Shown piece after piece: positions 1 to 64,000 of a DNA stretch of 64,000 bases. Each line of letters starts with the position of its first letter. The first letter of the stretch is position 1. The stretch spans positions 62,001-126,000 of the forward strand of contig VENA01000009.1 of NCBI GenBank assembly GCA_009711785.1, in the 5' to 3' direction. Position numbers and translations under genes: made by a program. A model generated the notes under the pieces. It had not been told where the DNA came from, searched no databases, and worked only from the letters and a program-made list of their open reading frames with translations. This DNA is from Bacillota bacterium (GTDB taxonomy: Bacteria > Bacillota > Clostridia > Tissierellales > MES13).

Positions 1-687
1 ATTGATAATGGTGATTTTGATATTTTAATAGATGCTGGTAATAATGAGGATGGGGATTTAGTTGTTAATTACTTAAAGAAGTTAAATACTGATGATATAG
101 ATTTATTAGTAGCTACCCATCAGCATGAGGATCATATAGGAGGTTTAGATGATGTAATTAATAACTTTAAAGTTAAAAAAGTTATTGATTCAGGAGAGGA
201 TTACACATCTAAAACCTATAAAGATTATATAAAGGCAGTTGAAGATGAAAAAAATGTAGAGTTCATTGAAGATAGTGATATGGATATAAATTTAGGTAAT
301 GCTTTATTTAAGGTTATAGAAACAGGGGATAATTATGATAATACAAATGATAATAGTGTTGTAACCATGCTTGATTATAAGGATATAGAAATACTTTTTA
401 CAGGGGATATGGAAAGTAGCATAGAAAATAAGAATCTAGATAAATTTAGTGATATTGATCTATTAAAGATAGCACATCACGGAAGTCACTCTTCATCATC
501 TAAAGAGTTTTTAGATATTATAAAACCTGAATATGCTATTATATCCTGTGGTGAAGATAATAGATATAATCATCCCCATAAAGAAACCCTTAATAAATTA
601 AATGATAGAGATGTTAAAGTGTTTAGAACAGATATATTAGGAAATATTATAGTAACTACTAATGGTGAGACTTTAAGTATTAAATAA
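1..687 (+). CDS. ComEC/Rec2-like metallo-beta-lactamase-fold hydrolase (5' end outside window)
   Basis: The open frame runs from base 1, so the N-terminus lies outside the window and 228 residues are visible. The metal-binding motif THQHEDH (residues 39-45 of the visible part) is followed by IGGLDD. The later motifs FTGDME, IAHHGSHSSS and ISCGEDNRYNHPHKE are the pattern of the hydrolase domain found in ComEC/Rec2 and in free-standing 'ComEC-like' exoenzymes. Members bind two metal ions and probably cleave a phosphodiester, most likely outside the membrane. No membrane segments are visible here, so this may be a secreted stand-alone enzyme rather than the full DNA-uptake channel. The gene stops 29 bp before the merR promoter. 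Confidence 0.8.
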   Translation: MDNGDFDILIDAGNNEDGDLVVNYLKKLNTDDIDLLVATHQHEDHIGGLDDVINNFKVKKVIDSGEDYTSKTYKDYIKAVEDEKNVEFIEDSDMDINLGNALFKVIETGDNYDNTNDNSVVTMLDYKDIEILFTGDMESSIENKNLDKFSDIDLLKIAHHGSHSSSSKEFLDIIKPEYAIISCGEDNRYNHPHKETLNKLNDRDVKVFRTDILGNIIVTTNGETLSIK

Positions 688-716
688 TAAAAAATATAAT
701 TTTTTTAAATATTTCA

Positions 717-747
717 TTGACTCTCCTGTTAGGGGAGATAGTAAGAT
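717..747 (+). promoter_or_regulatory. MerR-type promoter with 19-bp spacer and operator dyad
   Basis: A -35 box TTGACT (717-722) and a -10 box TAAGAT (742-747) are separated by 19 bp rather than 17. The spacer carries the dyad TCTCC (722-726) / GGAGA (734-738). This over-long spacer is the hallmark of promoters that MerR-family activators remodel. It lies directly before a MerR gene, so autoregulation is inferred. Confidence 0.8.
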
Positions 748-785
748 ATAAGTATAGATTAAATACGCGCGTAGGAGAGTTTAAT

Positions 786-1607
786 ATGTATAAGATTGGA
801 AATTTCTCAAAGATGAATAAAATAACAGTAAAGACCCTTAGACACTATGATAAGATAGGGCTATTTAAACCTATATTTGTAGATGAAAAAACTGGTTATA
901 GATACTATTCATCAAGTCAATTACCAAGACTACATAAAATATTAGCCTTAAAAAGTATAGGTTTTTCACTAGATGAAATTAAAAAAGCTATGAAAGAAAT
1001 AACTACTGAAAATATGGTTACTTATCTAGAGGATAAAAGGGTAGAGATTCTTAAGAAAATTCAAAATGAAAGTTTAAAACTTTCACAGGTTAATACTTAT
1101 CTTACAAAAATAAAACAGGAGGGTTTCAATATGGAATATAATATAGTTTTAAAGGAACTGCCAGAGGTAATCGTAGCTTCAATGAGGACTACTATACCAA
1201 ACTATGATGCCTTTTATAAAATATATCCTGAAATGGGTAAATACATGGAAAAAGAAAAAGTAGAATGTAGAGTCCCTGAGTATTGCTTTACAATATATCA
1301 TGATGGGGAATATAAGGAAAGGGATATAGATGTTGAAATATGTGAAGCAGTTACTGACTTTGGAAATGATTCAGAAAAAGTTAAATTTAAAAAGATTAAA
1401 GGTGTAAAGACTGCAGCATGTGTTCTTCATAAGGGTCCTTATAGTAATCTAGGCTTAGCCTATGGAGCAGTAATGGAGTGGATTGAGAATAATGGATATG
1501 AAATAATTAACTCACCAAGGGAGTCTTATATAGATGGAGTATGGAATAAAGATGATAAAAATGAGTGGTTAACAGAAGTACAAATACCAATAAAATTAAA
1601 GAAATAA
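786..1607 (+). CDS. MerR-family regulator with GyrI-like effector domain (BltR/BmrR type)
   Basis: A 273-residue transcription factor. Residues 1-70 form the MerR winged helix (YKIGNFSKMNKITVKTLRHYD, then GLFKP and TGYRYY), followed by a helical linker. Residues from about 115 form a GyrI/AraC-effector-like ligand domain ending in LTEVQIPIK, which in BmrR relatives binds hydrophobic cations or drugs. I chose the ATG at 786 because GTAGGAGAG lies just before it; the in-frame TTG at 717 lies inside the promoter. The 19-bp-spacer promoter upstream suggests that it activates its own gene. No efflux pump follows, so the ligand and wider regulon are unknown. Confidence 0.88.
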   Translation: MYKIGNFSKMNKITVKTLRHYDKIGLFKPIFVDEKTGYRYYSSSQLPRLHKILALKSIGFSLDEIKKAMKEITTENMVTYLEDKRVEILKKIQNESLKLSQVNTYLTKIKQEGFNMEYNIVLKELPEVIVASMRTTIPNYDAFYKIYPEMGKYMEKEKVECRVPEYCFTIYHDGEYKERDIDVEICEAVTDFGNDSEKVKFKKIKGVKTAACVLHKGPYSNLGLAYGAVMEWIENNGYEIINSPRESYIDGVWNKDDKNEWLTEVQIPIKLKK

Positions 1608-1610
1608 AAT

Positions 1611-1634
1611 TAAGGCCATCAATTGATGGCCTTA
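1611..1634 (+). terminator. Perfect 12-bp-arm palindrome after merR
   Basis: TAAGGCCATCAA is directly followed by its reverse complement, 4 bp after the MerR stop. The T tract is weak (AAAATTT), so it may act as a terminator in either direction. Confidence 0.6.
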
Positions 1635-1781
1635 AAATTTATAAAAAAGCCAGCAACACCAGGTTATGAAGATAAAAAGACAGTTATTATTCAGACGTTA
1701 ATATTATGAATAAGAGAATAAAGGATTTTCATAAATTATTAAAGACTGAATATGAAACTTCTGATCCTAATTTAACTATTT

Positions 1782-2168
1782 TCAACCTAAATCAAAGGGT
1801 TTAAAATTAAAATCTTTCTTTTTTCTTTTCTTTACTTTCCTTTGATTTGATAAATTTATAAATAAACTTTCATATAACGTAGTTTTAATAGCTAATAAAT
1901 CCATCTTTTTATAAAGACTTGAAAGCATAATTAAACCTTCAATTTTAGCTAATATTTCAATAGCCGTTGTATGATGGTCTAATGAAGGGTTAAAATCGCC
2001 TAAAGCTTGTCCTGTTTTTAAAATATTTTCAATTACTTCAATTAAATAATCATAATAATCATTGATAGTTTTTGAAATGTGGTCAAATCTATTTGCTGAC
2101 ATTTGAAAAATTGTCTCAATATTTATAGCTTTATTAAATTTATTACCAATGAGTACAGAAAGATCATT
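1782..2168 (-). pseudogene. N-terminally truncated TetR-family regulator remnant
   Basis: Read on the - strand, an open frame from about 2168 to 1782 encodes a helical segment including TGQALGDFNPSLDHHTTAIEI and ILAKIEGLIMLSSLYKK. This resembles the ligand-binding half of TetR/AcrR regulators, where glycine and short helices precede 'IEG'. The helix-turn-helix half is absent: upstream on this strand there is an in-frame stop and no HTH-like sequence. The first Met is at 2102, which would give 106 residues. I see no good ribosome binding site there. It is best read as a decayed gene. The similarity is by eye and could be wrong. Confidence 0.4.
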
Positions 2169-2362
2169 ATAGCCTTAAGTTAAAAAAACTTTGAGTTATT
2201 TGTGTATTATATATTCATTATTATTATAAAAAAATACTCTTATAAGAGTGATTAAAATAAATGTAAATAAATGTTATAATAATTATAAAGTATCTATTAT
2301 CAAATCAGTTTAGATAGAAGTTATATTAAAGAGTAAATATAAATAAAAAGAAAGGGGTTAAC

Positions 2363-2656
2363 ATGAATAAAAAGAAAGACCGGGAAATGACAGATACTGA
2401 ATATTGGGGATATAAAAAGTATCATAAAGATGTGAAATATGTACTTGAGAGGGAAAAATTGAAAGCAAATGATACTAAGAAAAGGGGACTTAAGAAAAGA
2501 AATAAATTAAAGCAAAAGATAGAAAAGGAAATACAAAAGGGTAATTATGAAAATATTGATGACATTTTAGATAAGGAAAAGAATGTTAAAAGGAAAATGA
2601 ATAATGCAAAAAGTCGTATTAAAAGAAAAAAGCTTCTTGAGAAATATGAAAAATAA
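2363..2656 (+). CDS. Small lysine-rich hypothetical protein
   Basis: A 97-residue very basic protein with runs of KK, RKK and KRGLKKRNK, predicted to be almost entirely charged and helical. There is no membrane segment, signal peptide or recognised domain. The ribosome binding site AAAGGGG lies 7-8 bp before ATG, so it is probably translated. The composition suggests nucleic-acid binding, but that is only inference. A TATAAT at about 2275 may be its -10 box. Confidence 0.6.
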   Translation: MNKKKDREMTDTEYWGYKKYHKDVKYVLEREKLKANDTKKRGLKKRNKLKQKIEKEIQKGNYENIDDILDKEKNVKRKMNNAKSRIKRKKLLEKYEK

Positions 2657-2691
2657 TATTTAAATTAAATAGTTAAAATGGGGAAGGGAAG

Positions 2692-3006
2692 ATGAAAAGA
2701 ATATTTAAATCATTTACATTTTATTTTTTACTATTAAGTCTATTAACTATTTATATAAACTTAATAGGTAGGGACTCAAAAAACATATTACTTATCTATT
2801 TTAATCCTCTTTTAAATGAGTTAGCACATATTGATTCTTTAAGGGATTTTTTAAACTCAGGACCATCTATTAATAGTAATAGTTTTTCTATGGGTACTAC
2901 ACTTTATTGGTATATTGGAAATTTCATTACATGTATTTTTTATGGATTATTTTTAGATGGAATAAAGTTAGGTGTAAAAAAGTTAAGTGAAAAGGGAGAG
3001 ATATGA
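2692..3006 (+). CDS. Small two-helix membrane protein of unknown function
   Basis: A 104-residue protein. Residues 7-25 (FTFYFLLLSLLTIYINLIG) and about 72-90 (YWYIGNFITCIFYGLFLDG) are hydrophobic and probably span the membrane, with an extracellular loop between them. GGGAAGGGAAG precedes the ATG. It lies 35 bp after the lysine-rich gene and may share its transcript. No family was recognised. Confidence 0.6.
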   Translation: MKRIFKSFTFYFLLLSLLTIYINLIGRDSKNILLIYFNPLLNELAHIDSLRDFLNSGPSINSNSFSMGTTLYWYIGNFITCIFYGLFLDGIKLGVKKLSEKGEI

Positions 3007-3060
3007 TATATTAAAAAGCAATAATACTTTAAATAAACTAAAGAATAAAGGAGAATAGCT

Positions 3061-3519
3061 ATGGTTAAATCATTAAAATCCTATTTAGATACTATCTTTT
3101 TAAAACGGAAATTTAAAAAGATTTTAATTAAAGATTTAGATATTACAGTTTGGAAAAATAATAAAAATGTTGTAGTCGCATTAATAGATTTATCGGATAG
3201 TAACATAGAAAATATAGGTAAATATGCTCAACAGATCAAAATAGATATAGGAAAAGAAATGGGTTATAAACCCTTAACTAATACTTTAAGAATGCAACTT
3301 ATATTTATAGGTGATAACTTAAAAGAATCAAAGGATATAAAAAATTATGTGGATAAAATTAATAATCAAAAGGTAGTATTACAAAGTATTCATATAGTTG
3401 ATAAAACTAATAAATTAAGTAAGTCAGTAAAAACTTGGGGACAATTTTTTACAGGAAAATATCAAGATATGATAGAAGTGGTTATAGATCTATATCTAGA
3501 AAATCTAAAAGATAAATAG
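3061..3519 (+). CDS. Hypothetical protein, possibly nuclease-like alpha/beta fold
   Basis: A 152-residue soluble protein with alternating hydrophobic strands (ITVWKNNKNVVVALIDL, MQLIFIGDN, KVVLQSIHIVD) and amphipathic helices. It has no signal peptide, membrane helix or recognised motif. A good ribosome binding site (AAAGGAGAA) precedes the ATG. It ends 16 bp before the acetyltransferase gene, so the two are probably co-transcribed. The function cannot be given from sequence. Confidence 0.55.
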   Translation: MVKSLKSYLDTIFLKRKFKKILIKDLDITVWKNNKNVVVALIDLSDSNIENIGKYAQQIKIDIGKEMGYKPLTNTLRMQLIFIGDNLKESKDIKNYVDKINNQKVVLQSIHIVDKTNKLSKSVKTWGQFFTGKYQDMIEVVIDLYLENLKDK

Positions 3520-3535
3520 TTATAGGGGGATACGA

Positions 3536-4027
3536 TTGAGTATAAGATTAGCAGAATTTAAAGATTTAAAAGAAATGGTAAAAATATACAATCAAGCTAT
3601 TAAAACACATATATGTACTGCTGATATGGACACTTTTACAGTTGAAGAAAGAATTCCTTGGTTTAAAGAACATCAATCTAATAAGTATCCATTGTATGTA
3701 TATGAAGTTAATAATAAAGTGGTAGGATATGTTTATATTTCTGGTTATCGACCAGGAAGAAAAGCATTAAGATATACAGCTGAAATTAGTTACTATATTC
3801 ATAAAGATTATCAAAGACAGGGAATAGGAACTAAAATGATGGAATTTATAATTGAAAAAAGTAAAGAGTTAGACTATAAGAGTTTATTAGCAATACTATT
3901 AGAAATAAATACTCCAAGTATAAAATTACTTGAAAAGTTTGGTTTTAAAAGATGGGGATCTATGCCTGATATTTTAGATTTTAACGGAGAAACATGTTCA
4001 CATTTATATTATGGATTGAAGATATAA
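3536..4027 (+). CDS. GNAT N-acetyltransferase, phosphinothricin-acetyltransferase type
   Basis: A 163-residue GNAT enzyme that would transfer acetyl from acetyl-CoA to an amine. It contains the acetyl-CoA loop DYQRQGIGTKMM, the strand YTAEISYYIHKD and the C-terminal NTPSIKLLEKFGFKRWGSMPD. This pattern is typical of the PAT/MnaT subgroup, which acetylates phosphinothricin, methionine sulfone and similar amino acids. The start is TTG, chosen because AGGGGGA lies 6 bp upstream and there is no nearby ATG. The true substrate is unknown. A terminator follows. Confidence 0.85.
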   Translation: MSIRLAEFKDLKEMVKIYNQAIKTHICTADMDTFTVEERIPWFKEHQSNKYPLYVYEVNNKVVGYVYISGYRPGRKALRYTAEISYYIHKDYQRQGIGTKMMEFIIEKSKELDYKSLLAILLEINTPSIKLLEKFGFKRWGSMPDILDFNGETCSHLYYGLKI

Positions 4028-4048
4028 TAGTTTAATATTTATATTAGA

Positions 4049-4070
4049 GGGCTTACTTAAATGTAGGCCC
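4049..4070 (+). terminator. Terminator hairpin after acetyltransferase
   Basis: GGGCTTAC (4049-4056) pairs with GTAGGCCC (4063-4070) around a 6-nt loop, with one G-T wobble or mismatch, followed by TTATTTGT. Confidence 0.65.
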
Positions 4071-4199
4071 TTATTTGTATGTTTTATTTAATATAAAACT
4101 ATATAATTTTTTTTATTATTGGAATTGAGTAAATAAATTCTAATTAGATTTAATATAATATAAAAAGCTTTTGTAAATTAATAGTATAGGGGGCATAGG

Positions 4200-4793
4200 A
4201 TGGATAGAACCTTTTTATTTTCTAATTTTTTTATTAAACTATTAAATGAAATTAAAAATACTTTATTAATGGAAAGAAAACAAATAAAAACTACATTTAA
4301 AGACGAGATAATTAGAGAAATTTCAATTACTAAAAGCAAAAAACAAAAGAAGAATAAACGAAAAAAACATTTTGTAAAATCTAAAAATAAGCCAAAAAGC
4401 ATAGTAGAAGCTATAAAATTATTTCCTGACTATAAAAATAAAAATACTAGAAAGATTAATATTATTGAGATAAAAAGTTTTTTAAAAAAGAAAATGAAGC
4501 GAAACTTTTCTAATAAAGTAATTGTAAGGGAGCTTTTGGATATAGCCGAATTTAATGAAGATTATACAAAACTTACTTTTAGATATGATGATTCTATATC
4601 TAAATTAAATTATATTAATAAACTAAAAAGTAAGGTATTGAAAGGAGAAAGATTAGATGGATTTGATGAAGAGTACTTAAAAGAGTATAATGCAGATAAT
4701 TCAGGGATCTATTGTTGGCCATGTAGACACAAAAGTAGATGTTTTACTGAAAATAAAAGAGCTTGTAAGAACTTTTCAAGACTAGAGATGTAA
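4200..4793 (+). CDS. Basic protein with C-terminal cysteine cluster, function unknown
   Basis: A 197-residue protein. The middle is strongly basic (KSKKQKKNKRKKHF). The C-terminus holds four cysteines spaced CWPC-x5-C-x6-C (within CWPCRHKSRCFTENKRACKNF), a possible zinc or iron-sulfur knuckle. ATAGGGGGCAT precedes the ATG. It is followed by a strong terminator that separates it from the defence genes. No family was recognised. Basic patches with a metal knuckle suggest nucleic-acid binding, but that is inference. Confidence 0.6.
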   Translation: MDRTFLFSNFFIKLLNEIKNTLLMERKQIKTTFKDEIIREISITKSKKQKKNKRKKHFVKSKNKPKSIVEAIKLFPDYKNKNTRKINIIEIKSFLKKKMKRNFSNKVIVRELLDIAEFNEDYTKLTFRYDDSISKLNYINKLKSKVLKGERLDGFDEEYLKEYNADNSGIYCWPCRHKSRCFTENKRACKNFSRLEM

Positions 4794-4807
4794 GGATAAA
4801 AAATAGT

Positions 4808-4843
4808 AATAGATACCTAAGTTAAATGGGTATCTATTTTTTT
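4808..4843 (+). terminator. Strong intrinsic terminator before the defence island
   Basis: AATAGATACC (4808-4817) pairs perfectly with GGTATCTATT (4829-4838) and is followed by a run of T. Confidence 0.85.
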
Positions 4844-4945
4844 ACGACAAAATAAAACATTATTCGTCAAAGGGTATTTAACTAATTATAATGAAGTATT
4901 TAATGAGAGCATAAAATGTCAAAAAATATCACAGGAGGTGAAGTG

Positions 4946-5950
4946 ATGGACATTGAAGTTTCAAAATCTTTATTAGTGGAATGGCTAAAAGAAATTAAAC
5001 AATGCAATTTAATAAATAAAGACTTTAAAGTTTCAACTGAAATGAGTTCTTATTATGATAGTATTGCAGAGATCATTTATTCAAAAATTGTTAATGAATT
5101 TGAAGAGCTAGGAGTAACTCATTTAAAAGACTACAATTATAATAAATTAATTGAGAAGAAAGAAACAGATATTGTAGGAATGGAAATATCTGTTGATAAG
5201 GTTGAAAATAAGTATTTTTTAGATTGTCATTTTAATAATGAAAAGGAAGTAACAGCTACAAAGGTTCTAGAAAGTATGCTTAGTTCTGTACTAATAATAT
5301 ATAGTAAATTCGGAAGTCATAAAGGAAATATAATATTTGCTACACCGAATTTAAAAGAAGTTGATAAAGTAATTAAAGGGATTAATATAATTAAAAATAT
5401 AGTTAATGATTACCTTCCTAATAACGGATTTAAACTTAAAATATTTGCTAATGAAAAGTTTGATAAATTAATTTTACAAAAGGTAATTGAAAAAAATAAA
5501 GAACTATCAGATATAGAAATAGCTTTAGAAAGCTCTAGGTTAGTAACTGTATATAAAAATAATAAACAAGATACTATAATAAAAACCAATGATAACAATA
5601 CTAGAAAAAGAAGATCGAGTATTTCAGATGAAATAATAGAAAAAGAACATAAAGTAGCATATTATTTAAGTAGATTTGAACATGATCTTCTTTTTCCTCA
5701 ATATAATCAAAGTCAAGCATTCGATAAAATAAGTAACATTCTTGGAATAAAAGTTAATACATTAAAAAATAAAAGAGATTTATTTGATCCATTCTGTAAC
5801 AAGATAAAACCAAGAGGAAGAAAAAGAAGAGGTTGGTGGCAAAAAGATAGATTGTCTGATGATATGCAAAGAATATTTAATAGATATCTACATAAGGATG
5901 AAGTAGAAATAAGAGAAGAAATAAAAGAGATTTTAAATTTGAAGGAATAG
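4946..5950 (+). CDS. Defence-associated protein: nuclease-like N-terminal domain plus C-terminal 'RD-FDP-RRGW' domain
   Basis: A 334-residue soluble protein. I chose ATG 4946 because AGGAGGTG lies 5 bp upstream; an ATG at 4916 lacks such a site. The middle (YFLDCHFNN, then TATKVLESMLSSVLIIY, IIFATPN and IFANEKFDKLIL) resembles an uncharacterised family that I remember by the motifs 'DVAFHENGLNYG...IIFASPK...NEDF'. The C-terminus (YYLSRFEHD, YNQSQAFDKISNILGIKVNT, LKNKRDLFDPF, RGRKRRGWWQ) matches a module common at the end of restriction and McrA-like proteins. In the family the first half may be a nuclease-like fold; here the key HE is replaced. It is 80 bp upstream of the SspE-like gene, so it is probably part of the same defence operon. 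Its role is unknown. Confidence 0.65.
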   Translation: MDIEVSKSLLVEWLKEIKQCNLINKDFKVSTEMSSYYDSIAEIIYSKIVNEFEELGVTHLKDYNYNKLIEKKETDIVGMEISVDKVENKYFLDCHFNNEKEVTATKVLESMLSSVLIIYSKFGSHKGNIIFATPNLKEVDKVIKGINIIKNIVNDYLPNNGFKLKIFANEKFDKLILQKVIEKNKELSDIEIALESSRLVTVYKNNKQDTIIKTNDNNTRKRRSSISDEIIEKEHKVAYYLSRFEHDLLFPQYNQSQAFDKISNILGIKVNTLKNKRDLFDPFCNKIKPRGRKRRGWWQKDRLSDDMQRIFNRYLHKDEVEIREEIKEILNLKE

Positions 5951-6030
5951 GTTATTATATTAATTAAAAAATATGAATTAGTATTATACTCGTTAATGTA
6001 TAAATTAAATATTTTAAAGGGGGCAATATT

Positions 6031-8328
6031 TTGGATTTAAGAGGTGCAAAAATAAGAAATATTTATCATTTATGTTCTGAAATGAGTAACGAAGATAAGA
6101 GTCCTTTAATGGTGAATATTCCACATTATCAAAGACCATATAAATGGGATGAAGATAGAATAAAGTTACTAATAAGTGATTTTTTTGAACATTATAATTC
6201 AAATTCAAAGAAAAATAGTACAACTGAAGACAAAAAATATTTTGCGGGTTCTATTGTAACTGTTAGAAAGAATGAAAATAGTGATTATTTAGATCTTATA
6301 GATGGACAACAAAGAATCACTACAGTTTATTTAGTTAATTATTTAAAGTTTTTATTGCTTAGAGCCTATTTAAAACAAGTAATTGGCGCTATGCGATTAA
6401 CTAAAATTAATAAAAATCTTGATTTGATGTTGAATTGTTATAATGATCTTATTCAAAAAAATGGTATTAATACTACAAAAATTGAAAATAAAATTTATCA
6501 TTTTGAAAATGAAATTGAGCGTTTTGATAACCAACAAGAAAAAGAAGATTTAGTAGAAGAAATGCTTGAATATTTTATGAAAAAGTTTAAATTACCAAGA
6601 ATATATATAAATAGCGACGAAGAATATTACATAGAGTATAAGGAAGGTCTATGTGAATTAATAGGAAAAGAGGATATAAATTTAAAATATAGTAGAGATT
6701 CACTTAATAATAAATTAAAAAATGCTTTATATAGAATTAATATTAAATTAACCACAGAAGAGGGGCCAAACTTTGAAGTAATTAACAGGAAAGAAATTGA
6801 TAATGATTTAATAAATACTTATGTAAATGCATTAAATTATATATATAATACTTTTGAAGAATATACAGATAATAATTCTAAAAATCCTTTAGATAAGACT
6901 AAGGAGATGATAGATAAAATAGATTTATTTCTTCAAAATTTAAATTTTTGTGTAATTGAAACAGGGAATACTAATGATGCTTATACATTATTTGAGGTAC
7001 TTAATGATAGAGCTTTAGAAGTAGATGACTTAGATCTTATCAAAAATTTATTTTATAAAGAGTATTGTTTAAAATCTAAGGAAGACGAGGAAATAAAAGA
7101 TGATAATATAGAAAAACTTGAAGATTTATGGGGAGATAAAATTTTCACAGATAATACAGGAGTAAAAAAGCAAAAAACTATTTCATTTTTAGGTACAGTA
7201 TTTTTAACGGGAAGTAATTCTATAAAATTTAATGATAAGGAAGAATATCGTAAAAAGTTAAAAGAAGAATACTTAGATAATCAGACTGATTATAATTACG
7301 AAAAAATATATTATAATTTTAAAGTTTTTCAGGCTGTAAAAGAAATTATTAATAATTATGGAATACCGTATCAAAAGAGGGAAATAAGTTCTTTAGAAGC
7401 AGAAAACAATCCTAGAGTCTCCATAACATACAGAACTTTACATCTCCTTAACTCAGTAAAACAATATGGAGTTATGCCTGCTCTAGTAAATATAATATTA
7501 AAAAAGTTTATGAAATTGAATAATGGGATGCTAGATATATGTCAATTTAGAGATTTTATTATACAGTTAAAACAGGATGAAGAACATCAAGATGATAGAT
7601 TTAAAGAAATTCATGAATGTGCACATAATCTTTGGAAATTAGTTATGCTTTCTGATAGTTATAAAAAGCCAAGAGATTTTGCTAAAGATATAATATGTAG
7701 TATTAATGATAAAGATTTCAATAACCACATTATTAAACTTAATCAAGAATTGTTTGATGAAGCTAAAAAAGAGTTTTCAGAGTGGACAAGTAGGTGGTAT
7801 AAAAACACGAAAGATGATTTAAGAATAAAGTTATTATTTCTTAAATTGATATGTGGAAAAAAACAAAATGGTAAGATAGTTTATTACAATTATCATAAGG
7901 GGGTTTTTAAAAATGTTAGAAATCTACAACTTGATCACTTTGAACCAAAAAACATACAAAAAAGCCATCCTGAAAAGTATTTTACCCCAGTAACAGGAAA
8001 TAGAGATTTATATGTAGATAAACTCGGAAATTTTATGCTTCTAGAAAAAGAAAAAAATGCAAGCTTAAGCAATAAACCTGCTGAAAAATCATTTCAGTAT
8101 TATGGAAAAATGGGAGTCGACTCAGACCATTGGTTAGTAAAAGAAATGAAAGAATTATTAAATAACCACAGTGAAAAGAAAGGTGACATTAAAATTCCTA
8201 CTGAAGAATTTTTTAATGAAAGAAAAAATAGGTTGCAGGATTACTTTTTCACAATAATTAACAAAAAACTTCGAGAAGATGAAGTAATTATACAAGAAGT
8301 AGATGGTCAATTAAGTTCAGCATATTAA
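6031..8328 (+). CDS. sspE: SspE-like phosphorothioate-sensing effector (DUF262 + DUF1524)
   Basis: A 765-residue protein with a DUF262 domain at the N-terminus: IPHYQRPYKW at residues 30-39 and the NTPase-like DGQQRITT at 91-98. A DUF1524 HNH-type nuclease lies at the C-terminus: LQLDHFEP at 632-639, then LGNFMLLEKEKNASLSNKP at 665-683. This is the architecture of SspE, which senses phosphorothioate DNA through the N-domain, hydrolyses nucleotide and nicks invading DNA. The related GmrSD type IV enzymes share it, so the neighbours decide: SspD/B/C/A-like genes follow. Start is TTG with AAAGGGGGCAA upstream. The usual 'HI(L)P' of DUF1524 is DHFEP here, but the His is kept. A terminator separates it from sspD. 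Confidence 0.82.
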   Translation: MDLRGAKIRNIYHLCSEMSNEDKSPLMVNIPHYQRPYKWDEDRIKLLISDFFEHYNSNSKKNSTTEDKKYFAGSIVTVRKNENSDYLDLIDGQQRITTVYLVNYLKFLLLRAYLKQVIGAMRLTKINKNLDLMLNCYNDLIQKNGINTTKIENKIYHFENEIERFDNQQEKEDLVEEMLEYFMKKFKLPRIYINSDEEYYIEYKEGLCELIGKEDINLKYSRDSLNNKLKNALYRINIKLTTEEGPNFEVINRKEIDNDLINTYVNALNYIYNTFEEYTDNNSKNPLDKTKEMIDKIDLFLQNLNFCVIETGNTNDAYTLFEVLNDRALEVDDLDLIKNLFYKEYCLKSKEDEEIKDDNIEKLEDLWGDKIFTDNTGVKKQKTISFLGTVFLTGSNSIKFNDKEEYRKKLKEEYLDNQTDYNYEKIYYNFKVFQAVKEIINNYGIPYQKREISSLEAENNPRVSITYRTLHLLNSVKQYGVMPALVNIILKKFMKLNNGMLDICQFRDFIIQLKQDEEHQDDRFKEIHECAHNLWKLVMLSDSYKKPRDFAKDIICSINDKDFNNHIIKLNQELFDEAKKEFSEWTSRWYKNTKDDLRIKLLFLKLICGKKQNGKIVYYNYHKGVFKNVRNLQLDHFEPKNIQKSHPEKYFTPVTGNRDLYVDKLGNFMLLEKEKNASLSNKPAEKSFQYYGKMGVDSDHWLVKEMKELLNNHSEKKGDIKIPTEEFFNERKNRLQDYFFTIINKKLREDEVIIQEVDGQLSSAY

Positions 8329-8358
8329 TAATATTATAGGTATTGATTAAATAAAAGT

Positions 8359-8392
8359 AGGACTGTGAATGTATTTATTTACAGTCCTATTT
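8359..8392 (+). terminator. Terminator between sspE-like and sspD-like genes
   Basis: AGGACTGTGAAT (8359-8370) pairs with ATTTACAGTCCT (8377-8388), with one G-U wobble, followed by ATTTATT. It shows that the effector and the modification operon have separate transcripts. Confidence 0.75.
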
Positions 8393-8443
8393 ATTACCTA
8401 GATAATTAATAATGAATAGAATAAGTATTTTAATATTACACAC

Positions 8444-8457
8444 AGAACAAAAGTTCG
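8444..8457 (+). promoter_or_regulatory. Candidate LexA (SOS) box upstream of the modification operon
   Basis: AGAACAAAAGTTCG contains GAAC-N4-GTTC, the core of the Gram-positive LexA/DinR box (CGAACRNRYGTTYC). It lies about 10 bp before the putative -35 of the sspD promoter. One such site can arise by chance in 64 kb, but its position is suggestive. Confidence 0.45.
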
Positions 8458-8465
8458 CTTTGATA

Positions 8466-8494
8466 TTTAACATATTATAAACCTATGTTATAAT
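8466..8494 (+). promoter_or_regulatory. Probable sigma-A promoter of the sspDBC operon
   Basis: A perfect -10 TATAAT (8489-8494) lies 17 bp after a weak -35 TTTAAC (8466-8471). The inverted pair AACAT/ATGTT overlaps the spacer and could bind a regulator. Confidence 0.55.
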
Positions 8495-8529
8495 GAATTA
8501 GTAAAGAATACATATTTGGGGGACCTATT

Positions 8530-10350
8530 GTGAGTTATGATAACGAAAATAAAGATATAAATTCTAAGGAAGATACTATAGTTCAAGTTTACTGTGATAA
8601 TTGTGAAAAGAAAATCTCAGTAGATTTAACAAATGCACACAATTATATATGTCCAGATTGTGGTAAAGAAACACAAGAAGATATACCAATTGAAGTTTAT
8701 TGGTGTGATGAATGTAAAATTCCAATTATTAGAGAATTAGAATCAAAACATAAGGGAAATTGTCCCCTTTGTAATACAGAATTAAAGTACCTAAGTAAAG
8801 ATTTAAGACCAGTTTTTCCAGAAGAAAGACTATTATTAGAAGTGATAAAAGGGAAACCACTAGAATATTTGAATAAGTCTGTTTGGAATAGTATTAACAG
8901 ATATTTTATAAATAGTAATTCAACAATAGAGTTACTGAGTACAAAAGAAATGGAAACTTTAAATATTGATAAGATAAAAAAAGATATAGATGAACTACAA
9001 GATGAAAATTACTATGAAAATTTTAATAAAACAATCACAAAATTTATAGAGGCTAATAAATTTAGATATTATCAACTAAAACAGGAAGCTACTGATTTTA
9101 TAAAAGATGTTAAAGATAGGTATAACTTTAAAGATAAACAAATCTTAGTTTCTTTTTCTGGTGGAAAAGATTCAACGGTTGTATCAGATCTAGTTACAAA
9201 AGGGTTAAGTAATAGTAGGATTACACATATTTTTGGTGATACAACCTTAGAATTTCCTACTACTTATGAATATGTAGAAAGATTTAAAAAAGATAGTAAA
9301 GCATTAGTGAGAACGGCTATTAATCGACAGAATGATTTTTATGATATGTGTGACAAAATTGGTCCACCGAGTAGATTAATGAGATGGTGCTGTCACGCCT
9401 TTAAGACAGGGCCAATATCTAGGACAATTAATACTAAATTTAATAGATATGACAGGATATTGACTTTTTATGGTATAAGAAAAAATGAATCAATTTCAAG
9501 AAGTAAATATGATAGAATTTATGATAGCCCTAAAATAACAAAGCAAAAAGTAGCAGCACCAATATTTAATTGGAAAGATATTGATTTGTGGTTATATATG
9601 TTTGCTGAGAATTTAGATTTTAATAGCGCTTACAAATTAGGGTTTGACAGAGCAGGATGCTGGTGTTGTCCTAATAATAGTGATAGATCAGAATTTCTTT
9701 CAAAAATATATATGCCAGAGAAGTCTAAAAAGTGGAGAGATTTTCTTATTGAGTTTGCTAAGGATATAGGAAAAAAAGACGCGGAAGTATATGTAGATAC
9801 TGGAAAATGGAAAGCAAGACAAGGTGGAGATGGATTAGATGTATCAGAAACAGTTAAATTAAATACTAAAGCTTGTACGACAGAGGAAAATGCAAAGATA
9901 TATAAATTAGAACGATCTATTGATGATGAATTTTATAACCTGTTTGTACCTTTTGGTAAAATAGATAAGGAATTAGGTAAAAGTTTAATTGGTGAAGTTT
10001 TGATCCGTGACATGAAGACTAAGGTACCTATTATTTCTTTACAACCGTATAATACAGGAGAAAATAAGGAGTCCGTTAAAATAAAAACCCTTAATGTAGA
10101 AAATAATGATGATTTACATAGAATGATTTCATACCAGATAAGAAAATTTAATGCATGTCAAAAATGCTTAGCTTGTGAATCAGTATGTAAGTATGGAGCT
10201 ATTTCTATAAAGGGAGATATCTATAAAATCGATGAAGAAAAATGCAAGAGATGTAAGATGTGTGTAACGGCTAAATACCTTGATGGAGGGTGTTTAATGT
10301 CTAAATATTTAAGAACTAGAACATCTAAGGAGGAAGAAAATGAAATTTAG
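8530..10350 (+). CDS. sspD: SspD/DndC-like PAPS-reductase-family sulfurtransferase with zinc ribbons and ferredoxin domain
   Basis: A 606-residue ATP pyrophosphatase-family protein that probably adenylates DNA and carries sulfur for phosphorothioation. Two CxxC zinc-ribbon pairs occupy the first 85 residues (CDNC...CPDC and WCDEC...CPLC). The nucleotide-binding PP-loop is SGGKDS at 210-215. Family cysteines follow in RWCCH (285-289) and GCWCCPNN (376-383). The C-terminus is a ferredoxin: C543-x2-C-x2-C-x3-C and C572-x2-C-x2-C-x9-C588. DndC/SspD proteins bind an Fe-S cluster; the fused ferredoxin suggests a built-in electron path. GTG start with TTGGGGGGACC upstream. It overlaps the next gene by 11 bp, so translation is probably coupled. 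Confidence 0.82.
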   Translation: MSYDNENKDINSKEDTIVQVYCDNCEKKISVDLTNAHNYICPDCGKETQEDIPIEVYWCDECKIPIIRELESKHKGNCPLCNTELKYLSKDLRPVFPEERLLLEVIKGKPLEYLNKSVWNSINRYFINSNSTIELLSTKEMETLNIDKIKKDIDELQDENYYENFNKTITKFIEANKFRYYQLKQEATDFIKDVKDRYNFKDKQILVSFSGGKDSTVVSDLVTKGLSNSRITHIFGDTTLEFPTTYEYVERFKKDSKALVRTAINRQNDFYDMCDKIGPPSRLMRWCCHAFKTGPISRTINTKFNRYDRILTFYGIRKNESISRSKYDRIYDSPKITKQKVAAPIFNWKDIDLWLYMFAENLDFNSAYKLGFDRAGCWCCPNNSDRSEFLSKIYMPEKSKKWRDFLIEFAKDIGKKDAEVYVDTGKWKARQGGDGLDVSETVKLNTKACTTEENAKIYKLERSIDDEFYNLFVPFGKIDKELGKSLIGEVLIRDMKTKVPIISLQPYNTGENKESVKIKTLNVENNDDLHRMISYQIRKFNACQKCLACESVCKYGAISIKGDIYKIDEEKCKRCKMCVTAKYLDGGCLMSKYLRTRTSKEEENEI

Positions 10351-11266
10351 AGGTCATGAGACCTTTCATATAAGAAAAGGTTGGCTATATAAAGGTTTAA
10401 AAAATGTAAAGAAGAACGATAGATTTTTTTTAGATAATGACATAAATCCTACTGATTTTTTAGGTATAGGAACAAGTATGGTTAAATCCTTAAGATATTG
10501 GCTTCAGGCAGTAGGATTAACAACAGAAGAAAGAGAAGGAAATACAATACATCAAAGGTTCACTCCATTTGGTAAAATTATAATGGGTAATGACAAGTAT
10601 ATGGAGGAAGAAGGCACTTTATGGTATTTACATTATAAGCTTGCTTCTAATAAAGAATTAGCAACGACATGGTATTGGTTTTTTAATGTTTTTAATATGA
10701 ATGAGTTTAGCAAAGAAGAGTTTGTTAATAGTTTAGATAGTTATATCAGATATAATTTAAAAGATAAACCTGTTGCTATGAGATCTCTAGAAGATGATTA
10801 TAATTGTTTAATAAATACTTACTTGTCAAGAAAAAAAAGATATCCTAATAAGAAAATTTCCCCTGAGGAAAACTTAGATTGTCCACTAGGGGAATTAAAT
10901 TTATTAGATATAGTTGATAAAAAGAGAAAAATAATAAAAAAATCAAAACTAAGAAAAGATGCAATACATCCATTGATTATTTTAAGCATAATTATCGATC
11001 AATATGAAAAGTATGAGTATAAGAACGAGTCTAAAGAAATAAAAATAGCAAACTTACTTAATAATCCTTGTAATATAGGTAGAATTTTTAATATGAATTT
11101 AAATACATTAAATCATTATTTAGATAGATTACAGGAACTTAGATATATAACTGTTACAAGAACGGCTGGATTAGATGTAATAAACTTAAGAACTGATTTA
11201 GATTCGCTTGAGACATTAAAAAAATATTATAAAGAAATTGGTTCTTTAGAAGTGAGGGATTTTTAA
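10340..11266 (+). CDS. sspB: DUF4007 protein, SspB-like DNA nickase candidate
   Basis: A 308-residue protein. The N-terminus carries the DUF4007 signature: FRGHETFHIRKGWLYKG, then FLGIGTSMVKSLRYWLQAVGL. The C-terminus looks like a winged helix (LLNNPCNIGRIFNMN, LNHYLDRLQELRYITVTRTAG). In the SspABCD system SspB is the DUF4007 component reported to nick DNA so that sulfur can be placed on one strand. It overlaps sspD by 11 bp and ends 1 bp before the ATPase gene, so the three form one operon. GGAGGAAGAAA lies before the ATG. Confidence 0.82.
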   Translation: MKFRGHETFHIRKGWLYKGLKNVKKNDRFFLDNDINPTDFLGIGTSMVKSLRYWLQAVGLTTEEREGNTIHQRFTPFGKIIMGNDKYMEEEGTLWYLHYKLASNKELATTWYWFFNVFNMNEFSKEEFVNSLDSYIRYNLKDKPVAMRSLEDDYNCLINTYLSRKKRYPNKKISPEENLDCPLGELNLLDIVDKKRKIIKKSKLRKDAIHPLIILSIIIDQYEKYEYKNESKEIKIANLLNNPCNIGRIFNMNLNTLNHYLDRLQELRYITVTRTAGLDVINLRTDLDSLETLKKYYKEIGSLEVRDF

Positions 11267-11267
11267 A

Positions 11268-14200
11268 ATGACTGATAATAACAAGATATCTAACTTTATT
11301 ACTTCAGCACCAGGTTTTCAGTATTCTATAAATTTGAAATATGATTTACTAAGTAAGAAAAAGATTGAAAACTATATACCAACAACAAGTTCTTTAGAAA
11401 TAATAGAAGAAGTACTATTAAGTATAAATTCTAATTCTAATGATAGATCTAGGATTTTAATTGGTCCCTATGGGAAAGGTAAATCTCATTTGGTGTTAAT
11501 GATAATATCTTTACTGTATTATAAAGATGAAAAACTATTTAGCAATTTACTTAGCAAAATCAAAGAGTATGATAAGAAGCTTTATAATTTAGTTCAAGAA
11601 ATTCTAGAGGATAATAAAAAGATGTTACCAGTCATAGTTTCGGGTAACAGTTTAAATCTTAAACAATCTTTACTTAATTCGCTTAAAGAAGCTCTAGAAA
11701 ATCATGGATTAGATAGTGTTATGCCAACTACTTATTTTAATTCTGCTTTAGAAACGATAAAAATGTGGAAAAGTAGTTATAAGGATACTTATGATAAGTT
11801 GTGTGAAAATATAGATATGTCTATAGAAGACTTTAAAAAAGAACTAAATAATTATAATGAAGAAGTTTATAATATGTTTACAGATATATATCCTATACTA
11901 ACGTCAGGTGGAGAATTTAATCCTATGCAAGGTATAGATGTAGTAGATCTGTATTCTAATGTAACAGAGAGTATAAAAAAATGTGGGTATAAAGGTATAT
12001 ATATAATTTATGATGAGTTTAGTAAGTACCTTGAGGGGAGTATAGATAGACAATCTTCTGCTGAAATAAAATTATTACAGGATTTAGCTGAAAAATGTAA
12101 TAGAAGTAAAAATACTCAAATGCATATGATGTTAATATCACATAAAGATATTAATAATTATGTAGATAGACTACCAAAGGAAAAAGTTGATTCATGGAAA
12201 GCAGTAGGAGATAGATTTAAAACTATTGAAATAAATAATTTAGATATACAAACTTATGAAATAATGTCAAATGTTATTTTAAAAGATGATAATAAATGGA
12301 AAAAATATAAAGACGCTAATAAGGAAATTTTTAAAAATCTAGTGTTAGAAACAAGTAAAATAGGTCTATTTGGGAATTTAGGGACAGATCTAGAGAATAA
12401 AGTGGTATATGGATGTTATCCATTGCATCCAATAAGCACTTATATATTACCTAAGATATCAGAAAAAATAGCACAAAATGAAAGAACAATATTTACTTTT
12501 TTATCTACAAACGAAAGGAACACTTTAAAATATTATTTGTCTAATAACGAAGATGAGTTTCCTTTATTGACACCTGATTATATTTTTGATTATTTTGAGG
12601 CATTATTCAAAAAAGAAAACTATAATTCTGAAACATACAATATTTGGAGAGATACTTCTAATGCTCTAAAAAAAGTAGAAGATGATGATAAATTATCTAA
12701 GAATATAATTAAGACTATAGGATTAATATATATTTTAAATGAGTTTCAAAAGTTACCTCCAACAAAAGAAATTATAAAAACAGTTTATAGAAATTATAGT
12801 GATAAACAAGTTGAGGAAGTTGTAGAATATCTATTAGATCACAAGATTATATATAATCTAAAAAGTAAAGGCTATTTAAAATTCATTGATGCAACAGATA
12901 TAGATGTAAACAATCTTATTTCTAATACTATAGAAGTAAGGAAAAATGTATTTTCATCTAAAAAAATACTTAACGAGAATTTTTATGACAATTATGTTTA
13001 TCCTACAAGATATAATGATGAGAATGAAATAATTAGATATTTTAAAGTTGAGTTTATAGACTTTAAAGAATTATTATCTACTGAAGATTGGAATCTAAAA
13101 ATAGAAGATAAAGATGGGGATGGAGTTATTTATTCAGTGCTAGTAAATGACAATGAAGAATTAAAAAGGTCAAGCGAGATTGTTAAAAATATTGAGTATC
13201 AAAGAATAATATTCATATTACCCAAACAACCAATTAGATTAAACTCACTATTAAAAGAGTATGATGCGATTAAATATTTAATTGGTAAAAATCGCTATGA
13301 AGGAAATGACCAATTACTTGATGAAGAACTTAATGTCCATTTAGAAGATGTTGAGAATCAATTACAAAGTTACTTAGATATTTATATAAAACCAGAAAAA
13401 AAAGCTGCAAATTATTATTATAGAGGAAAAAGGAAAAGAATAACTAGAAAATCAAATTTAACAAGACTAATTTCAATTATATGTGAGAAAGTATATAATG
13501 ATACTCCAGTAATAATAAATGAACTTATTAATAAGGATAAACCTACTAAAGTAGCTATAAGGCATAGACAAAAAGTAATAGATGGTTTATTAAGGAACAA
13601 AATAGAGAAAAATTTAGGATTAAAAGGATATGGACAAGACGTCACTATTATGAGAGCTACTTTAATAGTTCCTGGTATATTAAAACAGAATAATAAAAAA
13701 GCATACTTAGACAATGTAAATATACCAGCTAAATTAAAAAATGTATTGGATATAATAAGGGATTATTGTATAAAAACTTCAACAGAAGGAAGTAAAACTT
13801 TTTCTGAGCTATACAATATTTTAATAAAGCCTAAATACTCTATAGGTTTAAAAAGAGGAGTAATACCAATATACTTATCAGTAGTACTACACGAGCTAAA
13901 AAAATACGCTGTCATAACAAGAAAAGGGATTGAAGAAGAACTTACCCCTCAACTTTTAAAAGACATAAATAATAAACCTAATGAATTTCAAATTTATATA
14001 GAAGAGTGGAACGAAGATAAAGAGCAATTTATAAATGAACTTGATGAGTTATTTAATGAATATATAAATATTAGTGAAAAAGAATATAATACTTTTGATT
14101 ACATTGTAAAGGCTATGCAAAGATGGTTTTTACAGTTGCCTAAATATACAAAGGAATATGAACAGAAGTATTTAGGAAATAATAAATATAAAAAAATGGA

Positions 14201-14903
14201 TAAAAGTGTAATAAGATTAAGAAATGGGTTAAGAGGGGCAAAAATTAATTCTAGACATTTTCTGTTTAATAAGATGTTTAAGATTTTTAAACATAAGAGT
14301 TTTACTAATAATGTAATTAAAGATGTTACAAAATGTAAAGAACAGTTAGATAATAGCTTAGATGATCTAATTTTAAAATTAGCTAAAGATGTTAAAGAGA
14401 TGTTTGAAAATGGACAAAAACTTGAAACTACCTTATATTCTATAATGAAAGATTGGTATGAGGAAAGAAATGATAAAACAAGAAATCATTTATTTAGTTC
14501 AGGAGAAGATAAATTTTTAGACTTAATAAAAAATATTGATAATAATGAAATTCAATTTATTAAGAATTTATCTAGAATAACAACAGGTTTAAGAATAGAA
14601 GACTGGCAGGATAAAAACGTAAAAGAATTTATTGATAAAATAAAAGAATTTAAAAATAATATAGAGGTATATGATAAAAAATTAAATAATAGAAGAACAA
14701 ATCAGACAGAGGATAATTTATATAAAATTGTTTCATATGAGAAGGGGAAGAAAATTGAGAAAACCATAGAAAAAGAAAAAATATCAGATACAGCAAAAGA
14801 TTTATATGAAGAAATTGAAATTATAATGAAAGACTATTCATATACAATTAATGAAAATGAAAAAAGACAGGTATTACTTGAAATTCTTAATAAAATTTGC
14901 TAG
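11268..14903 (+). CDS. sspC: SspC-like large P-loop ATPase of the phosphorothioation module
   Basis: A 1211-residue AAA-type ATPase. Walker A is GPYGKGKSH (residues 66-74). A Walker-B-like acidic motif follows in YIIYDEFSKYLEG (245-257), then a sensor-like LISHKDINNYVDR. The rest is helical, with basic stretches near residue 725 (YYRGKRKRITRK). The size and layout recall the large ATPases of SspC and BrxC/PglY type. Its place directly after a DUF4007 gene favours SspC, which powers DNA modification. The motif search is by eye, so the exact family remains open. The start ATG lies 1 bp after the sspB stop. A hairpin with a T run follows the gene. Confidence 0.75.
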   Translation: MTDNNKISNFITSAPGFQYSINLKYDLLSKKKIENYIPTTSSLEIIEEVLLSINSNSNDRSRILIGPYGKGKSHLVLMIISLLYYKDEKLFSNLLSKIKEYDKKLYNLVQEILEDNKKMLPVIVSGNSLNLKQSLLNSLKEALENHGLDSVMPTTYFNSALETIKMWKSSYKDTYDKLCENIDMSIEDFKKELNNYNEEVYNMFTDIYPILTSGGEFNPMQGIDVVDLYSNVTESIKKCGYKGIYIIYDEFSKYLEGSIDRQSSAEIKLLQDLAEKCNRSKNTQMHMMLISHKDINNYVDRLPKEKVDSWKAVGDRFKTIEINNLDIQTYEIMSNVILKDDNKWKKYKDANKEIFKNLVLETSKIGLFGNLGTDLENKVVYGCYPLHPISTYILPKISEKIAQNERTIFTFLSTNERNTLKYYLSNNEDEFPLLTPDYIFDYFEALFKKENYNSETYNIWRDTSNALKKVEDDDKLSKNIIKTIGLIYILNEFQKLPPTKEIIKTVYRNYSDKQVEEVVEYLLDHKIIYNLKSKGYLKFIDATDIDVNNLISNTIEVRKNVFSSKKILNENFYDNYVYPTRYNDENEIIRYFKVEFIDFKELLSTEDWNLKIEDKDGDGVIYSVLVNDNEELKRSSEIVKNIEYQRIIFILPKQPIRLNSLLKEYDAIKYLIGKNRYEGNDQLLDEELNVHLEDVENQLQSYLDIYIKPEKKAANYYYRGKRKRITRKSNLTRLISIICEKVYNDTPVIINELINKDKPTKVAIRHRQKVIDGLLRNKIEKNLGLKGYGQDVTIMRATLIVPGILKQNNKKAYLDNVNIPAKLKNVLDIIRDYCIKTSTEGSKTFSELYNILIKPKYSIGLKRGVIPIYLSVVLHELKKYAVITRKGIEEELTPQLLKDINNKPNEFQIYIEEWNEDKEQFINELDELFNEYINISEKEYNTFDYIVKAMQRWFLQLPKYTKEYEQKYLGNNKYKKMDKSVIRLRNGLRGAKINSRHFLFNKMFKIFKHKSFTNNVIKDVTKCKEQLDNSLDDLILKLAKDVKEMFENGQKLETTLYSIMKDWYEERNDKTRNHLFSSGEDKFLDLIKNIDNNEIQFIKNLSRITTGLRIEDWQDKNVKEFIDKIKEFKNNIEVYDKKLNNRRTNQTEDNLYKIVSYEKGKKIEKTIEKEKISDTAKDLYEEIEIIMKDYSYTINENEKRQVLLEILNKIC

Positions 14904-14916
14904 GACACTTGTTGAT

Positions 14917-14958
14917 AGCTCACAGTTAAAATGTTATTATTTTACTGTGGGCTTTTTT
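14917..14958 (+). terminator. Hairpin with T run between sspC-like and sspA-like genes
   Basis: AGCTCACAGT and ACTGTGGGCT frame a stem with a wobble and a one-base bulge, followed by TTTTT. It may partly uncouple the cysteine desulfurase and downstream genes from sspDBC. Confidence 0.65.
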
Positions 14959-15000
14959 AAAAATTTGGAAATACTAATAACTTTTGGATGAGGTGAATGT

Positions 15001-16158
15001 ATGAAAGATATTATATATTTTGATAATTCAGCTACTACTTATCCTAAACCTGAGATAGTTTATAATTACATGGATGAGTTTTATAGAAAATTTGGAATAA
15101 ATGCGAATAGAGGAAAATATAGCAAATCAAATCATGTTAGAGATATTATTGATAGTACTAGGAAATTATTAAAAGAGTTGTTTAATTGTCCAAAAGACAA
15201 GGAAGTAGTTTTTACTTCTTCTGCTACAGAGGCTATCAATATAATTTTACAAGGTATTAATTGGAGTTCAATTAATAATGTTTATTTAACACGATTTGAA
15301 CATAATGCGATTTTAAGAACACTTAATCATTTAAAAAAGAAATATAATATAAATATAAACTATTTAGAATGTGATAAAGAATCATTAACTTATAATCTAG
15401 AAAAAATAAGATATCAGTTCGATGAAATAAATCCAGATTTAGTAATAATGACACACGCAAGTAATGTATGTGGTAATATCACACCAATTAAAGAAATATC
15501 AAGTATTGCTAAAAAGTATAATTCAAAAACTATGGTAGATGGAGCACAGACTTCAGGTTTACTCGATATAAACCTTAAAAAAACTGATATAGATTATTTA
15601 GTTTTTGCAGGACATAAAACTCTATATGGTCCTTTTGGCATTTCAGGTTTTGTTGTTAATAATGATTCTAATATAAGACCTTTAATGTTTGGTGGTACAG
15701 GCTATGATTCAGCTAATATAGAACTACCAGAATCAATACCACAAAAATTTGAAGTAGGTAGCAAAAATACTTTAGCTATAGCAGGTCTTTATGCTTCGTT
15801 AAAATGGATTAATAAAGTAGGACGGGAGGAAATATTAAAAAGTGAGAAAAAATTAACAAAACTTTTATTAGAGTGTTTAGAAGATTTTGATAATATCAAA
15901 GTCTTTAAAACTAAAGATTTAGAAAATCAATTAGGGGTAGTTTCATGCGTATTTAATAATATAGCAAGTAATACAGTGGGACAAGTGTTAGATAAAAATA
16001 ATATAGCTGTAAGAACAGGGTTACATTGTGCACCTGAAGCACATAAATTTATAAACACTTTTCCCGGAGGGACAGTGCGATTTAGTTTAAGTTATTTTAA
16101 TAATGAAGACCAGATTTCTAAAATATATGATGTTTTAGAAGAAATATATTTTAGTTAG
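15001..16158 (+). CDS. sspA: SspA-like cysteine desulfurase (NifS/SufS-family)
   Basis: A 385-residue PLP-dependent class V aminotransferase that would take sulfur from L-cysteine and pass the persulfide to SspD. The N-terminus IIYFDNSATTYPKP is the family signature. The PLP lysine is K206 in AGHKTLYGPFGISG. The active-site cysteine is C343 in GLHCAPEAHK, a short-loop SufS-like site. Housekeeping Suf/Isc genes are absent, and the gene sits between the SspC-like ATPase and the PLD-helicase, so a dedicated role in DNA phosphorothioation is inferred. GATGAGGTGAATGT before the ATG is a good ribosome binding site. Confidence 0.82.
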   Translation: MKDIIYFDNSATTYPKPEIVYNYMDEFYRKFGINANRGKYSKSNHVRDIIDSTRKLLKELFNCPKDKEVVFTSSATEAINIILQGINWSSINNVYLTRFEHNAILRTLNHLKKKYNININYLECDKESLTYNLEKIRYQFDEINPDLVIMTHASNVCGNITPIKEISSIAKKYNSKTMVDGAQTSGLLDINLKKTDIDYLVFAGHKTLYGPFGISGFVVNNDSNIRPLMFGGTGYDSANIELPESIPQKFEVGSKNTLAIAGLYASLKWINKVGREEILKSEKKLTKLLLECLEDFDNIKVFKTKDLENQLGVVSCVFNNIASNTVGQVLDKNNIAVRTGLHCAPEAHKFINTFPGGTVRFSLSYFNNEDQISKIYDVLEEIYFS

Positions 16159-16229
16159 ATTGAATATATATTTTAAATATATATCCTTAAGTCGATTAAT
16201 TAAACAGGGATAATACTAGAGGTGAATAT

Positions 16230-18398
16230 ATGGATTATTCTAAACACAATTTAAAAATAAAATACAGGTCATCAGAAGATGATATAGTTAAAGATTTTTT
16301 TATTCCTACATTTAAAGCCACTAAGCTATATAAGAGAGCAGTAGGGTACTTCTCGTCATCTTCTCTTATTACTGTTTCTAGAGGAATAACTAATTTATTA
16401 AAAAACAAAGGAAAGATGCAATTGATTGCATCACCTGAATTGCAAAAGGATGATATAGAAGCGGTAAACAAAGGGTATAAAGCAAGAAAGGAAGTATTAG
16501 AAAATACTCTAATCAACTCATTTAATGAACCTAAAAACTATTTTGAAGAAGAAAGACTTAATTTATTAGCTCATTTAATTTCTAGAGGAACATTAGATAT
16601 TAAAATAGCCTTTATGGAAAATGAAGGAAAATTAGGCTTGTATCATGAAAAAATAGGAGTCATGTATGATTTTAATGAAAATAAAATTGCTTTTACAGGT
16701 TCTTTGAATGAATCTTCTAATGCTTTTACTGAGAATTTTGAATCGATAGATGTTTATTATTCTTGGAAAGGAGAAGATAACTTAGAGAGAATTAATGAAA
16801 AAGAGAAAGATTTCGATGCATTGTGGTATGATCATACAAAGAAAATAAAAGTGGTAGAATTTCCTAAAATAGCTTTAGAAAAGTTGAACTCTTATAAGAA
16901 AAAGAATGTAGATTTTGAAATCGATAAAAAACAATTTTATGCTCCAGTAGAAGAGAAAATTGAAAAGAAAAAATATCCTAAATTACCAAACAAAATTCAA
17001 TTATATGATTACCAAAAGAAGGCAGTTAAGGAGTGGGAAAATAATAATTTTAAAGGTATTTTTAGTATGGCTACTGGAACTGGAAAAACTATAACGGGTC
17101 TTGCAGCAGTGGCAAGATTATCAAGAAAGCTATCTCATAATTTAGCTGTGCTTATAATTTGTCCATATCAACATTTAGTTGAACAATGGGTAGAAGATAT
17201 TAAGAATTTCAATATGGATCCTATAATTGGCTATTCTACATCATCACAAAAGAATTGGAAAAAAAGGTTGAAGGATTCAGTTATTGATTACAACTTAAAT
17301 ATTATAAATCATTTTTGCTTTGTTACAACTAATGCAACTTATTCTTCTGAATTTGTACAAAAGCAAATAAACAAAATCAAAAATAGTGTTGTAATAGTAA
17401 TAGATGAAGCACATAATTTTGGGGCGTCAAACTTAAGTAAAAAACTTAATTATAATATTCCGTATAGATTAGCATTATCAGCTACTCTAGAGAGATACAG
17501 AGATCCAGAAGGTACAAAAAAACTATATAACTATTTTGATAAAGAGTGTATAAAATATCCATTACATAAAGCAATAAAAGAGGAAAAATTAACGCCATAT
17601 AACTATTATCCTGTACTAACATGGTTAACTAATGAAGAGCTAATTGAATATAGAAGATTATCTAAACAACTTGCTAAGTGTTTTGACAAAAGAAAAGGGA
17701 AAAGGGTTTTAAATGAAAAAGGTAAAAAGTTAGCAATTAAGAGAGCAAGATTAGTTGCTGGTTCTGTTAATAAATTAAGTGCTCTAAAAAATAGAATTAG
17801 GGATTATAAAGAGTCTTCATATATATTAGTGTACTGTGGAGCTACTACAGTATCTGATCCAGATTATAAGTATGGAGAAGCAGAGAAATCTGAATTAAGA
17901 CAAATAGAAGCAGTGGCTAGTATACTTGGAAATGAATTAGGGATGAAAGTTTCACAATTTACATCTGAAGAAGATAGTAAAGAAAGAGAAAAAATTAAGA
18001 AGGAATTTTCAAAAGGGAAGAACTTACAAGCATTAGTAGCAATTAGGTGTTTAGATGAGGGAGTTAATATACCAGATATAAGAACAGCTTTCATCCTTGC
18101 TAGTAGTACTAATCCGAAAGAATATATTCAACGTAGGGGCAGAGTACTTAGAATCTCAGAAGGGAAAAAATATTCAGAGATTTTTGATTTTATTACTGTT
18201 CCTAGGCCATTAGAGAATGTTAAAAATTTAAACGAAAGCGAGATAAAAGGAGATGTTTCTCTTGTAAAAAAGGAAATCGAAAGGATGGAGGATTTTGCTG
18301 AGATTTCAGAAAATCCACAAGATTCCTATAAATTAATTAATCATTTAAAAGAGGTATATGATTTAGACAAAATTACCTGGGGGGATAAGTATGAATAA
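16230..18398 (+). CDS. PLD-domain superfamily 2 helicase, candidate SspF/G-type restriction component
   Basis: A 722-residue protein. Residues 1-210 resemble a phospholipase-D-type nuclease domain with one HxK motif (H139-E-K141-IGVM) and the following TGSLNESSNAF. A superfamily 2 helicase follows: Walker A MATGTGKT (280-287), DEAH (392-395), ALSATLERYRD, and motif VI YIQRRGRVLRI (QRRGR at 634-638). PLD-helicases are common in restriction and defence loci. In a phosphorothioation island it fits the SspFGH module, which damages unmodified DNA. I cannot say which of the three names applies. Its stop overlaps the start of a 50-residue ORF. Confidence 0.7.
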   Translation: MDYSKHNLKIKYRSSEDDIVKDFFIPTFKATKLYKRAVGYFSSSSLITVSRGITNLLKNKGKMQLIASPELQKDDIEAVNKGYKARKEVLENTLINSFNEPKNYFEEERLNLLAHLISRGTLDIKIAFMENEGKLGLYHEKIGVMYDFNENKIAFTGSLNESSNAFTENFESIDVYYSWKGEDNLERINEKEKDFDALWYDHTKKIKVVEFPKIALEKLNSYKKKNVDFEIDKKQFYAPVEEKIEKKKYPKLPNKIQLYDYQKKAVKEWENNNFKGIFSMATGTGKTITGLAAVARLSRKLSHNLAVLIICPYQHLVEQWVEDIKNFNMDPIIGYSTSSQKNWKKRLKDSVIDYNLNIINHFCFVTTNATYSSEFVQKQINKIKNSVVIVIDEAHNFGASNLSKKLNYNIPYRLALSATLERYRDPEGTKKLYNYFDKECIKYPLHKAIKEEKLTPYNYYPVLTWLTNEELIEYRRLSKQLAKCFDKRKGKRVLNEKGKKLAIKRARLVAGSVNKLSALKNRIRDYKESSYILVYCGATTVSDPDYKYGEAEKSELRQIEAVASILGNELGMKVSQFTSEEDSKEREKIKKEFSKGKNLQALVAIRCLDEGVNIPDIRTAFILASSTNPKEYIQRRGRVLRISEGKKYSEIFDFITVPRPLENVKNLNESEIKGDVSLVKKEIERMEDFAEISENPQDSYKLINHLKEVYDLDKITWGDKYE

Positions 18399-18543
18399 GA
18401 TCAAAGAAAAAAAAGCAAATATTATGATAAGTAAAATACTAGATTTAGAGAAAGAAAATTTAAAAACTAAAAAATATAATGATTACGATATGATAGAAAA
18501 AGTTAAAAAAATTATAGAGGAGGAGGTGAAGAAATGTTATTAA
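18391..18543 (+). CDS. Small 50-residue charged protein bridging helicase and SMC-like genes
   Basis: The ATG at 18391 overlaps the stop of the helicase gene, and the stop overlaps the start of the next gene by 10 bp. This arrangement is typical of translational coupling. GGGGGATAAGT lies directly upstream. The product is highly charged and probably helical (IEKVKKIIEEEVKK at the end). No family was recognised. It could be a real subunit or adaptor, or only a device that links translation of the flanking genes. Confidence 0.5.
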   Translation: MNKIKEKKANIMISKILDLEKENLKTKKYNDYDMIEKVKKIIEEEVKKCY

Positions 18544-20525
18544 AGCGTTTAAAATTAAAAAATTTCAGACAATACAAAGGAGATAATGAGATAAATTTTT
18601 CTACTGATAAAGACAAAAATGTTACAGTGATTTTAGGGAAAAACACAAGTGGTAAAACTACTCTTGTGCAAGCTTTTACTTGGGTTTTATATGGAGTTAC
18701 TAATTTTAAAACCAAAGATTTTCTTCTTAATTTAGAAGTAGCTAACAAACTTAAAAATAACGAAATCGCAAGTGTAGAAGGCACTGTTGAATTAATACAT
18801 GATGGAATTAAATATACTATTTCAAGGAAGCAAGATTATAAATGTTATACAACAAACGAAGTAAAGGCTCTACAGTCTCATTTACATATTCAATATAAAG
18901 ATAAAAATGGTCAAACTAAATTTATAAAAAATGATTTGAATGATACTATAAATAAGATATTACCAGAAGATTTGTCTTCACATTTTTTCTTTAATGGAGA
19001 AAGAATAGCTAATCTAGGTAACAACGACAGAAATGGGAAAAAAGATTTGGCTCAAGCAGTTAAGGGAGTGTTAGGTTTAAATACTTTATCAAAGTCTATT
19101 GATCATTTATCAAAAGGGTATAAACATAGTGTAATTTCTAGATTAAAGAATAGTATAGATGATGAAGGTAATAAAGAATTAAAAAGATTACAAGATAAAT
19201 ATAAATCAATTGAGAAAGAATTAGGTGATATGAAGGAAAGATTAGAAAAACGTAAAGATGTTATACAATATTATAAAAAACAAAAAGAACGTTTAGAAAA
19301 AGTTATTTTAGATAACAAAGCAACTGAACATATACAAGAAAAAATAAATACAAATGAAAAGGAGATTAAAATCAAAGAAGAAAATCTAGAAAATATAAAA
19401 AAAGATATAGTAAAAGAATTTTCGAATAAAGCACCAATGTATTTTATGCAACCTTTGTTAATGAGAGTTATGAAACTTTTAGAAGAAAATAAAGAATTAG
19501 ATAAGGGTATACCTGAAATGCATGCTGATTCTATAGATCATATAATAAAAAGAGGAAAGTGTATTTGTGGAACTAAAATTGAAAAAAGTTCAAATGAATA
19601 TTTAAATCTAATGGAACAAAAAAAGAATTTGCCTCCTCATTCTATAGGTACAGAAATTAAATTATTTGCAAATAATGCTTCACACTATCAGAATATAGCT
19701 GAAGAGTTTTATGATAGTATTGATAATGAATATAAGTCTTTTAGAAAAGTAAAAATAGAAATTTCAAATCTAGAGTCTGAAATTGAAAATGATTCTAAAA
19801 AGATCGAAAACGATATAAACGTAAAACAAAAGCAAAAGGAAAAAAAAGAAATAAATAAAGAAATAGAAGAACTAGAGGAAGAGAAAGATGAATTAATAGC
19901 GGAAATTAGCAAATTAGAAAATGATATTAAGAGAGTAGATAATAAAATTTCTAGCTTAGCTTTTGCTTCGAAAAAGAATCAGCATATTAAACAATGTTTA
20001 GAATATGCCGAATATATATCTAATAAATTACAAAACCATTATAAATCTAAAGAAATAGAAATAAAAAACAAACTAGAGAATAGAGTTAATGAAATATTTA
20101 ATAAAATGTATCATGGCAATAGAAGTATTATATTAGAGGATAATTATAAATATAAATTAGAAACTCCTGAACTTAAGAGTGATTTCCAGTCAAAGGCTGA
20201 TGCATCTGCAGGATTAGAGACTGTAACAAGCTTTGCTTTTATTTCAGGGATAGTTGATTTAGCAAGAGAAAAAATGTCAGATAATGGACATATTGAAGTG
20301 AAATCAGAACCATATCCTTTGGTTATGGATGCACCTTTTTCTAACGCTGATGATAATCATATAGAAAATGTTTCAAATATTTTACCTAATGTTGCTGAGC
20401 AAGTAATAATGTTTATTATGCATAAGGATTGGAATTATGCTAAAAATGTACTGAACTCTAAGTATAACCAAATGTATCAATTAAATAAAAAAAGGGAAAC
20501 ACTTACTATAATAGAGGAGTGGTAA
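18534..20525 (+). CDS. DndD-like SMC/RecN-type AAA ATPase with zinc-hook-like centre
   Basis: A 663-residue SMC-like ATPase. The N-terminus LLKRLKLKNFRQYKG is typical of RecF/SbcC/DndD proteins, with Walker A GKNTSGKTT (35-43). Two long coiled coils (about 200-300 and 400-500) flank a CxC turn, CIC (343-345), where Rad50-type hooks have CxxC. The ABC signature-like SAGLETVTS and Walker B YPLVMDAPFSNADD (D599) are near the end. It probably couples ATP hydrolysis to DNA handling in the SspFGH-type part of the island. GAGGAGGTGAAGAA before the ATG is a strong ribosome binding site. It ends 2 bp before the last gene. Confidence 0.72.
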   Translation: MLLKRLKLKNFRQYKGDNEINFSTDKDKNVTVILGKNTSGKTTLVQAFTWVLYGVTNFKTKDFLLNLEVANKLKNNEIASVEGTVELIHDGIKYTISRKQDYKCYTTNEVKALQSHLHIQYKDKNGQTKFIKNDLNDTINKILPEDLSSHFFFNGERIANLGNNDRNGKKDLAQAVKGVLGLNTLSKSIDHLSKGYKHSVISRLKNSIDDEGNKELKRLQDKYKSIEKELGDMKERLEKRKDVIQYYKKQKERLEKVILDNKATEHIQEKINTNEKEIKIKEENLENIKKDIVKEFSNKAPMYFMQPLLMRVMKLLEENKELDKGIPEMHADSIDHIIKRGKCICGTKIEKSSNEYLNLMEQKKNLPPHSIGTEIKLFANNASHYQNIAEEFYDSIDNEYKSFRKVKIEISNLESEIENDSKKIENDINVKQKQKEKKEINKEIEELEEEKDELIAEISKLENDIKRVDNKISSLAFASKKNQHIKQCLEYAEYISNKLQNHYKSKEIEIKNKLENRVNEIFNKMYHGNRSIILEDNYKYKLETPELKSDFQSKADASAGLETVTSFAFISGIVDLAREKMSDNGHIEVKSEPYPLVMDAPFSNADDNHIENVSNILPNVAEQVIMFIMHKDWNYAKNVLNSKYNQMYQLNKKRETLTIIEEW

Positions 20526-20527
20526 TT

Positions 20528-21025
20528 TTGTTTAATAAAGAATATTCTTTTAGAGGGAAACATGCACAATATGTTATAGATTTAGTAAGAAATACAGGAC
20601 TATTTGAAAGAAATATTGATGTATATATACTAGCTCCTATTATTGGGTTATATTATGGAGAAACTGGAACTCCAGATAGTGGAGAAAAAACCACTAAAAT
20701 TTTTACAAGTGTTTTATTAAAAGAACAGAAAAAGTTAAAATTTATATTTAGATTAGTTGTGTTATTACATAATGAAGAAAAATTATCTTCACAAGATAGG
20801 ATTAACAAAGCCTTTAAATTAACTAATGAAAGTGAGAGTAAAAATATTTATGAATCTTATGTTCTTGGCGGGGTTGAATATCTACACAGGAGATTATTAG
20901 GAGATGGACTAGAAGATGAAGAATTTATTAACAATATATATGAATTTGTAGATGATTTTAATAATGACTTGATTAATAGGGGCTCTAGTGAAAGTTTAAT
21001 GGAAATATTAAGTAAATATGCATAA
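20528..21025 (+). CDS. Small last protein of the phosphorothioation island (possible SspH-like)
   Basis: A 165-residue soluble, mainly helical protein with FRGKHAQYVIDLV, IDVYILAPIIGLYYG and IFRLVVLLHNEE. The TTG at 20528 is chosen because GAGGAG ends 8 bp upstream; a GTG at 20519 has no such site. Its length and position last in the operon suggest the small partner of the DndD-like ATPase. The short helices faintly recall DndE, but the fit is poor and no catalytic motif is evident. The gene lies in the operon beyond doubt; the function is unknown. Confidence 0.6.
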   Translation: MFNKEYSFRGKHAQYVIDLVRNTGLFERNIDVYILAPIIGLYYGETGTPDSGEKTTKIFTSVLLKEQKKLKFIFRLVVLLHNEEKLSSQDRINKAFKLTNESESKNIYESYVLGGVEYLHRRLLGDGLEDEEFINNIYEFVDDFNNDLINRGSSESLMEILSKYA

Positions 21026-21487
21026 TTCGCTTAGATCTAAAGTATTTAGACGAAATTCTACTGAAAAAATTTTTTATAGCTAATTAAGGTTAGTAACTTT
21101 TATAGAAAAATAAAGAGATGTTTAGTAAAAATCTCAAGATATTTACTATGATTATGTTAATTAATACATATTAACTATGTTGAAAATTAAGGAGAGTAAA
21201 GATTCTTTATGTTTATTCATAGAGAATCTTTTTTATTAGAGATAAATTACTATATTTATATTAATAATATTATGTAGTATATCCAGTTTAAAATACTAAT
21301 ACTTTAAAATTAATAAGTTAAATTATGAAAATAAAAATGTTGAAATATTTACACAATTAATATCATTATTACATTAAATATGATAAAATATGATACAAAT
21401 AGATAATATTAGAAGTTTTTATACATATAAACAAAGGTTAAAGACTAAATAGTGTGTAATAAATAACTGTTTTTGGTAGGTGAGTCT
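21026..21487 (+). other. Intergenic region, 462 bp
   Basis: It holds the terminator at 21198-21235 and AT-rich sequence. A run TATGATAAAATATGATA at about 21379 may be the promoter region of the GGDEF gene. No ORF, riboswitch or repeat was recognised. Confidence 0.5.
21198..21235 (+). terminator. Terminator after the defence island
   Basis: AAAGATTCT (21198-21206) pairs with AGAATCTTT (21223-21231) and is followed by T residues. Confidence 0.75.
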
Positions 21488-22942
21488 ATGAAATTGGGAA
21501 ATAAACTTATACTTTCTATGTTACTATACTTTGTAATTGGGATTACTTCTTTAAATTATATTACTGATATAGTAGTAATGAAAAGTTATTCTAAACTAGA
21601 AAAGGATAATCTATATCTAGAAGGGGAAAGGGTACGTAATATATTTTCTGATACTATTAAGAGATTAGAGGATTTGACAAAGGACTGGGCATACTGGGAT
21701 GATACATATGAATTTTTATATAATAAAAATGGAGATTTTTCAGATAGAAATCTTGTAGTTTCTACCTTTAAAGAGGTTAATATGAATTATGCAATTATAT
21801 ATGATGATCATGGACAAGCAATATTAGATTATAGATATGATGAAAACGATAAAAAGATAAAGAAAGTTAAAAAGTCAGTTATTGATGAGTTATGGAAATA
21901 TAAAAATAAAGATGGACTTATATATGTAGATGGTAATGTACTTGCAATAAGTTCAAGAGAAATAACAGATACAAATAAGAAAGAAAAGCCAGAGGGTTTA
22001 TTAGTTTTTGGATATGACTTTGATAAAGAAATTGTTAATAACTTAAAGGATAAATTAAAAACTGATATTGATGTTGACTTTAATGAATCATCTTTTAATT
22101 CAGATATAGATATAAAAACATATAATGATAGTAGTATTGCTTCTTTTAAAATTCCCTATCTAAATGTTAATAAAGCGATGGAAGTAAAAATAAACATACC
22201 AAATAAAATTACAAATCTCGGTAAAAAAACAACAACAGAATTTATATGGCTTACTACTGCAATGTTTTTAATTTTTACATTCATTTTATTTTTAATACTT
22301 AGATTTGTTATAATCAATAGATTATTCAAATTAAGAAAAGGTACCCATGAAATAACTAATAGTAAGGATTTAAGCAAACGACTTAATATAAAGGGTAATG
22401 ATGAGGTTTCAGACCTTAAAGATGATATTAACTTTATGCTTGAAAAAATAGAGAGTATAAATCAAGAGCTTACAGAATATGCAACCTTTGATATGTTAAC
22501 TGGAGTATTAAATCGAAGAGCAGGGTTAAAGATACTTAAAAAATATATGTTTATAGCTAAAGAAAAAGGAACCCCTTTAACTATAGCATATATTGATGTT
22601 AATAATTTAAAAATTGTTAATGATAAAGGTAGTCATCAATTAGGAGATAGGTTACTTACTGATGTTGTAGATATTATTAGTTCTAACATCCGTAATACAG
22701 ATAAAATATGTAGATTAGGGGGAGATGAGTTTTTAATAATATTTCCAAATAGTGATTATATTAAGGTGGATAAAATATTTAATAGGATACAAAATGTGCT
22801 TGAAAAAATAAATAAATCCTCTAATAAACCCTATAAAATAGCTATAAGTAAAGGTATTGTAGAATACGATAAAGATATGGATATAGATCATTTTATAGAT
22901 CTTGCAGATAAGTATATGTATGAAGAAAAAAAGAATAAATAA
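21488..22942 (+). CDS. Membrane diguanylate cyclase with CHASE4, HAMP and GGDEF domains
   Basis: A 484-residue protein that would make cyclic di-GMP. It has two membrane segments (about 5-25 and 253-280). The extracellular part carries a CHASE4-like sensor, recognised by LTKDWAYWDDTYEFL. HAMP (RLFKLRKGTHEITNSKDL) links to a GGDEF domain with intact GGDEF at 411-415. An RxxD product-inhibition site (RNTD) is placed the usual 5 residues before it. ATG 21488 follows GGTAGGTGAG; an upstream TTG is less likely. It faces the next gene, a histidine kinase, but a terminator separates them. Confidence 0.88.
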   Translation: MKLGNKLILSMLLYFVIGITSLNYITDIVVMKSYSKLEKDNLYLEGERVRNIFSDTIKRLEDLTKDWAYWDDTYEFLYNKNGDFSDRNLVVSTFKEVNMNYAIIYDDHGQAILDYRYDENDKKIKKVKKSVIDELWKYKNKDGLIYVDGNVLAISSREITDTNKKEKPEGLLVFGYDFDKEIVNNLKDKLKTDIDVDFNESSFNSDIDIKTYNDSSIASFKIPYLNVNKAMEVKINIPNKITNLGKKTTTEFIWLTTAMFLIFTFILFLILRFVIINRLFKLRKGTHEITNSKDLSKRLNIKGNDEVSDLKDDINFMLEKIESINQELTEYATFDMLTGVLNRRAGLKILKKYMFIAKEKGTPLTIAYIDVNNLKIVNDKGSHQLGDRLLTDVVDIISSNIRNTDKICRLGGDEFLIIFPNSDYIKVDKIFNRIQNVLEKINKSSNKPYKIAISKGIVEYDKDMDIDHFIDLADKYMYEEKKNK

Positions 22943-22948
22943 AATTTT

Positions 22949-22983
22949 AACTGTAAGGATGTAATCATTCTTACAGTTTTTTT
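22949..22983 (+). terminator. Terminator after diguanylate cyclase
   Basis: AACTGTAAG (22949-22957) pairs with CTTACAGTT (22970-22978), followed by T residues. Confidence 0.85.
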
Positions 22984-23117
22984 AATGAAAAAAGTAGAAT
23001 TTACTAAAGGCCACTACATATATTAGGAAAATATTTAAAAAATGTAAAAAATACAATATTATATAAAGGATAATAGAAAAATATGTAGAATAATTTCTAT
23101 AATAGAGGTGGTTCATT

Positions 23118-24746
23118 ATGGTAAATGAAATACTAAAAAAAATAATGGGAATTGATTATTATAGATTATCTAAAGAAGATAAAGAACAAATAAAAAAAGA
23201 ACAATTAGAAATGAATATATCTAGACTAAGGTTTTTTTATCCTTTTTTATTAATTATTAATTTAATTCTTTTATTTATCGACATATTTAAATTTAAACCA
23301 TTATGGTATAGTACAGTTGGTTATAGAAATCTATACTATTTTCATATAATTATAATACTTGGTCTTTTATATTTTATAATAGCATTAAATTTTAAGAAAA
23401 GATTAAATAAGTATAGTATTAAAAGAAAGAAATTAATAAGTTTAGGATCTATATTATATATTCTATTATGGTGTTCTTTACTATCTATAAATGCACAATT
23501 AACCCACGGGCAAATATCTGCATATATTATAGGTGCTTTAACTATTTCAGCATCTATTTTAATAACCCCACTTTTAAATTTAATTATATATTTAATACCC
23601 CATATAATATTTACTATAGGAATAATTAGTATTAATACTAACTTAAATCAATTAAGTGGTAATATAGTTAATTCTACTTTTTTAATTGCTTTAACAATAG
23701 TAATAGCTAATATGAATTTTACAAACCATGTAAATGATTATATAAATAAAAAAATAATAAAAACTAAGAAATTGGAATTAGAAAATTCCCATAAAAATCT
23801 AGAAAAGGCATTAGAAAAGCGAACTGAAGAACTAAATAAAATGAATGAGGATTTAATAAAAGAAATAAAGAAAAGATATGATTCTGAGGTTAGAAGTATT
23901 AAAGAAAAACTTAGATATGAAAGAGAAAAAGAAAAACTTAATGAAAAGATTAAATATGAAGAGATAAGAGCTCAGTTTTTTGCAAATATATCCCATGAAT
24001 TCAAAACACCTTTAAACGTTATATTTAGTGCTCAACAAATGATAGATTTACTTATTAAAAATGACTTAAAAAACAATGAAGATAAGATAAATAAATATGT
24101 AAAAACAATTAAACAAAATTGCTATAGGTTAATCCGTTTAATAGGTAACTTGATAGATATAACAAAAATAGATACGGGAGTATATGAATTTAAACCTAAA
24201 AATATAGATATAGTAAGAATAGTTAAGGATATTACTTTTTCTGTAATTGATTATATTGAAGATAAAAATATAAGTGTAAATTTTAATTCAACTATTAATA
24301 GAAAGACTATTGCCTGTGATCCAGATAAAATTGAAAGGATTTTACTTAATTTAATCTCAAATGCTATTAAATTTACACCTGAATGTGGAAAAATATATAT
24401 AAATGTTTATGATAGTAAAGATTCAGTTTATATTAGTATAAAAGATTCTGGTATGGGCATACCTAAAGATATGCAAAAGCTAATCTTTGATAGATTTGTA
24501 CAAGTTGATAAAACAACAAAAAGGGCCAGAGAGGGAAGTGGTATAGGTCTTTCATTAGTTAAATCTTTAGTTGAAATGCATAGTGGAGAGATTAAGCTTA
24601 TTAGTGAAAAGGATAATGGTAGTGAGTTTATTATACGTTTACCTAGTAAGGTTATCAATACTAAAGAAATTAAGGATGAAGTAGCAGTCACGTCCCAGGA
24701 AAAAGTAGAGAAAATAAATGTTGAATTCTCAGATATATATTTTTAA
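23118..24746 (+). CDS. Membrane sensor histidine kinase
   Basis: A 542-residue kinase. Residues 35-205 contain about six membrane helices, followed by a coiled coil rich in K and E. The HisKA motif FANISHEFKTPLNVIFSA has phosphorylated H293. The ATP-binding domain shows the N box LLNLISNAIKFTP, G1 DSGMGIP and G2 GSGIGLSLVKSLVEMH. No response regulator lies next to it, so it is an orphan kinase whose partner and signal are unknown. GAGGTGGTTCATT precedes the ATG. Confidence 0.88.
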   Translation: MVNEILKKIMGIDYYRLSKEDKEQIKKEQLEMNISRLRFFYPFLLIINLILLFIDIFKFKPLWYSTVGYRNLYYFHIIIILGLLYFIIALNFKKRLNKYSIKRKKLISLGSILYILLWCSLLSINAQLTHGQISAYIIGALTISASILITPLLNLIIYLIPHIIFTIGIISINTNLNQLSGNIVNSTFLIALTIVIANMNFTNHVNDYINKKIIKTKKLELENSHKNLEKALEKRTEELNKMNEDLIKEIKKRYDSEVRSIKEKLRYEREKEKLNEKIKYEEIRAQFFANISHEFKTPLNVIFSAQQMIDLLIKNDLKNNEDKINKYVKTIKQNCYRLIRLIGNLIDITKIDTGVYEFKPKNIDIVRIVKDITFSVIDYIEDKNISVNFNSTINRKTIACDPDKIERILLNLISNAIKFTPECGKIYINVYDSKDSVYISIKDSGMGIPKDMQKLIFDRFVQVDKTTKRAREGSGIGLSLVKSLVEMHSGEIKLISEKDNGSEFIIRLPSKVINTKEIKDEVAVTSQEKVEKINVEFSDIYF

Positions 24747-24884
24747 AACATTAAACTAATTAAACTATATAAAAAAGTGATTAACCTTACTATTAATCCA
24801 TTGGCACCACATGTTAAAGATGTAAGTGACCGTTTTTTTTTATAATAAATGTTTATTAGTGATAAATTTATATTTGTAATTATT

Positions 24885-24908
24885 ATAGCCAATATGGCTA
24901 TTTTTTTT
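24885..24908 (+). terminator. Terminator in the gap after the histidine kinase
   Basis: ATAGCCA and TGGCTAT form a short stem, followed by eight T residues (24901-24908). Confidence 0.75.
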
Positions 24909-25019
24909 ATAAAAAAAGTTTAAAGTAATAATTTATGCTTGAAATTAAATGAACAAAAAGGTATAATGTTTATAATAAAACAAACAAAAACAAATAAAGT
25001 TTAAAACAGGAGGGGTAAA

Positions 25020-25289
25020 ATGGGGAGACTTGAAAATTTTTTAGATGAAAAGGAAAGAGTAAAACAATGGCCTGCAAAACATAGCTTAAAGATAGAGGTT
25101 GTAAAATATATAGCTTCTAAATTTGAAGAAGACATAGTCTATACTGAAAAGGAAGTTAATGAAATAATTAATCAGTGGCATACCTATGGGGATTACTTTA
25201 TGCTTAGAAGAGCTATGATAGAATACAAGCTAATGGATCGTAAAAAGGATGGGTCAAAGTATTGGAAACTGGAGGATGAAAATGAATAA
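25020..25289 (+). CDS. DUF2087 small DNA-binding-like protein
   Basis: An 89-residue protein matching DUF2087: YTEKEVNEIINQWHTYGDYFMLRRAMIEYKLMDRK, then GSKYWKL. This domain, often found at the end of regulators, has a winged-helix-like pattern and may bind nucleic acid. It overlaps the following GNAT gene by 8 bp, so the pair is probably coupled. AGGAGGGGTAAA lies before the ATG. Confidence 0.8.
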   Translation: MGRLENFLDEKERVKQWPAKHSLKIEVVKYIASKFEEDIVYTEKEVNEIINQWHTYGDYFMLRRAMIEYKLMDRKKDGSKYWKLEDENE

Positions 25290-25848
25290 AGTTGACTTAA
25301 GATTATTATCTGAATATGGAGAAACTAAAAACTTAATTATAAAGAATTCAGAAATAGAAGAATGTAGAGATTTACAGGATATATGTGAATTATGGAATAA
25401 AGATGATAAGGAGTATATAGAAGGGCATAAATTTAAAGAAAACTATATTGAAAAATGTATTAAAGAAGGGGATTTGCCTCCTATTAAGGATGCAAAGGTT
25501 GAGTTTTATAAAATAAAATCTATTTATTTAAAGGACGAGAAAAAAATAATAGGATTTTTAGATGCATATCATGGATATCCTTCATTGAATTCTTTTTTTA
25601 TAAGTACATTTGTAATAAGTCCTAAATATCAAAAGAATGGATATGCACAGGAAGTAATTGAATATATTTCAAATGAGGTTAAAAATTTAGATTATGAAAG
25701 GATTTGTATAGGAGTATATTTAAAGAATTGGAAGGCACTTAGGTTTTGGACTAAAGCAGGATTTGATAAGATATTAGGTATATATGGAGATAAAAATTAT
25801 AGTGAAAATACATATGCTTTTATAGGTTTAGAAAAAAGGTTAGTTTAA
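25282..25848 (+). CDS. GNAT family acetyltransferase
   Basis: A 188-residue GNAT protein with the motif-A region KYQKNGYAQEVIEYIS and the C-terminal NWKALRFWTKAGFDKI. ATG 25282 follows GGAGG at 25271-25275. It overlaps the end of the DUF2087 gene. The substrate is unknown. The acetyl-CoA loop is QKNGYA rather than the usual QxxGxG, still compatible with binding. Confidence 0.82.
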   Translation: MNKVDLRLLSEYGETKNLIIKNSEIEECRDLQDICELWNKDDKEYIEGHKFKENYIEKCIKEGDLPPIKDAKVEFYKIKSIYLKDEKKIIGFLDAYHGYPSLNSFFISTFVISPKYQKNGYAQEVIEYISNEVKNLDYERICIGVYLKNWKALRFWTKAGFDKILGIYGDKNYSENTYAFIGLEKRLV

Positions 25849-25851
25849 GAT

Positions 25852-25890
25852 AAAAAAGAGATAAACGTCTAAGACGCGTATCTCTTTTTT
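25852..25890. terminator. Bidirectional terminator between convergent genes
   Basis: AAAAAGAGATA pairs with TATCTCTTTTT around an inner CGTC/GACG stem. It has A and T tracts on its two sides, so it serves both strands. Confidence 0.85.
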
Positions 25891-25893
25891 ATA

Positions 25894-26931
25894 TTAAATC
25901 CATGTATAGTTTAAAATGATATATAAAAGATAGATACTAAAGAGTAGAAGACCTTCTTTTTTAGTAATCTCCTCATTTTCACCCCTTGAAAATAATCTAA
26001 AGGAAATTAGGATAATTAACATTGTTGGAATTTGCAGTTTGTAAAAATTAACTGGAACATTAAGTCCACCTTTAGTTACTAAAGCAGCACCTCCAACTAC
26101 AAATAATACATTTAATATATCAGCACCTACAATATTACCAACAGCAAGCTCTCCATGGCCTTTTTTCACTGCAGTAATAGCAGTTACTAACTCAGGCAAA
26201 CTAGTTCCAAAGGCAATTAATGTTGCAGCAATAATACTTTCAGGAATCCCTATACGAATTGCTGTAATCTCAACAGTTGGTATTAAAAGTTTTGATGATC
26301 CTATAACTAAAACTATACCTAAAATTAGTTTTAAAATTTGAGTTAAAGGATTTTTATCTTCCATTAAAATATCTTCACCATAGGCAATTTCTTCACTAGT
26401 TTCTATATCTTTAGATCCTTTTAAGTTTTTACTCCATTTAATAGACATATAAATATAAGTTATTAATAGTCCAATAAAAATTAAGCCTATCCATTGACTA
26501 ATATTTCCGGTATTTCCCCTAGATAGAAAGGGAAGACTCACAACAGCTAGTAATATACCAGCCCATACTTGAATTTTACCTTGTCGATTAACAATGCTTT
26601 CATCCACTGGTAATTTCCCAATAAGTGCAGCTAAACCGATAATAAGACCTGTATCTGCTATAACAGAACCAATAGCATTACCTAAAGCTAAGTCAGGATT
26701 TCCATTAACTGCTGCTAAAACAGATACACTAGCCTCAGGAAGGGTAGTTCCTAAAGAGACAATTGTTGCACCGATAATAGTTTTAGATATACCTAAGTTT
26801 AAAGAAAGATTAACAGCTTCATCTACTAAGATATCTGCTCCTTTACTTATGGTATATAAGGTAATAGCACCAATTAAAATTAATAACCAAGTTGGAAATG
26901 ATTCTAAATAACTGCAAATAAGTACTTCCAT
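25894..26931 (-). CDS. CaCA-family cation exchanger (Ca2+/Na+ antiporter, YrbG-like)
   Basis: A 345-residue membrane protein with about 10 helices and two inverted alpha-repeats: GATIVSLGTTLPEASVS with NAIGSVIADTG, and AATLIAFGTSLPELVTA with NIVGADILNVLF. These repeats form the ion-binding centre of the CaCA superfamily, which moves Ca2+ or other divalent cations against Na+ or H+. The upstream leader looks like a manganese-sensing yybP-ykoY riboswitch with a terminator, so Mn2+ export or Mn/Ca handling is plausible. GGGGGC before the ATG is a good site. Confidence 0.85.
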   Translation of the reverse strand: MEVLICSYLESFPTWLLILIGAITLYTISKGADILVDEAVNLSLNLGISKTIIGATIVSLGTTLPEASVSVLAAVNGNPDLALGNAIGSVIADTGLIIGLAALIGKLPVDESIVNRQGKIQVWAGILLAVVSLPFLSRGNTGNISQWIGLIFIGLLITYIYMSIKWSKNLKGSKDIETSEEIAYGEDILMEDKNPLTQILKLILGIVLVIGSSKLLIPTVEITAIRIGIPESIIAATLIAFGTSLPELVTAITAVKKGHGELAVGNIVGADILNVLFVVGGAALVTKGGLNVPVNFYKLQIPTMLIILISFRLFSRGENEEITKKEGLLLFSIYLLYIILNYTWI

Positions 26932-26969
26932 AAAAAGCCCCCTTTAATTTGATAAAAAACTAATTAAAA

Positions 26970-27027
26970 TAAAAAAACTCTACAGTGAATATAAGTTAAT
27001 GAACTTAACTTATATTCACTGTAGAGT
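26970..27027 (-). terminator. Riboswitch expression-platform terminator
   Basis: On the - strand, two 21-bp arms (27007-27027 and 26977-26997) are perfectly complementary around a 9-nt loop and are followed by seven U. It would stop transcription before the exchanger gene unless the riboswitch blocks it. Confidence 0.85.
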
Positions 27028-27118
27028 CTCACTAGACACATTGCCATTGAAGCCGGGAAAATATTTTTTCCGAAATGACGACTTCAATCCCTTTTTAAGG
27101 TTAGTTACTCCCTCTTTA
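27022..27118 (-). ncRNA. Probable yybP-ykoY (manganese) riboswitch
   Basis: Read on the - strand it begins AGAGGGAGTAACTAACC, then shows CGTCATTTCGGAAA, CCCGGCTTCAATGGCAATG and ends TAGTGAGACTC. The conserved GGGGAGUA-like start, the CGUCA segment and the GAGAC end recall the yybP-ykoY family that senses Mn2+. The adjacent terminator and cation exchanger fit. This is a match by eye; a covariance model search would settle it. Confidence 0.62.
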
Positions 27119-27269
27119 TATATAGTATAGATAAAAAAGATGAGTTTGTCAATTAATTACAGCAAAGTATTTTTCTATATTTAGAAAGGAAGTAACTGTT
27201 TTTTATAGAATTTATTATTGTCAATTACTCTAAGTAATATATTATAATATATTTAGAAAGAGGGGTATT

Positions 27270-27755
27270 ATGAAAGGGAAAAATTATTTTTATGAAGTAC
27301 AAAAACCATCTAAAAATTTAATGGGAATCTTTTTAACTACTTTTGTTATAAGTATAATATTAGTAGGGATAAATAGATTCTTTATTAATAATAAAGAGTT
27401 TTATTTTTATTTATTACCATTTATAATAGTCTCAGGAATATTTTCTTATTTATCTATTTCTTTATCTTTTATAATAAAGATAACTTCTAAAGGTATATAT
27501 TATAGATTAACACCCTTTCATTTTATAAGTAGATATATTCCTTTTAATGAAATTGAAAATATTAAAGTCGGAAAATTAAATGCAAAATTTAAATATAAAG
27601 GATTTAAAATTAAAAAGAATTATAAAAATAGTTTATATCTTTTAGGTGGATATAATGTTTTTACAATCGAAAAGAAAAATGGTCATATTTTAACCTTTAG
27701 TACTAAGAGAAGGGATGAATTAAATGAATTTTTAGACAAAATTAAAATAACTTAA
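27270..27755 (+). CDS. Membrane protein with C-terminal bacterial PH-like domain
   Basis: A 161-residue protein. Two hydrophobic helices (about 18-37 and 46-70) are followed by a beta-rich domain, IKITSKGIYYRLTPFH, IPFNEIENIKVG and LTFSTKRRDELNEFLDKI, which fits bacterial PH-domain proteins. AGAGGGGTATT before the ATG is a good site. The function is unknown. Confidence 0.65.
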   Translation: MKGKNYFYEVQKPSKNLMGIFLTTFVISIILVGINRFFINNKEFYFYLLPFIIVSGIFSYLSISLSFIIKITSKGIYYRLTPFHFISRYIPFNEIENIKVGKLNAKFKYKGFKIKKNYKNSLYLLGGYNVFTIEKKNGHILTFSTKRRDELNEFLDKIKIT

Positions 27756-27939
27756 GGGATGATACTTTGAGCTCCTAAATGTTAAAGGTTAGTTAAACTC
27801 AAAGGAAAAAGTAATAATACCTTTAAAAATGGTAGTTAAATTTTCATTAGTATTAAGGCTTAATACTAATAAAAAATTAAATAAAACAAAAGCTAATAAA
27901 GCCTATAAAAAGGGATAAAAATTTTAAAAAGGTGATATT

Positions 27940-29766
27940 TTGAATAGAAAAGTATTTATATGTATTATTTTATGTTTAGTTTTAGTAGGTTGTAATAATC
28001 CTAGAGATATGCATTTAACGGATAGTCAGATAAAGAGTAAAAATGAAAAATTAAAACAAATCTTAGAAGAATTTAAAGATAAAAATAAGGCTTTAAAAAG
28101 AGAAAAAGAAATTAAAGACATTTTAGATAATATGACATTAGAAGAAAAAATAGGTCAAATGTTAATGCCACGGTTAAGTAAAAAGTCAGATATCAAAGAG
28201 GTAAATGAAGATATAAAAAATAAAATAGATAAATATAATCTAGGTGGAGTAATACTTTTTTCTCATAATATAGTTAATAAAAATCAAACTATTAAATTAG
28301 TAAATGATTTAAAAAAGGCTAAGGATATACCTATGTTTATATCTATAGACCAAGAAGGTGGAATTGTTAATAGAATTAAATTTGGAACTAAATTTCCTGG
28401 AAATATGGCCTTAGGAGCAACTAAATCTAGTGAGTATTCTTATAAGGTAGGTAAAGGGATAGGAGAAGAATTAAATGCATTAGGTATTAATGTTAATTTT
28501 GCACCTGTATTAGATGTAAATGTTAATCCTAATAATCCAGTAATAGGAGTTCGTTCCTTTGGATCTGACCCGGATTTAGTAGCTAAGTTAGGTGTAGCTT
28601 TTATGAAAGGATTACAGGATGCTAAAGTAGTAGCAACAGCTAAGCATTTTCCAGGACATGGAGATACATCTGTTGATTCTCATATTGCCCTTCCAAAGGT
28701 AGGCCATAAACAGGATAGATTAGAAAAGATAGAATTAAAACCATTTAAAGAAGCTATTGATTCAGGAATAGATATGATAATGACATCCCATGTAGTTTTT
28801 CCCTATATAGATGATACATTAGTGAAATCTAAAAAAAATAACAAAAAAGTACCTATACCTGCAACTTTATCTAAAAAGGTATTAACAGGGTTAATAAGAG
28901 AAGAGTTAGGATTTGAAGGTGTAATAATAACTGATGCATTAGAAATGAAAGCTATTAGTGATAATTTTGGTGAAAGTGAGGCTACAGTTAAAGCTATAAA
29001 AGCAGGGGCAGATATAATTTTAATACCTAATAATTTAGATGTTTCTTATAATGCATTAATAAATGCAGTAAAAAAAGGAGAGATAAAAGAAAAAAGAATT
29101 AATGAATCTATAAAAAGGATTATAGACTTAAAAATAACTAGAGGTATTATTAATAGTAAAGTTAAAGATAATGAAAGTTTTGAAGAAATAATAAGTGATA
29201 ATAAAATATTAGAAAGTGAAGTAGCTAAAAGGGCTGTTACTTTAGTTAAAAATAAAAATAATTTATTACCATTTAAATTAAAAGCAGGGGATAAAATATT
29301 GTTATTTGCACCCTTTGATAATAGATTAAATAGTATGAAGAATTCTTTAAATAAAGTTATTAAAGACAAAGATATTAAAGATGTTACTATAAGGGGTTTT
29401 TCTTACTTATCCTTAAATAAGTTAAATAAAGATTTAAAAAAAGAAGTATTAGAAGCTGATTATATTATATTAGGGTCATATAGTAAAACTAGAAGTAAAA
29501 GATTAAAATTTATTTTAGATTTAGTTAAATTTGCAAATGAAAATAATAAAAGTCTTGTAGTTATGGCTTTAAAAAATCCCTATGATATTAGATATATTCA
29601 AGATATAAAGGCATATATAGCTATTTATGGTGACATTGAACCTAATATTTTTTCAGGGATGAAGGTTATATTTAAAGCTGATCCCTTAGGGAAATTACCA
29701 GTTAATATTCCTAAAAGGGATGGTAAAGGTGTTTTATATAAAAAAGGATATGGATTAAATTATTAG
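27940..29766 (+). CDS. nagZ: NagZ-like beta-N-acetylhexosaminidase lipoprotein (GH3)
   Basis: A 608-residue two-domain glycoside hydrolase family 3 enzyme. Its signal peptide ends in the lipobox LVGC, so it is anchored to the outer face of the membrane. The NagZ motif KHFPGHGDTSVDSH spans 235-248, with the D246-H248 acid/base dyad of Gram-positive NagZ. The nucleophile is D332 in IITDALEM. It would remove N-acetylglucosamine from muropeptides during wall turnover. Length is like the two-domain B. subtilis enzyme. TTG start with AAAAAGGTGATA upstream. A bidirectional terminator follows. Confidence 0.9.
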   Translation: MNRKVFICIILCLVLVGCNNPRDMHLTDSQIKSKNEKLKQILEEFKDKNKALKREKEIKDILDNMTLEEKIGQMLMPRLSKKSDIKEVNEDIKNKIDKYNLGGVILFSHNIVNKNQTIKLVNDLKKAKDIPMFISIDQEGGIVNRIKFGTKFPGNMALGATKSSEYSYKVGKGIGEELNALGINVNFAPVLDVNVNPNNPVIGVRSFGSDPDLVAKLGVAFMKGLQDAKVVATAKHFPGHGDTSVDSHIALPKVGHKQDRLEKIELKPFKEAIDSGIDMIMTSHVVFPYIDDTLVKSKKNNKKVPIPATLSKKVLTGLIREELGFEGVIITDALEMKAISDNFGESEATVKAIKAGADIILIPNNLDVSYNALINAVKKGEIKEKRINESIKRIIDLKITRGIINSKVKDNESFEEIISDNKILESEVAKRAVTLVKNKNNLLPFKLKAGDKILLFAPFDNRLNSMKNSLNKVIKDKDIKDVTIRGFSYLSLNKLNKDLKKEVLEADYIILGSYSKTRSKRLKFILDLVKFANENNKSLVVMALKNPYDIRYIQDIKAYIAIYGDIEPNIFSGMKVIFKADPLGKLPVNIPKRDGKGVLYKKGYGLNY

Positions 29767-29776
29767 AAAAATATAC

Positions 29777-29806
29777 AATTAAGGGATGTTTAAACATCCC
29801 TTAATT
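29777..29806. terminator. Perfect palindromic terminator between convergent genes
   Basis: AATTAAGGGATGTTT is followed directly by its reverse complement between nagZ (+) and the next gene (-), so it serves both. Confidence 0.8.
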
Positions 29807-29830
29807 ATATTAAATCCATATGTTTTTATA

Positions 29831-30688
29831 TTAATACCTTTCTGAATGCTTATAGGTATATTCGTTATCTAACATATCCTTAGCGATTAGTTTAATAGTT
29901 AAAGGTTCCATAAAAGAATCTCCATCATAGTTTTTCATTTCATTTATTTTAATACTATCTTTAAATTCCCACATTTCTAGGGGAACATGGGAAAGACTTT
30001 TCTTTTCACCTTCTTTTATAATATCTACAGTATGGACTAATTTATTTTCAAAATAGATAAAACATTTAATATCCTTTAATTTTAATTTTTCCTTATTATC
30101 ATAATTGTATTTATTATAATTATTCTCTACATTTACTTCAAATGTTAAATTTCCATTATTATCAGCTCTTTTAGGTAAAGCTCTCATATCTATACGACCA
30201 CGTAATTTATCCTTTAAATTTATCGATCTAATAGTACCTGTTTGTTTTTCATTATTATTTTCTATTAAAACTTGCGTTTTATAGTTGTTATTATAGGATA
30301 GATCTACTTGGGTTTTATAATTTAGCCCTCCAGTATTATTAAACTCTTTATAATTCCAATTAGAATCATCAGATTCAAAAGTTTTATACATAAAAAATAC
30401 TTTTGAATTTTCTTTTAACTTATTTAATGTGACATTAACTGTGACATTAGCTTTTTTATAATCTTTATAATTTTTAATATCGTAATTATATGTACTTATA
30501 AGTTTTTCTTTTCTGTTTAAATTATTAATAGTAGAGGTTAGATTTCTAATCTCAGATTGTAATGAATGAATTTGATTGTTTATAGAATATATATTATTTC
30601 CATATGACTCTAACTTATTTAATAATAAAAAGTTTGTTATTAGCAATATACCTATTAAAATTATTAGAATTTTATTTTTAAGTTTCAA
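29831..30688 (-). CDS. Membrane-anchored coiled-coil protein of unknown function
   Basis: A 285-residue protein. One hydrophobic helix (KILIILIGILLITNFLLL) near the N-terminus is followed by a coiled coil (INNQIHSLQSEIRNLTSTIN) and an outward-facing domain without recognised motifs. I prefer the TTG at 30688 because AAGGGTGAT lies just upstream; an ATG at 30718 lacks one. The topology suggests an external domain with beta-rich character. No family was recognised. Confidence 0.6.
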   Translation of the reverse strand: MKLKNKILIILIGILLITNFLLLNKLESYGNNIYSINNQIHSLQSEIRNLTSTINNLNRKEKLISTYNYDIKNYKDYKKANVTVNVTLNKLKENSKVFFMYKTFESDDSNWNYKEFNNTGGLNYKTQVDLSYNNNYKTQVLIENNNEKQTGTIRSINLKDKLRGRIDMRALPKRADNNGNLTFEVNVENNYNKYNYDNKEKLKLKDIKCFIYFENKLVHTVDIIKEGEKKSLSHVPLEMWEFKDSIKINEMKNYDGDSFMEPLTIKLIAKDMLDNEYTYKHSERY

Positions 30689-30785
30689 TTTTATCACCCT
30701 TACATATTTTTTTACCATTTAATTATATCATTTTTAATATTAAAAATGATAAATGTAATAATAACTTAAAAGTATTGGTTGAGTT

Positions 30786-30869
30786 TGAATGATATTGAAT
30801 GAAAAAGTGGTGGAAATTGATAATTAATGAAAGAAAATGATTGATTTTTGAAAATTATTAAGGTATAAT
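30786..30869 (+). promoter_or_regulatory. fruR promoter with upstream TGAATGA repeats
   Basis: TTGATT (30841-30846) and TATAAT (30864-30869) are 17 bp apart. Upstream, TGAATGATATTGAATGA holds two direct copies, with a third TTAATGA further along. These could be DeoR-family operators. Confidence 0.6.
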
Positions 30870-30892
30870 AAATATATAGAAGGTAGGGGGTA

Positions 30893-31645
30893 TTGAAATT
30901 GTTAACAGAAGAAAGACAACAAATGATACTTAATTTATTAAAAAATAAAGAAATAGTAAAAATAAATGAATTAGTAAAGATAACTAAAGCATCTGAATCA
31001 ACAATAAGAAGGGATCTTAATTATCTTGAAAGTATTAATGAACTTAAAAGAGTTCATGGTGGTGCAAGATTATTAAAGGGAAGATTTAATGAACCAAGTT
31101 ATAGTGAAAAACAAGTTCAAAATATAAAAGAAAAAACATTAATAGGTAAATATGCAGCATCTTTAATAGAAGAAGGAGATTGTATTTATATAGATGCTGG
31201 TACATCTACAATTCAAATGATTGATTATATAGATAAAAAGGATATTGTTATAGTTACAAATGGTCTTAAAAATATTGATAAAATAAGTGAGAAAAATATT
31301 GAAGGATATATCCTTGGAGGAAAAGTAAAGAAAAAAACAAAAGCCCTTGTAGGCTCAGAAGCTTTAAAAAATCTAGAAAAATATAGATTTGATAAATGCT
31401 TTATGGGTATTAACGGCATACATTTAGAGTATGGATTTACAACTCCTGATTCTGAGGAAGCTATACTAAAACAAAGGGCGATAGAGCTTTCAAAAAATGC
31501 TTACGTACTTGCAGATGAATCAAAATTTGGAGAAATTACTTTTGTTAATGTTTCAGATATTAAAAAGGCTACAATAATAACTAATTCTGAGCCTGAAAAT
31601 TATAAAAAGTATAAAAATAAAACTACGATAAAGGTTGTGACATAA
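30893..31645 (+). CDS. fruR: DeoR-family repressor of the fructose operon
   Basis: A 250-residue regulator. Residues 1-60 form the DeoR HTH (TEERQQMILNLLKNKEIVKI, SESTIRRDLNYLE, RVHGGA). The C-terminal sugar-phosphate sensor domain carries YIDAGTSTIQMID, LGGKVKK and TTPDSEEAILKQRAIE. It lies 3 bp before fruK, and in related bacteria fructose-1-phosphate relieves repression. The start is TTG; two TTG codons (30893, 30899) are possible after TAGGGGG. Confidence 0.87.
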   Translation: MKLLTEERQQMILNLLKNKEIVKINELVKITKASESTIRRDLNYLESINELKRVHGGARLLKGRFNEPSYSEKQVQNIKEKTLIGKYAASLIEEGDCIYIDAGTSTIQMIDYIDKKDIVIVTNGLKNIDKISEKNIEGYILGGKVKKKTKALVGSEALKNLEKYRFDKCFMGINGIHLEYGFTTPDSEEAILKQRAIELSKNAYVLADESKFGEITFVNVSDIKKATIITNSEPENYKKYKNKTTIKVVT

Positions 31646-31648
31646 ATA

Positions 31649-32569
31649 ATGATATATACAGTAACGTTTAATCCTTCTATAGATTATTTTGTACAGGTAG
31701 AAAATTTTAAAGTAGGAGATCTTAATAGAATAAAAAAAGAACATAAATATCCTGGAGGTAAAGGTATTAATGTATCAAGGGTTCTTAATAATATTGGAAC
31801 CGAAAGTAAAGCTTTAGGATTTATTGGTGGATTTACAGGGGATTATATTAAAAATTATTTAGATAATGAAGGAATTGATTCAGATTTTATCAAGGTAGAT
31901 GAAGATACAAGGATAAATATAAAATTAAAATCAAATGAAGAAACTGAGATAAATGGTAAAGGGCCAGAAATTACTAAAGAAAATTTAAATAAATTATATG
32001 AAAAAGTAGGCAATTTAACTAATAAAGATTTTTTAGTATTAGCAGGAAATGTCCAAAAGAATCTTCCTAGGGATATTTATTTACAAATACAAAATATTTG
32101 TAAAAAAAACAAAGTAAAAGTTATAGTTGATGCTACTAATGAAACTTTAACAAATACTTTAAAACAATGCCCATTTTTAATAAAACCTAATATCCATGAA
32201 CTTTCAGATATATTTAATACTGAGATAGAAACTAAGGAGGATGTTATATATTATGCAAGGAAATTAAATGAAATGGGTGCTAGAAATGTTATAGTTTCAA
32301 TGGCAGGCAAAGGTGCAATTTTAGCCTGTGATAAGGGTATTTATCATGCAGCTGCACCAAGGGGAAATGTTAAAAACTCTGTAGGAGCTGGAGATTCTTT
32401 AATAGCAGGATTTCTTTATAAGTATTCTAAAAGTTCAGAAGTAATAAAATCTTTTAAGTGGGGAGTTGCATGTGGTAGTGCTACTGCATTTTCTTTTGAC
32501 CTTTGTAAAAAAGAAGATGTAATAGATTTATTAGAAAAGATAAATATAGTTAAATTAAAGGAGGCTTAG
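31649..32569 (+). CDS. fruK: 1-phosphofructokinase
   Basis: A 306-residue PfkB-family kinase that would phosphorylate fructose-1-phosphate to fructose-1,6-bisphosphate. It has YTVTFNPSIDYFV at the N-terminus, PGGKGINVSRVL, and the catalytic NSVGAGDSLIAGFLY near the C-terminus. It lies between fruR and fruA with gaps of 3 and 1 bp, so the operon is tightly coupled. Confidence 0.93.
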   Translation: MIYTVTFNPSIDYFVQVENFKVGDLNRIKKEHKYPGGKGINVSRVLNNIGTESKALGFIGGFTGDYIKNYLDNEGIDSDFIKVDEDTRINIKLKSNEETEINGKGPEITKENLNKLYEKVGNLTNKDFLVLAGNVQKNLPRDIYLQIQNICKKNKVKVIVDATNETLTNTLKQCPFLIKPNIHELSDIFNTEIETKEDVIYYARKLNEMGARNVIVSMAGKGAILACDKGIYHAAAPRGNVKNSVGAGDSLIAGFLYKYSKSSEVIKSFKWGVACGSATAFSFDLCKKEDVIDLLEKINIVKLKEA

Positions 32570-32570
32570 T

Positions 32571-34439
32571 ATGAAAATTACAGATCTTTTAAAAGAAGAT
32601 GGTATTATTCTTAATTTAAAATCTAATACAAAAAAAGAAGTAATAGATGAACTAATAGATAAATTAGATGAAATAGGAAAATTAAATGATAAAGAAGAAT
32701 TTAAAAAAGAAATTTTAAAAAGGGAAGAAAAATTTTCAACAGGTGTAGGTGACGGTGTTGCTATACCCCATGCTAAAACTAAAGCAGTAAAAACTCCAGC
32801 TTTAGTCTTTGGATATTCTAAAGATGGTATAGATTATGATTCAATGGATGGTAACTTAGCCCACTTATTTTTTATGATAGCAGGAAGTGAGGGTGCTAAT
32901 GATGAACATTTAGAAACCCTTTCAAGATTATCTACTATGCTTATGAAAAAAGATTTTAGAGAAAAAATAATGAATGCAAAAAGCGAGAAAGAAATTATAA
33001 GTATTATAGATTCTAAAGAAAATGAAAGTTTAAGTGAAAAAAATAATGATGATAGTAAATCTGAAGAATTAATTTTAGCAGTAACAGCTTGTCCGACTGG
33101 TATTGCCCATACTTATATGGCAGCTGATGCACTTAAAAATAAAGCTAAGGATATGGGTGTAAATATTAAGGTTGAGACAAATGGTTCTACAGGGGTTAAA
33201 AATGAATTAACTAAAGAAGATATAAAAAAAGCTAAGACTATAATAGTTGCTGCGGATACAAAGGTAAAGATGAAAAGATTTGAAGGTAAGAAGGTATTAC
33301 AAGTTCCAGTGGCAAAGGCAATAAAAAGTTCTGAAGAACTTATTAATAAAGCATTGAAAGAAGATGCTAAGGTTTATCATTATGATGGTAATGAAACTAA
33401 TGAAGAAAATAATAAAGAGGAAAAGACAGGATTTTATAAACATCTTATGAATGGTGTTTCAAATATGCTTCCCTTTGTAGTTGGTGGTGGTATATTAATA
33501 GCTATATCATTTATGTTTGGAATTAAAGCCTTTGACCCAAATGATCCATCATTTCATCCACTTGCTAAGTTACTTATGGATATAGGTGGAGGAAATGCAT
33601 TCTCCCTTATGATACCAGTACTTGCAGGTTTTATTGGTATGAGTATAGCAGATAGACCAGGATTTGCACCTGCTATGGTAGGTGGTTTTATAGCAGCTAA
33701 TAGTAATGCAGGATTTTTAGGAGGATTAATAGCTGGTTTCTTAGGTGGTTATATAGTAGTATTTCTTAAAAAAGCATTTTCTAAGCTACCAGAATCCTTA
33801 GAAGGAATAAAACCAGTTTTACTCTATCCTTTGTTTGGTATATTCTTAACCGGTGCAATTATGTTACTTTTCATAGTAAAACCTGTAGAGTTTTTAAATA
33901 CAGGAATGCAAGAATGGTTAGGTAGCATAGGAACGGCTAATAAAGTATTATTAGGATTAGTTATAGGTGGTATGATGGCTGTAGATATGGGAGGACCTAT
34001 AAATAAGGCAGCTTTTACCTTTGGTATAGCTATGATAGAGGCAGGTAATTTTTCATATCATGCTGCAGTTATGGCAGGAGGTATGGTTCCACCACTTGGA
34101 ATTGCCCTTGCGACAACTTTATTTAAAAATAAATTTACTAAAAACGAAAGAGATGCAGGAAAGACTTGTTATGTAATGGGAGCATCATTTATTACAGAGG
34201 GTGCTATTCCCTTTGCAGCAGCAGACCCTGCTAGAGTAATACCATCTATTATTACAGGTTCAGCAGTAGCAGGAGCGCTTACGATGGCATTTAATATAGG
34301 ACTTCCAGCTCCCCATGGTGGTGCATTTGTAATACCAATAGTTAAAGGAAATCCATATCTTTATATATTAGCTATTTTAATAGGCTCTATTATAACCGCT
34401 TTAATGTTAGGAGTTCTTAAAAAGAAGATAAGTGAATAA
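32571..34439 (+). CDS. fruA: Fructose-specific PTS enzyme IIABC
   Basis: A 622-residue membrane transporter that takes up fructose with phosphorylation to fructose-1-phosphate. Domains in order are IIA (GVAIPHAKTKA, active H67), IIB (AVTACPTGIAHTYMAA, active C174) and IIC from about 285 (multiple helices, PFVVGGGILIAIS, AADPARVIPS). The domain order IIA-IIB-IIC is typical of Gram-positive FruA. A terminator follows. Confidence 0.93.
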   Translation: MKITDLLKEDGIILNLKSNTKKEVIDELIDKLDEIGKLNDKEEFKKEILKREEKFSTGVGDGVAIPHAKTKAVKTPALVFGYSKDGIDYDSMDGNLAHLFFMIAGSEGANDEHLETLSRLSTMLMKKDFREKIMNAKSEKEIISIIDSKENESLSEKNNDDSKSEELILAVTACPTGIAHTYMAADALKNKAKDMGVNIKVETNGSTGVKNELTKEDIKKAKTIIVAADTKVKMKRFEGKKVLQVPVAKAIKSSEELINKALKEDAKVYHYDGNETNEENNKEEKTGFYKHLMNGVSNMLPFVVGGGILIAISFMFGIKAFDPNDPSFHPLAKLLMDIGGGNAFSLMIPVLAGFIGMSIADRPGFAPAMVGGFIAANSNAGFLGGLIAGFLGGYIVVFLKKAFSKLPESLEGIKPVLLYPLFGIFLTGAIMLLFIVKPVEFLNTGMQEWLGSIGTANKVLLGLVIGGMMAVDMGGPINKAAFTFGIAMIEAGNFSYHAAVMAGGMVPPLGIALATTLFKNKFTKNERDAGKTCYVMGASFITEGAIPFAAADPARVIPSIITGSAVAGALTMAFNIGLPAPHGGAFVIPIVKGNPYLYILAILIGSIITALMLGVLKKKISE

Positions 34440-34446
34440 AAAAATC

Positions 34447-34480
34447 AGTGGCGATGGAAAATTCCATCGTCACTTTTATT
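34447..34480 (+). terminator. Terminator after fruA
   Basis: AGTGGCGATGGA and TCCATCGTCACT form a 12-bp stem with one wobble, followed by TTTTATTT. Confidence 0.8.
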
Positions 34481-34510
34481 TAGTTTAGATTAAAAATTTT
34501 AAAAAAGGTA

Positions 34511-34570
34511 TTGACAAATCAGGAAAAAAATTATATGTTAAAATTGGCACTCGCACTTATAGAGTGCTAA
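34511..34570 (+). promoter_or_regulatory. htpG promoter with CIRCE operator
   Basis: TTGACA (34511-34516) and TATGTT (34534-34539) are 17 bp apart. Near the start point TTGGCACTC (34544-34552), a 9-bp spacer and GAGTGCTAA (34562-34570) make a CIRCE element with one change from the consensus, the binding site of the heat-shock repressor HrcA. Confidence 0.9.
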
Positions 34571-34629
34571 CAAATTCAAAAGAGAACTCACCTTTTGGTA
34601 GATAAAAAATAATGAGAGGAGAGATTTAA

Positions 34630-36510
34630 ATGGAAAGAAAAGAGTTTAAAGCAGAGTCTAAAAGATTACTTGATATGATGGTTAATTCAATATATACCCA
34701 CAAAGAGATTTTTCTAAGAGAGTTAATTTCTAATTCTAGCGATGCTATTGACAAGGTATATTATAAAGCATTAACAGATGATTCATTAACATTTAATAAA
34801 GATGATTATTATATTAAAATATTTGTTGATAAAGAAAATAGAACCTTAAGGGTTTCTGATACTGGTATAGGAATGAATAAAGAAGAGCTTGAAAATAATC
34901 TTGGAATTATTGCAGAGAGTGGATCTTTAGCATTTAAAAAAGATAACGAAATAAAAGATGGACATGATTTAATAGGACAGTTTGGTGTAGGTTTTTATTC
35001 TTCATTTATGGTAGCTGATAAAGTTACTGTAATAACTAAACCTTTCGGTAGTGACAAAGCATTTAAATGGGAATCAAACGGAGCTGAAGGTTATACTATT
35101 GAGGAATATAAAAAGGATAGTGTTGGTACAGATATTATACTTAAAATAAAAGAAAACACTGAAGATGAAAACTTTGATGATTATCTTGAGGAATTTAGAT
35201 TGAAATCAATAATTAAGAAATATTCTGATTTTACTAGATACCCTATAAAGATGGATGTTACTAAAAGTAAGCTTAAAGAGGGTAGTGAAGATGAATATGA
35301 GGAATACATAGAAGAAGAAACAATAAATAGTATGGTTCCTATATGGAAGAAAAATAAAAATGAGCTTACTAAAGAGGATTATGATAAGTTATATGAAGAA
35401 AAACATTTTGGTTTTGATAAACCTCTTAAACATATTCATATTAAGACAGATGGAACTATTAGATATAATGCTATATTATATATTCCAGAAAAAATGCCAT
35501 ATGATTTTTATACAAAAGAGTATGAAAAAGGCTTAGAATTATATTCAAATGGTGTTTTAATTATGAATAAGTGTGCTGAATTATTACCTGATTATTTTAG
35601 CTTTGTAAAGGGAATAGTTGATTCAGAGGATTTATCTCTAAACATATCAAGGGAAATGTTACAGCATGATAGACAATTAAAAATAATAGCTAAGAATATT
35701 AAATCTAAAGTTAAGAAAGAACTTATTAGTCTACTTAAAAATGATAGAGAAAAATATGAAGAGTTTTATAAAAGTTTCTCTAAACAACTAAAATATGGTG
35801 TTTATAGTAATTATGGAAAAGATAAAGAAGTTTTACAGGATCTATTAATGTTTTATTCATCAAAAGAGGAAAAGATGGTTACTTTAAGTGAATATGTAGA
35901 TAGAATGAAAGAAGATCAAAAGTATATTTATTATGCAACGGGTGAATCAAAGGAAAGAATAGAAAAGTTACCACAAACAGAACTTGTTAAAGATAAAGGA
36001 TATGAAATTTTATATTTTACAGAAGAAGTAGATGAGTTTGCTATAAAGATGTTAGCAAAATATAAGGATATAGAATTTAAGTCAGTATCAAGTGGTGACT
36101 TAGATTTAGATACAGAGGAAGATAAGGATGAAACTAAAAAAGATTACGAAGAAAACAAAGATTTATTTGAAAGTATGAAGGATTTATTAAAGGATAAAGT
36201 TAAAGATGTTAGAGTTTCAAAGAGATTAAAAAATCATCCAGTATGTTTAACAAATGAGGGTGAAGTAAGTATAGAAATGGAAAAAATATTAAATGCTATG
36301 CCTAATGATCAGAATGTAAAGGCAGATAAAGTCCTAGAGATAAATACAAACCATGAGGTATTTAAATCATTAAAGAAAGCCTATGAAAAAGATGAAGAAA
36401 AACTTAAGTTATATACTGATTTATTATACAATCAAGCGCTACTTATAGAAGGTTTATCTATAAATGATCCAGTGGAATTTACAAATAATATTTGTGAATT
36501 AATGAAATAG
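34630..36510 (+). CDS. htpG: Chaperone protein HtpG (Hsp90)
   Basis: A 626-residue Hsp90. The GHKL ATPase motifs are clear at the N-terminus: [19 protein letters not shown] and [14 protein letters not shown]. The length is that of bacterial HtpG. It is cytosolic and folds client proteins with ATP. The CIRCE element before it points to HrcA control, which is unusual because B. subtilis htpG is not in that class. GAGAGGAGAGAT precedes the ATG. Confidence 0.97.
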
Positions 36511-36529
36511 ATAAGTTTATTAAAAATAT

Positions 36530-36565
36530 AATGAATAGCCTAATTTTAGGCTATTCATTTTTTAA
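36530..36565 (+). terminator. Terminator after htpG
   Basis: AATGAATAGCCT (36530-36541) pairs with AGGCTATTCATT (36548-36559), followed by T residues. Confidence 0.9.
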
Positions 36566-36665
36566 TAAATAGTATTTCATTTTAAATGTTTATCTTTTGT
36601 GATAGAATTAAAGTATTAATAAATATTAATATAATTTTATATTTAAATATCTAAGGGGTCTTTAG

Positions 36666-37811
36666 ATGAAAAAACAAATGATGAAAAAAGTTAATGAATT
36701 ATATAAAGAAAGACAATATATAAATACATTACAGATAGGACGGATTGCTTCAGTTGTATCCTTTATAATAATGTTTTTAGCATTATATGGTGATATAAAA
36801 GTTTTTCATTATAATACTTCTGTAAGTTATTTTCGTATTATTACAATGTTATTTTTTCTATCCTTTCTTATTATAACTTTAACTCCATTAAAAGATAAAA
36901 AATCTTTGGTTTTAAGATTTTATGATATATGCATTTCTTTGGCTTCTGTATTTTCATATGTATTTTATTATTATATATATAATACACAAAATGGAATATA
37001 TAATGATCGAGTTATACAGATATTTATAATATTTTTCATAGGAATATTATTATTTTCTGCTGGTACTAGAAAGAAGGTTCCCTATATAATTGGTATTATA
37101 TTATTAATTCTAACCTTTGATTTAATTTTTATATCTAAACTTACACTTAATGAAATTTATAAGTTTTTTAATGTTTATACAATAGGTTTAATTACAGCAA
37201 TTATGGCTTATAAACTAGAGGAGAAAAGTATTAATGAGTTCCGTCTAAGGAAGTTATCTGATATACATTTAAATCAATTGAGATTAGAAGTAGAAGCTAG
37301 AAAAAAAGCAGAGTTAACCTTAAAAAAGAAAGCAAATACCGATGAATTAACTAATATTTATAATAGAAGGGCAGGTTTTGAAATACTAATTAAATATTTT
37401 AAACAATCTTTAAATGAAAACCAACCATTAAGTATATGTTTTATAGATTTAGATGATTTAAAGGAAGTTAATGATAAATATGGACATGCTGAAGGTGATA
37501 GTTATATACTTACAATTACTGACATAGTTAAGAGTTCAATTCGCCCAGTAGATATTTTCATGCGTTTAGGAGGCGATGAATTTTTAATAGTATTTCCAAA
37601 CACATCTAATGAAAATGCTGAAAATATATGGTCTAGAATAAAGGATAATATTAAAAAAGCTAATAGTAATGATAAACCTTATTTGATGAGTTCTAGTCAT
37701 GGTATCGCTACATTTGAAAATAATAACTTTAAAGATATAAACCATTTTGTTGAATATGCAGATAAAAAAATGTATCAAGAAAAGTCAAGAAAAAAGCTCT
37801 CCTTAGAGTAG
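36666..37811 (+). CDS. Membrane diguanylate cyclase (multi-helix sensor + GGDEF)
   Basis: A 381-residue protein. About six membrane helices occupy residues 20-180. A coiled linker with LRLEVEARKKAELTLKKKA leads to a GGDEF domain, with TDELTNIYNRRAG and intact LGGDEFLIVFPN. RPVD lies 5 residues before GGDEF, so the inhibitory I-site is present. It would make cyclic di-GMP from GTP. The sensor type is not recognised. AAGGGG precedes the ATG. Confidence 0.87.
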   Translation: MKKQMMKKVNELYKERQYINTLQIGRIASVVSFIIMFLALYGDIKVFHYNTSVSYFRIITMLFFLSFLIITLTPLKDKKSLVLRFYDICISLASVFSYVFYYYIYNTQNGIYNDRVIQIFIIFFIGILLFSAGTRKKVPYIIGIILLILTFDLIFISKLTLNEIYKFFNVYTIGLITAIMAYKLEEKSINEFRLRKLSDIHLNQLRLEVEARKKAELTLKKKANTDELTNIYNRRAGFEILIKYFKQSLNENQPLSICFIDLDDLKEVNDKYGHAEGDSYILTITDIVKSSIRPVDIFMRLGGDEFLIVFPNTSNENAENIWSRIKDNIKKANSNDKPYLMSSSHGIATFENNNFKDINHFVEYADKKMYQEKSRKKLSLE

Positions 37812-37845
37812 ACAGATAATACTGTTTATAAAGGGGAGTTTTTTT
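37797..37845 (+). terminator. Imperfect terminator after the second GGDEF gene
   Basis: CTCTCCTT (37797-37804) and AAGGGGAG (37831-37838) can pair with a G-U wobble across a long loop, followed by seven T. Confidence 0.5.
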
Positions 37846-37914
37846 ATTGAAAATTTAATTATTATACAATATATGGTAAAATAAAATATACTTCAAATAA
37901 ATGGGGGAATAAGG

Positions 37915-39198
37915 GTGAAAAAGATATTTAATAAGGGAAATCTTTATTTATTACTACTATTTATACTAATAGTAACTGCAAGACATTACATTGTAAAATA
38001 TCATGATGGCTATGATGAATTAAAGGATAGATTATTTTATGATTTTGAAGATTTTGCTTCTGAGTTAGAAATTTTAAATGATAATATATCTGAAATTTTA
38101 GTTTTAAATAATTATGATTTAAATAAGGTGTTTTTCAATAAAAATGTTATACATAATTATATGCTATCAAATTATGATGCTGAAAAATTAGGAGATAAGT
38201 TAATTCCTAATGATTATATAGATATATATCATATAAATGATTTAATGAAAAATATATTATTAGATGAAACTATAAGTGAATCTGAAAGAAAATTTTTAAC
38301 ACATTTATATGCATATAATGAATTATTAATTAAAGAGCATAAAAAAGTTCTAGGGGATTATAAGGGAGATTTTGATAAACAAGAGAAATTAAAAGAAAAC
38401 ATAGTAAAAATATATAATGATTTTTCAAAAAAAGCAGATGATTTATTAAAATCAAAATATTCTTTTTTAGAAAATTATAAGGGTGATTTTAATAAAGGAG
38501 ATTTTAATAATGCGAAAAAATATTGTGATGAAGTTTTTTCTAAGCTAGTAAAGGATAAAACTTTAAAATACGATAAAAGTAATAGTAAAAATACAGATAA
38601 ATACGTATTTAAAACAAAGTTAGGAAATATATTTAAACAAAAAAATGATGAGACAGATTATTCAGTAACATTTTATGAAGAAACAAATATGATTAATGTA
38701 ATGACTATTCGATTTACAGTACTTAGTGGTGATACAAAATATACAGAAAAAGAGTTAGATAGTAGGGCAAATAATATAATATCTAAATTTAATAGAAACT
38801 TATCAACTTCTTATAAGGAAATAGAATATGATAAATCAGGAAGAATCGAATCCATTAAATATTCCTACATAGAAAAAATTGATGGGATATATGATGAAAG
38901 GAAAGAAATAAAATTAGTATTACATTCTACTGGATTAATAAGAAATTTTCAAATAATATATGATGATAATGAAAAGATCAAAATGCCTAAAATAAGTAAA
39001 GAAGAAATATTGAAAAGAATAAATAATGAAATTGAAATAATAGATATTATGACTGTAAGAAATATAAAAAAAGAGATAGAATATGAAGTTCATCTTAAAT
39101 ATAATAATAAGATATATACAGCTATATATGATGGAGTAAATGGTGAACTAAAATATTATGGAAGAAAGTTAAGAAATTATAAGTATAAAAAACAATAA
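37915..39198 (+). CDS. Membrane-anchored hypothetical protein with PepSY-like C-terminus
   Basis: A 427-residue protein with GTG start (GGGGGAATAAGGGTG). One N-terminal helix (NLYLLLLFILIVTAR) leads to a long external part with helical content. The last 60 residues (EYEVHLKYNNKIYTAIYDGVNG) resemble a PepSY fold of the kind in spore germination protein YpeB. This similarity is weak. The gene stands alone between terminator-like sequence and the transglycosylase. Confidence 0.5.
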   Translation: MKKIFNKGNLYLLLLFILIVTARHYIVKYHDGYDELKDRLFYDFEDFASELEILNDNISEILVLNNYDLNKVFFNKNVIHNYMLSNYDAEKLGDKLIPNDYIDIYHINDLMKNILLDETISESERKFLTHLYAYNELLIKEHKKVLGDYKGDFDKQEKLKENIVKIYNDFSKKADDLLKSKYSFLENYKGDFNKGDFNNAKKYCDEVFSKLVKDKTLKYDKSNSKNTDKYVFKTKLGNIFKQKNDETDYSVTFYEETNMINVMTIRFTVLSGDTKYTEKELDSRANNIISKFNRNLSTSYKEIEYDKSGRIESIKYSYIEKIDGIYDERKEIKLVLHSTGLIRNFQIIYDDNEKIKMPKISKEEILKRINNEIEIIDIMTVRNIKKEIEYEVHLKYNNKIYTAIYDGVNGELKYYGRKLRNYKYKKQ

Positions 39199-39475
39199 AC
39201 AATTATATATTACCATTTTCATGCTAAATATCGGAGAATCATGTATTTTGTAAAAAAACACACAATAATCTAAAAAAAGTTGATATAACTCAAACGTTAA
39301 AAATAGTAATTTTGTTTTATACGACAATTTCCGAGGAAATAGATTTTAGTAAATAATATTAAAATTTTAAAATATTTCTTACAAAATAGTTAGTTTACTC
39401 GGTGGTTAAGTTATTAAAAAAGATATATAATTAACTATGTAATTAATTTTTTATATATAAGTGGAGGAGAACTTT

Positions 39476-40201
39476 GTGAAAAATAATAAAAAAGGGTTAA
39501 AGTTTTTTATTATATTCTTTTTAATAGCTTGTAGTACTTATATAGGAAGTACTTGTTATTTAGGATATGATTTATACAAAAAAGCTACAGAAGAGACTAA
39601 TATAGATGACAAAATAACTGAAATAAAAGCAAATGAAAATTTTGTTTCTATTAAAAATTTGCCAAAGGGCTTTTTAGATTCAATTGTAGCCATAGAAGAC
39701 CATCGTTTCTATAAACATTCAGGAATAGATTTTATTTCAGTCGGAAGGGCTTTTTTAACTAACGTAATAAATGATGGAACACCTTCAGGTGGAAGTACAA
39801 TAACACAACAACTTTCTAAAAATATGTTTTTTAGTTTTGAAAAAAAGTATACAAGGAAGGTTGCTGAGGCTATTGTAGCATTGAAATTAGAGAATAAGTT
39901 AAGTAAAAAAGAGATATTAGAATTGTATGCTAATATTATCTATTTTGGAAATGGAAATTATGGAATTAAGGAAGCTGCTAATAATTATTTTGATGTTGAA
40001 CCAAAGAATTTAACATTAGAGCAATCCATAATTATTGCAGGTTTGCCCCAAGCACCTAGTACTTATAAGATATCTGGAGAAAATGAAAAAACAAAAGCTA
40101 GAGTTGAAGAAGTAATAGATGCTTTAATATTAGCAAATTATATCACAAAAGATAAAGGGAATATAATATCTAATAACATTAATAATATTTTAGAAAACTA
40201 A
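39476..40201 (+). CDS. mtgA: Monofunctional peptidoglycan transglycosylase (GT51)
   Basis: A 241-residue enzyme with one N-terminal membrane anchor and a glycosyltransferase 51 domain. The signature AIEDHRFYKHSGIDFISVGRAF holds catalytic E74. GGSTITQQLSKNMF and KLSKKEILELYANIIYFGNGNYG follow. There is no transpeptidase domain, so it only polymerises lipid II glycan chains at the outer membrane face. The GTG at 39476 follows GGAGGAG; the in-frame GTG at 39461 overlaps that site. Confidence 0.9.
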   Translation: MKNNKKGLKFFIIFFLIACSTYIGSTCYLGYDLYKKATEETNIDDKITEIKANENFVSIKNLPKGFLDSIVAIEDHRFYKHSGIDFISVGRAFLTNVINDGTPSGGSTITQQLSKNMFFSFEKKYTRKVAEAIVALKLENKLSKKEILELYANIIYFGNGNYGIKEAANNYFDVEPKNLTLEQSIIIAGLPQAPSTYKISGENEKTKARVEEVIDALILANYITKDKGNIISNNINNILEN

Positions 40202-40233
40202 GAAGGAGCTACACAAATTTTAGGGGGGATTTT

Positions 40234-41205
40234 ATGGGAAAAATAATTAAGTTGTTAACTATTAGTTTTTTACTTATTAGTCTAGTTATGAATCTTTTTG
40301 GATGTACAATCAACACATCAACAGACTCTAATAATAGTAACATGAGTACGACTTTGAAAGAAACTTCTTCAGAAGGTGGAAATAATGATAAAGAAAAATC
40401 TAAAGATGATATTTTGGAAATTGTAAAAGAAATAATTAAAAGCAAATATCAATCAATTAACTATGACAATATTGAAGTTTTAGAAAGACATGATAAAAAT
40501 CTTTATATGATTAAAACAAAGAAAAAGACATTTGCCGATGGGTATCTTTTATATAACTCTAAATCTAATGAATTATTTGTTATGCCTGTAGGGTGGAATT
40601 ATGTATCATCCTATAAAGTTTTTGATGAAAATCATGTTGCTTTTAATATGAAAGGTGAATATAGTGAGTCAAATTATCATGATGTTCCATATATCTATGA
40701 TTGTAAAAAGATGATTATTAAAGACGGTAAATCCGAGTTTTTACCTATAAAGAAAAATATGTATTTTCCCCTTGAAAAAGAGATTGATTTTGGAGGTAAG
40801 AGTGGACATAGTTTAACTGATATAATAGTAACCTTAGAGGGAATTCAAGTAGCCTTTGGACCTCAAAACCCTAAAGATGCAGGTTTTTTTGCAGATTATA
40901 CGATCCCTCCATTTACTAAAACTTCTTACAAAAAAGATGATAATCAATTAATTATAGAGTTTAAAGATACATTAATAGATAAGGAATTTGCTAAAAAAGG
41001 ATTAATTATAGATAAAACTAATGCATACATTAAATCAGTTGAATTAAAAAGAAAAGATAGTTCCATAGTAATGATTATAAGTTTAAAAAAATATAGTAAT
41101 GATTATGATAATCCGAAATATTATACCGCTAATATTGGAGGAACATTAACTGTTCCTGCTTCAGTAGAGTTTGATTTTCATAATCAAATTCCTAATGATT
41201 ATTAG
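40234..41205 (+). CDS. Hypothetical lipoprotein
   Basis: A 323-residue protein with a signal peptide and lipobox LFGC (C24), followed by a Ser/Asn-rich linker and a 250-residue outer domain. The domain has no recognised motif; it may contain two beta-rich halves (ends VEFDFHNQIPNDY). TAGGGGGGAT before the ATG is a strong site. It follows the transglycosylase gene by 32 bp and may share its transcript. Confidence 0.65.
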   Translation: MGKIIKLLTISFLLISLVMNLFGCTINTSTDSNNSNMSTTLKETSSEGGNNDKEKSKDDILEIVKEIIKSKYQSINYDNIEVLERHDKNLYMIKTKKKTFADGYLLYNSKSNELFVMPVGWNYVSSYKVFDENHVAFNMKGEYSESNYHDVPYIYDCKKMIIKDGKSEFLPIKKNMYFPLEKEIDFGGKSGHSLTDIIVTLEGIQVAFGPQNPKDAGFFADYTIPPFTKTSYKKDDNQLIIEFKDTLIDKEFAKKGLIIDKTNAYIKSVELKRKDSSIVMIISLKKYSNDYDNPKYYTANIGGTLTVPASVEFDFHNQIPNDY

Positions 41206-41308
41206 ATTTCTATCTATAGACTACTGATATTTTTATTATATTACTAACACTATTTACTAACACACCCTAAAATATTATACATATAAGTGAAATAAAGGGT
41301 GATTTTAT

Positions 41309-42256
41309 ATGTGGTATGAAGGATATTTAGTAGATATTTTAAAATTTTATTTACCTATCGGTGCTAAAATTATTAAATTAAAAAATTATAAAAGATATGC
41401 TGTAGATATGATAGATCTAGATGGAGATGGATTTTTAGAATTGGTTGGTTTTTATAACTTGCAAGGTAAAAATTATATTATAATACTTAAAAGATATAAT
41501 AATTCTTATTATGTATTAGATATAATTAAAGGAAAGAATAGTAGTATTACTAGTTTTAATGCTTTAGCTATAACTAATAGATATATTAATAATTTATTAG
41601 TAGGATGGGAGAATAAAAATGGATACTCAGAACTTAGTATATATGGATGGACTAAGAAGGGGTTTGAAAATTTATTTAATGTATATCCCTATCCATCTAA
41701 TGATGAATTATTAAGATTAAAGGAAAGATTTTGTTATTATACACCTTTCTCAGAGGAATATGGAATAGATTTTTCATCACTAGAATATATCTGTTCTGAA
41801 AAAAAGAAGGATAGATTTCTTGAGAAAGCTTTAGAACAAGCCTTTGACTTAATAAAAGGAGAAGATAAAATAAGATATTACTATAATAAAGTTGATCTAA
41901 ATGATGATGGAGTTTATGAAATATTTGTTTATTTAGTAGGCTTTCCTGTTTGTGGGACTGGTGGATGTAGTGCAGCAATATTTAAACAAGAAAATAATGA
42001 TTATGTATTATTATCAAAGTTTAGCCTTGTAAATAATCCTATAGTTATAAGTGATACTAAAACAAATGGATTTAAAGATATTATTATGTATGTTTCAGGA
42101 GGTGGAATAGAAAGTTTCTTTTCAAAGATTAAATATAATGGAAAAACATATCCATCTAATCCATCTATACAACCTAAAGTTAAGCCAGGTACTAAAGTAG
42201 ATGGTATAGCTATTATTTCTGATGATATTACTAAAAATCCTGGGATTGAATTTTAG
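41309..42256 (+). CDS. FG-GAP/VCBS-like repeat protein without signal peptide
   Basis: A 315-residue protein with two calcium-loop-like motifs: DMIDLDGDGFLELVGF at about 34-49 and KVDLNDDGVYEIFVYLVGF near residue 198. GTGGCSAAIFKQEN and IVISDTKTNGFKDIIMYVSGGG follow the second. These resemble FG-GAP/VCBS repeats and EF-hand-like DxDxDG loops, typical of exported proteins. No signal peptide is visible, so the location is unclear. Confidence 0.6.
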   Translation: MWYEGYLVDILKFYLPIGAKIIKLKNYKRYAVDMIDLDGDGFLELVGFYNLQGKNYIIILKRYNNSYYVLDIIKGKNSSITSFNALAITNRYINNLLVGWENKNGYSELSIYGWTKKGFENLFNVYPYPSNDELLRLKERFCYYTPFSEEYGIDFSSLEYICSEKKKDRFLEKALEQAFDLIKGEDKIRYYYNKVDLNDDGVYEIFVYLVGFPVCGTGGCSAAIFKQENNDYVLLSKFSLVNNPIVISDTKTNGFKDIIMYVSGGGIESFFSKIKYNGKTYPSNPSIQPKVKPGTKVDGIAIISDDITKNPGIEF

Positions 42257-42280
42257 TAAAAAATAAAGGGGATGGGATAA

Positions 42281-43189
42281 ATGGAAGTAAAAAGATTAAA
42301 AAAGGATAAAATTAAAAATTTTATTAAATATTGTAAGAAACATAGAAATGAGGTAGATGAATCTTTTTTATATGATGAAGATTTAAATGATTTTTCACCT
42401 AATGATGAAAATCCTACTTATATTGTTACTGATAAATTAGGAAATATTAAAGCAGTAACATCGCTTATAATAGATGATTATCATAAAAGGGGTAAAAGAG
42501 CCCGTTTTAGAATATTTCATTCTGAAATTAATGATATTTCTTATTATAATATGTTATTAAAAGCTATTTTAAAGCATAGAGAAGGCTTAGATAATTATTT
42601 TATATTTATACCTTTGACAAATAAGAAGTTGATTAAGTCTATAGAAGAATTAAAATTTACTGTTGAAAGATATTCTTTCTTGCTTTTAAGAAGAGATTTA
42701 GATGTTTCTGAATATAGTTTTCCTAAAGATTATGAAATTAGAGCTTTTAGACCAGGGATTGATGAAGAAATTTATTGTGAAATTAGAAATAAAGCCTTTA
42801 AAAAACTTAAAGGAAATGAAACACCTATTACACCGGAAATGGTCAGTAAAATAACTGAAGATAAGCACTATATAGAAGGTGGTTTAATGATTCTTTATCA
42901 TAAGGATAAACCTATAGGTTTAATTAGATTAGCTGTTGATGATGAGTATGAAAATGAACCTACTATCAATATAGGGCCCTTTGCAATAATACCAGAGTAT
43001 CAAAATAAAGGCTTAGGAAGAAATTTATTAAGGGCTTCACTTAAATTTGCTAAGGATAAATCCTATAAAAAGACAATACTTTGTGTAAATGCTGAAAATG
43101 AAAGAGCAAAGACTTTATACACTCAAGAGGGCTTTAAACAAGTTGAAGGTGTAATATGTTATAAGTATAATTTAAAAAACTTTAAATAA
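42281..43189 (+). CDS. GNAT acetyltransferase (two-domain layout)
   Basis: A 302-residue protein. The C-terminal half is a clear GNAT domain with EYQNKGLGRNLLRASLKFAKD and ENERAKTLYTQEGFKQVEG. The N-terminal half, around VTDKLGNIKAVTSLIIDDY, looks like a degenerate second GNAT domain, as in mycothiol synthase-type proteins. AAAGGGGATGGG precedes the ATG. The substrate is unknown. Confidence 0.8.
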   Translation: MEVKRLKKDKIKNFIKYCKKHRNEVDESFLYDEDLNDFSPNDENPTYIVTDKLGNIKAVTSLIIDDYHKRGKRARFRIFHSEINDISYYNMLLKAILKHREGLDNYFIFIPLTNKKLIKSIEELKFTVERYSFLLLRRDLDVSEYSFPKDYEIRAFRPGIDEEIYCEIRNKAFKKLKGNETPITPEMVSKITEDKHYIEGGLMILYHKDKPIGLIRLAVDDEYENEPTINIGPFAIIPEYQNKGLGRNLLRASLKFAKDKSYKKTILCVNAENERAKTLYTQEGFKQVEGVICYKYNLKNFK

Positions 43190-43332
43190 TAAACTATAAA
43201 ATAAGCTATAATATTTTTAAGTTTTTCATAGAGAAAAACATAGGTTTCATTTATATTTAATACTAATAAAAAGTAGTAAAATATATGTTAAAATAGGATT
43301 ATACTTAAGATACTTGTTAAGGGGGACATAGT

Positions 43333-44094
43333 ATGTTTAAAAACGTTATAGTAAGAAAACCTGCACGTTCAATGGTTAAAGGGATTACTACAGCAAACTT
43401 AGGAAAACCAGATTATAAAAAGGCTTTAAAACAACATGCTGAGTATGTTAAAGCTTTAAAACAATGTGGGGTAAATGTCACTTTATTAGAAGAAGATGAA
43501 AGGTACCCTGACTCTTGTTTTGTTGAAGATACTGCACTACTTACAGATAAATGCGCAATAATAACTAATTTAGGTGCTAAAAGTAGAAAAGGGGAACAAA
43601 TTGAGATTCAAAAGGTTTTAAAAAATTTCTATGAAAATATTGAAGTGATTCAACCTCCTGGGACTATTGAAGGTGGGGATATAATGATGGTAGGAGATCA
43701 TTTTTATATAGGGTTATCTGATAGAACTAATAAAAATGGAGCTAATCAGATGATTAAGTTTTTAGAGAAGTATGGTTATACTGGTTCTGTTGTAGCGTTA
43801 AATGAAGTGCTTCATCTAAAAACAGGATTATCATATCTAGAGAATAATAACTTATTAGTTTCTGGGGAATTTATTGATAAAGAAGTATTTAAGGATTTTA
43901 ATAAAATTGAAATTAGTAAAGAGGAAAGTTATGCAGCAAATTGTATATGGGTTAATGATAATGTAATAATACCTAAGGGATTTAAAAAAGCAAAGGATGC
44001 CATAGTTAAAAAAGGGTATAAAGTAATAGAAGTTGATGTATCAGAATTTAGAAAGCTTGATGGTGGATTAAGTTGTCTTTCCTTAAGATTTTAA
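43333..44094 (+). CDS. DDAH-like amidinotransferase-fold hydrolase
   Basis: A 253-residue enzyme of the guanidino-modifying (dimethylarginine dimethylaminohydrolase) type. Key residues are in DSCFVEDTA (D60-D66), H161 in EVLHLKTGLSYL and the nucleophilic cysteine C248 in GGLSCLSLRF. Such enzymes hydrolyse methylated arginines or similar guanidines to citrulline. Its size and motifs fit DDAH better than arginine deiminase. It may supply citrulline or ammonia; that is inference. AAGGGGGACATAGT precedes the ATG. Confidence 0.83.
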   Translation: MFKNVIVRKPARSMVKGITTANLGKPDYKKALKQHAEYVKALKQCGVNVTLLEEDERYPDSCFVEDTALLTDKCAIITNLGAKSRKGEQIEIQKVLKNFYENIEVIQPPGTIEGGDIMMVGDHFYIGLSDRTNKNGANQMIKFLEKYGYTGSVVALNEVLHLKTGLSYLENNNLLVSGEFIDKEVFKDFNKIEISKEESYAANCIWVNDNVIIPKGFKKAKDAIVKKGYKVIEVDVSEFRKLDGGLSCLSLRF

Positions 44095-44183
44095 GTATTT
44101 CAATTATAAGAATATATTGAGAGACTATTATCATATAGCTTTAGGAGATTCAGTTAAATGAAAGAATAAGATATTAAACAATA

Positions 44184-44216
44184 AATGGCTGACACAGTGT
44201 TGTCAGCCATTATTTG
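44184..44216 (+). terminator. Terminator after the DDAH-like gene
   Basis: AATGGCTGACA pairs with TGTCAGCCATT, followed by ATTTGTT. Confidence 0.65.
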
Positions 44217-44255
44217 TTATAATTAAATAAATAATTTTTAAATAGGGGGATTATT

Positions 44256-44813
44256 ATGAATATATGTATATTTTATTATGATGGATTTTGTGAATTTGAA
44301 GTTGTTTTAAGTGCATTACAATTTAAGGGTAGTTATTTCACAGTGGCTTTAGAAGATCGTATGTATATTAGTGAAGAGAAACAAAAGTTTTTACCAGATA
44401 AGACTTTAGATGAATGTAGCACTGATGATATTGATCTTTTCATAATTCCAGGGGGAAATCCAGAGTATTTGTATAGTAATTCTAGGCTTAGAGAGTTTAT
44501 AAATAAGTTAAATGAAAAGAATAAATTTATTGCAGGTATATGTGGTGGTACTTATCTTATGGCAGAGTATGGTTTACTTAAGAATAAAAGATGTACAGGT
44601 GATTCAGAAGGACTTAAATCCGATGGGGAATATATTAATTTATTTAAGGATGCAGTTATTTCAAAGGAAGATATAGTTGTTGATGGAAATATTGTAACCT
44701 CAACCGGGCAAGCCTTTGTTGAATTTAGCTTTAAATTGTGTGAATTAATGGATGTATATAAAGATGAAAATGAAACATTATCGGTATATAAATGGTTTAA
44801 AAATATTAAATAG
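44256..44813 (+). CDS. DJ-1/PfpI family protein
   Basis: A 185-residue protein of the class I glutamine amidotransferase-like fold. The nucleophile elbow is FIAGICGGTYLMA (C96), with DLFIIPGGNPE before it. The family contains proteases, deglycases and chaperones. The C-terminal end is unlike a ThiJ chaperone, so the activity cannot be named. AGGGGGATT precedes the ATG; the GNAT gene begins 17 bp after its stop. Confidence 0.85.
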   Translation: MNICIFYYDGFCEFEVVLSALQFKGSYFTVALEDRMYISEEKQKFLPDKTLDECSTDDIDLFIIPGGNPEYLYSNSRLREFINKLNEKNKFIAGICGGTYLMAEYGLLKNKRCTGDSEGLKSDGEYINLFKDAVISKEDIVVDGNIVTSTGQAFVEFSFKLCELMDVYKDENETLSVYKWFKNIK

Positions 44814-44830
44814 CAACAGAGGGAGTAAAA

Positions 44831-45694
44831 ATGGATGAGAAAATAACTATTAAAGTAGAAGAAAAAGTAAGTAAAGAAGATATGAATTATTTACAAAAAT
44901 CCTTTAGAGCATATAATAAAAAATATGTTAATACGGATGTAAAATCATTAAAAGTATTTGCTTTAGATGAAAATAACAATGTTATTGGTGGTGTAAATGG
45001 TATATTAGTTTGGGGCTGGTTAAATATTGACAAGCATTGGGTAGATAAGAGATATAGAGGTAAAGGTCTTGGGAAAAAACTACTTTTTAAGATTCAAAAT
45101 GAAGCTTTAAAAAAATACATAACTAAGGCTTCACTTCAAACTATAGTAAAAGATACAGTTCCCTTTTATAAAAAGCTAGGTTATGAAATAGACGGTATTT
45201 TAGAAGATAGACCACATGGTAATAATTGTTATTTTCTAAAGAATGAATTTATAAAGAAAAGACCTATTATAAAAAGCAGTAAATTTCATATTAGTACTAA
45301 TAAAGAAAAAGAGGACGTGTATTATAAAATACTTTATAAAAAGATAGAAAAAGATTATGAAGAATGCCTTGGTGATATTCCTTTTAAGCTAGTAAAAGTT
45401 TTTGCTAGGAAAGATAATAAGATAATAGGTGGTTTGAGTGGTTATATAGGATGGAATTGGTTTTATATTAGCATTTTATGGGTAGATGAAAGTTATCGAA
45501 AAATGGGTTTAGGAAAAAAGATTCTAAAAGAGGCTGAAAAAGAAGCTTTAGATTTTGGTGTAGATAAAGCTTTTCTTGGAACTACAGAGTTTCAGGCTAA
45601 AGATTTTTATCAAAATAATGGTTATGAAATTTTTTGTACCCGTAATAATTTACCGCCGGGATATAAGAATTTCTCCATGAAAAAATATCTATAA
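44831..45694 (+). CDS. Tandem GNAT acetyltransferase fusion
   Basis: A 287-residue protein made of two GNAT domains. Each half has its own acetyl-CoA loop: RYRGKGLGKKLL (about 75-86) and SYRKMGLGKKILKE (about 221-234). The halves look like a duplication, each with an aromatic segment around the preceding beta strand (WGWLNIDKHWV and WNWFYISILWV). The substrate is unknown. GAGGGAGTAAAA precedes the ATG. Confidence 0.83.
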   Translation: MDEKITIKVEEKVSKEDMNYLQKSFRAYNKKYVNTDVKSLKVFALDENNNVIGGVNGILVWGWLNIDKHWVDKRYRGKGLGKKLLFKIQNEALKKYITKASLQTIVKDTVPFYKKLGYEIDGILEDRPHGNNCYFLKNEFIKKRPIIKSSKFHISTNKEKEDVYYKILYKKIEKDYEECLGDIPFKLVKVFARKDNKIIGGLSGYIGWNWFYISILWVDESYRKMGLGKKILKEAEKEALDFGVDKAFLGTTEFQAKDFYQNNGYEIFCTRNNLPPGYKNFSMKKYL

Positions 45695-45757
45695 AAAATA
45701 GAATGATTTATCCATATTATATTTAAGAGAAAAGTAAATATAGTTATATATTTTAAG

Positions 45758-45800
45758 CTAGAAAATAACCTTTTTAAAAAGTTTATTTTCTAGTTTTTTT
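45758..45800 (+). terminator. Terminator before the DUF4358 operon
   Basis: CTAGAAAATAA (45758-45768) pairs with TTATTTTCTAG (45783-45793), followed by seven T. Confidence 0.8.
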
Positions 45801-45879
45801 ATTTTTGTGGAACTTTTTTTATGTTTTAATCGACTAATTATATGTGTCAAAAAACATAAAAAACTAAGGAGGAATAAAA

Positions 45880-46377
45880 ATGAAAAAAATATTATGTTTA
45901 TTAATTATAGGAATAAGTATTTTCTCATTAATAGGGTGCAGTGAAAAATCAGAGGTAAATGTAGCGGTGGAGGATATTTTTAGTGAAATTGAAAATGAGA
46001 TTGATTTTAAAGGGTTAACAGAGGTTAATTTAAAAAATGAAGAGATGTCTAAAGTAAATAAACAAATAGTTAAGGGTTATAAAATCAATTTAGAAAACGT
46101 AGAAGAAGGTATTATTAAATGCCCTATGATAAATTTAGCTGCTGAAGAAATAGTTATTATAAAAGCAAAGGATAAATCAAAGGTAGCTTTAATAAAAGAA
46201 ACTTTAAAAGACCATGTTCAAAAACAGTTAAAGGCATATGAAAATTATGTGCCAAAAAATTATGATTTGGTAAAAAATCATATATTAAAAGCTGAAGGTA
46301 AGTATATAATCCTTGTAATATCTGAACATGGTGAAAAGATAGAAAAAATATTTGATAATACTTTAAGTAACAACTAA
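45880..46377 (+). CDS. DUF4358 lipoprotein (first copy)
   Basis: A 165-residue lipoprotein with lipobox SLIGC (C20). The outer domain has the DUF4358 pattern: VAVEDIFSEIENEI at the start, EEIVIIKAKDKSKVALIKETLKD in the middle and KAEGKYIILVISEHGEKIEKIF at the end. These genes often sit beside MBOAT/DHHW genes, as here, so a role in surface acetylation or its sensing is inferred. AAGGAGGAATAAAA precedes the ATG. Confidence 0.8.
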   Translation: MKKILCLLIIGISIFSLIGCSEKSEVNVAVEDIFSEIENEIDFKGLTEVNLKNEEMSKVNKQIVKGYKINLENVEEGIIKCPMINLAAEEIVIIKAKDKSKVALIKETLKDHVQKQLKAYENYVPKNYDLVKNHILKAEGKYIILVISEHGEKIEKIFDNTLSNN

Positions 46378-46388
46378 GGAGGGTAACA

Positions 46389-46910
46389 ATGAAGAAAATA
46401 TTAAGTTTAATACTTATAGTTACAACTGTCTTTTCATTTGTAGGATGTAGTAAAAAAACAGAGTTAAATGTAAAAGTGAAGGATATATTAGATGATATAA
46501 AGGGTGAAATCGCCAAAGATATGAAGGATAAAGGAGTCAAAGAGGAAAGTTTAAAGGATGGTAAATTACCTGGATTTATGGATATAGATCTAACTAAGGA
46601 AAAAAATCCATTTTCTGAAATCTTTAGTAAAGAAGACATTAAAGAAGGTTATATATTACAACAAATGATGAATGTTAAATCAGATTTAATTATAGTATTA
46701 AAAGCTAAGGATGAATCTAAAGTTAAAGATTTAAAAACATCACTAGAAAAGATAAAAAAAGGACAAGTTAATACCTGGGAAAAATATTTACCAGATCAGT
46801 ATAAAAAAGTACAAAATAATATAATAAAAACTAAGGGTAAGTACTTAGTATATATTACTTATGATAATCCAGAAAAAATAGAAAAAATATTTAATAACTC
46901 ATTAAAATAA
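46389..46910 (+). CDS. DUF4358 lipoprotein (second copy)
   Basis: A 173-residue paralogue of the preceding protein, with lipobox SFVGC (C20). It keeps the pattern LIIVLKAKDESKVKDLKTSLE and KTKGKYLVYITYDNPEKIEKIF but has a longer loop after residue 50. The tandem copies point to local duplication. AAGGAGGGTAAC precedes the ATG. Confidence 0.8.
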   Translation: MKKILSLILIVTTVFSFVGCSKKTELNVKVKDILDDIKGEIAKDMKDKGVKEESLKDGKLPGFMDIDLTKEKNPFSEIFSKEDIKEGYILQQMMNVKSDLIIVLKAKDESKVKDLKTSLEKIKKGQVNTWEKYLPDQYKKVQNNIIKTKGKYLVYITYDNPEKIEKIFNNSLK

Positions 46911-46912
46911 TT

Positions 46913-46938
46913 TTTAAGACACGTATACGTGTCTTAAA
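46913..46938 (+). terminator. Perfect palindrome between DUF4358 and MBOAT genes
   Basis: TTTAAGACACGTA is followed directly by its reverse complement TACGTGTCTTAAA. There is no strong T run, so it may reduce rather than stop transcription of the MBOAT pair. Confidence 0.55.
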
Positions 46939-46967
46939 TTATGTAAATATAGATAGGTTGTGGTTAA

Positions 46968-48383
46968 ATGGTTTTTAGTAGTTTAGTATTTTTATTTAAT
47001 TTTTTACCAATAACATTATTATTTTATTATATATCACCAGATAAATATAAAAATATTATTTTATTAATAGCAAGTTTGATATTTTATGCTTGGGGAGAAC
47101 CAGTATATATTTTTTTAATGATATTTTCATCTATAGTTGATTATATCCATGGGCTAATAATAGAAAAATATAGAGATAGTAAAAAGGCAAAGTTAGCTGT
47201 TATATCATCAATTATAATCAATTTAGGATTATTATCATTTTTTAAGTATTATGATTTTTTCATATTAAATATTAATCTAATGTTTAATACAAGCTTTAAT
47301 TCTCTAAATTTACCACTACCTATAGGTATTTCTTTTTATACATTTCAAACTATGTCATATACAATAGATGTTTATAGAAAAAAAGCACCTATTAAAAAGA
47401 GTCCCATTGCCTTAGCAACTTATGTAACGCTGTTTCCTCAGCTTATAGCTGGACCTATAGTTAGGTATCAAACAATTGCAAAACAAATTAATAAAAGAAA
47501 AGTGAATATAGATAAATTTGCAGAGGGAATAAAAAGATTTATTATAGGTTTATCAAAGAAGGTATTATTAGCAAATAATATAGGAATGCTTTTTAGTGAA
47601 ATACAAAATACAAATATCAGTGAATTAACAGTATTAACTGCATGGCTTGGTATAATAGCATTTTCATTTCAAATATACTTTGACTTTAGTGGTTATTCTG
47701 ATATGGCTATTGGACTTGGTAAAATGTTTGGATTTGACTTTTTAGAAAACTTTAATTATCCATACATATCGCAAAGTATAACAGAGTTTTGGAGAAGGTG
47801 GCATATATCCCTTGGTACTTGGTTTAAGGATTATGTTTATATTCCCCTTGGAGGAAATAGGTTAGGTAAAAGAAAAACATATATAAATCTTTTCATAGTA
47901 TGGTTATTAACAGGATTTTGGCATGGAGCAAGCTGGAATTTTATATTTTGGGGATTGTACTTTGGAATATTAATAGCTATTGAAAAAGCATTTTTACTAA
48001 AATATTTAAATAAATTATACAGGCCGATAAGACACATATATGTAATATTTTTATTAATTATTGGGTGGGTATTATTTGTATTTGAGGATATTTCTATAGG
48101 ATATAATTATCTAAAAGTTATGTTTGGATTTAATCAAGTGAAATTATATGATTTAAAATTTGTATATTATTTATATAGTTATATGATTACATTTTTTATA
48201 CTTATAATAGCTTCAACCCCTTTTATTAAAAACAAACATAAAGTTATTTTAAATAAATTAAAGGAAAAAAAAGGAAGTTATCAATATATAACAGTTAATA
48301 GTATATATTTCATACTACTTTTTCTTTCAACAGCATATTTAGTAGATGCATCATATAATCCGTTTTTATATTTTAGATTTTAA
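46968..48383 (+). CDS. MBOAT-family O-acyltransferase (AlgI-like)
   Basis: A 471-residue membrane protein with about 11 helices. It contains the MBOAT signature FWRRWHISLGTWFKDYVYIP and GFWHGASWNFIFWGLY, where the second histidine is the conserved catalytic residue. Such proteins move acyl groups across the membrane for cell-surface polysaccharide or wall acetylation. The adjacent DHHW gene is the expected partner. It starts with ATG after AGGTTGTGGTTAA, a weak site. Confidence 0.9.
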   Translation: MVFSSLVFLFNFLPITLLFYYISPDKYKNIILLIASLIFYAWGEPVYIFLMIFSSIVDYIHGLIIEKYRDSKKAKLAVISSIIINLGLLSFFKYYDFFILNINLMFNTSFNSLNLPLPIGISFYTFQTMSYTIDVYRKKAPIKKSPIALATYVTLFPQLIAGPIVRYQTIAKQINKRKVNIDKFAEGIKRFIIGLSKKVLLANNIGMLFSEIQNTNISELTVLTAWLGIIAFSFQIYFDFSGYSDMAIGLGKMFGFDFLENFNYPYISQSITEFWRRWHISLGTWFKDYVYIPLGGNRLGKRKTYINLFIVWLLTGFWHGASWNFIFWGLYFGILIAIEKAFLLKYLNKLYRPIRHIYVIFLLIIGWVLFVFEDISIGYNYLKVMFGFNQVKLYDLKFVYYLYSYMITFFILIIASTPFIKNKHKVILNKLKEKKGSYQYITVNSIYFILLFLSTAYLVDASYNPFLYFRF

Positions 48384-48396
48384 TGAGGTGTTTGAT

Positions 48397-49518
48397 ATGG
48401 AAAAGTTAGCTAATAAAATAATAGTAATAGTGTTTATTGTTTTTATATTTACAATAAATATTTTTAATATATTAATGCCAGATAAAGAATTTTCAGAATC
48501 AGAAAATAGAGTATTATCACAGTTTCCAAAATTCAGTATGGAAAAATTGACATCGGGAAGATTTTCAAATAAGTTTGAAACCTATATTACAGATCAGTTC
48601 ATTTTTAAAGATTTCTGGGTAGGATTAAAATCTGATATTGAAAGATTTTCACTTAAAAATGAAAATAACGGAATATACTTTGGTAAAGATGGATATCTAT
48701 TAGAGGATTTTACAAATTCAGATGAAGTTTTAGCTAATAATATTAAGAGTATAAACTACTTTAATAAAAAGTTACCAGATTTGACCACATACTTTTTATT
48801 AGCCCCAAATTCAGTTAAAATTTATGAAGATAAACTTCCTATGTTTTCTGAGCCATATGATCAATCAAAGATAATTGATAGGGTAAAAAAGAATTTAAAT
48901 GGGGAGTTTATCGATGTTTATGATATATTAAAAAGAAAAAAGGATGAATATATCTATTTTAAAACAGACCATCATTGGACAATGAGAGGGGCATATTATG
49001 CATATCAAATGTTTTGTAATAATATAGGTTTAAAATCCTTTGATTTTAATAAATTCGATAAAGAGATAGTTAGTAATAGTTTTTATGGAACATTTTATTC
49101 AAAAGCAAATAATAGGCATATACCTGCTGATAAAATAGAAATTTTTAAACCTAAATTTAATACATCCTATAAAGTACATTATCTAGATGAAGATAAATAT
49201 ACTAATACCCTTTATGAATTTAATCATTTAGATAAAAAAGATAAATATTCTCTCTTTTTAGATGGAAATCATTCTTTAATTACTATTAAAACGGATGTTA
49301 AAAACAATAAAAAATTAGTGATTTTTAAAGATTCATATTCCCATTCTTTTATTCCATTTCTAGCAAATCATTATAAAGAGATACATATTATAGACTTAAG
49401 ATATTATAAGTTAAATATATATGACTATATAAAAGAAAATGATATAGATGAAGCTTTATTTTTATATAATGTATCAACATTTTCAAGTGATGAGAACTTA
49501 AGCTGGTTAAGAATATAA
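48397..49518 (+). CDS. DHHW-family protein (AlgX/DltD-like partner of MBOAT)
   Basis: A 373-residue protein. The N-terminal hydrophobic helix (IIVIVFIVFIFTINIFNIL) anchors it with the bulk outside. The conserved KTDHHWTMRGAYYAYQMF (about 190) is the DHHW signature, with a later FKDSYSHSFIPFL. It belongs to SGNH-like acetyltransferases that accept acyl groups from MBOAT proteins. I chose ATG 48397 with GAGGTG upstream; an upstream ATG would start inside the preceding gene. Confidence 0.88.
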   Translation: MEKLANKIIVIVFIVFIFTINIFNILMPDKEFSESENRVLSQFPKFSMEKLTSGRFSNKFETYITDQFIFKDFWVGLKSDIERFSLKNENNGIYFGKDGYLLEDFTNSDEVLANNIKSINYFNKKLPDLTTYFLLAPNSVKIYEDKLPMFSEPYDQSKIIDRVKKNLNGEFIDVYDILKRKKDEYIYFKTDHHWTMRGAYYAYQMFCNNIGLKSFDFNKFDKEIVSNSFYGTFYSKANNRHIPADKIEIFKPKFNTSYKVHYLDEDKYTNTLYEFNHLDKKDKYSLFLDGNHSLITIKTDVKNNKKLVIFKDSYSHSFIPFLANHYKEIHIIDLRYYKLNIYDYIKENDIDEALFLYNVSTFSSDENLSWLRI

Positions 49519-49602
49519 AAAAGCTTTATCAAATATACAACTAAAGTACATAATAAAGGAGAACTTTAATATGTGTAGAAAGTAATTTATAGAGGTGATA
49601 GT

Positions 49603-49935
49603 ATGTATGAAGGTATGAAAGTAGGAATATTTAATGGAACTGTGGCTACAACTAATGGTGTATATAAAATAAGTGATATAGATATAAAGGATGCAAAAAA
49701 ACTTTTATTAAAAAATGGTTTTATATCTGCTATAGGACATAAATCAACTGCTGAAGCGATATCTGATACATTTGATATGGATATACCTATGAATAGAATA
49801 AATTTCAAACAAAAGGTTAGTCAAAAGGCAGTAGTATTTAAATTAAATAAAAGACCGCCAGAGGGGAGTATATTATCTAGAGAAGAAATAGAAAAGATAG
49901 GCTATTCATTTAAGTTAATGGAAAGATTAAAATAA
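49603..49935 (+). CDS. DUF1874 protein, AcrIII-1/Crn2 ring-nuclease-like
   Basis: A 110-residue protein of the DUF1874 (STIV B116/YddF-like) family: FNGTVATTNGVYKI, AIGHKSTAEAIS, IPMNRINF and KRPPEGSILSREEIE. In the viral ring nuclease AcrIII-1 and in Crn2 this fold cleaves cyclic tetra-adenylate. From memory its key residues are H47, R66, R85 and E88. The matching positions here are H46, R65, R84 and E87, so the active-site pattern looks intact. No CRISPR or type III genes are seen in the window. YddF proteins also occur in integrative elements. AGAGGTGATAGT precedes ATG. Confidence 0.75.
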   Translation: MYEGMKVGIFNGTVATTNGVYKISDIDIKDAKKLLLKNGFISAIGHKSTAEAISDTFDMDIPMNRINFKQKVSQKAVVFKLNKRPPEGSILSREEIEKIGYSFKLMERLK

Positions 49936-50054
49936 ATTCTAAAATTATAAAAGTTAATTAAAAGTAATTTAAAACTATGGATAATAACAAATGTAAAATA
50001 GTATTGATAACATATAAGAAAAAGGCTATAATATATTTAGGAGGCTAAATAAAA

Positions 50055-50483
50055 ATGGATAAAGATTTTAGTAATCATTCCGGATATTATATCCAAGAAA
50101 TAGCAAGAAAAATGACTATTATGCTTAATGAAAAGCTAGAAGCTTTAGGTATAACTTATTCACAATTTAGAGTATTAAATTGTCTTTGGAAAAAGGGAGG
50201 ATTAACTCAAAAGGAAATACTTGAAATAATATGTGTTAAGCCATCTACTTTAACAGGTATAATAAACATTTTAGTAAAAAAAGAGTTAGTAAAAAGAAGG
50301 ATAGATAATAAAGATGCAAGAATTAAAAGGATCCATTTAACTGAAAAAGGCAAATTATTAGAAAAAGATTCTTGGAATATTATATTAGATATAGAAAATG
50401 AGATGTGTAATTCATTTTCAAAAGAAGAAAAGACTTTGTTTGTAAAGTGGCTTAAGGATGTAAAAATTAAGTTAGAGGAATAA
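50055..50483 (+). CDS. MarR-family regulator
   Basis: A 142-residue winged-helix regulator with ALGITYSQFRVLNCLWKKGG, ICVKPSTLTGIINILVKKELV and the wing RRIDNKDARIKRIHLTEKGK. It lies 52 bp before kynureninase, so control of that gene is likely. Ligand unknown. AGGAGGCTAAATAAAA precedes the ATG. Confidence 0.9.
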   Translation: MDKDFSNHSGYYIQEIARKMTIMLNEKLEALGITYSQFRVLNCLWKKGGLTQKEILEIICVKPSTLTGIINILVKKELVKRRIDNKDARIKRIHLTEKGKLLEKDSWNIILDIENEMCNSFSKEEKTLFVKWLKDVKIKLEE

Positions 50484-50535
50484 ATTTTTTATTAAAATAT
50501 TTAGGTAGCTAAATAATGTTAAAGGGGAGATATAT

Positions 50536-51819
50536 TTGAAAAATAATTTTAAATTAAGTGAAGAGTTTTCTAAGAAAATGGATAAAGAGGATAAATTAAA
50601 AGATGTTAGGGATAGATTTTATTTAAAAGAAAATGAAATTTATATGGATGGAAATTCTTTAGGTCTTATGTCTAAGGATTCAGAAGAGTGTTTACTTAGA
50701 GTTATGAATGAATGGAAAAATTTAGGTATAAATGGTTGGATGAATGCAGAAAATCCTTGGTTTTATTATAGAGAAACTTTAGCTAAAATGCAGGCACCCT
50801 TAGTTGGTGCTGAAGAAAATGAAATAATAATACACTCATCTACAACTTTAAATTTACATTGTTTAGTATCAACTTTTTTTAAGCCAGATGGAAAGAAAAA
50901 TAAAATATTAGTAGATGATTTAAATTTTCCATCGGATAGATACGCAATTGAAAGTCAGTTAAAACTTAAAAATCTTACTAAAGAAGACAATTTAATAGTT
51001 ATAGAAAGTAAAGATGGACGAAGGGTAGATGAAAAAGATGTAGTAAAAAATATGACTGATGAAGTTGCTTTGATTTTACTTCCATCTGTTCTTTATAGGA
51101 GTGGACAATTATTAGATATTAAATATCTTACTAAAGAAGCTCATAAAAGGGATATAATTATTGGATTTGATTGTTGTCATTCTGCTGGGGCTGTAGAGCA
51201 TCATTTATCTGAGTGGGGAGTAGATTTCGCGTTTTGGTGTAATTATAAGTATTTTAATAATGGTCCTGGGGGAGTTGCAAGTCTATATGTAAATAAGAGA
51301 CATTTACATAAGGGACCAGGACTTTCTGGATGGTTTGGATATAAAAAGGATAAACAGTTTGATTTATCAAATGAATTTAGCCCATCTTTAGATGCAGGAG
51401 CTTGGCAGGTAGGAAGTCCCCATATTTTTAGCATGGCACCTTTAGAAGGATCTTTAAAAATATTTAATGAAGTGGGTATTAAAAATGTTAGAGAAAAGTC
51501 ATTGAAATTAACAAACTATATGATGTATTTAATAGATAATAAGTTATCAAAATATGGATTTTTCATAGGAAATCCAAGAAAAGATAATAAAAGAGGTGGA
51601 CACGTATCCTTAGAACATGATGAAGCAGTTAGGATTAATGAAGCGATGAAAGATAGAGGAATAATTCCTGATTTTAGATATCCAAATGTTATAAGACTTG
51701 CACCAATTGCTTTATACACTTCATTTAATGAAGTGTGGAAAGTAATAGATATTATAAAAGAGATAATGGAAACTAAAGAATATGAAAAGTACTCTAATAA
51801 AAGAGGGGTAGTTGCATAA
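50536..51819 (+). CDS. kynU: Kynureninase
   Basis: A 427-residue PLP enzyme that cleaves kynurenine to anthranilate and alanine. The N-terminal motif YMDGNSLGLM and INGWM are typical, and the PLP lysine is K238 in WCNYKYFNNGPGG. RHLHKGPGLSGWFG and the C-terminal RGGHVSLEHDEA support the family. TTG start with GGGGAGATATA upstream. No other tryptophan-degradation gene lies nearby, so it may act on imported kynurenine. A terminator follows. Confidence 0.9.
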   Translation: MKNNFKLSEEFSKKMDKEDKLKDVRDRFYLKENEIYMDGNSLGLMSKDSEECLLRVMNEWKNLGINGWMNAENPWFYYRETLAKMQAPLVGAEENEIIIHSSTTLNLHCLVSTFFKPDGKKNKILVDDLNFPSDRYAIESQLKLKNLTKEDNLIVIESKDGRRVDEKDVVKNMTDEVALILLPSVLYRSGQLLDIKYLTKEAHKRDIIIGFDCCHSAGAVEHHLSEWGVDFAFWCNYKYFNNGPGGVASLYVNKRHLHKGPGLSGWFGYKKDKQFDLSNEFSPSLDAGAWQVGSPHIFSMAPLEGSLKIFNEVGIKNVREKSLKLTNYMMYLIDNKLSKYGFFIGNPRKDNKRGGHVSLEHDEAVRINEAMKDRGIIPDFRYPNVIRLAPIALYTSFNEVWKVIDIIKEIMETKEYEKYSNKRGVVA

Positions 51820-51849
51820 AAAATTCACATTAGTAGTTAATCTTAATCT

Positions 51850-51888
51850 AAAGACTTCAGCAGATTTAATTTGTTGAAGTCTTTTTTG
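51850..51888 (+). terminator. Terminator after kynU
   Basis: AAAGACTTCA pairs with TGAAGTCTTT around a long loop, followed by T residues. Confidence 0.8.
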
Positions 51889-52222
51889 ATTTTTTTTTGA
51901 AAGGATTAATTTGAATTTAAAATCTAAATTACTTTAAATGTTTTAGTAAAGATAAATTAAGGAAATGTCAACATTCTTTTTAGTTTTATTATGGAATAAT
52001 GGAAGAAAAGTTGAAACTAAAAAAATTAAAGGTTTATTTAGTTATGCTTATGGGTAAAAACTATTTAGAAACAGATAAAGAATATAAAATATGTCATAAA
52101 GATTATTACAGCAAATATGGAATCTACAATTTAAAGTAATATAAACTTTATTAAAATAAGTTTTTTTATCTAAAAAGTTTAAGTAATTGTTAATATATTT
52201 ACACCGGTGATTTAATAAATTG

Positions 52223-52251
52223 TTGAAATCATCAAAAAATTTTAATATAAT
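52223..52251 (+). promoter_or_regulatory. Promoter of the CZB chemoreceptor gene
   Basis: TTGAAA (52223-52228) and TATAAT (52246-52251) are 17 bp apart, a near-consensus sigma-A promoter. Confidence 0.75.
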
Positions 52252-52303
52252 ATTTAGCAACACTAAATAAATTTAAATTAATTTTAAAATTGGGGGAGAT
52301 AGT

Positions 52304-53752
52304 TTGTTTAAAAATAAAAAATTCTTAAAAGAAGTAAAAATGATGAAAGAAAATTTTGAAAAGGGGATAATAAATGATAAAAAATATATCAATAGTTTAG
52401 ATAAATTTATTCATTCCATATTAAAAACAATTAACTTAAGTTCTGAAAATGTAAAGAAAATGGTTGATGGCGTATTTAACATTGCTAGTAATATTAGTAC
52501 ATTTAATGTTAGATTATATAATTTTTCTAAGTCATTATTTAATACAGCAGATGAACTTACTAAAACATCAGAATCTACATTAAATGCAATAGAACAAACA
52601 AATGTAAGTATGCAGCAGGTATCAGGAACTATGAATGATAATGTTTCAACTATAGAGGATATTTCTACTAAATCCCAAGAATTATTAACTATGACAGAGG
52701 ATAATAATACCTTAATAAAGGATGTTAGAAAAACTAATAATGATGTATTAGAAAAATCTAAATCTATGAAAAATAATATGACTAATCTTACTGATATGGT
52801 AAAGAATATTAAGGGGATAGTAAAGGGAATAGATGATATAGCAAGTCAAACAAATCTTTTAGCCCTTAATGCTAGTATAGAAGCGGCCCGTGCAGGGGAA
52901 GAAGGAAAGGGGTTTGCTGTTGTTTCAGAAGAGATAAGACAGTTAGCTGAAACAACAAAGGAACAATTAGAATCTATGGAAAAGTTTATGGATAAAATAG
53001 AAATCGCTTCAGATAATAGTTTAGAAAGTGTAAACTATACTGTGGAGTCCATATCAAATTTAAATGATGATACAGATAAAATGAGTAAATCCTTTTTAAA
53101 AAGTGAAGGAACCCTTAAAGAGGTTATAGATAATATTCAAAGCTTTGCTTCGTTTATGGAGGAAATAACTGCATCTACTGAAGAGGTAACAGCTTCCATG
53201 GAAACGATAGCTGAAGATACAGAAGGTTTAAATGACTTATCTGAAAAACTTAAAAGTGATGCATTAAAGACAAAGGAACTTGGTAATGAAATGAGGGATT
53301 TAGATGATGATATAACGGATATTTCAAAGGTAGCTGGAAAGGTTTCTAAGATAGATTATTTTAAGATAAATAATGAAAGGTTTATTTTATTTATAGATGA
53401 TGTAATTAATAAACATAAAAATTGGGTGAATACTTTAGAAGAAATGGCCAGTGAAATGAGAATAAAAAACCTACAAACAGATGGCAAAAGGTGTTCTTTT
53501 GGACATTTTTATTATTCAATAACTCCAAGTAATAAAGAAGTTAAAAAAGTATGGTTAAGTGTAGATGATATACATTTAAAACTTCACGATTTAGGTCATG
53601 CAGTTATTGAACATATAGAAAATGAAAATGAAGAAGATGCAGTTAAAAAGGCAAAAGAAGCAAGGAAATTATCGTTAGAAATAATAGATAAATTTGAACA
53701 GATTAAAAAAATTTCTTTAAAACTTTCTAAGGAAAATAAATCAGTTTTTTAA
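52304..53752 (+). CDS. Soluble methyl-accepting chemotaxis protein with C-terminal CZB domain
   Basis: A 482-residue chemoreceptor. It has no membrane segment, so it is cytosolic. The signalling hairpin [19 protein letters not shown], then [22 protein letters not shown], binds CheA/CheW. The C-terminal 115 residues form a CZB domain with H371, C397, H424 and H428 placed as the zinc-binding 3His-1Cys site. CZB domains sense zinc or hypochlorous acid through that cysteine. TTG start with TTGGGGGAGATAG upstream. Confidence 0.88.
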
Positions 53753-53890
53753 GATGATTTAAAAGAGATGGCTTGAGGGGCCATTTTTTTATGCAATATT
53801 AGTTTATAATTTAATATATTTATAGAAAAAATTTGAACCTTTTATCCTTTTATTCGTTATATTAACGAGAAACAAAATAGGAGGGTAGAT

Positions 53891-54187
53891 ATGAATAAAT
53901 ATATTAAATACTCATGGTTATTATTAGGAGTTACAGTTATATTAAATATACTTTTTTACAATTTTTTACCAGAAAAAATTGATTTATTATTTAGCTTAAA
54001 ATTTTCTTTTAAACCAAGATTAGGTGTTAATAAAATGAAGGGGCTTTTATTAGTTCCTATTGTTATGGTAATTACTAATATTGTTAGTCAAAGTAAATTA
54101 CATAATGAAAGGAAAAAAATATTTTTTATATTAAATATGTTTTTATTTTTAATAAATTTAGTAGGTGTTTTAATTATTAATTTATAA
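53891..54187 (+). CDS. Small DUF1648-like membrane protein
   Basis: A 98-residue protein with three hydrophobic segments (about 8-25, 51-66 and 78-97). LPEKIDLLFSLKFSFKPRLGVNKMKGLLLVPIVMV recalls the DUF1648 segment of small Gram-positive membrane proteins, but loosely. It lies 11 bp before the serine hydrolase and is probably co-transcribed. AGGAGGGTAGAT precedes the ATG. Confidence 0.55.
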   Translation: MNKYIKYSWLLLGVTVILNILFYNFLPEKIDLLFSLKFSFKPRLGVNKMKGLLLVPIVMVITNIVSQSKLHNERKKIFFILNMFLFLINLVGVLIINL

Positions 54188-54198
54188 GGGGGATAATT

Positions 54199-55266
54199 AT
54201 GGATTTTAGAGCTGAAAAAATAAGAAAAGTATTACAAAAACATTATAAAGAAAAAGCATTAAATGGAAGTGTGTTAGTATCAGAAAATGATGATGTTATC
54301 TTCAAAGGAGGTTTTGGGTATGCAAATATGGAGTGGAACATTTTAAATGAAGCTGATACGAAGCATACTTTAGGTTCAATTACAAAACAGTTTACAGCTA
54401 TGTTAGTTTTACAACTCGTTGAAAAGGGTAAAATAGGTCTTGAAGATAAGATATCAGAGTATTTACCTTACTATGATAAAAATATTGGAAAGAAGGTTTC
54501 TATATATCATTTGTTAACCCATACTTCAGGGATACCAAACTTTACTGAAAAGAAAGGATTTTTAGGAGATAAGATAAGAAAAGAATACAATTTAAAGGAA
54601 TTAATTTTAAATCATTGTACTGAAGAATTGGAATTCAAACCAGGAAGTAAATGTAAATACAGCAACTCAGGCTATGTTATTTTAGGAGCTATAATTAAAG
54701 AGGTAACCAATAAACATTTTAAAGATGTTTTAAAAGAAAATATCCTAATTCCTTTAAATATGAAAAATACAGGTTATGATGATTATTATAGTATTTTAGA
54801 TAAGAAGGCTTCAGATTATGAAGTTACAGATTCTGGTTTTAAAAAAGCACAGTATTGGGATCGTAGTGCAGCATACACTGCTGGTGCTATGTATACAACT
54901 GTAAAAGATTTGTTTATATGGAATAAAGCTTTATTTTCAAATGAATTATTATCTGAAAAATATACAAAATTACTATTAAAACCTAATCTTAATAACTATG
55001 CATGTGGATGTTTTGTGGTTAAAACATATGTTAATGAAATAAAGAAAGCATTAGATGGACTTTTTGATTATGTTCCTCCGGAAAATGAAGAAAATGAAAA
55101 AGTTACAATTGTTTTTCATCATGGAGGTATATATGGTGTTAGTACATTAATTGTTAATATTTTAGAAAGTAAACAATGTATTATCCAATTAAATAATATA
55201 GACAAATCAAAACGAAATGTAGTAACCAAGGATATATTAGATATTTTAATGAAAAATAATAAATAA
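54199..55266 (+). CDS. Serine hydrolase of the beta-lactamase/PBP4* family
   Basis: A 355-residue class C beta-lactamase-like enzyme. The SxxK motif is S60-ITK63 and the YxN motif is Y154-SN156; HHGGIYG near residue 313 replaces the KTG-type motif. There is no signal peptide, so it may be cytosolic. Members act as esterases, peptidases or amidases. Antibiotic resistance is not implied. AAGGGGGATAATT precedes the ATG. Confidence 0.88.
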   Translation: MDFRAEKIRKVLQKHYKEKALNGSVLVSENDDVIFKGGFGYANMEWNILNEADTKHTLGSITKQFTAMLVLQLVEKGKIGLEDKISEYLPYYDKNIGKKVSIYHLLTHTSGIPNFTEKKGFLGDKIRKEYNLKELILNHCTEELEFKPGSKCKYSNSGYVILGAIIKEVTNKHFKDVLKENILIPLNMKNTGYDDYYSILDKKASDYEVTDSGFKKAQYWDRSAAYTAGAMYTTVKDLFIWNKALFSNELLSEKYTKLLLKPNLNNYACGCFVVKTYVNEIKKALDGLFDYVPPENEENEKVTIVFHHGGIYGVSTLIVNILESKQCIIQLNNIDKSKRNVVTKDILDILMKNNK

Positions 55267-55510
55267 ATTAGTTTTAAATCATTCATATCTCTTTTTATTT
55301 ATGTTATTATATTTAATTACAGGTATTAAATGAACAAGTCTGTGTACTAGGGGCTATGGACAGGATTGGAAATATTATGTTAAAAGCCGCGTTAATCAGG
55401 AAAGGAAATTTGTATAATAAACTGAAACAATAGAATAAATATATACTTGTAGAATATTGTGAAATAAAAATTACTAAAAAGAGAGATGATAGCATGATAA
55501 TTTAAAAGTT

Positions 55511-55899
55511 ATGAAAATAAATATTATATTATTTTTTGTTGGCTGGACAATAATCATGCTTTTAGGCGCAGATTTTTATTCACCAATAGGATTTCTGTGG
55601 TTAATATTGTTGATAGGAATCTTAGACTTCATTTTATATAAATATTTACAAAGTTTTTTACCGCAATTACTTGAAGGAAAGAAAAATGTATTTGTAAAGA
55701 ATTTGCTTTTTTTACTATTGGTGGTGTAGTGGTATACCTATTTATATTGGCTAATAGATATAAAGTTACTAACAAGTGGCAATGGCTCTTTGATAAAACA
55801 CATTGTCTCTTTTTTTTATTTATAATATTTTTAGTTATATCTCTTAAGTTAACATTTTCACATATGAAATTAAGGGTTAATTGTAATAAATTTACTTAA
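55511..55899 (+). pseudogene. Small membrane protein split by a -1 frame at a T7 tract
   Basis: The first frame (55511-55729) encodes 72 residues with two membrane helices and stops at TAG. From 55711 the -1 frame stays open to 55899, giving FTIGGVVVYLFILANRYKV and a further hydrophobic helix. Joined at the T7 tract (55707-55713) it would be a 129-residue, three- or four-helix protein. The site reads T-TTT-TTA in the zero frame, which fits the slippery heptamer X-XXY-YYZ. It could be a real frameshift mutation, a sequencing error, or programmed slippage. Confidence 0.55.
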
Positions 55900-56053
55900 G
55901 GGTATTATAATTAACATTGTATAAACTTCAACAAAGCGTTGAAGGGTTAAATTTTACATTTTTATAATGCTTAAATACTTGGTTTCAGTTCTATCAGTGA
56001 AAATGTTTATGTTAGAATTATGTAAAAATTGATAAAAAATTGTCGTATTATTA

Positions 56054-56082
56054 TTGACATTTGTTTTATATCAAACTATAAT
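56054..56082 (+). promoter_or_regulatory. Consensus sigma-A promoter of the flavin reductase gene
   Basis: TTGACA (56054-56059) and TATAAT (56077-56082) match the consensus exactly with a 17-bp spacer. The gene should be strongly expressed unless repressed. Confidence 0.9.
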
Positions 56083-56112
56083 CGTTAGAGAGGAAATTAT
56101 TATAGCAACAAT

Positions 56113-56164
56113 CAATTTAGTTAGAAACTAAATTGTGTATAATTTATTATTAACTGGCCAGTTA
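56113..56164 (+). promoter_or_regulatory. Two operator-like dyads in the flavin reductase leader
   Basis: CAATTTAGTT (56113-56122) faces AACTAAATTG (56126-56135), and TAACTGGCCAGTTA (56151-56164) is a perfect palindrome. The latter looks like a TetR-family operator. Both lie downstream of the start point and could act as roadblocks. Confidence 0.5.
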
Positions 56165-56202
56165 TAGTAAAAATTCAATCTACTACTTAAGGAGGAAGGA
56201 AA

Positions 56203-57846
56203 TTGAGGAAATTTAAAAAGTCACTAAGTATAGTATTAGCACTAGTAATGATTTTATCACTTATTGGTTGTGGAGCTACTAATGAATCACCTGAAAAAAC
56301 TACTGGAGAGGAAGTTGAAGAGAAATCAGAAGAAACTTCAAATGAAACTTCAGAAGAGGATGTAGATGCTACATCACAAGCAAGTAAACAAACTGGAGAT
56401 TATGAACTTATAAAGCTAGAAGAAACAGAGCCAACAAAGGAAAAAGAAACTGAACAAACATATGATGTAGTTATAATAGGTGCTGGTGGTGCTGGTTTTA
56501 CAGCGGCTATTTCAGCAGCTGAAAATGGAGCAAGTGTTGTTTTACTTGAGCAGGAAGCTAAAGTTGGAGGAAATACTAGATGGTCCGGTGCAGGGTTAGA
56601 TATTCCTGAAAACTGGGTTCAAGAGAAAAAAGGAATAGAAGATAGTAAAGAATTATATAAAGAAGATATGTTTAAAGGTGGAGACGGTACAAATATTAAA
56701 GAGCTTGTAGATGTACTTGCAAAGAATGCACTACCTACAGCTAAATGGCTAAGAGATGACGTAGGAGTAGAATTTATGGAAGATTTTCAAAAGCATTTTG
56801 GAGGTCATAGCGTTGCCCGTGCTATAGTAGTTAAAGGTGGCGTTGGTTCACAAATGATTGTTAAAGAATTAGATAGAGCAAAAGAACTTGGAGTAGCAGT
56901 AAAAACTCATACAAAAGCAGAAGACTTAATAGAAAATGAAGAAGGTAAAGTAACTGGTGTTAAAGCAGTTAATTCCTTAGGACAAGATCTAACTTTTAAT
57001 GCAAATAAAGGTGTTGTTATTGCATCAGGTGGATTTGCAGGTAATGTAGATATGAGAACTGAATATAGACCAGAGTTAGATGAAAACGTTGGTACTACAA
57101 ACACACCAGGACACAATGGTGATGGAATTGTTATGGCAGAGAAACTAGGAGCAGATACAACTCATATGAAATTTATCCAAACGTATCCTTTCTGTTTCCC
57201 TACTAGTGGTAAGATATCATTCGTTGCTGATACAAGAATGTATGGAGCTCCAATGATAAATATCGATGGTAAGAGATTTGTAAACGAAAATGATAGAAGA
57301 GATGTCGTTGCACAAAGCATATTAGCTCAACCAGATGGTTATGGTTATATGGTATGGGATGAAGCAATTCTAAAAGAAGCTAAAACAATGGAATTATATG
57401 GAGACGAATTTAATCAATTAGTAGAAGATGAGGTTTTAGTTAAAGCTGATACATTAGATGAAGCTGCTGATTTCTTTGGAATTAATAAAAAAGAGATGAA
57501 TAATACAATTACTCAATATAATGAGTATGCAGAAGATTTTCTAAACGGTACAGATCCAAAGAAAGCTGACAAAACTTGGAATAGAAAGGCTAAGTTAGCA
57601 AAGATTGATGAAGGACCGTTTTATATACAACAGGTTATTCCTTCTGTACATCACACTATGGGTGGCTTAGTTATTGATGAAGTAGGACGTGTAAAAGATA
57701 CTGAAGGTAATCCAATCGCTGGATTATATGCAGCTGGTGAAGTTGTTGGAGGTATACACGGAAATAACCGACTAGGTGGAAATGCATTAACAGACATTTC
57801 TGTATTCGGTAAAATTGCTGGAGAGTCAGCAGCTAAAATGAAGTAA
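56203..57846 (+). CDS. Extracytoplasmic FAD-dependent reductase lipoprotein (fumarate/urocanate reductase-like)
   Basis: A 547-residue protein. Its signal peptide ends in the lipobox LIGC (C23), so it is fixed to the outer membrane face. An acidic linker (27-80) leads to an FAD domain: VIIGAGGAGFTAAIS, GGNTRWSGAGLD, SVHHTMGGLVID and GNNRLGGNALTD, typical of flavocytochrome-c fumarate reductase and urocanate reductase. A separate FMN-binding domain is missing, but the linker has D55-ATSQASKQT64, close to the DxxSGATxxT flavinylation site. It could reduce an external acceptor with electrons from the membrane. The substrate is unknown. Start TTG with AAGGAGGAAGGAAA. Confidence 0.85.
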   Translation: MRKFKKSLSIVLALVMILSLIGCGATNESPEKTTGEEVEEKSEETSNETSEEDVDATSQASKQTGDYELIKLEETEPTKEKETEQTYDVVIIGAGGAGFTAAISAAENGASVVLLEQEAKVGGNTRWSGAGLDIPENWVQEKKGIEDSKELYKEDMFKGGDGTNIKELVDVLAKNALPTAKWLRDDVGVEFMEDFQKHFGGHSVARAIVVKGGVGSQMIVKELDRAKELGVAVKTHTKAEDLIENEEGKVTGVKAVNSLGQDLTFNANKGVVIASGGFAGNVDMRTEYRPELDENVGTTNTPGHNGDGIVMAEKLGADTTHMKFIQTYPFCFPTSGKISFVADTRMYGAPMINIDGKRFVNENDRRDVVAQSILAQPDGYGYMVWDEAILKEAKTMELYGDEFNQLVEDEVLVKADTLDEAADFFGINKKEMNNTITQYNEYAEDFLNGTDPKKADKTWNRKAKLAKIDEGPFYIQQVIPSVHHTMGGLVIDEVGRVKDTEGNPIAGLYAAGEVVGGIHGNNRLGGNALTDISVFGKIAGESAAKMK

Positions 57847-57897
57847 TTACTTAAGCTGTTATCTCTTAAATATTTTTAAGATCATATAAACAAAATA

Positions 57898-57931
57898 GCT
57901 TCCTGGGGAATACCTCAGGAGGCAATTTTTT
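57898..57931 (+). terminator. Terminator after the flavin reductase gene
   Basis: GCTTCCTGGGG pairs with CCTCAGGAGGC (G-U wobbles), followed by AATTTTTT. Confidence 0.75.
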
Positions 57932-57964
57932 ATAAGTATTATATAAAAGAAAAGAGGCTTGGAG

Positions 57965-58327
57965 ATGAGAAAACATGAAATTATTATTATATTGCTCATA
58001 ATAACAACATGCATAGCAACGATTGGCATTACAAAGCTTGTTATGGAGGATGACTCTGTGAGTAAAACAGCTGTTATATATAGGGATGGAAGGATTATAA
58101 AGACTGTTTCTTTAGATGATACCAAGTTTAAAAAGGTAATTGATATTAAAATAGGTCATGATAAAGTCACATTAAAGATAGCTGATGGTGGGGTAAGTAT
58201 TATACATTCAACCTGCCCAGATCAAATATGTGTACACGATGGATTTATAGACAAATCAGGAGAGATGTTAGTATGTTTGCCAAACAAAATTTTGGTGGAA
58301 ATCAAGGAAAGTACAGGGGAAGATTAA
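57965..58327 (+). CDS. NusG domain II-like small membrane protein
   Basis: A 120-residue protein with one N-terminal helix (IIIILLIITTCIATIGI). The rest matches the NusG domain II family: AVIYRDGRIIKTVSL, STCPDQICVHDGFI and EMLVCLPNKILVEI. Two cysteine-bearing loops (CPDQIC and CLPN) are conserved. These proteins usually neighbour flavinylated extracytoplasmic electron-transfer genes, as here. ATG 57965 is chosen, since AGAGG lies 7 bp before it. Confidence 0.82.
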   Translation: MRKHEIIIILLIITTCIATIGITKLVMEDDSVSKTAVIYRDGRIIKTVSLDDTKFKKVIDIKIGHDKVTLKIADGGVSIIHSTCPDQICVHDGFIDKSGEMLVCLPNKILVEIKESTGED

Positions 58328-58351
58328 AGTAGCGAGTAAAGGAGTGATATT

Positions 58352-58882
58352 ATGAGCAAAACTAAAAAAATAGTTATTATTGCATTACTTGTAGCCCAGG
58401 CCTTAGTTTTACATTATATTGAAAGGATGATCCCTGTAAATTTTGGTATACCAGGAGCAAAATTAGGTTTGGCAAATATAATTACACTTGTAGCTCTTTA
58501 TTTGTTTAGTTTTAAGGATGTACTTACTATTATTATTCTTAGAACCTTAATGTCAACTTTAATGAGTGGTTCTGTATCTGGACTTTTATTTAGTATGGTA
58601 GGAGGAATATTAAGTTTTTTAGTGATGTATGGAGTAAAGGAATTAGGAAAGGATTATGTAAGTACTATGGGTGTAAGCATTATAGGGGCTATTAGTCATA
58701 ATATTGGACAGATTATTGTCGCTGCTTTTATAATTGAAAGCTTAAAAATAGCTTATTATTTACCCTTTTTAATAATAGCTGCCATAGGGACAGGTTTATT
58801 TGTAGGTCTAACTGTTAACTATCTATTAGGATTTTTATCAAAGGTAGATTTAATTAAACATCATCCTATGACTTCTAATTGA
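58352..58882 (+). CDS. Gx transporter family membrane protein
   Basis: A 176-residue protein with five or six helices. The N-terminal VLHYIERMIPVNFGIPGAKLGLANIITL is the signature of the Gx transporter (formerly 'heptaprenyl diphosphate synthase component I') family, an ECF-like S component. It is 24 bp after the NusG-II gene. Such pairs accompany ApbE-type flavinylation in many Firmicutes, so flavin or quinone supply is inferred. ApbE itself is not in the window. AAGGAGTGATATT precedes the ATG. Confidence 0.85.
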   Translation: MSKTKKIVIIALLVAQALVLHYIERMIPVNFGIPGAKLGLANIITLVALYLFSFKDVLTIIILRTLMSTLMSGSVSGLLFSMVGGILSFLVMYGVKELGKDYVSTMGVSIIGAISHNIGQIIVAAFIIESLKIAYYLPFLIIAAIGTGLFVGLTVNYLLGFLSKVDLIKHHPMTSN

Positions 58883-58987
58883 TTTTTATATTAAATAGAT
58901 AAACATAAAAAACACCCACATTATTAGATGTTTAGTATATAAATCTAGTAAAGTAGGCGTTTTTATTTTACTGTAATTTTAATATTA

Positions 58988-60040
58988 TTATACAGGTTTT
59001 AAATTTTCATTTCCTTTTAATTTAGATATCATTTCACTTAATAATCTCACTTCTTCTTTAATGTCTTCTAAATTTACTATTTCTGATGGTGAATGCATAT
59101 ATCTAAGTGGTAGTGAAACTAAAGCCACAGGTACTCCCTTTCCGGTAAGTCTTATTTTATCTGCATCAGTACCTGTATTTCCTGGAGTTACTTCATACTG
59201 AATATTTATATTATTAGAATCTGCTGCTTTTTCTAATAATGAGTTTATTTTTTTATTTATAGGACTTCCCTTTGAAATAATAGGTCCCTTTCCTAGTTTT
59301 ACATCTCCATGTTTCTTTTTGTTTAAATTAGGATAGTCTGTAGCAAAACTTACATCACAGGCTATTGCCATATCTGGAGTTATACCACTACCTGCAAAAT
59401 AAGCACCACCCATATTAGTTTCTTCATTTACTGTACTTACTGCGTACACTCCCACATTACAATCCATTTCTGATAATTGTTTTATAACTTCAGCAACTAT
59501 AAAAGCACCAGTTCTATTATCTAATCCTCTAGCAGTTAAAGAATCATTTTCTAAATAATTATAATCAAAGTCATAAATTATATAGTCACCAATGTTTACT
59601 TTTTTTTCTGCATCTTTTTTATCTTTAAAACCACAGTCAATATATATATCTTCTACTTTAATTTTATCCTTAGAACCACCATGATGTTCTGCATTTACCC
59701 CTACAACACCATTTAATATTCCTTTTTCAGTTAATACTCTAACTCTACTACCAAGGGCTAACTTAGGATTTATACCACCTGATTTTACTACACTTAAAAA
59801 ACCATTATCGTCTATGTAATTAACCATAAAAGCAATTTCGTCACAATGTCCTGTTAACATTACTTTAAACTCTGCATCAGGATTAATAATTGCTATGGAA
59901 TTTCCCGAGAAATCTGTCATAGTTTTATCTGCATAGTCTTTAACATAGTCTAGCCACTTTTTTTGTATTTTCTCTTCTGCACCAGATGGAGATGGTGTAG
60001 ATAATAATTCTTCTAAAAATTTCTTTGATTCTTGATTCAT
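58988..60040 (-). CDS. M42-family metalloaminopeptidase (PepA/FrvX-like)
   Basis: A 350-residue M42 peptidase, a cytosolic tetrahedral zinc or cobalt aminopeptidase. The metal-site motifs are GHCDEIAF (H65, D67), EHHGGSKDK, ARGLDNRTG, VNEETNMGGAYF and CDVSFATDYP. The end is intact (HSPSEIVNLEDIKE). The likely job is turnover of small peptides. It is convergent with the Gx transporter gene, and GGGGTG precedes the start on the - strand. Confidence 0.92.
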   Translation of the reverse strand: MNQESKKFLEELLSTPSPSGAEEKIQKKWLDYVKDYADKTMTDFSGNSIAIINPDAEFKVMLTGHCDEIAFMVNYIDDNGFLSVVKSGGINPKLALGSRVRVLTEKGILNGVVGVNAEHHGGSKDKIKVEDIYIDCGFKDKKDAEKKVNIGDYIIYDFDYNYLENDSLTARGLDNRTGAFIVAEVIKQLSEMDCNVGVYAVSTVNEETNMGGAYFAGSGITPDMAIACDVSFATDYPNLNKKKHGDVKLGKGPIISKGSPINKKINSLLEKAADSNNINIQYEVTPGNTGTDADKIRLTGKGVPVALVSLPLRYMHSPSEIVNLEDIKEEVRLLSEMISKLKGNENLKPV

Positions 60041-60438
60041 TTAAAACACCCCTTTATTTAGTAAATATCTTTAGATTTTACTTTAATACATATTTATTCT
60101 ATCATTATATAGTTTTAATTTCATTAGTTCATCTAAAATTTTAATATAAGTTATTAAGTATTTAATAAAAAAGTTATAAAGAAATATAGTAATAGATGTT
60201 TTAAAAGGAAAATTCTTGTTATACTTTTTAAAAGTTGATATTATATAGTTAAGAGAGGTTTGTACATTTTGATATAAAATAAGGGGGCATGGGAGATGAT
60301 TAAGTACTTAATATAGTTAAACTGTATTATAAGATTAGAGATAAACATTTAATTGAAATCAAAAGATATAATCATCAGCTCTAATTCTAACCTAATAAAA
60401 ATTTTTATTTTAAAGAAATTATGTTAGGAGTGGTTAGA
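60041..60438. other. Intergenic region between divergent genes, 398 bp
   Basis: It contains the likely promoter of the M42 gene on the - strand (TATAAT at 60104-60109) and AT-rich sequence before the CD3324-family gene. GGGGGCATGGGAG at about 60283 resembles a ribosome binding site but only short ORFs follow. Nothing else was recognised. Confidence 0.5.
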
Positions 60439-60711
60439 ATGAAATATGAAAACGCTGATAATGTTTTTCCAGAAAGATTATTAATAGAGATTCAAAAATA
60501 TATTCAAGGACAAATAGTTTATATACCAAGATCTAAAGGTATGCGTAAGGACTGGGGAAAATTTTCTGGTACTAGAAAGTATTTAAACAATAGAAATAAA
60601 GAGATTTATAAGAAATTTAATACAGGTAAAACTATTAATCAATTAGCAGAAGAATATTATCTTTCTGTACATAGTATTAAAAAAATAGTTTATTCAAAGA
60701 AAAATAGTTAA
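60439..60711 (+). CDS. CD3324-family small HTH protein
   Basis: A 90-residue protein. The start YENADNVFPERLLIEIQKYI and QGQIVYIPRSK is the CD3324-family pattern. The C-terminus KKFNTGKTINQLAEEYYLSV, then HSIKKIVYS, is a helix-turn-helix, so it probably binds DNA, perhaps as a Mor-like regulator. ATG 60439 has TTAGGAGTGG upstream, better than the ATG at 60421. A terminator follows. Confidence 0.8.
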   Translation: MKYENADNVFPERLLIEIQKYIQGQIVYIPRSKGMRKDWGKFSGTRKYLNNRNKEIYKKFNTGKTINQLAEEYYLSVHSIKKIVYSKKNS

Positions 60712-60745
60712 ATATTGGCTGGATTTATCCAGCCAATATTTTTAT
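60710..60745 (+). terminator. Terminator after the CD3324-family gene
   Basis: AAATATTGGCTGG pairs with CCAGCCAATATTT around a 6-nt loop, followed by T residues. Confidence 0.9.
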
Positions 60746-60830
60746 ATAAAAAATAATTATAAAAATCTTTTATATATTATATTTAAGTCTATTTTTTTAT
60801 AATTTAAATTAAAGATAAAAAGAGGTGAGA

Positions 60831-61661
60831 ATGGTGATATATGAATTAGATAAAAAAGATTTTTTTAAGGTAGGACATTTATTAAAAGGGGATTTAGTTA
60901 ATATTGAAATAAAGGGTGTTGTTCAAGGATTTAATCAAGGATCCGTTTTTGTTGATAATTTAAAGAAGCCAAAGACTGCTATGGTTTGGTCAAAGGCTAT
61001 TGATGGGTTTTATTTTATAGGGGATGAAAATAACAAAGATTTTAATGATTATATTAATAATTATATTGATATAGAAATTAACCAAAGAGCTAAAGCTTTA
61101 GGGTTAGATTCCTTTGAATTTAGTGGAACAAGTCTTAAGTGGGATTTAACTTTTAAAAGTATTTTTAAAAATAGAAAACTAAGTAAATCTAAACAACTAA
61201 CTTATAAGTATAAAGATATAATAGATGTTCATTTTAAAGATATTAAATTAGAAAAACAATTTAAAATACTAAAAGTTAATAAGTCATTATTTAAAAAAGA
61301 AATTTCTAATTTAGATTTTGTAAAATCAATGATCCTTGATTGGTGGGAGTCATTAGAAGATTTATTTGATTATGGAGTAGGCTTTTGTATAATACATAAT
61401 AAAAAGATTGTTTCTTGTTGTATATCAAGTTGTGTTACTTTAGATTCAATGGGTTCACATACTATAACATTAAAAGATTTTAGAAAAAAGGGGCTTGCTA
61501 GAAAGCTAATTACTAGATATTTAAAGTATTGTAAAGATAATAATTTTGAACCTAATTGGGACTGTATGGAAACAAATCTAAGCTCAAGGTACCTTGCAGA
61601 AAGCTGTGGGTATAAAAAAGAGTTTGATTATAATTTATACGAGTTTAAATTTAGAGACTAG
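60831..61661 (+). CDS. GNAT acetyltransferase, tandem copy 1
   Basis: A 276-residue protein of a two-part GNAT family. The first 120 residues carry SVFVDNLKKPKTAMVWSKAI and GFYFIGDENN; the GNAT core follows with TITLKDFRKKGLARKLITRY and WDCMETNLSSRYLAESCGYKK. The downstream gene is a paralogue. ATG 60831 follows AGAGGTGAG. Substrate unknown. Confidence 0.82.
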   Translation: MVIYELDKKDFFKVGHLLKGDLVNIEIKGVVQGFNQGSVFVDNLKKPKTAMVWSKAIDGFYFIGDENNKDFNDYINNYIDIEINQRAKALGLDSFEFSGTSLKWDLTFKSIFKNRKLSKSKQLTYKYKDIIDVHFKDIKLEKQFKILKVNKSLFKKEISNLDFVKSMILDWWESLEDLFDYGVGFCIIHNKKIVSCCISSCVTLDSMGSHTITLKDFRKKGLARKLITRYLKYCKDNNFEPNWDCMETNLSSRYLAESCGYKKEFDYNLYEFKFRD

Positions 61662-61672
61662 GAGGTTTTAAA

Positions 61673-62485
61673 ATGAAAGAAATACTAAAAAAGGATTACT
61701 ACAAAGTTATTGATTTATTAAATGAGGGAATTAAATATCCAGAGGTTATATCAATTATTGAAAAAAATAATCCTGGAAAAATCTTTGTAGATAACATTAA
61801 TACTCCAAAAGCAGCATTAGTATGGAATCAAGGGATGAGGGGGTTTTATTTAATTGGAGATAGTAATAGTAAATTGTTAATAAAAAATATTAATAGATTT
61901 ATAGATGATTATATAAAAACTTTTTTAAATGATAGAGATATAGATTATATCGAAGTATCCGCTACGACTAAAAAGTGGGAAGAAAATATAGAAAATATAT
62001 TTAATAATAGAGATTTAAAAGGTTGGGGACAGTTTATATATACTTTTAATGAAAAAAAGATTAGGAAACAGACAGATAAATTTAAATATAGTATATACTC
62101 ATTAAAAGATAACAAAGTAAACTATCATAAATTTTCTAACTGGAGATATTATGAAAAAGTGTTAAGTGAATTTTGGGGTGGGACAGATGAATTAATTGAT
62201 AAAGTAAATTGTTACTATGCTGTTGATGGTAATGAAATAATAGGAATTTGTTATAGTGCTTTCTTAACATCTAATATTAAAACAATAGGTATAGAAACAG
62301 ATAAAAGGTATCGAAATAAAGGAGTTGGATATAATTTAGCAATTAACTGTGTTAAGGAAGTATTGAAAGAAGGGAAATTACCATGGTGGGATTGTATGGA
62401 AAATAATATACCTTCTAGAAAATTAGCCGAAAAATTAGGATTTATTAAATTTAAAGAATATATATGTTATAGCTTTAACTTATAA
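61673..62485 (+). CDS. GNAT acetyltransferase, tandem copy 2
   Basis: A 270-residue paralogue of the preceding protein, 11 bp downstream. It keeps KIFVDNINTPKAALVWNQGM, GFYLIGD, TDKRYRNKGVGYNLAINC and WWDCMENNIPSRKLAEKLGF. The two copies arose by local duplication and probably diverged in substrate. GGAGGTTTTAAA precedes the ATG. Confidence 0.82.
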   Translation: MKEILKKDYYKVIDLLNEGIKYPEVISIIEKNNPGKIFVDNINTPKAALVWNQGMRGFYLIGDSNSKLLIKNINRFIDDYIKTFLNDRDIDYIEVSATTKKWEENIENIFNNRDLKGWGQFIYTFNEKKIRKQTDKFKYSIYSLKDNKVNYHKFSNWRYYEKVLSEFWGGTDELIDKVNCYYAVDGNEIIGICYSAFLTSNIKTIGIETDKRYRNKGVGYNLAINCVKEVLKEGKLPWWDCMENNIPSRKLAEKLGFIKFKEYICYSFNL

Positions 62486-62692
62486 TAATTTTCATAATAA
62501 GTTTATAGAAAATTTAAGTATGCTAAATGGGGATTTTTATAATATTAAAGATTTTAATATTATTTTTAATTCGTCATGGTAAATGTGATATAATAGCATA
62601 AGAGTAAATATTATGAATTTATGTAAATTTAAAACTTATAGACTTAATACTCTAGCATATTATTTTATGAAAAATAGTGGGGTGTATATATT

Positions 62693-63262
62693 ATGAGAAA
62701 ATTTATTATAGGTGTATGTGTTTTTATATTAGTAATAATAGCTTTCTTTACATATAAAAGAATTACTAATATAGGTGATTATGTAAATCCACCTGTTAAT
62801 TTAAAAATTTCAAGTGAAGCATTTAAGGAAGGTGGTTATATACCAGTAAGATTTTCCGGTAGAGGAGAAGATATTTCACCTCAACTTACCATTGATAAAA
62901 TTGATCCTAAGGCAAAAACAATTGCTATTATCATGGATGATTTAGACCATCCATTAGGAGTATACAATCACTGGGTAATCTGGAATATTCCTGCTAAATA
63001 TAATGTTATACCAGAAGGCATACCAAAAAAAGAGGTTACACCTTCATTAGGAAATGCTATACAAGGTAAGAGTGATTATGGTGGTAAGCACTATTATAGA
63101 GGACCTAAACCACCATTTGGAAGTCATGAATATATATTTAAAGTGTATGTTTTAGATACTGCTTTGGATATAAACAAGGATTCAGGTAAAGTTGAACTAC
63201 AAAAGGCAATGGATGGACATATAATACAGTATGGGACATTAAAAGGAAAATTTGGCAACTAA
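62693..63262 (+). CDS. YbhB/YbcL (PEBP) family protein with N-terminal membrane anchor
   Basis: A 189-residue protein. The first 20 residues (FIIGVCVFILVIIAFFTYK) form a signal anchor, and the rest is the PEBP/Raf-kinase-inhibitor-like fold: GEDISPQLTIDKID, IIMDDLDHPLGVYNHWVIWN, KSDYGGKHYYRGPKPPFGSH and YIFKVYVLD. Bacterial members have unknown biochemical roles. The exported form suggests a surface location. Confidence 0.88.
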   Translation: MRKFIIGVCVFILVIIAFFTYKRITNIGDYVNPPVNLKISSEAFKEGGYIPVRFSGRGEDISPQLTIDKIDPKAKTIAIIMDDLDHPLGVYNHWVIWNIPAKYNVIPEGIPKKEVTPSLGNAIQGKSDYGGKHYYRGPKPPFGSHEYIFKVYVLDTALDINKDSGKVELQKAMDGHIIQYGTLKGKFGN

Positions 63263-63274
63263 AATAATTTAAAT

Positions 63275-63309
63275 ACTATCCTTATGAAAATATAGGGGTA
63301 GTTTTTTTT
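63275..63309 (+). terminator. Terminator after the PEBP gene
   Basis: ACTATCCTTAT pairs with ATAGGGGTAGT through several G-U wobbles, followed by T residues. Confidence 0.7.
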
Positions 63310-63342
63310 ATGTTAAAAATATTTGTTATGAGTAAAAATAAA

Positions 63343-63371
63343 TTGACTAATAGAAAAATATGGTATATTAT
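63343..63371 (+). promoter_or_regulatory. Promoter of the MFS gene
   Basis: TTGACT (63343-63348) and TATTAT (63366-63371) are 17 bp apart. Confidence 0.7.
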
Positions 63372-63379
63372 GAATCAAA

Positions 63380-63398
63380 CGTCAAAATTATTTTGACG
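63380..63398 (+). promoter_or_regulatory. Operator-like dyad before the MFS gene
   Basis: CGTCAAAATTATTTTGACG is a perfect dyad with 9-bp arms around one base, placed at the transcription start expected from the promoter. A repressor would block transcription there. The regulator is not encoded next to it. Confidence 0.6.
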
Positions 63399-63421
63399 AA
63401 TTTAATTAAGGAGGTTTAAGT

Positions 63422-64000
63422 ATGAAAGAAATATTAAAATATAGGGATTTTATAAAATTATTTATTGCTAATCTTATTTCAAGATTTGGAGATTCAATTG
63501 ATATGATAGCTTATGGGTATATGGTATATAAGCTTACAGGTTCTAAATTGTCACTTGCAACTATTTATATATCTAATGTCTTACCAAATATATTATTTAG
63601 TTCTTTTTCAGGAACTATTGTAGATTTTTTTTCTAAGAAGAAAATTACGGTTTTAGGTGATGTATTAAGAGGGAGTTTAGTATTTATTACAGCATTTCTA
63701 TATTCTCAAAACCTTTTAGTTACTTGGCATTTATTTTTCTTTACCTTTATAAACTCAACAATAGAAACCTTTGTTTCACCATGTAAATTTTCAACTATTC
63801 CAAAGCTTATTGATGAAAAACATTATTTAACTATAAATTCATCACTTAAATCGATAACTAAATTTATTGAACTTATAGGTTTAGCTATAGCCGGGACTAT
63901 TATAGGATTTATAGGAATATCTGGGGCAATAGTTATAGATGGAGTAACATTTTTAATATCTTCTTTAATTATTTGTTTTGTTAAGTTTCCTATAGAAGAA
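63422..64000 (+). CDS. MFS transporter, drug/macrolide-efflux type (3' end outside window)
   Basis: The first 193 residues are visible, with five or six helices. The start YRDFIKLFIANLISRFGDSI and ATIYISNVLPNILFSSFSGT, with VDFFSKKKITVLGDVLRG, is typical of MFS_3-type exporters, including macrolide efflux-like proteins. The substrate is unknown. AAGGAGGTTTAAGT precedes the ATG, and an operator-like dyad lies at its start point. Confidence 0.87.
   Translation, partial: MKEILKYRDFIKLFIANLISRFGDSIDMIAYGYMVYKLTGSKLSLATIYISNVLPNILFSSFSGTIVDFFSKKKITVLGDVLRGSLVFITAFLYSQNLLVTWHLFFFTFINSTIETFVSPCKFSTIPKLIDEKHYLTINSSLKSITKFIELIGLAIAGTIIGFIGISGAIVIDGVTFLISSLIICFVKFPIEE

Follow-up and report, generated by a model that had tools for sequence, protein, structure and literature searches.

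An orphan chromosomal clade of predicted DUF1874 ring nucleases in Clostridia

Main finding and background

A 110-residue DUF1874 protein, encoded in the 64,000-nucleotide stretch of clostridial DNA analysed here (the window), is a member of a separate chromosomal clostridial clade that lies outside type III CRISPR loci and outside recognisable mobile elements. The protein carries, in register, the catalytic histidine and the arginine, arginine and glutamate residues of the AcrIII-1/Crn2 type. The reading favoured here, with a probability of about 60%, is a ring nuclease of the host, orphan and spread horizontally, that fits neither Crn2 nor any recognisable anti-CRISPR of a prophage. The more limited statement, that the gene is an orphan and horizontally spread host gene, is well supported.

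The DUF1874 family and its enzyme activity are already known; the chromosomal orphan context is the new part. A 2007 paper pointed out bacterial homologues in Bacillus, Clostridium beijerinckii and Alkaliphilus and guessed at a viral origin (PMC1796864). More recently, a 2025 survey considered ring nucleases only up to 6 kb from type III loci, reported Crn2 in just seven prokaryotic genomes and read this scarcity as pointing to viruses as its source (PMC12409355). Because only such regions were scanned, a chromosomal clade of the present kind was invisible to that design, whereas whole-genome searching reveals it, living mostly without type III CRISPR. Furthermore, the native anti-CRISPR role of viral AcrIII-1 is disputed (PMC11065993), which makes a cellular clade far from viruses well suited to asking what DUF1874 proteins do. 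No description of an orphan chromosomal DUF1874 clade was found in the literature searched, which lay largely outside subscription journals.

Gene and family assignment

The gene occupies positions 49603-49935 on the forward strand, exactly the open reading frame to which the earlier note had given a DUF1874 identity, and begins with ATG in the ORF list of the window. A likely ribosome-binding site, GAGGTG (49592..49597, forward strand), can be read 5 bases before the start codon. In Pfam, the protein matched PF08960 (STIV_B116-like) with 108.6 bits against a gathering cut-off of 26 (E 1.9e-31), covering essentially the full profile (positions 3-100 of 101), and this was the sole family named at E 0.1. 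Chance is excluded as the source of the observation. In addition, the PADLOC Csx16 model PDLC01147 matched the entire protein (E 6.9e-18). Csx16 has been reported to resemble 2J6B, but both Pfam and fold searches place the window protein in DUF1874. Since the model matches a DUF1874 protein from end to end, the Csx16 label in PADLOC output may mask Crn2/AcrIII-1 proteins.

Active site and predicted fold

The motifs GHKSTA, NRINF and KRPPEG provide H46, R65, R84 and E87. These had been proposed to lie one residue before H47, R66, R85 and E88 of the viral ring nuclease, and the alignments bear this out: residues 37-104 aligned by phmmer with residues 38-105 of SIRV1 ORF114a (2x4i), at equal lengths and with an offset of +1, so that the four residues fall on H47, R66, R85 and E88 of that chain. 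MAFFT gave the same register. The 6scf sequence has A in place of H at position 47. The codons lie on the forward strand at 49738..49740 (H46), 49795..49797 (R65), 49852..49854 (R84) and 49861..49863 (E87). Across a family alignment of 31 rows, only 8 columns were invariant, among them those of H46, R65 and R84, and E87 was present in at least 90% of rows. R66, R85 and E88 of AcrIII-1, and hence their counterparts R65, R84 and E87, are presumed to position the substrate. H46 also aligns with H495 of the Marinitoga piezophila Csx1-Crn2 fusion, in which the H495A substitution abolished cleavage of cyclic tetra-adenylate (cA4) (PMC7293037), and the family histidine has been described as a general acid (PMC7371418).

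A monomer model of the window protein, predicted with AlphaFold2 on 31 sequences, reached a mean pLDDT of 91.4. A comparison with AcrIII-1 had been suggested earlier; the predicted model superposes on 6scf, AcrIII-1 with bound cA4, over 106 residues at 1.7 Å (Z 15.3), covering the whole protein. AFV3-109 (2j6b) was the top solved match (Z 17.5), and Csx1-Crn2 with cA4 (8y7g) scored Z 15.6; the AFV3-109 and SIRV1 gp29 superpositions spanned 104-106 residues at 1.3-1.7 Å. All of the best solved matches were DUF1874 proteins (Z 15.3-17.5, two of them cA4-bound), with unrelated chains starting from Z 2.4. The nearest solved relatives by sequence were likewise AFV3-109, the Marinitoga Csx1-Crn2 fusion, STIV B116 and SIRV1 ORF114a/6scf. 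Given the aligned active-site residues and the superposition of the predicted fold on AcrIII-1 and Csx1-Crn2, cA4 cleavage by the window protein is very likely, and the degradation that the earlier note had called plausible keeps its support from sequence, family-wide alignment and fold.

AFV3-109 was originally proposed to be a nucleic-acid-binding regulator; a function of this kind, without enzyme activity, is hardly credible for the window protein by comparison. AFV3-109 was reported to bind double-stranded DNA in fluorescence quenching experiments (PMC1796864), and some virus records are annotated as "DNA binding protein"; however, structurally close proteins that share the catalytic residues of the window protein degrade cA4 and bind it with an affinity of about 25 nM (PMC7293037, PMC7213978), and H46, R65 and R84 are invariant.

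A separate clostridial clade

Relatives were collected from bacterial genomes, viral contigs, phages and plasmids, and a tree of 42 rows was built. In this tree, 11 chromosomal clostridial proteins formed one clade with support of 100/99, and all viral, plasmid and CRISPR-linked rows fell outside it; the nearest relatives of the window protein are non-viral. Two other clostridial copies (L027 and L007) were placed among the viral rows. Where viral members carry LNTSI-T, alignments show a clade-specific loop, FNGT-ATTNG, which reads FNGTVATTNG in the window protein (residues 10-19; 49630..49659, forward strand). When back-translated, this signature gave no exact hit in IMG/VR. Furthermore, searches of phages, plasmids and IMG/VR yielded no member of the clade, the best phage match to a member being 54%.

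The earlier note had left open whether the homologues were viral anti-CRISPRs, Crn2 or YddF. None of these describes the window protein precisely. AcrIII-1 (SIRV1 gp29, SIRV2 gp37 and the protein of phage THSA-485A) shares with it the DUF1874 fold, the in-register H/R/R/E residues and the monomer size, but is encoded by viruses or mobile elements, whereas the window gene lies in a chromosomal housekeeping context and belongs to a clade of which the viral collections searched yielded no member. Crn2 (Marinitoga Csx1-Crn2 and the Vibrio aerogenes plasmid locus) is alike in fold and in its catalytic histidine, yet belongs to type III loci. YddF of ICEBs1 in Bacillus subtilis is, like the window protein, a bacterial member of the same Pfam family encoded by a single small gene, but it is cargo of an integrated element (PMC1796864), and no such element was recognised around the window gene. 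The DUF1874 genes of C. beijerinckii and Alkaliphilus metalliredigens, known here from the 2007 paper alone, probably belong to the same clostridial group; that paper treated them as possible viral remnants and included no analysis of clade, transfer or CRISPR (PMC1796864). As a separate observation, the Vibrio aerogenes plasmid gene (L035, 3001-3318), annotated YddF, lies in a CRISPR locus with cas1 on one side and RAMP-family genes on the other, and is Crn2 on a plasmid.

The distinctness of the clade also bears on one of the two main rivals, namely that fold and active site were kept while the enzyme came to act on a different cyclic or linear nucleotide, belonging to clostridial physiology or to another defence system. 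The 11 clade members share 39 invariant residues, including those of the specific loop; the beta1-beta2 loops form the cavity floor in AFV3-109 (PMC1796864), and most hosts have no known source of cA4. Nevertheless, all four catalytic-site residues are as in cA4-specific enzymes, and the patchy distribution of DUF1874, present in about 2% of clostridial genomes, is unlike that of core physiology. A changed substrate is thus considered distinctly unlikely.

Horizontal spread and retention

Identity between DUF1874 proteins was uncorrelated with rpoB identity across 11 genomes compared by this one reference gene (rho -0.11, p 0.41). For instance, the window protein is 85% identical to the G487 copy while rpoB is 73% identical, and only 54-62% identical to the G157 and G004 copies, whose rpoB identities are 83-84%. 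Each clade copy also has different neighbours, the flanks including genes for homoserine O-succinyltransferase, CobO, MscS, PhzF-like, glyoxalase and LuxR proteins. Since identity does not follow species and neighbours differ from copy to copy, transfer of the gene between lineages is the simplest reading, for which the evidence is strong, if not yet conclusive.

Once acquired, the gene was retained, as judged from its unchanged position in the genus mate, a dN/dS of 0.14 between the two genomes, which indicates purifying selection and falls among the 0.11-0.24 of neighbouring genes, and an ordinary GC and base composition resembling that of its neighbours. In another member of the order (G187), a decayed clade fragment (NGFISAIDHEATAEIMSDLLGLSVLMNRI...; L023 near 9500, L011 1501-1623), which was left out of the tree, lies between other genes, so the DUF1874 gene was dispensable there.

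Genomic context and mobile elements

The surroundings of the window gene are of a housekeeping character, in keeping with its earlier description as chromosomal. The gene stands 84 bp from an AlgX/DHHW-type gene on one side and 119 bp from a MarR gene on the other, a kynureninase-like gene coming next after the latter, with AlgX/MBOAT functions represented among the neighbours. No integrase or conjugation genes were recognised around the gene in the window, and the list of families in the remaining window sequence included no terminase, portal or capsid family. An Rfam search of the window gave no match. Likewise, a conserved upstream element or operon partner of the clade genes was sought and not found, nor was there a local partner gene common to the clade genomes, where the other shared families were common transporters, regulators and sensors.

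These findings weigh on the other main rival, in which the gene arrived as AcrIII-1/YddF cargo on a prophage or integrative element and was stranded on the chromosome as a relic once that element had decayed. Several observations are consistent with it: phages and archaeal viruses commonly carry DUF1874 genes; yddF of B. subtilis is located in an integrated element, and it was guessed that the copies of C. beijerinckii and Alkaliphilus might be viral as well (PMC1796864); in one clade copy (L026) a transposase lies at a distance of 290 bp, the single such case among the clade flanks; and L027 lies in a prophage, though it belongs to the viral part of the tree. Against it stand the failure of the phage, plasmid and IMG/VR searches to find a clade member, the lack of phage structural and packaging families among those listed for the window, and the purifying selection and synteny seen with the genus mate. 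A stranded relic is therefore regarded as rather unlikely.

Type III CRISPR and other sources of cA4

The window contains no CRISPR, as had been noted from its sequence, and the wider search for a type III system, in whose immunity cA4 is the alarm molecule, was made with protein families. In the own genome, which is 88% complete, no match to RAMP families, no Cas10 above the cut-off and no SMODS (CD-NTase) match were found; two SMODS matches below the cut-off occurred in other genomes. The genus mate, 93% complete, also had no RAMP match, and in neither genome does the DUF1874 gene lie in or near a type III locus, as Crn2 would.

With only two genomes each for genus and family in the collection, order and class were used for a wider comparison. 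Among 621 order and class genomes, 11 had DUF1874 and 88 had RAMPs, the latter occurring in 2 of the 11 holders and in 86 of the 610 others (p 0.48), which is no enrichment. Restricting the comparison to clade holders gave RAMPs in 1 of 8 (p 0.71), and among the 11 clade genomes of the tree only G004 and Anaerovorax odorimutans (G624) had them. By these counts, the clade shows no link with type III CRISPR. Csm1 matches below the cut-off appeared in nearly all holders, mostly at the ends of the model (about 2-120 and 570-690); from these positions they were read as HD and GGDEF domains and rejected as Cas10. The exceptions were G378, with a true Csm1, and G624, whose match adjoins its RAMPs.

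It is quite improbable, on this evidence, that the gene is a Crn2 acting in trans for a type III system elsewhere in the genome that was missed or recently lost. Two clade holders do have RAMPs, the own genome is incomplete, and DUF1874 genes are known in type III loci (PMC7293037), with one in that of the Vibrio plasmid. However, neither the own genome nor the more complete genus mate has a RAMP, nine of the 11 clade holders are without them, and enrichment was seen neither for holders as a whole nor for the clade.

As an observation apart, genome G378 carries the viral-type DUF1874 gene L027 (9792-10118) in a prophage-like region beside phage genes, together with a Csm1 gene and RAMPs, and so represents a natural pair of host defence and counter-defence.

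Proposed function

The window protein is predicted to act as a homodimer with the DUF1874 fold and to be a ring nuclease that needs no metal, dimer formation and catalysis being proposed from its solved relatives. cA4 would bind in the cavity between the two subunits and be cut to A2>P and A2-P; H46 would serve as the general acid, while R65, R84 and E87 would hold the substrate in position. Genetically, the gene is best seen as a single-gene accessory unit in clostridial chromosomes, passing from one lineage to another and being maintained afterwards by purifying selection.

A ring nuclease under selection without a source of its substrate is hard to explain. The role preferred here is to counter the signal of transient type III systems: the enzyme would most likely cancel cA4 alarms raised by systems without a permanent place in the genome, such as those on incoming or resident mobile elements or those gained and lost by the lineage. 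A host nuclease controlling a cA4-like signal of an unrecognised non-CRISPR system appears doubtful, but, if true, such a signal would account for the upkeep of the clade without type III CRISPR.

A defence island in the window

The window also contains a phosphorothioation-type defence island at 6031-20525, with all genes on the forward strand. It comprises genes for an SspE-like GmrSD protein (6031-8328), a PAPS-reductase/BrxP/SspD-like protein (8530-10350), SspB with DUF4007 (10340-11266), SspC (11268-14903), an SspA/DndA-like cysteine desulfurase (15001-16158), a PbeA PLD-helicase (16230-18398) and a PbeC/DndD-like ATPase (18534-20525), and appears to combine Ssp with Pbe modules.
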